Positions 1 to 37,624 of a stretch of DNA of 37,624 bases are shown piece by piece (within the stretch, counting starts at the first letter, position 1; each line of letters opens with the position of its first letter). Source of the stretch: Planctomycetaceae bacterium (GTDB taxonomy: Bacteria; Planctomycetota; Planctomycetia; Planctomycetales; Planctomycetaceae); the NCBI GenBank assembly GCA_023260695.1, contig JALQUR010000370.1, positions 1-37,624 on the forward strand, read 5' to 3'. Made by a program: the position numbers and the translations under genes. The notes below the pieces were generated by a model. It was not told the DNA's origin. It searched no databases and saw only the letters and a program-made list of their open reading frames with translations.

Positions 1-2
1 TG

Positions 3-1088
3 CCGATGGGCCAGGGATTTGATTATCAGTATGGGCATTACGGCTGGGGGATCGACTACTACACAAAGACGATTGTTCACAACGCGCCAGCTCGCTTTGC
101 CGTATATGACTGGCACCGTAATCAGCAGCCCGTGAACGAACCGGGATATGCCACTGATCTGATTGCTGCGGAGGCTGAAAAACTGATTGCTGAGCGAAGC
201 GGGCAGCAGCAGCCGTTTTTTCTCTACCTTGCATTCAATGCAGTGCACGGACCGTTGAATCCTCCTCCGGGTTTCAACGGATCAGCTGACGAGTCGGGAG
301 CACTCCGGGGAGCGATGCTGACCAGTTTTGATGATGCGGTGGGACGCGTAATGAGAGCTCTGGATTCGGCTGGGGTGACAGAGAAGACTCTGCTGGTCTT
401 TGCCAACGACAATGGTCCGGTGCTGGAGGAGATGAGTCGCCCATATCGAGGCACGAAGAATACAACGTTTGAAGGGGGAGTTCGGCAGCCGGCTGTGATT
501 CGCTGGCCTGGACACACAAAGCCGGGAAGCATCAGGCACGGCATGTCGTTTATTGCGGACTTCTTTCCCACGTTCATTACTCTGGCTGGCGGCAGCCAGC
601 AACAGGAACGTGCGATTGATGGACTGGATATGACCGCATGCTGGTTCGGAGGTGGCGAGAGTCCTCGGAAGGAAATTGTCTTTGATGTTGCGGGAAGCGT
701 GAGGCTGCCAACACTCCGATCCGGTGATTTCAAGCTGATGGGTGATGCACTCTACAATATTCGCACGGATCCCGGGGAGCAGCAGGACATTGCCCGGAAG
801 CACCCGCATGTTGTTGCGAGGATGCACAGGCGCCTGCAGGTACTTGCTGCTGAGAGACCTCCGCTTGGCGACAAGCCGCTGCTGATGGATCCCCCGCTGC
901 CGTATGTTTATGGTGCAGACGAGCAGCAGGAGATTCCGCTCTGGTTAAGCAGTCATGTGGATGCGATCAGGGCCCTGCAGCCTCAGGAGTGGGCTCCTGG
1001 TGAGACTCCGTGGCCGAAAGCTCCTGAGGGGGCCAATGCTGCGAAGATGGACGGATTGAAGGACGAAGCAGCGAGCGGCAGGAAGTAG
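3..1088 (+). CDS. Sulfatase (arylsulfatase, S1 family), N-terminus outside window
   Basis: The reading frame is open to the left edge, so this is the C-terminal ~360 residues of a sulfatase of the alkaline phosphatase superfamily. The first visible residues (GFDYQYGHY...IDYYT, then DWHRN) match the region of arylsulfatase A/B-like enzymes that follows the active-site Cys. Also visible are FFLYLAFNAVHGP (conserved metal/sulfate-site His), FANDNGP (metal-binding Asp-Asn) and RPYRGTKNTTFEGG (conserved Lys and Gly-Gly), then a C-terminal subdomain. The formylglycine motif and signal peptide must lie outside the window. By family it hydrolyses sulfate esters, probably on polysaccharides; the substrate cannot be read. 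It ends 3 bp from the stop of the opposing sulfatase. Family call is strong; specificity is unknown. Confidence 0.93.
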   Translation, partial: PMGQGFDYQYGHYGWGIDYYTKTIVHNAPARFAVYDWHRNQQPVNEPGYATDLIAAEAEKLIAERSGQQQPFFLYLAFNAVHGPLNPPPGFNGSADESGALRGAMLTSFDDAVGRVMRALDSAGVTEKTLLVFANDNGPVLEEMSRPYRGTKNTTFEGGVRQPAVIRWPGHTKPGSIRHGMSFIADFFPTFITLAGGSQQQERAIDGLDMTACWFGGGESPRKEIVFDVAGSVRLPTLRSGDFKLMGDALYNIRTDPGEQQDIARKHPHVVARMHRRLQVLAAERPPLGDKPLLMDPPLPYVYGADEQQEIPLWLSSHVDAIRALQPQEWAPGETPWPKAPEGANAAKMDGLKDEAASGRK

Positions 1089-1091
1089 CGC

Positions 1092-2447
1092 CTAATTGTT
1101 CTCTGGGTAGAATCCTTCGCGAGTCTGCTCATTGATGACCTGCTGCAGCTTGTTGTAAATGGTTCGTTGAGCGTCCGTCAGCGAATCAGGATCCAGCGGC
1201 CGTTGTTCTTCGCGGTCAGTATCGACGTGGTAGAACTCTCCGGAGCGATACAGCTTGTAGTGCAGGTCGCGGGCAAATTCTCCGGCTGAGTGCTTACGGC
1301 CTCCGTCCGCAGGCTTGCCGTTGCGAAAATACCAGCAGTAGATCCACTCTCGTGGGGTTCCGGGTTTTCCCATCAGCTGCGGAAAGAAGCTGTGTCCGGT
1401 TACTGCTGAATCTGCACTCAGCGATGCGGTTGCGGCATCAGCGAGGGTCGGCAGAAAATCAGAGAAGTCGACCAGGTCAGCGTTAACGGAGGCTGGAGCG
1501 ATTCTGGCCGGCCAGCTGGCAATCAGCGTGTTTCTGGTTCCATTGTCCGTCATGTAGCTTTTGCCACCTCTCCAGCTGGCCCCGCGAAACTGCGACACAA
1601 TCGACTCGTACGATCCGTTATCTCCGGTGAACAGAATCAGCGTGTTGTCTCGGGCCCCGGCGTCGTCCAGTTGTTTCACGATCTTTCCCACGATGCCATC
1701 CACATAGTGCACCATGTCGCGAAAGAACTTTGCATTGGTCTTGTTGGCTCCCTTTTCAGTCGCATCGTCAACTCGAGCACGCGGGTTCCATTCTGCGGAA
1801 TCCGGAGTTGGCTCAAACGGCCAGTGCGGCAGGATCATGGGATAGTACAGGAAGAACGGCTGATCGCTGGCGGCGGAGCGTCGAATGAAGTCACAGCCGT
1901 AGTCGCTGACAAGATCGGGGCCGTACTCCCCGTTCTTAAAATCCTTTTCCTCGCCGTTGATCTCCAGACCTGGATTTGGATAGCGGTTGGGGCGTCGTGT
2001 CAGCTGCCAGAGACAGTATTCGTCAAAGCCAAACTTCGCAGGACCGTCAAAACCGCCCTGTAGCTGCCACTTGCCCACTACGCAGGTGCGGTAGCCGGCA
2101 TCGTGGAGCACATTTCCGATGGTGCGGGAATCCGGAGGCAGCAGTCCGAACTCCCGATAATTTCGACTGTTTGACAGGCCCGTCATAATCTTCACTCGTG
2201 ACGGTGTGCAGATGGGCTGGCTGAAACAGTTCTCAAAACGCATACCGCTGGCGGCCAGCTGGTCAAGATGCGGCGTCTGGTAGGTTTCACCGCCATTGGC
2301 ACCGACGCATTCGTAACCCATGTCGTCGGCCATGATGAGGATGATATTCGGGGCCCCGTCTGCTGCTGCCAAAGTCGATGCCATTGCAGACAGCGCGGAG
2401 AGCATGGATGGGAGAACACAGCGCAGAACAGGAAATTTACCGGGCAT
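1092..2447 (-). CDS. Sulfatase (S1 family), secreted, complete
   Basis: A 451-residue exported sulfatase that hydrolyses sulfate esters after Cys is converted to formylglycine. I start it at ATG 2447 (GAGAAG lies just upstream) rather than the GTG 12 bp further out, which has no ribosome-binding site. Residues 1-29 form a signal peptide ending near LAAAD. NIILIMADDMGY (34-45) carries the metal-binding Asp pair, and CTPSR (80-84) is the formylglycine signature with Cys80 as catalytic residue. Further on are HWPF, FTGDNGS (metal-binding Asp-Asn) and a Gly-Gly-Lys motif. No maturase (FGE) gene is in the window. It is convergent with the preceding sulfatase with only 3 bp between stops, so neither can have a private intergenic terminator. 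The substrate is not deducible; a sulfated polysaccharide is likely. Confidence 0.95.
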   Translation of the reverse strand: MPGKFPVLRCVLPSMLSALSAMASTLAAADGAPNIILIMADDMGYECVGANGGETYQTPHLDQLAASGMRFENCFSQPICTPSRVKIMTGLSNSRNYREFGLLPPDSRTIGNVLHDAGYRTCVVGKWQLQGGFDGPAKFGFDEYCLWQLTRRPNRYPNPGLEINGEEKDFKNGEYGPDLVSDYGCDFIRRSAASDQPFFLYYPMILPHWPFEPTPDSAEWNPRARVDDATEKGANKTNAKFFRDMVHYVDGIVGKIVKQLDDAGARDNTLILFTGDNGSYESIVSQFRGASWRGGKSYMTDNGTRNTLIASWPARIAPASVNADLVDFSDFLPTLADAATASLSADSAVTGHSFFPQLMGKPGTPREWIYCWYFRNGKPADGGRKHSAGEFARDLHYKLYRSGEFYHVDTDREEQRPLDPDSLTDAQRTIYNKLQQVINEQTREGFYPENN

Positions 2448-2649
2448 GAGTCTTCTCACAGCAGAATGAAGGATCCAGGGGTTTCATAGCAGGAGGCAGC
2501 AATTCTGGCAAAGGGATTGATGTGCAGACGCTGTGTGGATCGTAAGCCATCTGCGGCGTGGATCAGATGGGCGATTACCGAACTGCAAAATCAGTTCAGA
2601 CACCTTACACTGCAGGAGTCAGTTCACTGCGAGACTTCGGAGAGAGACA

Positions 2650-4281
2650 ATGGCTGTAGACGAGAACAACGGACTTGCCCTGCACTGGAAGATTCTGATC
2701 GCACTTGTAGCCGGCACGGTGATCGGTGTGCTGATCAACCCCGGAATGGTCCTGCTGCCAGATTCCAGTGCGGAGGTCTCTCTGCAGATCTCCGGTGATT
2801 CCGGCTCCGGAGTTTCAGTTGAAGTGATCGACGGCACCGGGCTGGAGTCGACGCTTCGTCGTTTTGACAGTTCGGAGCAGATGTCAGCTGCGTTCGACGG
2901 AGTGGGTCCGGAGCAGATCGGGGAAACGTCTGCAGCCACAATTTCCGTGACTGAACGCAGGTTACAGATTGTCGAAATGCTGAATGAGATCAGCATTGAC
3001 TATTCCCGCAGGCAGAACGGGATTTCGGTTTCGACGTCAATCAGTGTACGGCGCGCATCAGATCTGCCAGTGGCATGGCAGCAGATTCACAGTGTGCATG
3101 GCGGTGGCGTACGACGCCAGCTGACCGCTGCAGCGAAGTATCTGGGGGATCTGTTTCTGCGTCTGCTCAAGATGGTGACAGTGCCGCTGATCCTGACATC
3201 GTTGATTACCGGAATTGCCGGGCTTGGCAGCGCCGGGAATTTCGGCAGCATGTTTCGTCGGACGCTGAGCTACTATCTGCTGACCAGTGTCCTGGCAATC
3301 GCAACCGGAATTCTGATGGTAAATCTTGTGCGTCCTGGCATCGGGGCTGAATTGCCACACGGTACAGAGTCGGCGCCTGCGATGGAGAATCAGTCACTGA
3401 CCGGGATTCTGCTGGGACTGGTGGACAACATGATTCCCACCAATCCTGTTGCCGCAATTGCGAACAGCAGCTTTCTTTCGATCATCACGTTCAGCATCGT
3501 CTTTTCCATTTTTCTGGTCCGTGTCGGGGGTGAGCACGCCCGCAGGCTGCAGCAGATCTTCGAAGCGGGCTTCGAAGTGATGATGCGTCTCACGATGGCG
3601 ATCATCAGTCTGGCTCCATGGGGTGTCGCCTGCTTCATGATCTACGCCACCAGCAGTCAGGGTCTGCAGATCTTTCTGACTCTCAGCTGGTATATGCTGA
3701 CCGTGGCTGTTGCACTGCTGGTGCATGCGGCGGTGACGCTGCCGCTGCTGGTACGCGTGCTTGGTAAACGGTCTCCGCTCGAATTTGCTCGTGCAATGAG
3801 TCCTGCGCTGATGACCGCATTTTCAACGGCATCGTCCAACGGAACACTGCCGCTGACGATGACCTCTGTGGAACAGCGTGCGGGGGTGTCAAATCGGACA
3901 AGTTCCTTCGTGCTGCCGCTCGGAGCGACCATCAATATGGACGGAACGGCCCTGTATGAGGCTGTCGCGGTGTTGTTCATTGCCCAGGCGTACCGTGGCG
4001 ACCTGGCTCTGGCAGATCAGATTCTGGTGGCTGTCACTGCTCTGCTTGCCAGCGTTGGAGCAGCGGGAATACCGCATGCCGGACTGGTGATGATGGCGAT
4101 TGTGCTGCAGGCGGTAAACCTTCCCCTGGAGGCTCAGGGAGTGATCATTGCCGTGGACCGGGTGCTCGACATGGCACGCACCACAGTGAATGTCTGGAGT
4201 GATTCGTGTGGCTGTGCGATCATCGACGGACTGGCGGGGCAAACGGAGTCCGCCGACCGGCAATCTGCAGCCAACTCGTAG
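2650..4281 (+). CDS. Dicarboxylate/amino-acid:cation symporter (DAACS/SLC1 family) with large periplasmic insert
   Basis: A 543-residue secondary transporter of the glutamate:Na+/H+ symporter family. I chose ATG 2650 because GGAGAG sits 6 bp upstream; the frame extends to a GTG at 2533 but those 39 residues look non-coding. The first TM is about residues 13-35. A family-typical segment resumes at LFLRLLKMVTVPLIL (168-182). Between them lies a hydrophilic stretch (37-157) that normal members lack. The signatures are present: FSTASSNGTLPLT (391-403, HP1 serine-rich tip), INMDGT (428-433, TM7) and DMARTTVNV (507-515, TM8). Arg510 aligns with the Arg that binds the side-chain carboxylate in acidic amino-acid carriers (GltPh R397, EAAC1 R447), so glutamate, aspartate or a dicarboxylate is the likely substrate. 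The motifs resemble eukaryotic EAATs. No partner gene is evident nearby. Confidence 0.95.
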   Translation: MAVDENNGLALHWKILIALVAGTVIGVLINPGMVLLPDSSAEVSLQISGDSGSGVSVEVIDGTGLESTLRRFDSSEQMSAAFDGVGPEQIGETSAATISVTERRLQIVEMLNEISIDYSRRQNGISVSTSISVRRASDLPVAWQQIHSVHGGGVRRQLTAAAKYLGDLFLRLLKMVTVPLILTSLITGIAGLGSAGNFGSMFRRTLSYYLLTSVLAIATGILMVNLVRPGIGAELPHGTESAPAMENQSLTGILLGLVDNMIPTNPVAAIANSSFLSIITFSIVFSIFLVRVGGEHARRLQQIFEAGFEVMMRLTMAIISLAPWGVACFMIYATSSQGLQIFLTLSWYMLTVAVALLVHAAVTLPLLVRVLGKRSPLEFARAMSPALMTAFSTASSNGTLPLTMTSVEQRAGVSNRTSSFVLPLGATINMDGTALYEAVAVLFIAQAYRGDLALADQILVAVTALLASVGAAGIPHAGLVMMAIVLQAVNLPLEAQGVIIAVDRVLDMARTTVNVWSDSCGCAIIDGLAGQTESADRQSAANS

Positions 4282-4311
4282 CAGGTTTGCAGCCATGCTG
4301 TGCTGCAGGAG

Positions 4312-6807
4312 TTACCTTGGGGGTGGTGCATATCGCAGACGGAAAGAATCTGAGCTGATCAGTGCAACGACGACGGCTCGAAAGCTGCCATTGCTGTTCA
4401 CGTATGCGTTGTCGGCAGCAATCAGCGTGGGACTGTCCGCGAGGGTCTCATTGCGACCGAGGAAGAAGCGAAAGGCGTGGCGGATGATGGACTGCCGCAC
4501 CCGGTCGGACTGAGCCAGGCGATCGATCAGTTCAAATGGATCTTCCACCGGTCCGTCAAGGTCTTCGTCGTTCGTTCCTGACAAGCCGCCGGTGGTGTCG
4601 AGTGCTGCAGTTCTGAAGATGTCGGCTTCATTGCCCTGCCCCGCCTGCACCACGTTGTCCGGGTGTTCCAGCGGCTCTGATGTGCGATAGCGACCAAAGT
4701 CATCAAAGCACTCGAACGGATATCCGAGCGGATTCATGCGCTGATGACATTTCTGGCAGTGGCGATCACTGGTTGCCAGTTCAACGCGACCTCGAAGGGT
4801 CAGTTCTGCGTGATCCGGGATCTTTGCATCGACGGTAATGGGAATTTCCGGCACGGTTCCGGCCAGCAGTTTTTCCCGGATCCAGCGACCGCGGCGGATT
4901 GGGTCTGTCTGAAAATTACCGGAGTGTGCAACCAGCCAGGCAGGGTGTGTGAGGATTCCCTTGCGATTGCTGATCGCAAACGGTTGCTCGGTGGCATAGT
5001 CGAAGAGGGTTTCGTCGCTGTAGCGTGAATCCCGTCCGGGCATCTTTGCCAGACTGTAGATCGGTGAATGCCAATAATGATTCCCATGTGCCCAGGGGAA
5101 CGTGGTGAACGGAGTCACTCCGCGTCCGAAGGTATTCTCAAAGTGAGTCATCAGTCTTGTGAGGCTGTTGTCATGTCGTGCTTTACTTGGCCCTTCGACG
5201 CCGCGGCTGTCAATGTACTGACGCAGCAGTTGCTGGTGGGACTCCGCGACTCCCGCAGGATCTTCTTTCCAGTTTGTATCCCTGAGTGCTTCATAGACGA
5301 TTCGCCAGTCATTCACACGTTCCGTGCCGCGTTGGTTGTCGAGGTCGTGATAAAGGTAGTAGCGATCGGTTGTGAGCAGCCGCCGGAACACGTCGCGATC
5401 TGCTTCAACAATGTCCGCGACGACACGATCAGCTTCATTGATCAGATGGCCCGGGGTCTGGGTACTGCCTCGGTCAGGATTGATGTAGATCCCGCCGCTG
5501 CGTTTTGTGTCCTTAAAGACGCGCATTGCCATGGGATAACCAAAGAACTCACGGAAGAAGCGAATCATCCTCGGATGGGATGTGACGCGGGACTTCATGG
5601 ACTGCCGACCGCCATTGATCCCCGGATCGATGGATCCTTTGTAATAATCATTGTCAGAAAGCAATCGCTGTGCTTCGCGTGCGTAATCCGCAGCAGTGAC
5701 CAGCTTCCCGGTATCTGCGGCTGCAATCAGAGTCGCATCCGGGCGGCGATCTCCAAGAGCGTATGAGATGGCCCAGGCAGCCTCCCGGCCGGAGAGTGGA
5801 CGTCGAGCGTGCTCGTCAGGATCGCCGCTTCCGAACTCCAGACGGTAAAGGAACTCCGATTCCAGAATGACAGCAACCAGCATCTGCTGCAGCCCGGCCC
5901 TGTTTCCGGCAGCAGTTACGGCAGATCGCATCAGCTGCAGATAGCGCTGCTGTTCGTGTGGCTCAGGGGCTCGCGCCAGCACAAGGTTGAACTGTCGCTC
6001 AATGGCAGCAATCAGTTGTGCATCGTCGGGAATGGTCTGTGCCTGCAGAATTACAGTGAATTCAGACGGTGTGGCAGGTGGTGCCCAGCGATCACGCTGG
6101 TCCGGAAATACGCTGGCAGCATCCTCCCCTGCGGCAAGCCGTGCTCGAGCGATCTGTTTTTCTGAGATCCACTGGGCGTTCTTGAGCATTACCAGCAGGT
6201 GTCCCCCGCCCGGTGTGCGGATCGCGTAATCGCGGACTCCGGAGTGATCCGGAAGCAGAACCGGATTGGTGATCCCGTAGAAACCTGACTGCCGAAATCG
6301 CTCTCGCTCGTTTCCTTCGAGTTGAAACAGATCAATGACGCGTTCAGTGAAGATCCACGGGCTGATCAGCCAGCGGCGTGGGCTTGTGGCGGGATGATGA
6401 GATTCATCGGCCGTGAACAACTGTGTGTGGTCCACGTAGTTTCCATATGCCGGGAAGGGAAGCTTTTGATCCAGCTCTGATGACTCGTTTGCACGCAGAT
6501 ACCTGCGGAGCTGAGTGACAAGCAGTGCCAGATTCTCAGCCGGGACCGGCTCTGCTTCATCCGGGGGCATCAGACCGTAGAACAACTGATCCTGAATGCG
6601 ATTGAGCAGAGTGAGTTGCTCGGCTGGCGCCAGCGACTGCAGCTGATCGAATCGAACATCTGCTTTACTGTGGTTTCCTTCATGGCAGTCGCCACAGTGG
6701 TTTCTGAGCATCGTGACGACAGGTGCTGGGATTTCGTCAGCAATGGAATAGCCGGTGGCAGGCAGAGTCAGGAGAGACAGACAGCAATAGCAAAGCGTGC
6801 GAAGCAT
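4312..6807 (-). CDS. DUF1592/DUF1588/DUF1585-type planctomycete dihaem cytochrome (divergent)
   Basis: An exported protein of 831 residues. I start at ATG 6807, which opens a clear signal peptide (MLRTLCYCCLSLLTLPATG); an AAGGA lies 11 bp upstream, whereas the longer TTG start at 6849 adds a poor N-terminus. The first haem site is CGDCH (38-42), followed by the YGLMPP segment whose Met could be the axial ligand. The second is CQKCH (684-688) inside a DUF1588 signature (CHQRMNPLGYPFE..DDFGRYR), and the last ~80 residues are DUF1585-like. The N-terminal third does not show the DUF1587 pattern seen in the other three cytochromes here, so it belongs to another subgroup. It has no DUF1552 or DUF1501 partner adjacent. 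Biochemical role unknown; periplasmic or surface electron transfer coupled to polymer degradation is a guess. Confidence 0.88.
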   Translation of the reverse strand: MLRTLCYCCLSLLTLPATGYSIADEIPAPVVTMLRNHCGDCHEGNHSKADVRFDQLQSLAPAEQLTLLNRIQDQLFYGLMPPDEAEPVPAENLALLVTQLRRYLRANESSELDQKLPFPAYGNYVDHTQLFTADESHHPATSPRRWLISPWIFTERVIDLFQLEGNERERFRQSGFYGITNPVLLPDHSGVRDYAIRTPGGGHLLVMLKNAQWISEKQIARARLAAGEDAASVFPDQRDRWAPPATPSEFTVILQAQTIPDDAQLIAAIERQFNLVLARAPEPHEQQRYLQLMRSAVTAAGNRAGLQQMLVAVILESEFLYRLEFGSGDPDEHARRPLSGREAAWAISYALGDRRPDATLIAAADTGKLVTAADYAREAQRLLSDNDYYKGSIDPGINGGRQSMKSRVTSHPRMIRFFREFFGYPMAMRVFKDTKRSGGIYINPDRGSTQTPGHLINEADRVVADIVEADRDVFRRLLTTDRYYLYHDLDNQRGTERVNDWRIVYEALRDTNWKEDPAGVAESHQQLLRQYIDSRGVEGPSKARHDNSLTRLMTHFENTFGRGVTPFTTFPWAHGNHYWHSPIYSLAKMPGRDSRYSDETLFDYATEQPFAISNRKGILTHPAWLVAHSGNFQTDPIRRGRWIREKLLAGTVPEIPITVDAKIPDHAELTLRGRVELATSDRHCQKCHQRMNPLGYPFECFDDFGRYRTSEPLEHPDNVVQAGQGNEADIFRTAALDTTGGLSGTNDEDLDGPVEDPFELIDRLAQSDRVRQSIIRHAFRFFLGRNETLADSPTLIAADNAYVNSNGSFRAVVVALISSDSFRLRYAPPPR

Positions 6808-6863
6808 CGGCTGCAGGATCCTTTGTTCACGAACGTCGCATCTGGTCAATTCAGGTATGCGGA

Positions 6864-6893
6864 AAGGCTGCGGGAAGTGAACCCCGCAGCCTT
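6864..6893 (-). terminator. Hairpin terminator after the PVC-type haem protein gene
   Basis: A perfect 11-bp GC-rich inverted repeat (6864-6874 with 6883-6893, 8-nt loop) lies 37 bp beyond the stop of the leftward gene ending at 6930. On the minus strand the stem is followed by only three T residues, so it is a weak intrinsic terminator by the textbook rule. It separates the PVC-type haem gene from the next leftward cytochrome gene. Confidence 0.6.
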
Positions 6894-6929
6894 CGCAGAG
6901 AGATTTCCTGCTGAGCAGACCGTGGCCGA

Positions 6930-9506
6930 TCAGCGACTGCTGAACATCTGGTGGTCTGCATCGCCTCCGCTGATCAGGTATGCCGTCAGGTCAAGAATCT
7001 CATCCTCGGTCATGCGATTGAGCAGACCGGCTGGCATGGGCGAGGTCTTTGACACGAACAGCTCTTCAATCTTCGAGCGGTCGATATTCACACGCTGGTT
7101 GGGATCCGTCAGGTCTGTGTTCAGGGTCAGCCGGTCTCCATTGAGGTTCACCACGACACCGTTGTGCACCAGTCCATCGTCGGTGACGACAGTGATCGCC
7201 GCGAACTGTTCATTGATCACCTTACTGGGGTTGACGACCTGATCGAGCAGATCCTTGACGGAATAGCGGCGTCCTGCTGTTGTCAGGTCGGGACCGTTCA
7301 TACCACCCTGGTTATTGAAACGATGGCAGGCGTAACAACCGGCCGCAGTAAACATCTTCTGACCGTTGTCAAAGTTGCGGTGCTGCATCCCTGTTGCGGT
7401 CACCGCAGCAAGTTCGTCGAGGCTCCATTCGTGCATCTGTCGTCCTTCGAACACCTTGCCAAGGTTCTCAAGGACCGACTTGCGCTCCGGCTTTTTGTCC
7501 AGAACGGCTGCGAGTTCGCTCTTCTGCTGATCATTCAGTGAAGCGACTGCGTCATTACGAATGAACTCAATGAACTTCTCGAAGCTGGCTCCGCCAGCAT
7601 AGCTTGCTGCCGTCAGGAACCATTCGAAGTACTGCGTGTGCAGCTCTGGTGTCCAGCCCTCCTTGAGGAACCGGATTGAGCGTGCATACTGCATTTGTTC
7701 TTCCTGTGTCGGAACACTCTGAATCAATGCGAGTGTCTTTTCCGCGACGGAGGGTGACTGCAGGAAGGCAAGCGTTTCGCAGAGCAGCCAGTTTTTCTCA
7801 GGTGAGCTGGCCGGGAAGAGCGGATCCAGTTTCTCGATGAGCGCCTGTCGCTGACCTTCCGACGGTGTTCCGAAACGGCTCAGTACGAGCTGAATCGTTC
7901 GCTGCAGAGCGAGTTCTGCGTCGTCATCGAGGGTGGCGACATCGACCTGCAGCAGCGAGTCAATGATGCGGCCGCGAAGATCTTCATTCACTGGAGGCGA
8001 ATCGGGCTTACGGTGCTGAGGGCAGATCCCTGTGACACGAGCGAGTGCCAGCAGAGCGTAAGTACGAACGGCTCCGTGTGGTTCGCCAAGTGCCTTGTCC
8101 TGCCATGTTTCAACCGGCTGGTGTTCAATTGCGGTTCTTGCTGCAGAGCGGATGTAGCGATCAGAATTACTCAGGTCGCCCCACGCATCTGCAACGGCAT
8201 TCGCATCCGTTCGTCCATGATACGCTTCAAGTTCATGCCGTCGGTCACGGGCAGTGTTGCCAGCCACGACTGGCGCGGAGGGTGCCGTGTCTTCCGGGCC
8301 AGTGTAGCGAACGCGATAAAGGCCGGACTGCACGCGGCGTCCGCCGATGGTGAAGTACATCGATCCGTCACCGGGATGGATAATTGCGTCGGTGATGGGC
8401 AGTGGAGCACCGGTCAGAAACTCTTCGCGAGTCGCCTTGTAACCTGCACCGTCCTGCTCCAGATGAACGGCGTAAACCCTGCCCCAGCTCCAGTCGAGCG
8501 CATACAGGGCATCCTGGTATCTGGCGGGGAATTTTGCACCATATCCAAAGGTCACACCAGTGGGTGATCCCGGCCCGATATCCACAACTCCGGGCAGGTT
8601 GTCTTCATAGAATGGCGGTCGCTTTCCAGCACCGTTTCTCCAGCCGAATTCCGCCCCACTGACGACCTGGCAGATTCGGGTCGCTCTGTACCACGGCGTG
8701 TTGAAGTCGTATTCCATGTCAGCATCGTAGGTGAAGAGTTCACCATCATGATTGAATGCTGCATCAAAGATATTGCGAAAGCCGGATGCATACGCCTCGA
8801 AGTTCTTCCCTTCGGGGTCAACGCGGTAAACGATTCCACCAGGAGCAAGAACGCCGCGATTGTGACCGCGACCGTCGGGCATGCTGGGCAGCAGGTGATC
8901 TTCCCCCCAGACCTGTCGTACAGGCGAGGTTGCAGCAAGCTGCGGTGGTGCGGTGTTGTTGCCTGTAATCAGGAAAAGTGATTTTCCGTCTGGTGCAGGG
9001 ACAACCGCGTGCACCCCGTGGTCGCCGCGGGAATTGACGTTGCGGAGCTGTTCCACATGGTCCAGCATGTCATCACCATCACTGTCCGTGATGCGGTAAA
9101 GACCGGATTCCATCTTCTGCTCATAGTCGTTGACACCCACGTACAGGGCGCCGAATGCCCAGACCATCCCATTGACGGCCCGAATCGGCGCCGGGACGGG
9201 CTGAATATCGGACTCGCTGAGTGTTTCGCCGACTGCTGGCGGAGTGATCCGGTAGAGTCCTCCAAATTGATCACTCACCAGCAGCCTGCCTTTGTCATCG
9301 GTGCAGAGATTCACCCATGAACCGTGCTTATCGGCCGGTACGGAATAGAGCAGTTCAGCTTCAAATCCTTCGCGGGTCCAGATTCGATCGACGGGTGTGG
9401 CTGAATTCCCAGTACCCTGTGCAAGGATGGTTGCCGTGTGGCAGACCAGAAGGGACCAGGTGATGGTGAACAATGAGCATCGCAACAGTTTTGGAACACA
9501 TGTCAT
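6930..9506 (-). CDS. PVC-type haem-binding dehydrogenase-like protein (beta-propeller, HEAT-like region, C-terminal cytochrome c)
   Basis: An 858-residue exported protein of the planctomycete 'putative membrane-bound dehydrogenase / PVC-type haem-binding CxxCH' family. ATG 9506 is preferred: a GAGG lies 9 bp upstream and it opens a signal peptide ending ...TILAQG. The longer GTG start at 9572 would run into an inverted repeat. Residues ~45-430 look like a sorbosone/glucose-dehydrogenase-type propeller (repeated DGRLLVSDQ, NGMVWAFGALYVG, GVHAVVPAPDGKSLF, GSMYFTIGGRR). A helical ~450-700 region follows. The C-terminal cytochrome c domain has CYACH (724-728) and a probable axial Met824 in SPMPAGLL. 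By family it is a periplasmic or surface oxidoreductase, substrate unknown, perhaps a sugar. Whether a PQQ-like cofactor is bound cannot be told from sequence. Confidence 0.9.
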   Translation of the reverse strand: MTCVPKLLRCSLFTITWSLLVCHTATILAQGTGNSATPVDRIWTREGFEAELLYSVPADKHGSWVNLCTDDKGRLLVSDQFGGLYRITPPAVGETLSESDIQPVPAPIRAVNGMVWAFGALYVGVNDYEQKMESGLYRITDSDGDDMLDHVEQLRNVNSRGDHGVHAVVPAPDGKSLFLITGNNTAPPQLAATSPVRQVWGEDHLLPSMPDGRGHNRGVLAPGGIVYRVDPEGKNFEAYASGFRNIFDAAFNHDGELFTYDADMEYDFNTPWYRATRICQVVSGAEFGWRNGAGKRPPFYEDNLPGVVDIGPGSPTGVTFGYGAKFPARYQDALYALDWSWGRVYAVHLEQDGAGYKATREEFLTGAPLPITDAIIHPGDGSMYFTIGGRRVQSGLYRVRYTGPEDTAPSAPVVAGNTARDRRHELEAYHGRTDANAVADAWGDLSNSDRYIRSAARTAIEHQPVETWQDKALGEPHGAVRTYALLALARVTGICPQHRKPDSPPVNEDLRGRIIDSLLQVDVATLDDDAELALQRTIQLVLSRFGTPSEGQRQALIEKLDPLFPASSPEKNWLLCETLAFLQSPSVAEKTLALIQSVPTQEEQMQYARSIRFLKEGWTPELHTQYFEWFLTAASYAGGASFEKFIEFIRNDAVASLNDQQKSELAAVLDKKPERKSVLENLGKVFEGRQMHEWSLDELAAVTATGMQHRNFDNGQKMFTAAGCYACHRFNNQGGMNGPDLTTAGRRYSVKDLLDQVVNPSKVINEQFAAITVVTDDGLVHNGVVVNLNGDRLTLNTDLTDPNQRVNIDRSKIEELFVSKTSPMPAGLLNRMTEDEILDLTAYLISGGDADHQMFSSR

Positions 9507-9820
9507 ACTAACGAGCCTCAGTGAGATCTTGCGAAACTGAATCAATGCGGGGCGGGCAACTGACGGCTGCACTCGCAGCGTTTGAGGGAATTGTCACGCT
9601 GCCACAGTCGGAAGAAACCGGACCTGCAGAACAGCGGTGAGTGCAGCCGTTGGTACCCGGAGGCGGGACGCCGGCACTCTCCACGCACAGTCTACCGCCT
9701 GGTGGTGAATCTGACCATGTCGATGATTACGTGACGACACTGTTTTCGGCGGGATGACTGCAGATTATGCTGCGATGGTGATTCGCGCGGGAAAGGGATT
9801 CTGAAGCGGAGCTGAATGTC
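9507..9820. other. Divergent intergenic region (314 bp) with structured repeat
   Basis: This gap separates the leftward PVC-type haem gene from the rightward FMN-binding gene and must contain both promoters. I see no convincing sigma-70 hexamer pair. Its notable content is the nested inverted repeat at 9563-9650. No coding sequence with a plausible start and ribosome-binding site is visible. Confidence 0.6.
9563..9650. promoter_or_regulatory. Multi-branched inverted repeat in divergent leader
   Basis: A perfect 12-bp inverted repeat (ACGGCTGCACTC at 9563-9574, complement at 9639-9650) encloses a second perfect 7-bp inverted repeat (GCAGCGT at 9575-9581 with 9596-9602) that abuts the outer stem. 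A 4-bp pair (ACCG 9617-9620 with CGGT 9635-9638) abuts the other side of the outer stem. The arrangement would fold as a three-way junction in RNA, or a cruciform in DNA. It lies 57 nt upstream of the leftward start codon at 9506 and 171 nt upstream of the rightward one. Its function is not known; a cis-regulatory leader or protein-binding site is possible. Confidence 0.45.
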
Positions 9821-11119
9821 ATGCATAACGTAGTGAGTGTTTTGCAGCGAGTGCTTGTTCTGAGCGTTTTTCTGCATGGGGCATTCGGAATGAGTGTCTT
9901 CGCTGACGATGGAATTGTGCTGTCGAGCGGAGTTACGCTCAGCGGCAAAGTGCGGCTGCTGCCGGATCAGAAGATCTCAGTTGATGTGCAGAGCGGCGGT
10001 CGGACGCTGAGCCGGTCGTACCCACTGAGTCGCGTCAGAACTTATACGCTGAATGGGAGGACATTTGACGCCGCGACCGGAAAAGCGATCGAGGGAACAG
10101 GTGGAATTCAGGAGAAGTCAGCAGCAGAGCTGCAGGCGATCATTGATCGGGCGGGCAGTGAGCCACCAGAGTGGCTGGAGGGTCTGCAGCCGCGATTTCC
10201 GGACGGACTTGATTTCTCATGGCCGCAGCCTCCGGGGGGCCCATGGGACAGTTCAAGGAATATTGGCCAGTATGTCTGGGATCGCGTGAATCCCAATCCT
10301 TCACGCTGGCGGGACGGCGTGGCTCTGATGCACGAGGTGATGCGGAAGAACCCGAATCCTGAGATTCAGCAGCGGGCAATGCGTACGCTGGGGGGGATGT
10401 ATCACAACCTGCATCAGGATTACGCCCGTGCGGCGTGGTGGTTTCTGAAATCTGGGCTGGACCCGCGTGGCCGCGAGTTTCCTCAGGCGGTAGTCGGTCT
10501 TGCCGACTGTTATCTGCAGCTTGGAGGAAGGACCGTTGCCCTTGAAATTGTCAGAAATATGCCGGCGCGTCCGTATTCTGCGATCAAGCTGCTGGGTGAT
10601 GCGGGCGAGACTGATGAAGCTGTGCAACTTGGGGAACAGTTCGCAAAGACGGGGCAGGCATCCACCTCATTGCTGTACGCCGGCGACGCCTGCCGCGTAG
10701 CCGGTCGTCTGCAGCAGGCTGAGGGCCTCTACCGTCGAGCCCGGCAGGCGGCTCTTGATGCCGCGGATGCAGACAAGCCACATCGCCAGAGGGATCGTCG
10801 TCGTGCCGAGGCCAGCATCTCTGTTGTGCAGCATCTGCAGCTTTCGCCGGAACAGTTGGCTGACGGGACTTACCGGGCTTCCAGTCCGGGGTATGAGGCG
10901 GACGTCGAAGTGGAGGTGGTCCTGCAGGGGGGATCAATGAAGTCTGTCCGCGTTACGGATCATCGAGAGAAGCAGTTCTACTCATCCATCGCTGAGACGC
11001 CTGCGAGAATTCTGCGGAAGCAGTCAGTGAATGGGATTGATGCGACGACCGGAGCTACGATCACTTCCGAGGCGATTATCAATGCCACTGCGAAGGCCAT
11101 GCTGCAGGGATCGAAGTGA
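9821..11119 (+). CDS. Exported FMN-binding domain protein with TPR-like middle region
   Basis: A 432-residue protein with ATG 9821 preceded by GGAG at 9 bp. Residues 1-28 are a signal peptide (…SVFLHGAFGMSVFADD). Residues ~30-75 form a small beta-rich domain (LSSGVTLSGKVRLL). About 150-330 is helical and TPR-like (ALMHEVM, YARAAWWFLKSGL, AVVGLADCYLQLGG, AGRLQQAEGLYRRA). The C-terminus (~347-430) is an FMN_bind domain (GTYRASSPGY..DVEVEVVLQGG..VRV) ending in DATTGATIT. In RnfG/NqrC/NosR-type domains the last Thr of this motif (Thr413 here) is covalently flavinylated by ApbE. So this is probably an extracytoplasmic flavoprotein relaying electrons. The polyferredoxin gene starts 48 bp downstream, so they are likely one operon. 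No apbE is in the window. Fusion to a TPR region is unusual. Confidence 0.88.
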   Translation: MHNVVSVLQRVLVLSVFLHGAFGMSVFADDGIVLSSGVTLSGKVRLLPDQKISVDVQSGGRTLSRSYPLSRVRTYTLNGRTFDAATGKAIEGTGGIQEKSAAELQAIIDRAGSEPPEWLEGLQPRFPDGLDFSWPQPPGGPWDSSRNIGQYVWDRVNPNPSRWRDGVALMHEVMRKNPNPEIQQRAMRTLGGMYHNLHQDYARAAWWFLKSGLDPRGREFPQAVVGLADCYLQLGGRTVALEIVRNMPARPYSAIKLLGDAGETDEAVQLGEQFAKTGQASTSLLYAGDACRVAGRLQQAEGLYRRARQAALDAADADKPHRQRDRRRAEASISVVQHLQLSPEQLADGTYRASSPGYEADVEVEVVLQGGSMKSVRVTDHREKQFYSSIAETPARILRKQSVNGIDATTGATITSEAIINATAKAMLQGSK

Positions 11120-11167
11120 ACCGCCTGCGATTTCTGCTGTACTGAGTGTGCTGGTCCTGGAGGTGAG

Positions 11168-13300
11168 ATGATGCGACTGGACTGGTTTCTGCCGACGCTG
11201 CGGAGTGATCGCCCGGGGAACCGTCGTCGATATCCGGGGCGTATCAGGGCGTTTGGCATTCGCGTGCTGCCGAGATTTCTTTTTTCCGACCACCACAGAA
11301 TGCGACGCGGACTTGCTCGCCGAGTGCTCGTTCGGATGGGGCCTGTCTGGGCTGCTGCTCCTGTTCGGCGGCTGATTCAGAGCAGCTGTCTGGTCATCTT
11401 TCTGTATCTTTTCTTCTGGGTTTGCTGGCCCTATTCAGCTGAGCCTGTGGCTCCGTCAACTGGATGGAATCCCGCTGAATTCGACTACGAGCGTGCAACG
11501 GTATCACTTTCCGCCGGCATTGATAGTGCATCTGCCACTGAGATGATCGACGGGGCGTCTGCATTGTTTGTGACGGACCAGAGTAATCTGCAAACATACG
11601 GTGTGGCTGAAGATCGATCGCGTCCTGACGACGGTGCTGAGCCGGAGTCTCTGATCAGAGTGGCTGCAACTTCTCCGGGCAGGCTCACACTCGATCTTTC
11701 AGCGTTGCCCGCTGACCAGATTGATGAGCTGTCAGTGTCCACGGGCCCGTGGGATCTCTCGTCAACTGGTCCCGACCACTGGCCCGGACATTACTCGACG
11801 AATCTGCAACAAAAGGAGCAGCTTGACGCAGAGTTCTTTCTGATAATTGATCCACTGGTGAGTCTGTCAACAGCTGTGGCTTCTCGCTCGTGGGTGTGGT
11901 CTCTGGCGGCAGCGGGCGGAATCCTGGCAGTCTGTCTGGTCATTCCAAGGGGGTTCTGCGGTTACATCTGTCCGTTGGGGACCACGATTGATCTGTTCGA
12001 CTGGGCTGTCGGACGTCACGTGCGGCGGTTTCGAGTCGCTGGTGAAGGGTGGTGGGTGCACATCCGTTTTTATCTGCTGCTGGGAGTCATGATTGCTGCC
12101 GGTGGGGGAGTATTGTTGAGTGGATATGTGTCGGCGATCCCGGTGATCACTCGAGGATTGCTGTTTACGCTGGCTCCGCTGCAGAACGGGGCTGCAAACG
12201 GATGGCATCAGATTCCCGGATGGAACAGTGGGCACCTTGTTTCAGTGCTGTTGTTTCCTGGTGTGCTGGGACTGGGACTGCTCAGGCCGCGATTCTGGTG
12301 CAAGTATGTCTGTCCCAGTGGTGCGGTCTTTTCTGTGGCGAACCTGTTTCGGCTCAGTGAGCGAAAAGTCGATTCATCCTGTATTCACTGCAACAAGTGC
12401 GTGGAGATCTGTCCGTTCGACGCCATTAAGCCTGACTTCACAACACGCACATCGGACTGCACGTTGTGTCAGTCCTGTGGCGGGGTCTGCCCGACGCACT
12501 CGATCCACTTCACGGGGCGTCTGGATTTTGTTGAGCTGAAGACGCCGAACGATCCCCCGACACTCGAAACGGCACTGGGACGGCGCGGTTTCTTATCGGC
12601 TGCTGTCGGGACAGGCAGTTCACTGGCAGGCGGAGTGTTTACAGCACTGGCCATCGGTGGCGGAGAAACTGCCGGGACGCAGACCATTCCCGTACGGCCC
12701 CCGGGCAGCGTACCTGAGAGTTCATTTCTGCAGATGTGTATCCGCTGCGGGGAGTGCTTCAAGGCATGTCCCAGCGATGTGTTGCAGCCGATGGGTTTCG
12801 AGCAGGGCCTGAATTCGCTGTGGACGCCGGAGGTTGTTGCGGACTGGGCGGGGTGTGCATCTTCCTGCAACGCCTGTGGTCAGGTCTGTCCGACGGGGGC
12901 CATCAGTGCGCTTCCACTCGAGGAAAAACGCTACGTGAGAATGGGGCTGGCAGTAATCAACTCAGAGACATGTCTGCCGCTGGCGGGAAGAGGAGCGTGT
13001 CAATTATGTGTCGATGAATGTACTGCAGCAGGCTACAACGCTCTGGAATTCATCCAGACGGGCACGCAGGTTGACGAACAGGGCAATCCTGTAGCGGGGA
13101 GTGGATTCCTGGCGCCGTATCTGCTTCCTGATCTGTGTGTCGGTTGTGGCCTTTGTCAGACCCGTTGTTACGGGATCAATGTTGCCGACCGCGGCGTGCT
13201 GAAGCAGTCTTCGATCGTGATTGAGGCTGGTGAGGGACGAGAGGACCGGTTGCTGGCAGGCTCGTGGCGTGAACTGGCGCAACAACGTATGGCCAGATAG
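11168..13300 (+). CDS. NapH-NapG-like fusion: membrane polyferredoxin with six 4Fe-4S motifs
   Basis: A 710-residue membrane iron-sulfur protein; GGAGG lies 4 bp before ATG 11168 and 7 bp before ATG 11171, so the second may be used. Order: basic N-tail, TM ~70-88, an extracytoplasmic stretch ~90-225, then NapH/NosR-like TMs with CGYICP (264-269) and CKYVCP (378-383). Two ferredoxin motifs follow (Cys405/408/411/415 and 431/434/437/441), as in NapH. Next comes a twin-Arg GRRGFL (471-476) plus hydrophobic stretch, then a NapG-like domain (VRPPGS..., RMGLAV). That domain has Cys524/527/530/534, 563/567/570/574, 602/611/614/618 and 657/660/663/667. NapG and NapH are separate proteins in nitrate respiration; here they read as one chain. 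With the FMN protein upstream it probably passes quinol electrons outward. No nap or nos terminal reductase is nearby. Confidence 0.92.
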   Translation: MMRLDWFLPTLRSDRPGNRRRYPGRIRAFGIRVLPRFLFSDHHRMRRGLARRVLVRMGPVWAAAPVRRLIQSSCLVIFLYLFFWVCWPYSAEPVAPSTGWNPAEFDYERATVSLSAGIDSASATEMIDGASALFVTDQSNLQTYGVAEDRSRPDDGAEPESLIRVAATSPGRLTLDLSALPADQIDELSVSTGPWDLSSTGPDHWPGHYSTNLQQKEQLDAEFFLIIDPLVSLSTAVASRSWVWSLAAAGGILAVCLVIPRGFCGYICPLGTTIDLFDWAVGRHVRRFRVAGEGWWVHIRFYLLLGVMIAAGGGVLLSGYVSAIPVITRGLLFTLAPLQNGAANGWHQIPGWNSGHLVSVLLFPGVLGLGLLRPRFWCKYVCPSGAVFSVANLFRLSERKVDSSCIHCNKCVEICPFDAIKPDFTTRTSDCTLCQSCGGVCPTHSIHFTGRLDFVELKTPNDPPTLETALGRRGFLSAAVGTGSSLAGGVFTALAIGGGETAGTQTIPVRPPGSVPESSFLQMCIRCGECFKACPSDVLQPMGFEQGLNSLWTPEVVADWAGCASSCNACGQVCPTGAISALPLEEKRYVRMGLAVINSETCLPLAGRGACQLCVDECTAAGYNALEFIQTGTQVDEQGNPVAGSGFLAPYLLPDLCVGCGLCQTRCYGINVADRGVLKQSSIVIEAGEGREDRLLAGSWRELAQQRMAR

Positions 13301-13305
13301 CAAAC

Positions 13306-13339
13306 CAGCCGAGCCTGCCCGGGAGACAAGTCTCGGCTG
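13306..13339. terminator. Bidirectional hairpin between convergent genes
   Basis: CAGCCGAG (13306-13313) pairs perfectly with CTCGGCTG (13332-13339) around an 18-nt loop, inside the 65-bp gap between the rightward polyferredoxin stop and the leftward FKBP stop. Placement suits a shared terminator for both transcripts. T-tracts are short on both sides (TT on plus, TTT after one base pair of spacer on minus). Confidence 0.55.
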
Positions 13340-13365
13340 TTCACATGTCTGCTCAGCGATGCTGG

Positions 13366-13776
13366 TTATTTCACAGCCTTCAGTTCAACCAGAAAGTGCA
13401 GGGTTGCATTGCCGGGAATGACACCACCGGCGCCAGCAGCTCCGTACCCAAGCTGGGGGGGAATCACCAGTTCAATCATGCCGCCTTCGCCGACCAGCTG
13501 CATGCCTTCTGTCCAGCCGCGAATCACCTGGTTCAGTCCGAAGGCGATGGTCTGACCGCGCTGATAGGAGCTGTCGAATACCTTGCCCCCCGGGAGCCAG
13601 CCGTGGTAGTGCACCTCAACGGACTGGCTGGCGGATGGCTTTGCACCACTACCTTCGCGAAGGATGCGGTATTTCAATCCGGAATCTGTGATGAGCATCC
13701 CGGTCGGAGCGTTCTGATCGATGGCTCCTGCACCGGACGGCAGTTCTGGAAACGGTACTGAATTGGCATCGCTCAT
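13366..13776 (-). CDS. FKBP-type peptidyl-prolyl cis-trans isomerase
   Basis: A 136-residue single-domain FKBP. The ATG at 13776 has a strong AGGAGA about 6 bp upstream. After a short N-terminal extension (1-31) the fold runs from SGLKYRILREGSG through VEVHYHGWLPGGKVFDSS, the hallmark FGLNQVIRGWTEGMQL segment and PPQLGYG, to LHFLVELKAV at the end. The conserved Tyr, Phe-Asp, Val-Ile-x-Gly-Trp and Tyr positions of the active site are all present, so it should catalyse prolyl isomerisation. There is no signal peptide, so it is probably cytoplasmic. It lies 175 bp downstream of the leftward dihaem cytochrome gene with a hairpin in between, so co-transcription is uncertain. Confidence 0.96.
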   Translation of the reverse strand: MSDANSVPFPELPSGAGAIDQNAPTGMLITDSGLKYRILREGSGAKPSASQSVEVHYHGWLPGGKVFDSSYQRGQTIAFGLNQVIRGWTEGMQLVGEGGMIELVIPPQLGYGAAGAGGVIPGNATLHFLVELKAVK

Positions 13777-13827
13777 GGATTTCTCCTGTGTGTTCTGCAG
13801 GCGTTCTGAGAGTGGTGTTGCGTGTGA

Positions 13828-13864
13828 CAGCAGTGCTGCACGCGGGTGATGTGCAGGACTGCTG
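13828..13864 (-). promoter_or_regulatory. Long imperfect hairpin in the leader of the FKBP gene
   Basis: CAGCAGT-g-CTGCAC (13828-13841) pairs with GTGCAG-g-ACTGCTG (13851-13864): 13 base pairs, one G/G mismatch, 9-nt loop. It lies 52 nt upstream of the FKBP start and 88 nt past the stop of the upstream cytochrome gene. There is no T-tract after it on the minus strand, so it could be an attenuator, an RNA-processing site or a factor-dependent end rather than a simple intrinsic terminator. Confidence 0.4.
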
Positions 13865-13951
13865 ATGGCCAGTGTGGCAGGTTATCAACGCTTCGCAATC
13901 CAGATGCGGAAACGATCTGAGAACGGCGGAAACAGGAATCAGGCTGGCCGA

Positions 13952-16444
13952 CTATCTGTTGCGAAATGCTGTACTCGACGTAATCGACAGGATCAGATCC
14001 TGCAGTCGGAAATCACCGTGCTCATCAAAATGTCGGCGTAACAGAGATGTGATCGTAGCCTGATCCTGTGGCCCCGGAAGTCGCCCGAGTGCGTATGTCA
14101 GCAGTTGCAGGGTGATGTTCCGGACAAACACATCCTCCCGTGCGGCAAGGGCTGACCGCAGATCGGCGATTCCGGCGAACTCTGTGGAATCCGGGAGCAC
14201 CCCGGCTGTATCGATCGGAATCCTGCGTTGTGCATCGTAGAAGTTTCGTGACCGACCGATGGGATCAAATCCTTCCAGAGCAAATCCCGGCGGATCGATC
14301 AGTCGGTGGCACTGTGCGCAGGCCGCGTTCTCCCGGTGCTGCTCCAGCTGCGTGCGAATCGACGTGGCGCCACGAACATCGGGGTCAATCGCTGGCACAT
14401 TATCCGGTGGCGGTGGTGCCCGGAATCCGAGGATTTTTTCGAGTACCCAGACACCACGTACAACCGGGGAAGTCTCGATGCCATTGGCAGACACGGTCAG
14501 CACGGAGGCATGCCCAAGCAGACCCCGGCGCTTTGTGTCGGGCAGTGTGACGCGATGAAACGTTGCGGCTTCTTCAGGAGGAATCTGATCAGTCAGTTCA
14601 TAAAGTCTGGCCAGATCGCGATTCACGAACGTGTGCTCAGCCCTCAGGATCTGAGTGGCTGGCTCGTTATCCTGAATCAGCTGCTGCAGGAACAGCACTG
14701 TCTCCTGCTTCATGTCATCCTGCAGTCCGAGACTGTAGTACAGCTGAAAGCTGCGAGCATCCGGCGGCATGTTCCCCAGTTCACGCAGGTTCAGCCAGCT
14801 GTCAGCAAAGTCCGCAACAAAGCGTTCACTCGCCGGTGACTGCAGCAGCCTTGTTGTCTGCGCTGCAAGTACCTGTGGTTGCAGGATTTCACCTGTGTCA
14901 GCCAAACGCGCAAGGGCGTCGTCCGGAGGTGCCGAAGTAAGAAAATAAGCAAGCCGCTCGGCCAGTCCGTGCGCGGTCAGCGTGCCGCTCGCTGCTTCCG
15001 ACGGTGGCTTGAAGTAAAGGAACTCGGGAGAGCAGAGAGCGGCTTTGAGTGTATTGCGAGCAGCCGCGAGGTCGTCGGTTCCCTGTCGCCGCTGCTGCTC
15101 ATAAAGCTGCAGCAGTGGAGCAGAATCGGAGCTGTTTACAGGTCGACGCCACGCTCGACGGAGGAACCGCGACAGAAACTGAGGAAACTGATCCGGATCC
15201 AGGTTTACGTCCGCGATCAGCAGCTGTTCGCTCTTTGTGGCGGCTCTCGGAAGTGGTCCGGAGATGTCGATCTCGTAGATCCGGATCTGCGGCAGATACC
15301 CTGTGGCAATGACTGAGTTCCGCATCTCCACGATTCCACGGGAGCCTCGCAATTCCTCAGGGATTGTGTCCTTGTGTTCGCGAAACACACGCGCGTATGC
15401 ATTGCGAACGTCGTGCTGTCCGTTTTCGAAGGTGAAGCGGGGAACAAATCCGCGATCCAGCCAGATGTTGAATTCGTACCACTGCTGCTGATTGTCAGCG
15501 ATCACTGTTTCTGCAAGCAGTGGCTGAACCGGCTGGATATGGACCTGATCCCGGATCCTGGTGTCACCCGGACGGATTCCCAGTCGAAATGGCTCACTGC
15601 AGTCGATCTGTGCCACTCGAGGACTGTAGGGGGTATCGCGATGCAGGGCTTCAGCAAGGATCCGCACCGTGTAGATGCCATCGAAAGGCACACCCTGTGG
15701 CAGTCCGGGAACCGGACCGTAGGCGCCTTCCGGCTTGTCATTCAGAGGGTGGTCGTAGAGCACCATGAAGCGATGATCGAAGGCATTTCGATGAGCGATC
15801 GCCAGTTCCTGCTGCTGAAAGAACTTGTCAGTGAAGTGCCAGGATTCCGACGTGACAGGCTGCGACTGCTGCCACGCCTTCTCTATGCAGATGTCTGCCG
15901 CTTCGAGATACTCCTGCAGCAGAAACCCTGAAGTTGACAGGGAACTGCTGATATTGTCGAAGCCGGCTGAGACCTGATCGTCAGGAAACGTCTGTGTTGG
16001 ATCGACGGCATGGAGTGGCAGACCCAGAAGTGCTGAGACCGTATTGCGATATTCTCTGCGGTTGAGCCGACGCAGGACAGTGGTCGAGGGAAGGTGCTGA
16101 ACTCGTTCGGAGAGTTCCGTCTGCAGACTGCGTGCAGCCTGAATCATCTGCAGAACCACTTCGGAATCAGGCTGCTCAGCATCCTGTGGCGGCATGCGAC
16201 TGAGCACGAGCTGGTCGATGACTTCCTGCAGACTGCGGAGTGAATCCGGGTGCTCCGCGAGCGGGAACAGACCGCTCAGATCACGTTCACCGCCTGGGTC
16301 CTGTCCGGAATGACAGTCGATGCAGTACTGCTTCAGAAACTGACTGAGCGGCTGAGCCGCTGTCTGCTGAGCCAATACGGGTGTCGCAGCGATGAGCACC
16401 AGCAGCAGGCAAGACCAGAAAATGTGAGCAGACGACCGAGTCAT
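13952..16444 (-). CDS. DUF1587/1592/1588/1585-type dihaem cytochrome
   Basis: An 830-residue exported planctomycete cytochrome. ATG 16444 overlaps the stop of the upstream DUF1552 gene as ATGA and has GAGGG 5 bp ahead, so translation is probably coupled. The signal peptide is residues 1-25 (…LIAATPVLAQ). Haem site 1 is CIDCH (41-45), with SRMPP further on as candidate axial-Met segment. A DUF1587-like block follows (LRRLNRREYRNTVSALLG...FPDD..SAGFDN), then DUF1595-like (FLRRAWRRPV), DUF1592-like (AERLAYFLTSAPPD..., FVADFADSWLNLREL) and DUF1588 with haem site 2 CAQCH (709-713) in CHRLIDPPGFALEGFD. DUF1585 closes the protein. The function is unknown in this family; it is presumed extracytoplasmic electron transfer tied to its DUF1552 partner. 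Confidence 0.93.
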   Translation of the reverse strand: MTRSSAHIFWSCLLLVLIAATPVLAQQTAAQPLSQFLKQYCIDCHSGQDPGGERDLSGLFPLAEHPDSLRSLQEVIDQLVLSRMPPQDAEQPDSEVVLQMIQAARSLQTELSERVQHLPSTTVLRRLNRREYRNTVSALLGLPLHAVDPTQTFPDDQVSAGFDNISSSLSTSGFLLQEYLEAADICIEKAWQQSQPVTSESWHFTDKFFQQQELAIAHRNAFDHRFMVLYDHPLNDKPEGAYGPVPGLPQGVPFDGIYTVRILAEALHRDTPYSPRVAQIDCSEPFRLGIRPGDTRIRDQVHIQPVQPLLAETVIADNQQQWYEFNIWLDRGFVPRFTFENGQHDVRNAYARVFREHKDTIPEELRGSRGIVEMRNSVIATGYLPQIRIYEIDISGPLPRAATKSEQLLIADVNLDPDQFPQFLSRFLRRAWRRPVNSSDSAPLLQLYEQQRRQGTDDLAAARNTLKAALCSPEFLYFKPPSEAASGTLTAHGLAERLAYFLTSAPPDDALARLADTGEILQPQVLAAQTTRLLQSPASERFVADFADSWLNLRELGNMPPDARSFQLYYSLGLQDDMKQETVLFLQQLIQDNEPATQILRAEHTFVNRDLARLYELTDQIPPEEAATFHRVTLPDTKRRGLLGHASVLTVSANGIETSPVVRGVWVLEKILGFRAPPPPDNVPAIDPDVRGATSIRTQLEQHRENAACAQCHRLIDPPGFALEGFDPIGRSRNFYDAQRRIPIDTAGVLPDSTEFAGIADLRSALAAREDVFVRNITLQLLTYALGRLPGPQDQATITSLLRRHFDEHGDFRLQDLILSITSSTAFRNR

Positions 16445-17745
16445 GCAAGCCCTCGCAGTGTTCCGGTGGAGGTTGAAAAGTGATCAACCTCAAGGCCGAA
16501 CTGCTGCAGCAGGCTGACAAACAGATTTGTCAGTGGCGGTCGCTGGGAACTTTTCGCATCGAATTCCAGCAGTCTGCCGTGGCGGAAACCACCGCCAGCG
16601 AGAACGATTGGCAGGTTGGTGTTCGTATGGGAATTAGCGTTGCCCATGCCGCTGCCAAAGAGCACGCTGGTGCGATCCAGCAGGCTGCCGTGTTCATCAT
16701 GAACGTTGTTCAGGTTGTCGACAAAGCGCACGAACTGTTCACACTGATACGTGTCCAGAGCTATCAGCGCGGCGACGGCTTCGGGCTTCTGTCCGTGGTG
16801 CGAGAGTGAGTGGTATCCACCCTTGATGCCAAGATCAGCGGGATTGAAGTCGCCACCAAGTTCAAGTGTGGCGATTCGAGTTGAACCCGTCTGCAGTGAA
16901 AGCAGGATCAGGTCGTAGAGGAGTGGCAGATCCTGGACCAGATTCCGATTGACTGGTTGCTCAAATGGTGCCGGTGGTCTGGGAACATCGATCCAGTTTC
17001 GCCGCATCTCCAGACGCTTTTCCACGTCTCGCACTGATGTCAGATATTCGTCCAGCTTGCGGCGATCAAAATCGTTCAGCTTCCGCTCCAGTGAATGCGT
17101 CTGATCGCGGACCAGGTCCAGAATGGACCCTTGTAACTGAAATCGACTGATTGCCTGAGCTCGCTCGGACTCAGTCTCCTGCACGAACAGTCTGCGGAAA
17201 AGCTGCTCCGGGCCAGGAATCGTCGGAACGCGAGTCCCTGTTTTTGTCCACGACATCTGGCAGCCGCCATGGATGCCATCTTCGCTTCCGATAGTGAGTG
17301 AAGGGAAGCGCGTCTGGCCGGCGACTTCGTCTGCCGCGAACTGATCAAGAGTGACATTTCCATCAGGCATCGAACCAGCGTCGATCTGTCGCACGCCGGA
17401 AAGAAATGTATGCACGGAAAAGTGCCCACCTGGCGTGCCGTGATCGAGTCCGGAAATAACCGTGGACTGCTGCGCAATGCGGTTCAGCGGCTGGCTGCTT
17501 TCTCCCGGGTTGAAGGTGGAATGAATCCGGAGCGATGCATCGACTTCAGTGGACTCTCCGGAACCAGTCGGCCAGAAGGCTTCCGGATAAAATCCGAGCA
17601 TGTTCCCGATACACACCAGATTCCGTTGCTGCGAATGTTGTGTTTTTTCGTCGGCTGAGACGCAGCTTCCGAGCGATGGCAGAGATGGCAGAGCGATTGC
17701 TGTCCCTGCTGCTCGCAGGAAACTACGACGTTCGTAGTAACGCAT
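16441..17745 (-). CDS. DUF1552 protein, Tat-exported
   Basis: A 434-residue protein beginning with a Tat signal (ERRSFLRAAG, residues 5-14, then a hydrophobic stretch). The DUF1552 pattern is clear: VISGLDHGTPGGHFSVHTFLSG, the helix with KLDEYLTSVRDVEKRLE, LPLLYDLILLSLQTGSTRIATLELGG, GYHSLSHHGQ, and VLFGSGMGNANSHTNTNLPIVLAGG. The biochemical activity of DUF1552 is not established; many His and Asp residues suggest a metal site. It precedes its cytochrome partner and overlaps it by 4 bp, the reverse of the gene order in the other two DUF1552 pairs here. The ribosome-binding site before ATG 17745 is weak. A consensus -10 box lies 117 bp upstream of the start. Confidence 0.94.
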   Translation of the reverse strand: MRYYERRSFLRAAGTAIALPSLPSLGSCVSADEKTQHSQQRNLVCIGNMLGFYPEAFWPTGSGESTEVDASLRIHSTFNPGESSQPLNRIAQQSTVISGLDHGTPGGHFSVHTFLSGVRQIDAGSMPDGNVTLDQFAADEVAGQTRFPSLTIGSEDGIHGGCQMSWTKTGTRVPTIPGPEQLFRRLFVQETESERAQAISRFQLQGSILDLVRDQTHSLERKLNDFDRRKLDEYLTSVRDVEKRLEMRRNWIDVPRPPAPFEQPVNRNLVQDLPLLYDLILLSLQTGSTRIATLELGGDFNPADLGIKGGYHSLSHHGQKPEAVAALIALDTYQCEQFVRFVDNLNNVHDEHGSLLDRTSVLFGSGMGNANSHTNTNLPIVLAGGGFRHGRLLEFDAKSSQRPPLTNLFVSLLQQFGLEVDHFSTSTGTLRGLA

Positions 17746-17861
17746 GTGGGTACCTGTTGCTGTTTGTTCAAGGAAAACACGTCTGTCTGAGCTGTATTCA
17801 GATCGTCACGGAGTGAGACGCGATTGCTGCGAAATCAGTTGCTGCGCTGTGAGCAGCAGAA

Positions 17862-17867
17862 ATTATA
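17862..17867 (-). promoter_or_regulatory. Candidate -10 box (TATAAT) upstream of the DUF1552-cytochrome operon
   Basis: The minus strand reads TATAAT, a perfect sigma-70 -10 hexamer, in the 169-bp gap before the DUF1552 gene. No good -35 hexamer is found 16-19 bp upstream, so the evidence is one box only. A small stem (GCTGC 17841-17845 with GCAGC 17853-17857) lies directly downstream in the would-be 5' leader and might instead be the end of the preceding DUF1501 transcript. Confidence 0.35.
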
Positions 17868-17914
17868 CAAGGGGAAGGGCGAAGACGATAACGGCGTCAG
17901 GGTTCTCTGGTGGT

Positions 17915-19318
17915 TCAGCTGAAGAGCATCCGCAGGGGTTCTCCCGAGCTGGCTCGATGGGGACGGCCATTTCGGTCAATGATTTCAGCCTGCGGTGAGA
18001 TGCCAAATCGCCAGAGTATTGTCGCTGCGAGATCAGCCGGGGTCGTCGGAGCGGCATCCGGGTATGCTCCAAGCTTATCGCTGGCACCATACACCTGGCC
18101 ACCGTTGATTCCCCCGCCTGCAAGCAGCACGGAATAGCAGTCCGGCCAGTGATCGCGGCCGGCATTTCCATTGATCTGAGGTGTGCGGCCGAATTCACCG
18201 GCAGCAATTACAAGAGTACTTTCCAGCAGACCTCTTTCATGCAGGTCTTCGATGAGAGCCGCCAGTGCCTGATCGGCCTGAGGCAGCAGATATCTGCGAT
18301 GCTGCGTGAAGTTGTCTGCGTGTGAGTCCCAGTTCTGCCCCTGTTGCCTGAAATCATTCACATTGACAAATGGGATACCGGCTTCGACGAGTCGTCGGGC
18401 CAGCAGCAGATTCTGGCCGCGAATGGGGCGACAGTCAGCCGCCGCAGCTGCACCGTGTCCCGGCTCTGCTGCAATGGTACTCATTCCATAACGCTCACGC
18501 ACTTCAATCGGTTCAGACTCCAGATCCATCACAGATCGCAGCAGCTCTGACTGCAGCAGATCTGCCGCGTTCTGGTATAGCCCCGAGAGTCCTGCAGGAA
18601 CGGTGATCTGTGGAATCTGGGTGGAAATACGCTGCAGCAACTGCAGTCGTGCTGCGATTCTGGGCTGGTCGAGGTTCTGCAGCTGTTCGAGGCCTTCAAT
18701 GCGATACATCAGTCGGGAGGAATCGCCAGAGAACAGAAACGGATCAAGCTGACTGCCGAGAAAACCGCCCCCCTGACAGGGGGTAGTCACGACATTGTGA
18801 ATCAGGTGCGGAAGTGCGGCGTGCCGGACAATGCTGTCACGGCCGGAAAGAAGCCTGCTGACCATTGCGCCATGTGAAGGGTAGAACTGGGGAATGGGAG
18901 CAAACTCTTCGCGGTCGCCCTGCAACCCGGGTCTTCCGGTAAATGTCTCAATCGACGCAGAATCATGCAGGCGATTGCCGTGGTGCATACTGCGAACAAT
19001 TGCGCAGTGATGCATCACACGAGCCATTGCCGGCAGATGTTCACCGATGTAAATCCCGGGAACTGTCGTTTCAATCGGTGAGAATTCACCGCGGACACTG
19101 GCGGGAGCATCTGGTTTGGGATCCCACATCTCCAGATGGCTGGGGCCTCCGTAGAAGAAGACGAAGATGCAGGACCGGATCGAGTGATCAGCCGAAGAAG
19201 CTGCCACTCTGGCAAATGCCCCGGAGTGCAACGTACCTGAGCTTATTGCGGCCAGTGGTAAGCCGATCGAAAGGCGAGCGAGTGAGTCGCGGCGTGGGAT
19301 GTCGGGATTGTTCGCCAT
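17915..19318 (-). CDS. DUF1501 protein, Tat-type N-terminus
   Basis: A 467-residue DUF1501 protein, a family placed in the alkaline phosphatase/sulfatase superfamily. The N-terminus has a twin-Arg (PRRDSLARL, 8-16) and hydrophobic stretch typical of planctomycete Tat signals. Signatures are FFYGGPSHLEMWDPKPDAP, VRSMHHGNRLHDSAS, LLLARRLVEAGIPFVNVND, WDSHADNF, VIAAGEFGRTPQINGNAGRDHWP and LLAGGGINGGQVYGASD. Conserved Asp and His residues fit a metal-dependent hydrolase-like fold but no activity is proven for the family. Such genes usually follow DUF1549/DUF1553 cytochrome genes; none is beside this one. The start at 19318 has no clear ribosome-binding site. It is 169 bp upstream of the DUF1552 gene, with a possible promoter between, so it may be a separate transcript. 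Confidence 0.94.
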   Translation of the reverse strand: MANNPDIPRRDSLARLSIGLPLAAISSGTLHSGAFARVAASSADHSIRSCIFVFFYGGPSHLEMWDPKPDAPASVRGEFSPIETTVPGIYIGEHLPAMARVMHHCAIVRSMHHGNRLHDSASIETFTGRPGLQGDREEFAPIPQFYPSHGAMVSRLLSGRDSIVRHAALPHLIHNVVTTPCQGGGFLGSQLDPFLFSGDSSRLMYRIEGLEQLQNLDQPRIAARLQLLQRISTQIPQITVPAGLSGLYQNAADLLQSELLRSVMDLESEPIEVRERYGMSTIAAEPGHGAAAAADCRPIRGQNLLLARRLVEAGIPFVNVNDFRQQGQNWDSHADNFTQHRRYLLPQADQALAALIEDLHERGLLESTLVIAAGEFGRTPQINGNAGRDHWPDCYSVLLAGGGINGGQVYGASDKLGAYPDAAPTTPADLAATILWRFGISPQAEIIDRNGRPHRASSGEPLRMLFS

Positions 19319-19852
19319 GAGACAACGTCTTTAGTAGCGTCTTGAGTACTGCTGGTTGCCGGTGATTGCGGGACCTGGACCGGGACCTGAACACTAGCAA
19401 TTCTGAGAGAACTTTGAGTAACGCAGAGAGAGCAGCGACTGTGATGCAGCTGCAGCGCTGGAAACAACAGGTCACGTAGTCAGGCGGAAACTGCCGCAGT
19501 CGCCGAAATTCTGACCTTTGCAGGCTCTCGTATGGTAACAACTGGCCCACCCGGCACGGTACGCCAAATGTCGCCATATTTGCTGAATCGACGAGGGCGT
19601 CATGGTCGAAGTCGTCATCGACGAGGGCAGCCTGAGCGACAGGTTTCAGAGAGCTGAATGGTCCTGATCTCAGTTAGTGCGCCGTTCTGTGTTCTGTGCG
19701 GTCGGGCCTTCTTGAGGTAATGCCTGCGGATCGGGTACGAGTGCGGCTTCAGACGAATCCCAGGTGGCGTTGACAGGGAGATTCAGGTAGTATTTTTGTG
19801 GTTGTCATCCTTTCACAGTCGGCTTTTTGATCAACATCATGCGGATCCGGAA
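19319..19852. other. Non-coding divergent region (534 bp) with short direct repeats
   Basis: No reading frame here has a believable start and family signature. It contains a tandem 12-bp near-repeat (CGGGACCTG at 19369 and 19381) and a 12-bp direct repeat ATCGACGAGGGC at 19587-19598 and 19617-19628, 30 bp apart, with related GTCATGGTCGA/GTCGTCATCGA words between. The right end holds a candidate promoter for the Gfo/Idh/MocA gene; the leftward promoter for the DUF1501 gene is not recognisable. Confidence 0.5.
19770..19796 (+). promoter_or_regulatory. Candidate promoter of the Gfo/Idh/MocA gene
   Basis: A perfect -35 hexamer TTGACA (19770-19775) is followed after 15 bp by TATTTT (19791-19796), a 4/6 match to the -10 consensus. 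The 15-bp spacing is shorter than ideal. Transcription would start near 19803, giving a ~50-nt leader before ATG 19853. Confidence 0.4.
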
Positions 19853-21319
19853 ATGAGCAGCACTTCAAGTCGCCGAGGATTTTTACAGACATCATCCGGT
19901 TCACTGGCCGCCGGCCTGGCGGTAACCGGGGCTCCGGCGCCCAGTGCCCCCGTCAGTGCGAACGAGCGAATTCGGATCGGGTTCATTGGTGTCGGCGGTC
20001 GTGGGTTTGGAGCTCACGTGAAGACGCTGACAACGCTCCACGCTGATAACCGACCGATTGATCTGGTAGCGGTCTGTGACGTCTTTAATGAGAACCGTGA
20101 CAAGGCGGCAGAACACATCGAGAGTCAGACCGGCGCGGCATGTCGCAAGTACGAAGACTATCGGGACATGTTTGCGAAGGAGAACCTGGACGCTGTCTGT
20201 ATTGGTACTCCGGATCATTGGCATGCCCGGCAGGCGATTGACGCACTGAAGGCCGGTCTGAATGTTTACTGCGAAAAACCAATGACGAAGAGCGTTGAAG
20301 AAGCTCTTGAGGTAATGCAGGCCTGGAAGGCATCGGGTCAGGTGATGCAGGTTGGTGTACAGTCAACAAGTCTGCCCGTGTGGAACCAGATCAACGAAAT
20401 GCTGACTGGTGGTCGTCTGGGAAAAGTACTCATGTACCAGACAGAGTTCTTCCGTAATTCCGCGCAGGGGCAATGGCGCGCTTATAAGCTCACACCGCAG
20501 ATGACGCCTCGAAACATCAATTGGAAGAAGTGGCTTGGCGTTGAAGAAGGACTTGCTGAGTACCAGGACTTTGACCGGGCGGTGTACCGCCAGTGGCGGC
20601 GATTCTGGCCGTTTGGATCCGGTATGTTTACCGACCTGTTTGTGCATCGCACGACCACGATGCTGAAAGGGACAGGGTTGAGATTTCCCGGTCGGGTTGT
20701 CGGGGCCGGTGGGATTTTCGTGGAGTACGATGGCCGTGACGTGCCGGATGTGGCCACAGTCGTTGCAGATTTTCCTGAAGGTGTGCAGGGCCTGGTGACC
20801 GCCACGATGGCCTGCGAGAATACTCCGATTCGGCAGCTCATTCGAGGTCACTTCGGATCCTTCGTCCTCGGCACAGGCGAGAAGTTTGACGGGTTTGATT
20901 ACATCCCCGAGCGACCTCAGGTGACGCGCAACAGCAAGCTGCAGGAGGAGCGAATTGCTGCAGAGCAGGTGCAGAATACGACCTATGCCCACTTCGATAA
21001 CTGGATCAATGCAATTCTGGCGGCAGATCCTTCGCTGTGCAACAATGATCCGGAACTGGGCGCAGCTGCAATCACCACTGTGATCCTGGGGGCTCAGAGT
21101 TATCGGCAGGGCAAGGTCTTCCATTTCGACGAGGACACGCTCAGTGTTCACGATGGTAACTCTGACTGGGCGAAGCGCTGGGAAGAGCGATCTCGGACAC
21201 GTGGCGCTGCAAGTCACATCCGTGGCTGGCGTGCTGGTGATCACGGCAGCGTGCTTGAAGAGCCGGATTACATGAAGCTGGCGGGGCCCTGGGAAGATGG
21301 CAAAGATCCCGGCGCCTGA
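19853..21319 (+). CDS. Gfo/Idh/MocA-family oxidoreductase, Tat-exported
   Basis: A 488-residue NAD(P)-dependent oxidoreductase of the glucose-fructose oxidoreductase family. ATG 19853 is chosen because SSRRGFLQTSSG (5-16) then starts the protein as a Tat signal; a TTG at 19796 would add 19 residues ahead of it. The Rossmann fingerprint IGFIGVGGRG (42-51) binds the dinucleotide. Asp76 ends strand 2, GTPDHWHA (118-125) is the conserved turn, and CEKP (140-143) carries the Lys of the family's EKP motif. The C-terminal domain includes TDLFVHRTTTML. Tat export suggests the cofactor is loaded in the cytoplasm and the enzyme acts in the periplasm, as for Zymomonas GFOR. The substrate, probably a sugar or inositol derivative, is unknown. 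The DUF1501 gene 72 bp downstream is probably co-transcribed. Confidence 0.95.
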   Translation: MSSTSSRRGFLQTSSGSLAAGLAVTGAPAPSAPVSANERIRIGFIGVGGRGFGAHVKTLTTLHADNRPIDLVAVCDVFNENRDKAAEHIESQTGAACRKYEDYRDMFAKENLDAVCIGTPDHWHARQAIDALKAGLNVYCEKPMTKSVEEALEVMQAWKASGQVMQVGVQSTSLPVWNQINEMLTGGRLGKVLMYQTEFFRNSAQGQWRAYKLTPQMTPRNINWKKWLGVEEGLAEYQDFDRAVYRQWRRFWPFGSGMFTDLFVHRTTTMLKGTGLRFPGRVVGAGGIFVEYDGRDVPDVATVVADFPEGVQGLVTATMACENTPIRQLIRGHFGSFVLGTGEKFDGFDYIPERPQVTRNSKLQEERIAAEQVQNTTYAHFDNWINAILAADPSLCNNDPELGAAAITTVILGAQSYRQGKVFHFDEDTLSVHDGNSDWAKRWEERSRTRGAASHIRGWRAGDHGSVLEEPDYMKLAGPWEDGKDPGA

Positions 21320-21391
21320 GTGTTCCGGGCTGGCTTGAGTGGTGAAGTTCAGGCAGCAAAAGTCCGGACAGTCTCTGTCGGAGGGAATGTG

Positions 21392-22759
21392 ATGACAAGG
21401 CACAGCAGTAGTTCGCATAACTCGATACTCGGCGAATATGGATTTGGGCCGGTGGCGCGCCCGCTCATCCAGACCGGACGTCGTCGCTGGATTCTGCAGA
21501 CCGGGCTGGCCGGAATTGCCGGCCTGAGTATGCCGCAGATGCTGCGGGCTGCTGCAGAGAACACTGCTGCCGATGCCCCTGGTATTCGCTCAGTCATCCA
21601 GATCTGGCTCTCCGGCGGTCCGAGTCAGGTGGATATGTGGGACATGAAACCGGACATGCCTGCGGAGATTCGCGGTCCGTTTCGTCCTGTTTCCACGTGT
21701 GTTCCCGGATTGCAGATCTGTGAGCATCTGCCGCTGCAGGCCGCAATGATGGACCGCTTTGTGCTTGTGCGGTCCATGGATGCCAGTTCCAGCAATCACA
21801 CACCGATCACCTTTCAGGCGGCGAACCCGCGGGCGCAGCGGACCGAGATTGGTCGTCAGGGCGGCGGGTACCCTTCCATGGGATCGGTGGCGGCAAAGTT
21901 TCGTGGTGCCAATCGTCCGGGGATGCCTCCGTTTGTCGCTCTGGCAAACAGCATGGTGTCTGATATCTACGGTGCAGGAGATCTGGGACAGGCCTATGAG
22001 CCACTGGACGGTGTGCGAGTGAATGGAAGATTCTCATTGCCGGAGGGAATCGCGGCGCCACGGCTGCAGGACCGCAATGGCCTGCGTCTGCAGCTGGATC
22101 GTCTGCGTCGTCAGGTCGACAACTCCCCTGCCCTTTCCCGTCAGGATCGTTTTACTCAGGAAGCCTTCGATCTTGTGCTTGGCGGGGCAGCTCGCAATGC
22201 ATTCGATATCTCGCAGGAATCTGACTCGATGCGGGATCGCTACGGTCGCGATTCAATGGGCGAAAAGACTCTGCTGGCCCGGCGACTTGTTGAGGCGGGT
22301 GTGACCTTTGTGACGTTGAGCGACGCCTGGGGGCACTGGGATCACCATGGCGATGAAGTTCGCTGGGGCGGCATAGAGAAGGGACTAACGCCAATGCTGC
22401 CAGTGCTCGATCGTGGCGTGACCGCCCTTGTCTCTGATCTTGAGGATCGCGGACTGCTCGAATCGACTCTGGTGATCGTCGTCGGGGAGTTTGGGCGCGG
22501 TCCTGTGATGACGAAGACAGCCGGGCGGGATCACTGGCCGGCGGTGATGTCGTTTCTGATGGCTGGCGGTGGACTACAGGGTGGGCAGGTGATCGGCGCG
22601 ACAGATCGTCGGGGCGGTGCAATCCAGGAGCAACCGCTGGGGCCCGGTGACCTGGCAGCCACCGTGTTTCGGCATCTGCAGATTCCCGCCGACACACACT
22701 GGAACAATCCGGCAGGTCGACCAGTGCCATTACTTGAACAGGGACGTCCGATCGGCTGA
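21392..22759 (+). CDS. DUF1501 protein with twin-Arg signal
   Basis: A 455-residue DUF1501 protein. ATG 21392 has GGAGGG 6 bp upstream; the frame is open back to 21320 but a start there lacks a ribosome-binding site. The N-terminus carries GRRRWILQTGLAGIAGL (29-45), a Tat-like signal placed after a ~28-residue leader. Family motifs are IWLSGGPSQVDMWDMKPDMP, VRSMDASSSNHTP, LLARRLVEAGVTFVTLSD, WDHHGDEV, VVGEFGRGPVMTKTAGRDHWP and FLMAGGGLQGGQVIGATD. It shares the fold family of sulfatases, but no activity is established. It probably forms a two-gene unit with the upstream Gfo/Idh/MocA gene, not the usual DUF1549/DUF1553 cytochrome. Two hairpins follow it. Confidence 0.95.
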   Translation: MTRHSSSSHNSILGEYGFGPVARPLIQTGRRRWILQTGLAGIAGLSMPQMLRAAAENTAADAPGIRSVIQIWLSGGPSQVDMWDMKPDMPAEIRGPFRPVSTCVPGLQICEHLPLQAAMMDRFVLVRSMDASSSNHTPITFQAANPRAQRTEIGRQGGGYPSMGSVAAKFRGANRPGMPPFVALANSMVSDIYGAGDLGQAYEPLDGVRVNGRFSLPEGIAAPRLQDRNGLRLQLDRLRRQVDNSPALSRQDRFTQEAFDLVLGGAARNAFDISQESDSMRDRYGRDSMGEKTLLARRLVEAGVTFVTLSDAWGHWDHHGDEVRWGGIEKGLTPMLPVLDRGVTALVSDLEDRGLLESTLVIVVGEFGRGPVMTKTAGRDHWPAVMSFLMAGGGLQGGQVIGATDRRGGAIQEQPLGPGDLAATVFRHLQIPADTHWNNPAGRPVPLLEQGRPIG

Positions 22760-22805
22760 CGGTCTGTAATACCGCCAGTCCCGCAGGCGTTCGCCGTCAG
22801 TCTCT

Positions 22806-22830
22806 GATTCACCTGTCTGTCAGGTGAGTC
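22806..22830. terminator. Hairpin downstream of the DUF1501 gene
   Basis: GATTCACCTG (22806-22815) pairs with CAGGTGAGTC (22821-22830) through ten positions (one T/G wobble) around the 5-nt loop TCTGT. It is 47 bp past the stop of the rightward DUF1501 gene, in the convergent gap. No T-tract follows on the plus strand. Confidence 0.5.
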
Positions 22831-22871
22831 CTGCTCAGACGAAAGTAATGCTCGGGCCACAGGCATGGTGG

Positions 22872-22908
22872 CTGCCGCCTTAGTCTTCGGGCTGAAGTCT
22901 GGCGGCAG
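22872..22908. terminator. Extended hairpin between convergent genes
   Basis: CTGCCGCC (22872-22879) pairs with GGCGGCAG (22901-22908). Inside, AGTCTTC and GAAGTCT pair with one mismatch around GGGCT, giving a long near-continuous stem. It sits 7 bp beyond the leftward DUF1552 stop and can fold on both strands. No T-tract is present on either side. Confidence 0.5.
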
Positions 22909-22914
22909 TTCGAG

Positions 22915-24252
22915 TCAGAATCCAGCCAACTGCTGGTCTGCATCACCGAATTCGGGTGCGGGATGCCCCATGCGATGCATCAGTGAGAGGTACAGGCTGC
23001 ACAGCTTGCGGTTGTCGTCGCCGGCATCGGAGTAATCGAGGACTCGGCCGGTTTCCAGAGTCCCGCGGAGCCCACCGAGCGTGAACAGTGGCAGCCGAGT
23101 GGAGTCATGGCGACTGCCGGACCACATGTTGTTGACAAATAACAGGCAGGAGTTGTCGAGCACGGAACCGTCGCCTTCCTGCATCTGTGCAAGCCGTTCC
23201 GCGAGATACGCCGCCTGTGATACGTAGTAGCGCGAGACTTTTTCCCAGTCGTCTGATCGATCATCATGGGAACCGGAATGGTGTGCCTTGCGGACATCGA
23301 GAAACGGGTAGAACAGACCGCTGATATCGCGGCACAACAGCAGCGTGGCAAAGCGGGTGCGGTCGGTCTGGAATGCCATGGCAATGATGTCGCACATCAG
23401 CTTCATATGCTCCCGAATGTCCTCGGGCAGTCCATTGTCGGGACGGTCCATATGAGTGATCTGTACGCCGCGATTCTGCGCTCGGGCAACAGCCTTCTCC
23501 TGAGCCTGTCGCAAGCCTGCGATACGCTTTTCCACTTCGCGCACACTGGTGAGATACTCATCAATTCGAGCTCGGTCTTCGACGGCCGCCTGCAGATTCA
23601 ATGCTGAAACCTCACTGCGGAGGCGGTCAAGAATACTGCGATCGCGGCGTTGTGCAGTGTTCTCTGTGAGGCTGTCGAATGCCAGCGCCGGATACACCTC
23701 CATTGGCACCGGAGAGGTCGCATTCTGCCACGAGATATGTGAACTGTAGGCCATTGAGAAGTTTGTTTCGTGGTAACCGGTCACGGGCTGTTCACAGCCC
23801 AGGACCAGCGACGGCTGGACTGTTTCCTGTCCCAGGTTGTTTGCGAGCACCTGATCGACGCTGATGCCTCCGCGAAGTTCGGCGCCCTTCTGCAGCGAAG
23901 CCCCGGAAAGAATATTCCCCGTCTGTCCCGGATGAATCCCGACGCCAGTGGCGTTTCGGTTGTAGAGACCGTTGATGACATTGAGCCGATCCTGGAATGG
24001 TTCGAGCGGAGTCAGGGTCGGGCCGAGTTCCAGTGCGTCGTCGCCGGCTTTCGCCCACCAGTGGTCACCATTGATGCCGCAGGCCATGAAGAGCACAGCC
24101 AGTCTTTGCGGAGGAGCCGCTGCTGCCTGTTCATCTGCAGACTGGTCGGTCGCTCGTGAGATGGACTGCAGCCACGGCAGACCAAGAGTGACACCGGTTC
24201 CGCGAAGTACACGTCGGCGACTGGCAGCAGATGGGCGGGTGTTGCTGGACAT
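22915..24252 (-). CDS. DUF1552 protein, Tat-exported
   Basis: A 445-residue DUF1552 protein. ATG 24252 has GGAGA 9 bp upstream and lies 1 bp after the TAA of the cytochrome gene, so the two are surely one operon. The Tat signal is SRRRVLRGTGVTLGLP (11-26). Family landmarks are VLFMACGINGDHWWAK, LNVINGLYNRNATGVGIHPGQTGNILSG, the helix IDEYLTSVREVEKRIA, MKLMCDIIAMAFQTDRTRFATLLL, AHHSGSHDD, LDNSCLLFVNNMWSGSRHDSTRLPLFTLGG, and a C-terminal LCSLYLSLMHRMG. Its activity is unknown; conserved His residues suggest metal or haem contact. It differs much from the other two DUF1552 proteins in the window, so these are old paralogues, not recent duplicates. Confidence 0.95.
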   Translation of the reverse strand: MSSNTRPSAASRRRVLRGTGVTLGLPWLQSISRATDQSADEQAAAAPPQRLAVLFMACGINGDHWWAKAGDDALELGPTLTPLEPFQDRLNVINGLYNRNATGVGIHPGQTGNILSGASLQKGAELRGGISVDQVLANNLGQETVQPSLVLGCEQPVTGYHETNFSMAYSSHISWQNATSPVPMEVYPALAFDSLTENTAQRRDRSILDRLRSEVSALNLQAAVEDRARIDEYLTSVREVEKRIAGLRQAQEKAVARAQNRGVQITHMDRPDNGLPEDIREHMKLMCDIIAMAFQTDRTRFATLLLCRDISGLFYPFLDVRKAHHSGSHDDRSDDWEKVSRYYVSQAAYLAERLAQMQEGDGSVLDNSCLLFVNNMWSGSRHDSTRLPLFTLGGLRGTLETGRVLDYSDAGDDNRKLCSLYLSLMHRMGHPAPEFGDADQQLAGF

Positions 24253-24253
24253 C

Positions 24254-27200
24254 TTAACGGTTCTCCGCAAGTGAGGTATTGCCCTGACGGTTCAGGAACT
24301 GCGGGCTGGAGACAATGCAGCGGAACAGGGTCTGCACGCGATAGTTGTCCGCCATCAGGTCTCGCTTCATTCTTTCAACCAGGAGCTCATCGGACAACAT
24401 CAGACTGCGTCCCAGAGCATATGAGAGTAACTTTCGGCAGAAATTGTCGACAAATTCCTCCCGGCGATTCTGCATCAGGTACTGATTCAGTCCGGCCAGG
24501 CCGCTGCCAGCGACGTCACCCGGAAACACCACCGAATCGTCAATCGGTCGTCCACCCAGGTCGGCTGTTCGCCGTTCTCCGATCGGTCCGAATGATTCAA
24601 ATGCCAGTCCGATTGCATCAAAACGATCATGGCATCCAGCACAGGCGATGTGATCACGATGTTGCTGCAGAATTATTCGCAGTGAGCGGTCACCGGGAAT
24701 GGATTCATCCTGTGGCAGCTCCGGGACATTTGGAGGCGGTGCTGGAATGCGTTCACCCAGCAGTCTTCTGACAACCCAATACCCACGCTTGACCGGGCTT
24801 GTACGCAGCCCCGGAGAGTTCTTAGTGAGGAACACGGCCATTCCGGAAAGTCCGCCGCGTCCTGCCTGCTGTAGCCCATCAACACGCCCCCACGATCCAT
24901 CAGGCAGCTCGGCTGGAAGTCCATAGTGCGCAGCCAGCTCTGAGTTGACGAATGTGTAATCGCAGTCCAGCAGATCGAGCAGCGATCCATTGCTGCTTAC
25001 CAGGTGCTGGAACAGCAGCAGCGGTTCCTGAAACATCGCTTCACGCAGTTCCGGAGTGAATTGCGAGAAGCGTTCCCGATCGACGCTGTTGTGTTCCTGA
25101 AAGCGACGGATGTCGAGCCAGTTGGCAGCAAATTCAGTGGCAAGACCTGTGATCCGTGGATCGGAGAGCATCGCCTGCATCTGCGTGAAGATCTGCTCCG
25201 AGGAGATTCGCCCCTGCAGGTCCACAGATTCCTGAAGCGCTTTCACTGTCGCTGCATCTGGCTGACTCGCCCAGAGAAAGAAGCTGAGCCTGCTGGCGAG
25301 GTCTTCCGGTGGATAGGCAGCAACCTCCGGCGTCAGGCTGATCAGGTCAGTGCGGTACAGGAAAGCCGGGGACATGAGGATCGCAACGATTGAGTCACGG
25401 ATGGCATCCTCATGGCTCAGCCCCTCACTGGATCGAAGATCACGGTAGAAATCGAGCAGTGAATCAACCTGAGTCTCCGACGCCGAATGCCGCCACGCTC
25501 GCCGGGCAAATTCAGCAAGCGACTGCAGGTGCAGTGCCTCGGCTGCCATTCGAGTTCTCTCAACCGTGCGAATCTGGTCGGAGATGTTGTTGAAGTAATC
25601 GGCGATTGCGGTCAACGCTGTCTGACCACCGCCTTCCTCGCGAGCTTTCTGGAGGTAGACCTCGGCAAGACGATCAATCATTTGTGCCTGAGCTGAATCG
25701 AGGTTTTCCGGTCTGGCAAAATCAAACTGCGGATCACGCATGAATCGGGAGTCTGTGCGTTCAAACCAGAGGAATCCCTGATACTGTCGCAGTGGAGCAA
25801 AGGTGATGACGTCCAGCTCCAGCCAGAGCAGATCAAGTTCCCGCCGCTGCTCATCGTCCAGAACGAGTTCGTAAAGCGGCTTGTCATCACGAAAGTACCC
25901 CATCATGCTGTGGAACCCTGCACTCAGCAGACGTCCTTTTTCCTGTTTTTCCTTCGGCACATCCAGATAATCGCGTCCACGTTCGGAGACGTAGAACTGA
26001 TCCGGGAAGATGCGGCAGAATTCAGCAACGGATTCCTTCAGCCGCTGCTGCCCGTCAGCAGCCGGCGGCAGGATCAGCTCCGGGAACGCCACTTCTGCAT
26101 CCGCCGTCGGTTCTGCGTCAGATTCCGGATCAGCATTGCTGCCGGATTCTGCGTCAGGGGAAGAGCTCGGGGCTTCTTCGCCTGGATCAGGAGTACCGGG
26201 TTCATCCTCAGGTGCAGCAGGCGGGGGCAGCAACGCCGCCTCATCGAACATCATGCGATGCCCGGCATACTGTTGATTCTTCCAGAGCACGAAGCACTGG
26301 GAGCCCTTGTGGACAGTACCTGATTCAAGGTTCGGCCATTGTGGTACAAGCTCGGGCCGGATCTTCTGTACATAAGCCTGCATCTGCTCAGCGGCGACGA
26401 TCCCTGCTTCGACGGACTGTTCCGCGACGGCTGCCTGGAACATCTGCTGCAGCACATGCAACGGGCCAGCAGCGTCCATGCGATGCAATGACTGCCAGAC
26501 AAGCTCAAGGTAACGTGGACTGATTCCTGCTGCCGCTGCCGCAGCTTCTCGCTGTGCTGTGTGCGTCGTGGAACTGCACTCCACACAGCAAAGGAAATAC
26601 TTTCGCAGTTCCGTGGGCTGTTGTTCGTAGAACTCGACGATTCGCCGTACGCAATATTTGTCGCGGTCAGTATCCGTAACCATTGCGTGGGGTGCGAAGC
26701 GAATGTCGGACGTGGACAGCACAGCATGCTCGGAAACCTGCCTGGCAGCCGCGAGGTACTTCGTAAGCAATGCAGGAGACATCGTAAGAGATTCTCCCGT
26801 GTTGTCGAATCCGACCGAGTTGGCCGGGTCAACGGGGAATGTCCGTGCCGGCAGCAGGTCAATCCCGGTGAGATCGCGGACACAGTGATTGTACTCGGCA
26901 TTGCTCAGACGTCGTGCAAGAACTGAGCCCGGCTGGCCGGACTGCCGTTCGGCAACTTCGCGGCGGAGCGAGCGAATTGTCCGCACAAAGTCCTCCGTCT
27001 GTTCGGAGGACGGGCGATCAGCGGATTCAGCCGGCGGCATCTCACCGGCTTCGAGGCGATCGAGTATCAGAGCCCAGTGCTGGTGCTCCTGAGCGATTGA
27101 CCGTTGCTGACTGAACCCTGTCAGGTCCAGCTGAGCAGCGGGGTCGTCCGCGCTGTGACATTCCATGCAGTATTGACCAAGCAGACTTGTGACAGCCTGC

Positions 27201-27340
27201 GGAAGCTGTTCGTCCGCTGCTGGCACTGATCCGGTCAGGACGATACTGACCATACAGGTGAGCGGAGCGAGGACTCGCCGGTTGCCGAGCCAGAGAGACA
27301 AGGGATTCAAAGCGTCAGGCATCTGATTGTCCGTGTTCAT
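24254..27340 (-). CDS. Large DUF1587/1592/1588/1585-type dihaem cytochrome with acidic linker
   Basis: About 1028 residues from ATG 27340, which I prefer because the open frame back to ATG 27508 would overlap the PhoD-like gene by 103 bp; ATG 27322 is also possible. The N-terminal hydrophobic stretch (~22-40, ending SVPAAD) is a signal peptide. Haem site 1 is CMECH (58-62), then GEMPP. A DUF1587-like block follows (LARRLSNAEYNHCVRDLTG...FPVDP). A large insert spans ~210-560 and includes an Asp/Glu/Pro/Ser-rich linker at ~372-418 (DNA 26087-26227). Next are FARRAWRHSASE (DUF1595-like), SRLSFFLWASQPD and FAANWLDIRRF (DUF1592), then DUF1588 with CAGCH (900-904) and DUF1585 at the end. It is the middle gene of a PhoD-cytochrome-DUF1552 set. 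Enzymatic role unknown. Confidence 0.92.
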   Translation of the reverse strand: MNTDNQMPDALNPLSLWLGNRRVLAPLTCMVSIVLTGSVPAADEQLPQAVTSLLGQYCMECHSADDPAAQLDLTGFSQQRSIAQEHQHWALILDRLEAGEMPPAESADRPSSEQTEDFVRTIRSLRREVAERQSGQPGSVLARRLSNAEYNHCVRDLTGIDLLPARTFPVDPANSVGFDNTGESLTMSPALLTKYLAAARQVSEHAVLSTSDIRFAPHAMVTDTDRDKYCVRRIVEFYEQQPTELRKYFLCCVECSSTTHTAQREAAAAAAGISPRYLELVWQSLHRMDAAGPLHVLQQMFQAAVAEQSVEAGIVAAEQMQAYVQKIRPELVPQWPNLESGTVHKGSQCFVLWKNQQYAGHRMMFDEAALLPPPAAPEDEPGTPDPGEEAPSSSPDAESGSNADPESDAEPTADAEVAFPELILPPAADGQQRLKESVAEFCRIFPDQFYVSERGRDYLDVPKEKQEKGRLLSAGFHSMMGYFRDDKPLYELVLDDEQRRELDLLWLELDVITFAPLRQYQGFLWFERTDSRFMRDPQFDFARPENLDSAQAQMIDRLAEVYLQKAREEGGGQTALTAIADYFNNISDQIRTVERTRMAAEALHLQSLAEFARRAWRHSASETQVDSLLDFYRDLRSSEGLSHEDAIRDSIVAILMSPAFLYRTDLISLTPEVAAYPPEDLASRLSFFLWASQPDAATVKALQESVDLQGRISSEQIFTQMQAMLSDPRITGLATEFAANWLDIRRFQEHNSVDRERFSQFTPELREAMFQEPLLLFQHLVSSNGSLLDLLDCDYTFVNSELAAHYGLPAELPDGSWGRVDGLQQAGRGGLSGMAVFLTKNSPGLRTSPVKRGYWVVRRLLGERIPAPPPNVPELPQDESIPGDRSLRIILQQHRDHIACAGCHDRFDAIGLAFESFGPIGERRTADLGGRPIDDSVVFPGDVAGSGLAGLNQYLMQNRREEFVDNFCRKLLSYALGRSLMLSDELLVERMKRDLMADNYRVQTLFRCIVSSPQFLNRQGNTSLAENR

Positions 27341-27405
27341 TGCTGGCAGGCATGCCGCTGGAGGGTATCCACGATGTGTCCGTGGCGGAATCGAAGGGTC
27401 TTCCG

Positions 27406-28458
27406 TCAGTTGGACTGAAGCTGAGACAGTCTGACCTGCTGCGAGAGTGGAACGGACCCGTCGCTGGCGATGATCTGCAACCTGATCACGGGATCGTCGG
27501 CATCCCATGATACATCAATCTGGCCGAAATTCTCCTCATGATAGGTTTTCGGGATCGCTCGATGAGTGTTTGCAGTGGGAGTTCCACGAGGGTGTTTCTG
27601 GTTCAGACTGCTCGATGTCAGCTCGTACACCGGATAGTCGGAGAGTTCCGATTCAATGGACAGTTCGGCCCAGTGGCGATCACCGCTCAGCAGTATTACA
27701 CCAGTTGCTGAAGTCTGGCGAAGCAGGTCAAACAGACGTGCTCGTTCAGCGGGCATGTTTGCCCAGGTCTCCTGTCCGGCGGCATCGGCGATCATCTGGA
27801 TTCCGCAGCCGATGAATCGGAGCTGCGCCGGCTGACGGAGCTGTTCCTCCAGCCACTTCCATTGGGTGTCACCCAGCATCGTTTCTCCGGGTGTGGTCTG
27901 GGGGTAGTACGGGCCTCCCGTTCGGCGTGGTCCGGTCTTGAGTGGGGTGCGGTGGTAGCGGGCGTCGAGCAGAATTACCTGAATACGTCGGCCTGCGGGG
28001 CCGAACATTCCAGCAGAATAGACACCCTGCTGCTGCCTTTGCGGGGAAGTCAGGGGAACGCCGAAGAAATCCAGAAACAACTTTTGTGAAGTTTCGCGCA
28101 TTGTATAGTCGCTGCCTCCGTCGTTGACACCAAAATCGTGATCGTCCCAGACCGCAAGCATTGGTGCGGCATCCCGAAGACGCTGGAAATCATGGCTGGA
28201 ACCCAGAGTGTGGTATTTTTGAAGCATGATCTCCGGATCGTTGGTATCGGCGTAAATGTTATCACCCAACAGAATGGTGAGTTGCGGCTGAGTGTCCGCC
28301 ATGCTCGCAAGCAACGGAATCGGACGGTCCTGTTGAATACAGGAGCCAAACACGATTCGAAAGCTGTCGCCTGCGTGAATCCTGGCTGGATTCATGGACA
28401 GAGGTGCAGCGATGAGGCTAATTATCAGAAGCGACGAGAGCTTCCAGCAACAACTCAT
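27406..28458 (-). CDS. PhoD-like metallophosphatase (alkaline phosphatase D family), secreted
   Basis: A 350-residue exported phosphoesterase. ATG 28458 is preferred (AGGGA 9 bp upstream) over the TTG ten codons earlier. Signal peptide 1-30 (LLIISLIAAPLSM…HAGD). Calcineurin-like metallophosphatase motifs are in order: FGSC (37-40), LLGDNIYAD (63-71), WDDHDFGVND (104-113), a SQKLFLDFF helix, LLDARYHR (163-170), MLGDTQWKWLEEQL (194-207) and LSGDRHWAEL (257-266). Their Asp, Asn and His residues build the bimetal site, as in PhoD phosphodiesterase/phosphatases. So it likely hydrolyses phosphomonoesters or diesters outside the cytoplasm. The cytochrome gene starts 65 bp downstream on the same strand with no strong terminator between. 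Co-transcription is plausible but a functional link is not obvious. Confidence 0.94.
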   Translation of the reverse strand: MSCCWKLSSLLIISLIAAPLSMNPARIHAGDSFRIVFGSCIQQDRPIPLLASMADTQPQLTILLGDNIYADTNDPEIMLQKYHTLGSSHDFQRLRDAAPMLAVWDDHDFGVNDGGSDYTMRETSQKLFLDFFGVPLTSPQRQQQGVYSAGMFGPAGRRIQVILLDARYHRTPLKTGPRRTGGPYYPQTTPGETMLGDTQWKWLEEQLRQPAQLRFIGCGIQMIADAAGQETWANMPAERARLFDLLRQTSATGVILLSGDRHWAELSIESELSDYPVYELTSSSLNQKHPRGTPTANTHRAIPKTYHEENFGQIDVSWDADDPVIRLQIIASDGSVPLSQQVRLSQLQSN

Positions 28459-28839
28459 TTCAAAAAGTCCCTGGAGGTTTCTGTGCAAAAGTTTGCGCGG
28501 GATCAGGACAAGGCCTATGATTATGGCGTATTTCAGGTGTTACTGACAGCCTCGGCCGTCTGACGCCAGAGCAGACCTGCCGATAACAGCCCTGAGTGCC
28601 AGACACTGTCCGAGGAAGTTTGCGAACGATGTTTGTGGGTGGTGTGTGCCATCGTCAGCACGTCGCAAGTGCGATGGATGTCGATCCTGTTGCCAGACAT
28701 GAATTGGTATGTTATCCAGAGACAAATCAGGTTCTGACGGTGGAAGAAGTTCATTGTTGCGTGAGGAGTAATTCTGTCGGCACAGAGACTTCGAGTGATC
28801 GGCACCAGCTCTGCCCTGAAAGCAGTGAAGAGAGAATCC
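28459..28839. other. Divergent intergenic region (381 bp)
   Basis: The gap separates the leftward PhoD-like gene from the rightward exosortase-like gene. The only promoter-like pair I find on the plus strand is TTGCCA (28690-28695) and TATCCA (28713-28718) with 17-bp spacing; the -10 is poor. A 5-bp stem (GTCTG 28558-28562 with CAGAC 28572-28576) is too short to call. No coding sequence is supported. Confidence 0.4.
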
Positions 28840-31800
28840 ATGCAGACTGAATCGCAACCGCAGAAGAGTTCAGGAGGTATCCTGGAGCGAATGGCGTTGC
28901 CATTGTTTCTGCTCCTGGCGGCAATGCACTTGCCGCTGGTACTGCAGTTGGTTCAGCGGCGTGCGGAGGCTTTCTGGTCGCTGACCCTGCTGATCCCAAT
29001 TGTGCTTGTCTGGCTGATCCGAATATCCGCAGGAACAAAGGCAGGACTCACAGCACGTTCTCTCGGAATGATCGTGGTTGATCTGCTGCTGCTGTGTATC
29101 GCGGCGGTGGTTCACAGTCCGTGGCTTGCTGCGTTTGCTCTCGTGCTGCTGATGGCAGCGTACTTCGATCAGTACAGCTCTGACGGCGGCAACCGGAGGG
29201 GTGTGCGTGTCGCAGTGCTGCCATTGCTTGCAGTTGGTCTTCCGCCATCTGTTGCACAAAGATTATGGCCGTCGTTCACGGATTGGGTCGCAAACACCTC
29301 CAGCTGGTTCGCCAGCATTTGGGGGCTGATGCATGCGCGTGAAGCAGAGTCGATTTTCACACTCACGGGAAGTGCCTCATTCTCACAGGTCTGTGCAGGG
29401 CCGATTGGGCTTTTAGCCCTGTTGATATCTGGCGTTGTCCTGGGGATCCGAAGAAGGCGCTCAGTGGTGCATCTGCTGCTTTGCATTCCTTTCACGACGG
29501 CCGTCGCGGCAATGCACGCCGTAGCAACCGTGGTATGTCTGCTGCTGTTTGCTGACGGTGGTGGATTCTGGACTGCGGTTCTTCCCTGTTCCCTTCTGGT
29601 GCTGCTGCCCGCACTGCTGGTTGTCGACAGTATGGACTCGTTGGTTGGCCTGTTCACTGCACCCATTGTCGGGTTTGATATGGTGGATGCAGACGGTCCG
29701 CAGGCAAAGGAGGAGAGGGAAGGCAACTGGGTTCGGGACCTCTGGAATCGCTGCGTTTCCGGTGTAGAGCATCCATTCCGTCAGCCGTTACGTTTTCGAC
29801 AAAGTAACGGTGAGCTGATTAGTGTAACCGGTCTGCTCCATCTGACCGTTTCTGACTGGTGGAGCAGCAGGGATCGTTCGGATCTGAAGCTTGGCTCACT
29901 GGGACTTGTCTTTCTCTGCTTTGTTGCCTCCCTGCAGTATCTGAACGGCGCTGGCAGAGATGCACAGATTGAACGTCTTGAATCTCAGCTGAACGCACTG
30001 GAATCGCGCGGCGATACTGCGGGGACGGAACTCGCCTTTCGTGGTCTGCGATATCTGCAGCCGGAAAACGCTGTCAGAACTCTCAGGCAAGTTGAATTTC
30101 TGCTGCAGCAGGACCGCGCTGAAGATGCTACGCAGATTATCCGCGAACTCTGCACACTGGGAGACCACGGCGTTGCCGAGGCGCATCTGTGGCTGGTGCG
30201 CCGATCAATGAGCGGTGAGCTTGTGCCGCCGCTCACACTTCGCGAGCGAAAGGAGCATCTGGAGGCGGCAAACGCGACTCTGGCGAAGAGTCCGGAAATA
30301 CAATTGCTGCTGGCCGATGTGTATTACGAACTGAAGGAGTTTGCGTTCGCACACAAGTACATCATTCGATTTGGCGAGCTTGCCCCTGAAGAACTGCTCA
30401 AGCGATTTGCATTTGAGATGAAGATCAATCGTTTTGATCGTACCTCATCGGAGTTTACGAGTTTTGTGGCAGGTCTGGAAAGACAGCAGCGAGAGAACCC
30501 CGGCGATGTTGATCTGACGATGCGACTGTTCGACGCCTTCATTCTGGCGGCACGCTGGAACGATGGCATTCTTCTGCTGCAGAACAACGATGCAATGCGT
30601 GAGTCGCCGGAGCTAAAGGCACGCTACGGCGGGGCTCTGCTGCTCTCGATCAACGCCATGCTGTACCGAGGCGCGTACGATGGTGCTCGCGTGCAGTCTC
30701 TGCTGCACGATGTGATCAGCACTGCTCCTGAGACCCCTGGATTGTTCGAAACAGTGATGGAGGCGTTTCGCGGAGGCTGTCGTTTCAGGGCCGATGCGCT
30801 GGCGGATCTGGCCAGGGGTGTTCAGGTCTCCGCTGGCAATGACGAGGACGCTGCTGCAGGAATTGTCCGGGAAGCAATTCTGCAGTTGATGACGGCGATA
30901 TCGGGGGGATCTGCGGTACAGATTCCAGAAACTCTCCCGCTGCACCCGCTCGCAGGTGAATATCTTCTGTTGCTCAAAAAGACGGGAGATTCGGTTGCGG
31001 CAAGTGCACTGGCTGAGCAACAGCTGACCGCTCTGAAGCAGGATAATAAGCTGTCCCTGGAGATGCAGATCCGGTATGAGGTATTGCTGTTGACTGTGAC
31101 TGGTCGTTCGGCTGACGCGATGAGAGTGCTCGAAGATCGGGGCCGCGGTGTTCTCACTGCGTACGATCGACGGTCGATTTCGGATTATGTCGAGAAACTG
31201 GCATTCGATTCGACAATGACAGATTCCTCTGCCGACCCTCGCATGAAACGCCGATTGCCGCGTTTTTCCAGCGAAGCTGAGGCAGCTGCAATCATCTCGG
31301 GACTGCGAAGAAGTGCTGGCGATGTGAGAGCGCGCGTGAGCATCGCTGATCGACTTGTGCGAATCGTGATTGCCGGAGGACCGGGGGTGGCTGGGGCGGA
31401 GAAAATGCTGATTGATCTGCAGGTGAATGAGGCAGTTCCCGGAGAGATTGCTGCACACATCGGTGCGGTTGCTCTTGATTTTGATCGATTCGATCTGGCG
31501 GAACCCTGGCTCAACAGAGCTCGATTGCTGTCGCGGCGCCCGGGCTATGTCATTCTCAACAATCTGGCTATTCTTGGTGTGCGAGGGCCCAACGCAGATC
31601 AGTCAAGCCGGGAGGATGCGCTCAAGCTGATCGATGAGGCATTGCAGATGCAGCCTGATCACCCGGAATTGCTGGCAACCAGAGGAGAGATTCTGCTGGC
31701 ACTGGACAGACCGCGATCGGCTATTGTTGCGTTGCAGCGATCTTTTGAACTGGATACGCTCAATCTTGACACGCTTACGCTCCTTGCGGATACGCAGGAC

Positions 31801-31866
31801 CAGGTCGGTCAGGACTCCAGTGAAGTGCGAGAAATCATACGCCGAATCAGCCTTGAGCGACGGTAG
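28840..31866 (+). CDS. Exosortase-like membrane protein fused to TPR region (exosortase U-like)
   Basis: A protein of 1008 residues from ATG 28840 (GAGAGA upstream; an in-frame GTG lies at 28795). Residues ~18-270 hold about eight hydrophobic segments. The pattern matches exosortases: a periplasmic WVANTSSWFASIWGL helix, a FTLTGS strand, then FSQVCAGPIGLLALLISGVVLG with candidate nucleophile Cys185, a basic loop RRRR, and HLLLCIPFTTAVAAMHAV. In known exosortases the last segment carries N-x-x-R; here the Arg position is His226, and no downstream catalytic His is visible. Another TM lies at ~350-368, followed by ~640 residues of TPR-like helices (DRAEDATQIIREL, AEPWLNRARLL, LALDRPRSAIVALQRSFEL). 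Exosortases cut and anchor PEP-CTERM-type proteins. Planctomycetes are said to have a long type (XrtU), which may be this. No sorted substrate is seen in the window. Confidence 0.78.
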   Translation: MQTESQPQKSSGGILERMALPLFLLLAAMHLPLVLQLVQRRAEAFWSLTLLIPIVLVWLIRISAGTKAGLTARSLGMIVVDLLLLCIAAVVHSPWLAAFALVLLMAAYFDQYSSDGGNRRGVRVAVLPLLAVGLPPSVAQRLWPSFTDWVANTSSWFASIWGLMHAREAESIFTLTGSASFSQVCAGPIGLLALLISGVVLGIRRRRSVVHLLLCIPFTTAVAAMHAVATVVCLLLFADGGGFWTAVLPCSLLVLLPALLVVDSMDSLVGLFTAPIVGFDMVDADGPQAKEEREGNWVRDLWNRCVSGVEHPFRQPLRFRQSNGELISVTGLLHLTVSDWWSSRDRSDLKLGSLGLVFLCFVASLQYLNGAGRDAQIERLESQLNALESRGDTAGTELAFRGLRYLQPENAVRTLRQVEFLLQQDRAEDATQIIRELCTLGDHGVAEAHLWLVRRSMSGELVPPLTLRERKEHLEAANATLAKSPEIQLLLADVYYELKEFAFAHKYIIRFGELAPEELLKRFAFEMKINRFDRTSSEFTSFVAGLERQQRENPGDVDLTMRLFDAFILAARWNDGILLLQNNDAMRESPELKARYGGALLLSINAMLYRGAYDGARVQSLLHDVISTAPETPGLFETVMEAFRGGCRFRADALADLARGVQVSAGNDEDAAAGIVREAILQLMTAISGGSAVQIPETLPLHPLAGEYLLLLKKTGDSVAASALAEQQLTALKQDNKLSLEMQIRYEVLLLTVTGRSADAMRVLEDRGRGVLTAYDRRSISDYVEKLAFDSTMTDSSADPRMKRRLPRFSSEAEAAAIISGLRRSAGDVRARVSIADRLVRIVIAGGPGVAGAEKMLIDLQVNEAVPGEIAAHIGAVALDFDRFDLAEPWLNRARLLSRRPGYVILNNLAILGVRGPNADQSSREDALKLIDEALQMQPDHPELLATRGEILLALDRPRSAIVALQRSFELDTLNLDTLTLLADTQDQVGQDSSEVREIIRRISLERR

Positions 31867-31868
31867 TT

Positions 31869-31898
31869 CAGTCTGCTGTTCATCAGTCTGCTGTTCAT
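31869..31898. repeat. Tandem 15-bp direct repeat
   Basis: CAGTCTGCTGTTCAT occurs twice in direct succession, beginning 3 bp after the exosortase-like stop codon, followed by a partial third copy (CAG.CTG..CAT). It is too short for a satellite and is probably a slippage duplication in non-coding DNA. The rest of the gap to 32077 shows no gene, promoter or strong hairpin. Confidence 0.7.
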
Positions 31899-32077
31899 CA
31901 GCCTGAACATCGGCTGTGTGTCCGTTCCAGAACCAGCATCTGCTGCATCTGCGGGGGGATATGGAGTGTGGCGACAAGGGCGTGAGATCTCTGTGGAACT
32001 GCATTGCACGCTGACGCTGGTCGCATGGCGTGATCCAGCCCCCCACCGCCTCGTTTCTGACCTGTTGATGTGATGTT

Positions 32078-35000
32078 ATGTATCCGACAGAGTGTCCTCA
32101 GTCTCCGCATTCGCTTCCGGGATTGATCGTCTCCGTGGGCATCGTCCTGCTTCTGTTCTGTGTTGCTCGGGGGCCGGCAGTGGATGTGGCGGCAGAGGTC
32201 TATGCCAGGGCAGACGCGGACTTCTGCGAACTTATTGACCGACGTCTGCGTCGATCTTCATTGATGCGTCTGGCATTATTCTCTCCTGCCACTGCAAGTC
32301 TGGATGGGGTTCAGCTTGACGAATGGTGTCGGGGACAGAGGTCCTTTCGTTTTCCCGGGGACAGCGATGAGTCTGCAATGTTTGTTCAGGGGCCGACGCC
32401 GAGTGTGGCAGGGGTACGAGTGGACGCATTTCCGCTCGAAGCCGCACATGTGGCGGACCTGAAGAGCTTTACGGCTGAGTGCTGGTTTCGTTGGCACGGT
32501 AAGGGAAGTCGTCCAGGTCCTAACGCAGCTGACATCGCTTCGATTATGTCCTTTGGTGATGCGATCAATCATGGCTGGGGGCTGTCACTGAATCTCGTAA
32601 CGGGGCATGTGACATTCAGTATTGGCAGAGACAAGCCACAGGGAGCGGCATCGATAACAAGCGTTTCCCGCATTCCACCGCATGTGTGGGTCAACGTTGC
32701 CGTTGTCAGGGATGCAGATAGCGTCAGATGCTATGTGAATGGCCTGCTGTCGGCCGTGGGTAAAGGCGTAGGCGTCTCCGGAACAGCACCGCCATGGGCA
32801 AAGTTAAGGCTGGGGTATGTCGGAAACGGTCTGGGGTCGGCTGTCTGTGACTTTGCGGGAGCAGCGCTGTACGACCAGCCATTGACAGACAGGGATGTGT
32901 TCAGGCTGAATCACACCAAAGTATCAGTGCAGATGATGAGTTCGTTGCTGAAGGCGAGATCGCTGCTCGTAGCGGGGCAGCCATCGGAGGCACTCGTCGT
33001 GCTGTGGAATTGCGAAGAAGCGACGTCGCAGTCCTGCGGCCTGACAGAGGTGGAATCATATCTTGAGCTGGAACAGATTGAGGACGCAGCACGCTCGGCA
33101 GCAGCTGTGATCAGTTCAGGAGACGCCGCCGCTCATTCCAGTACTCACAGCCCAACAGTTACCACACTGTCGGCGACAGAATTTACGAAAGCGGCGGTGC
33201 GATTTCTTCTGAGAGCCGTGGAGAACGGAGTCACGTTCAGAAGCAGCAGGGAGCATCGACTGACCGGTCAGGTGAATGCTGTGCGCACGGAGTTATCAGG
33301 TGCTGCTGTGGAATCGCTGCGGGATGCAAATGCTCAGTACGCAGCGGAGCAACTTCAGATTTGCAGTGAACAACTCTCGGAGATATTCACCAGCACAATG
33401 CAGTCGCGTCTGCAGCGTGTTTGCGGTGCCTGCCATCACGCTGACGGCTGGGTCACGGATGCGCGAAGGATTTTTGCTGTGCAGCAGGATGTTGATGCTG
33501 AAACAGCGATACTGCGTGCGGATCTGATTGAAGTGCTTGCGTCACGGACAATGCCGCCTCGTGGCAGCGATCCACTCAGCGATTCAGATCGAACTTCCTT
33601 TCTGCGGCTTCTTCGTGATCTTCCGGAACGCCAGTCGTGTTCGCGTCAGGAGACATCTCAAAACAGACTGCGGCAGCGAAGGAGGCTTACAAGGACTGAA
33701 TTCCGTAACAGTCTTTTTGAGCTGGTCGGTGTCCGGCCCGGAGACGCACTTCTGCCGCCCTCGGATGGGGGAGGCGGCGAAGGATTTGATACTGCTGCGG
33801 GAACATTGACGATGTCTCTTTCCACAGCAGAACAGATGCACAATTGCATTGCATCCGTTGTACGCACGGGTGTTCGAGAAGGCGGGAGTTCTGTACTGCA
33901 GCAGATTCTGAATGAATTCGATGCAGGTGATCCTGACATTTCTGACTCCCTGCTGGATTTCGCCGAGCGGGCATGGTGCAGAAAGCTTACGGCAGACGAC
34001 CGGGAATTAATCGGCAGCCTTACGGCTGAACTGCGCGTGGCGGATGCGAATGCCGCCGAGCAGGCAGAAGGACTTGTCGCATTCATACTGATGTCCGGTG
34101 ATTTTTTGTTTCCCTGGATTCGGTCCGATGGCGAAGGCCTCGACAGATCCGCTCGGGCCTGGATTCTTGCTCGACGACTGGCCTTGTTTCTCTGGTCATC
34201 GCATCCGGACGCGACGCTCCTGCAGCGTGCATCTGATGGCAGCCTGCTAAGTCCGAAAATACTCGAGTCGGAAGTGCAGCGGATGCTCGCGGATCCTCGG
34301 GCTGCATCGCTGGGATATAATTTTGGCGAACAATGGCTCGGGATCCGCGGATTTACCTCGAATGTTGCTCCAGAGAACTTTCATCCGTCGTTTACATTGC
34401 CAGTCCGTGAAGCGTTGATGACTCAGGCCGGAAATTTTATTGCCTCGCTGCTTACAACAGATCGCCCACTCGGAGATCTTCTGCGGTCGCGGGTTCACTG
34501 GATGAATGACGACCTCGTAGATTTTTACGGCTTCGATCAGCCCGGGACCGGATGGCGGCAAGTGTCATTGCCGGACGAATATCCGGGCGGGGTGGTAGGA
34601 CTGGGAGCAGTCCTTGCGTCGACCTCTTATCCTGCTCGCACCAGTCCGGTTCTTCGGGGACGCTGGATTCTTGATCACTTGCTCGGAGTGCGTGTGCAGC
34701 CTCCTCCACCCGACGTTCCTCCACTCACCGAGACGGACGAATCTGCTGGCAGTGCAGACATGAAGACGCTGATGGAACAGCATCGCCGGAGTGTTGCGTG
34801 TCGCGGTTGCCATGCAGTGATGGATCCTGTTGGTCTGACTCTCGAAGGATTCGATGCCGTTGGCAGGCGCCGCCGTGGGAATGATCTTCGGGCGACACTG
34901 CAGCCACGTGGTACATTGCCTGATGGAACAGAACTTGTGGACGCTGCGGGGCTTGAAGGCTGGTTGCAGTCTGAGTCGAGAGCGGTGTATCGGCAGTTTG

Positions 35001-35185
35001 CACGCAAGCTGCTGGGATATGCAACGGGTCGACGCCTGACGCTGGAGGAGATCTGCGAGGTTGATCGGATTCTTGATGCGTGCGACGCGAGTTCCCTGAG
35101 TGGTCGCATGCTGGTACAGAAACTTGTGCTCAGTCGGACTTTCCTCGGCTGGTCACCCGAAACTGATGAGAGTGGATTGGAATGA
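32078..35185 (+). CDS. LamG (concanavalin-like) domain fused to DUF1587/1592/1588/1585-type dihaem cytochrome
   Basis: A 1035-residue protein from ATG 32078; no ribosome-binding site is evident. One N-terminal hydrophobic segment (14-31) acts as signal or anchor. Residues ~117-280 form a LamG/concanavalin-type beta-sandwich (LKSFTAECWFRWHG, HGWGLSLNLVTGHVTFSIG, PHVWVNVAVVRDADSVRCYVNGLLS, LRLGYVGNG, AALYDQPLTDRDV), a fold that often binds carbohydrate. A helical linker leads to haem site 1 CGACH (449-453) and ASRTMPP. Then DUF1587-like (RRRLTRTEFRNSLFELVG), DUF1595-like (FAERAWCRKLTADD), DUF1592-like (ARRLALFLWSSHPD, FGEQWLGIRGF), DUF1588 with CRGCH (908-912) and DUF1585. It overlaps the DUF1552 gene by ATGA. 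I infer a cell-surface redox protein recruited to glycan. Confidence 0.91.
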   Translation: MYPTECPQSPHSLPGLIVSVGIVLLLFCVARGPAVDVAAEVYARADADFCELIDRRLRRSSLMRLALFSPATASLDGVQLDEWCRGQRSFRFPGDSDESAMFVQGPTPSVAGVRVDAFPLEAAHVADLKSFTAECWFRWHGKGSRPGPNAADIASIMSFGDAINHGWGLSLNLVTGHVTFSIGRDKPQGAASITSVSRIPPHVWVNVAVVRDADSVRCYVNGLLSAVGKGVGVSGTAPPWAKLRLGYVGNGLGSAVCDFAGAALYDQPLTDRDVFRLNHTKVSVQMMSSLLKARSLLVAGQPSEALVVLWNCEEATSQSCGLTEVESYLELEQIEDAARSAAAVISSGDAAAHSSTHSPTVTTLSATEFTKAAVRFLLRAVENGVTFRSSREHRLTGQVNAVRTELSGAAVESLRDANAQYAAEQLQICSEQLSEIFTSTMQSRLQRVCGACHHADGWVTDARRIFAVQQDVDAETAILRADLIEVLASRTMPPRGSDPLSDSDRTSFLRLLRDLPERQSCSRQETSQNRLRQRRRLTRTEFRNSLFELVGVRPGDALLPPSDGGGGEGFDTAAGTLTMSLSTAEQMHNCIASVVRTGVREGGSSVLQQILNEFDAGDPDISDSLLDFAERAWCRKLTADDRELIGSLTAELRVADANAAEQAEGLVAFILMSGDFLFPWIRSDGEGLDRSARAWILARRLALFLWSSHPDATLLQRASDGSLLSPKILESEVQRMLADPRAASLGYNFGEQWLGIRGFTSNVAPENFHPSFTLPVREALMTQAGNFIASLLTTDRPLGDLLRSRVHWMNDDLVDFYGFDQPGTGWRQVSLPDEYPGGVVGLGAVLASTSYPARTSPVLRGRWILDHLLGVRVQPPPPDVPPLTETDESAGSADMKTLMEQHRRSVACRGCHAVMDPVGLTLEGFDAVGRRRRGNDLRATLQPRGTLPDGTELVDAAGLEGWLQSESRAVYRQFARKLLGYATGRRLTLEEICEVDRILDACDASSLSGRMLVQKLVLSRTFLGWSPETDESGLE

Positions 35186-36513
35186 ATCACCTGGAGTACC
35201 ACAGTCGGTCTCGAAGACGTTTTCTGCGGGGCAGTGGGCTGGCACTGTCTCTACCGTACCTGCCGTCGCTGGAGGCGCGTCGCTTTCAGAAAGAGGGAAC
35301 TCACTCACCACCTCTGCGTGCTGCGTTTCTGCACTTCCCAAACGGAGCATGGATGCAGGACTGGACACCGAAACCCGGTGCAGACAGTCTGAATCTGTCT
35401 TCGTCACTGAGCCCGCTTGCTGCACATCGGAGTGAGCTGACAGTGTTGACCGGGCTGGACAAGCAGCACAGCAGAACCAGCGACGGTCATGCTCACAAAA
35501 CGGCGAATTTTCTGACGGGTATGCCTGTCCGGACGACAACGGAAGGTGACTTTTCAGCTGGAGGGATCTCCATTGACCAGCGAATTGCGGAATACCTGCA
35601 AGGCCAGACGCCCGTGCCATCTTTGGTTCTCGGGGTCGAGCCGATTCCGGCGGGAGTTGATGCGTCAACCGGGGTGACGCTGCTTTACAGCAGTTGTATT
35701 TCGTGGCAGTCATTGTCGCGCCCGGTATTGCCTCAGAATGCTCCTGCTGCGGTATTCGACAGGCTGTTCGGAGTTCGCGCGGAAGTCGACGGCGTGTCAG
35801 TTTCGAGGATCTCATTGCTGAGCAAGGTGCTGGAACATTCGCGTTCACTGAGTCGTGGGCTGAGTGCCGTTGATCGGCAGAAGCTTGATGAATATCTGGA
35901 GTCGGTTCATCAGATGGAGACGCGAATTCGTTTTGAGACTCAGCATTCAGAACATCGCAGTCTCAGATACTCGGCGGCTGATTTCGCACGCCCGCCTCAT
36001 CCGGAACAGTTTTCATCCCACCTTTCAGCCATGCTGGATCTGATCGTACTTGCATTTCGCATGGACGCCACGAGGGTCATCTCACTGATGATGGCTAACG
36101 ATGTGTCGCAGCAGGTGTTTCAGATGCCGCACGGCATCTCAGAGCCCCACCACAGCCTGTCACACCATCAGAATATCCCCGACCGAATCAGACAGTATCA
36201 GTGGATCAACCAGTGGTACGTCCGGAATTTCTCAGGCCTGCTAAGCAGGCTGCGAGATGTGTCAGAAGGCGATGGGACTCTGCTTGATTACTGCATGCTG
36301 GTATTTGGCTCCGGAATGTCCGACGGCAACGAACACCACCCGGATGATCTGCCTGTAGTTCTTGCTGCCGGTGAACGCACTGGAATTCAGGGAAACCGAC
36401 ACCTGCAGACGCCCGTTGGGACAACACCGCTGTGCAATCTCTATCTGTCGTTGCTGCAGCGATTCAATTCCGAGGAACGGCAGTTCGGAGACAGTGACGG
36501 AATTCTGTTTTGA
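35182..36513 (+). CDS. DUF1552 protein, Tat-exported
   Basis: A 443-residue DUF1552 protein whose ATG overlaps the TGA of the LamG-cytochrome gene, so translation is coupled. The Tat signal is SRRRFLRGSGLALSLPYLPSL (10-30). Landmarks are AAFLHFPNGAWMQDW, LTVLTGLDKQHSRTSDGHAHKTANFLTG, ISIDQRIAEYL, the helix KLDEYLESVHQMETRI, LSAMLDLIVLAFRMDATRVISLMMAND, EPHHSLSHHQ, LDYCMLVFGSGMSDGNEHHPDDLPVVLAAG and TPLCNLYLSLLQRF. Its activity is unproven; I infer it forms a complex with the overlapping cytochrome. It ends 32 bp from the stop of the opposing glycosyltransferase; only a weak 5-bp stem lies between. Confidence 0.95.
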   Translation: MNHLEYHSRSRRRFLRGSGLALSLPYLPSLEARRFQKEGTHSPPLRAAFLHFPNGAWMQDWTPKPGADSLNLSSSLSPLAAHRSELTVLTGLDKQHSRTSDGHAHKTANFLTGMPVRTTTEGDFSAGGISIDQRIAEYLQGQTPVPSLVLGVEPIPAGVDASTGVTLLYSSCISWQSLSRPVLPQNAPAAVFDRLFGVRAEVDGVSVSRISLLSKVLEHSRSLSRGLSAVDRQKLDEYLESVHQMETRIRFETQHSEHRSLRYSAADFARPPHPEQFSSHLSAMLDLIVLAFRMDATRVISLMMANDVSQQVFQMPHGISEPHHSLSHHQNIPDRIRQYQWINQWYVRNFSGLLSRLRDVSEGDGTLLDYCMLVFGSGMSDGNEHHPDDLPVVLAAGERTGIQGNRHLQTPVGTTPLCNLYLSLLQRFNSEERQFGDSDGILF

Positions 36514-36545
36514 AGCATTCTGTCGGATCACAGGCAGAACGCTGT

Positions 36546-37622
36546 TCAGAGCAGTTCTCGGATCTCTGCCGCAGCTTTTGCTCGAATCGCATCCCATTCG
36601 AATCCGGCTGAAACCAGTTCTCTCCCGTTTCGCCGCAGGCGGTCCCGCAGCTCTGTGGAATCCAGCAATCTGATCGCCGCAGCGGCGAAGTCTTCGGGCG
36701 AATCGGCAAGCAGCAGGTGCCGCTCATGCTCGTACGCCACGCCGTCGGCACCAATGCGAGTCGAGACGACGGGAAGATTCATCGCCATGGCTTCAAGGAT
36801 TTTCAGGCGCGTGCCACCGCCGGCAAGCAGCGGCACCACGTAGACGAGAGCCCTGCGAAAACTCGGACGGATATCCTGCGGATCAGAATTGAATTCAACG
36901 CCGTCGGGCAGTGGCCCAAGTCGCTCCGCTGCAGCCCGTGCCGATGATCCTGCGAAAAGAAACTTAACATCAGGCCGCTGACTGCGGATCAGCGGGTAAA
37001 CATGCTGCAGGAACCACTGCAGCCCCTGGAAGTTGGGGGCGTATCCAAACCCGGCTGTGAGCAGCAATACTGGCTCCTCAGACTCCTCCGCGTCCGGTTC
37101 TGTGAAAAAGTATCCGGTGTCGACTCCGTTGGGGGCGGTGATTGCTGAGGCATTCGGGGCCAGCTGGCGAGTCGTGTTTGAGTCATTGTCCGAGCACTGG
37201 ATCACAATGGATGAGCGAGTCCAGGCGTCGATCTCGGCGCGCTGCATGTGTCTGTATTCCAGCATTGAATAACGTGCAGGAACACCCTGAGATGTGGAGC
37301 TTCTGAGGTGCTTTACGAGCAGGTGCTCAACATTGTGAGAGCTGCAGATGACTGGTATGCCCGCAGGAACAATTTTTTTGGCAATCGGCCATCCCAGAGT
37401 ATGTTCCACCCAGAACACGTCGTAGCTCGACTGTGCAGCGGCAGCAAGTGCCTCCTTCTCAACAAGTTTCCAGGAGGGAGCAAAGTTGCGGGCCTGCATT
37501 GGCGGGACGGCAATACCAAGACGAGAACAGAGTTGACAGGAGAGAATGACAAGACGGGCAGTCACAGCTGCTCCCCGTGATGGGTACTGCCGCAGATTAC
37601 AATACTGCATCATCAATGCGTT
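36546..37622 (-). CDS. Glycosyltransferase family 4 (GT-B), N-terminus outside window
   Basis: The frame is open to the right edge, so the gene enters from outside; the ATG pair at 37608-37613 is probably internal, since the N-terminal beta-strand and Gly-rich loop of GT4 enzymes are missing. Visible are VFWVEH, the domain-linking SSHNVEH, RAEIDAWTRSSIVIQCSDND, APNGVDTGYF (start of the C-terminal Rossmann domain), LLLTAGFGYAPNFQGLQWFL, VKFLFAGS, and the donor-binding RRALVYVVPLLAGGGTRLKILEAMAMNLPVVSTRIGADGV. Glu in LKILEAMA is the conserved nucleotide-sugar contact. It should transfer a sugar from an NDP-sugar to a lipid or polysaccharide. Proximity to the exosortase-like gene hints at an exopolysaccharide locus beyond the edge, as is usual for exosortase systems. 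Confidence 0.92.
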   Translation of the reverse strand, partial: NALMMQYCNLRQYPSRGAAVTARLVILSCQLCSRLGIAVPPMQARNFAPSWKLVEKEALAAAAQSSYDVFWVEHTLGWPIAKKIVPAGIPVICSSHNVEHLLVKHLRSSTSQGVPARYSMLEYRHMQRAEIDAWTRSSIVIQCSDNDSNTTRQLAPNASAITAPNGVDTGYFFTEPDAEESEEPVLLLTAGFGYAPNFQGLQWFLQHVYPLIRSQRPDVKFLFAGSSARAAAERLGPLPDGVEFNSDPQDIRPSFRRALVYVVPLLAGGGTRLKILEAMAMNLPVVSTRIGADGVAYEHERHLLLADSPEDFAAAAIRLLDSTELRDRLRRNGRELVSAGFEWDAIRAKAAAEIRELL

Positions 37623-37624
37623 GA

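Follow-up and report, generated by a model that had tools for sequence, protein, structure and literature searches.

The window, i.e., the whole stretch of 37,624 nt analyzed here, carries two genes on the forward strand, separated by an intergenic gap of 48 bp: gene A (positions 9821–11119, 432 aa) and gene B (11168–13300, 710 aa). A is an exported TPR/FMN_bind protein according to its reading frame, its Pfam FMN_bind match, weak TPR matches, and an AlphaFold model with a mean pLDDT of 91. Its N terminus (residues 1–28; 9821–9904) resembles a signal peptide, with a hydrophobic stretch at residues 4–22 and no lipobox Cys, and is followed by a small beta domain defined by DSSP of the model (residues 31–83; 9911–10069), a TPR-like scaffold delineated by modeled helices and matches to TPR proteins (residues 101–336; 10121–10828), and the FMN_bind domain (residues 349–429; 10865–11107). 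Pfam PF04205 matched the latter with 41.5 bits (cut-off 22) over residues 357–427, and the modeled domain superposes on domain 1 of CbFMN4 (8p2b) with Z 13.6 and 1.4 Å over 81 residues, a fold also seen in crystal structures of individual domains of multi-flavinylated proteins.

The FMN_bind domain contains the sequence DATTGAT (residues 407–413; 11039–11059), an instance of the ApbE motif D-x-x-[S/T]-G-A-[S/T] (PMC12052999), the last residue of which, Thr413 (11057–11059), is the predicted FMN attachment site. Thr413, Ala412, Thr415, Tyr358, and Gln385 were invariant in 62 sequences, and Asp407 was nearly invariant among homologs. With this motif, its predicted export, and apbE in the genome, A has the attributes of a likely ApbE substrate.

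Gene B is preceded by a ribosome-binding-like GAGGTG (11160–11165, forward strand) and encodes a NapH-NapG fusion polyferredoxin, as judged from partial NCBIfam matches to NapH models (residues ~225–450) and NapG models (residues 470–668). An Arg-rich, predicted cytosolic N terminus leads into TM1 (residues 69–87 by hydropathy and loop charges; 11372–11428), an acidic region, three hydrophobic helices, the twin-arginine motif GRRGFL (residues 471–476; 12578–12595), and a weakly hydrophobic helix. Loop charges fit an N-in topology with residues 88–240 extracytosolic, and the region rich in acidic residues after TM1 should accordingly lie outside the cytoplasm. Within it, the model and VIA-align delineate a small, predicted extracytoplasmic barrel domain (residues 94–204; 11447–11779), which is poorly conserved in sequence and, by length comparison, missing from a short form of B. 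Its fold matches were middling and unspecific (at best Z 8.9, over 81 residues), and a hidden FMN_bind domain in the extracytoplasmic part was not found by Pfam.

The NapH-like membrane core (residues 241–450; 11888–12517; TIGR02163 match at 225–449) contains two C-x3-CP motifs and two predicted cytosolic 4Fe-4S motifs. The NapG-like, predicted periplasmic domain (residues 520–670; 12725–13177; NF007012 match at 470–668) adds four more, one of them of the form C-x8-C-x2-C-x3-C. All 28 cluster-type Cys of the six four-Cys motifs and the two C-x3-CP motifs were invariant in 81 sequences. R472 and R473 of the twin-arginine motif were invariant in 76 sequences, and the pattern was present in 133 of 140 B-like entries, a set that contains duplicates. 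Three B-like proteins in which the pattern search did not detect the standard form (L144, L095, L099) still have an A-like gene upstream. The model of B was of moderate quality (pLDDT 74.5, with the Fe-S segment 406–444 under 50), and no solved structure related over the full length was among the hits listed by a fold search with it. According to Tooke et al. (PMC5449189), membrane insertion of NapH-NapG fusions requires Sec and Tat jointly, and the NapG part of B is therefore, by analogy, expected in the periplasm alongside A.

The earlier note on this DNA had proposed an exported FMN_bind protein with a flavinylation motif ending in Thr413, a TPR-like region fused to it, and, 48 bp downstream, a membrane polyferredoxin with six 4Fe-4S motifs. 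These features are borne out by the domain match, the structural superposition, the modeled helices, and the Cys motifs, to which the two C-x3-CP motifs are added.

Conservation of the gene pair and its neighborhood

A scan of genome contigs yielded 181 relatives of B, of which 80 were kept; apart from a few doubtful bins, their titles name Planctomycetota or Verrucomicrobiota. Of the 71 homologous loci with enough flank, 68 have A upstream of B, usually at a spacing between 3 bases of overlap and 170 bp. A second draw, of whole genomes and sharing species with the first, contained the pair in most loci as well, in the arrangements apbE-A-B, A-B-apbE, and apbE-A-B-A-B. The last of these is a tandem array in one planctomycete (L087), whose A motifs read DNITAAT and DTFSSAT. 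In a few loci a third gene is placed between A and B, such as the GH62-type glycosidase gene in L015, L024, and L044. Since pairing and motifs are conserved in two phyla, the arrangement is not a chance observation, and the earlier note's own possible refutation, that the genes might not be neighbors in relatives, did not materialize. The module was found in 14 of 294 genomes of the phylum, 44 of 398 of the class, and 3 of 13 of the genus; given this patchiness, it does not belong to core respiration. Stieleria and Neorhodopirellula are among its cultured carriers.

The FMN transferase gene apbE immediately precedes A in about 20 homologous loci. The genome of the window, from an assembly that is 90% complete, contains two apbE genes, both away from the module, and one copy of B; a search for FMN_bind proteins found A and no other. 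Most simply, A is an ApbE substrate there, although ApbE can also modify proteins that lack an FMN_bind domain (PMC8238504). The second possible refutation, that genomes with the module might lack apbE, was likewise not borne out, with apbE often in the same operon in relatives. As apbE is also common in relatives without B, its presence alone is weak evidence and operon linkage is stronger. One module-linked apbE (L065:5838-6848) encodes a protein starting with a twin-arginine signal, MSLSRRRFLCLA, suggesting export of this ApbE by Tat.

Clustering of the neighbors in the 80 loci revealed no conserved terminal enzyme, and apbE was the sole conserved third gene. Genes for nitrilase, EAL-FHA, GH62, sulfatase, and DUF1501 proteins recur in close relatives only or at low counts. 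Rnf, Nap, or Nos catalytic genes are not adjacent to A and B, as had been stated before. The best NapA score in the 90% complete genome of the window was 99 (cut-offs 904–931), and its molybdopterin enzymes stay below the NapA family threshold, one match belonging to complex I. Because there is no constant neighbor beyond apbE, the module appears to stand alone; the earlier idea of a stand-alone FMN/polyferredoxin module of the envelope is thus upheld by the conserved pair, its otherwise variable surroundings, and ApbE in the genome.

Relation to described flavin and polyferredoxin systems

Flavinylated NapH-like systems were described as a class in 2021 by Meheust et al., with a separate FMN gene in 539 clusters; Planctomycetes are absent from the main text of that study (PMC8238504). 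Like A-B, they pair a membrane Fe-S protein of the NapH-like PF12801 type with an FMN_bind protein, and apbE is often encoded alongside. With a Fer4_5 (PF12801) match of 48.7 bits in B, the FMN_bind gene immediately upstream, and apbE linked in relatives, the pair would fall into this class by its sequence. It differs in the NapG domain fused to B, in the TPR scaffold of A, and in the lack of an attached reductase or oxidase gene.

B itself resembles the dual Sec-Tat NapH-NapG fusions described in 2017 by Tooke et al. (PMC5449189), which its NapH core, four-cluster NapG domain, and internal RR motif would make it a probable member of. Q1NSB0 of MLMS-1 and B agree in their five predicted TM segments and in the twin-arginine motif ahead of TM5, with NapH clusters predicted on the cytosolic side and four NapG clusters outside. 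Seven clusters are predicted for Q1NSB0, compared with six canonical cluster motifs in B, and most B proteins carry the extra barrel between TM1 and TM2; the comparison concerns the polyferredoxin alone, the pairing with an FMN protein being noted for B only.

NosR and PceC likewise combine a periplasmic FMN_bind domain with a NapH-type membrane Fe-S core, but within one polypeptide in NosR, whereas here the FMN domain has a protein of its own, the membrane core is extended by a NapG domain, and no NosZ or PceA is encoded nearby. The NosR model scored 27.9 bits (threshold 1000), and nosZ is missing from the window. Like RnfG and NqrC, A has an extramembrane FMN_bind domain that bears an ApbE motif, yet the RnfG score was 21.8 bits (cut-off 102), and PF03116 (NQR2/RnfD/RnfE family) found no match, and hence no RnfD/NqrB, in the 90% complete genome. 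Scores also remained far from NapGH proper (NapG 96.5 bits vs 269, NapH 57 vs 234, no match at NapA level). Thus, A-B is a variant of the flavinylated NapH-like systems, marked by the NapH-NapG fusion and a flavin domain borne on a TPR protein. The epithet "uncharacterised" in the earlier note does not extend to the class or to NapH-NapG fusions, both of which had been described.

The motif glycine and linked apbE

While the flavinylation Thr is constant among A homologs, the motif Gly is replaced in many of them. After removal of near-identical copies, a linked apbE accompanied 20 of 21 loci whose motif has Asn, Arg, Asp, Lys, or His in the Gly position, as against 6 of 17 for Ser or Ala and 3 of 46 where Gly is present. 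This contrast has a naive P of 6e-13, a value inflated by relatedness. The tree implies about 7 changes of residue class; a test on independent pairs had only 3 well supported contrasts, the informative ones of which mostly agree, and was not significant. A Pagel-type likelihood test gave an LR of 24.2, while the largest value among 60 null simulations was 8.3; it relied on a single quick tree, and its residue grouping ("not G, S or A") was picked after the data had been seen. With the simpler split into Gly and non-Gly, the LR was 21.6. An Asn-type A is the sole FMN_bind protein detected in four genomes of one genus (G514, G665, G457, G624), together with three or four ApbE hits.

One tentative explanation, to which we give somewhat less than even odds, is that ApbE and its target co-evolved, such that motifs devoid of Gly (DTTSNAT, DATSRAT, DTTSHAT) are recognized by a dedicated apbE product of the same operon, forming matched pairs beside other ApbEs in one genome. 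We regard such pairs as a lead; the independent events are few. According to mutational work cited in PMC12052999, a Gly-to-Ala exchange in the motif cuts flavinylation to about half only, which makes a relaxed motif plausible even without a dedicated enzyme.

Proposed electron path and significance

We consider it reasonably probable (roughly 60%) that A and B constitute a stand-alone transmembrane module linking the quinone pool, via the NapH core, the NapG clusters, and a covalent FMN, to a periplasmic partner. Four helices of B would be inserted by Sec and its NapG domain exported by Tat. By analogy with the NapGH family, electrons may pass between the NapH core, the quinone pool, and the clusters on the cytosolic side, from where they would reach the four periplasmic NapG clusters. 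ApbE is predicted from motif, domain, and apbE presence to attach FMN to Thr413 in the periplasm. A could then dock on the periplasmic face of B, its FMN shuttling electrons between B and a soluble partner that the TPR region would hold or select. Most likely, electrons run from quinol through FMN, as they do in NosR, and end on a reductase or reductant carrier in the periplasm. The earlier note had left quinol and ferredoxin as alternative donors; a quinol link appears likelier from sequence, and ferredoxin less so because B is of the NapH/NapG type and no NQR2/RnfD family protein was found in the genome.

Electrons might also flow the opposite way, a periplasmic dehydrogenase or carrier reducing the FMN of A and B delivering to the quinone pool, comparable to the ExaA-linked NapH-like systems and perhaps MauM/MauN. 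Flavinylated NapH-like clusters do occur with ethanol oxidase (PMC8238504), and MauM/MauN are among the matched families, but no dehydrogenase is among the conserved neighbors, and we consider this direction rather unlikely. It is very unlikely that the TPR protein A has a structural or assembly role, with an FMN domain that has ceased to be flavinylated in many lineages and other periplasmic partners serving B. The loss of the motif glycine in many homologs would suit such a role; however, the five residues invariant in 62 sequences, Thr413 among them, argue against it, as does the linkage of apbE above all where the glycine is gone.

The earlier note had suggested that the module might feed the exported haem proteins around it, here of the PSCyt/DUF1592 and PVC types. 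The window encodes a CxxCH protein and four DUF1592/PSCyt-type proteins (4312–6849, 13952–16444, 24254–27508, 32078–35185), which form a local, planctomycete haem-associated cluster, given four in 37.6 kb vs 27 hits in the 5.36-Mb genome. With DUF1592 that frequent genome-wide, support for the proposal comes from position only, and the flanks of homologous modules showed no enrichment of DUF1592-type genes, with 5 seen vs 4.3 expected by a rough estimate from the density of one genome. Weakened by this absence of conserved proximity, the proposal is in our view highly improbable.

Planctomycetes and Verrucomicrobia possess large unexplained inventories of exported redox proteins. Untied to one particular reductase, the apbE/FMN/NapHG unit looks like a general periplasmic electron feed, and it offers a defined three-gene system for reconstitution. 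Should the matching of ApbE to a relaxed motif be real, it would widen the accepted flavinylation motif and may provide orthogonal flavin-tagging pairs.
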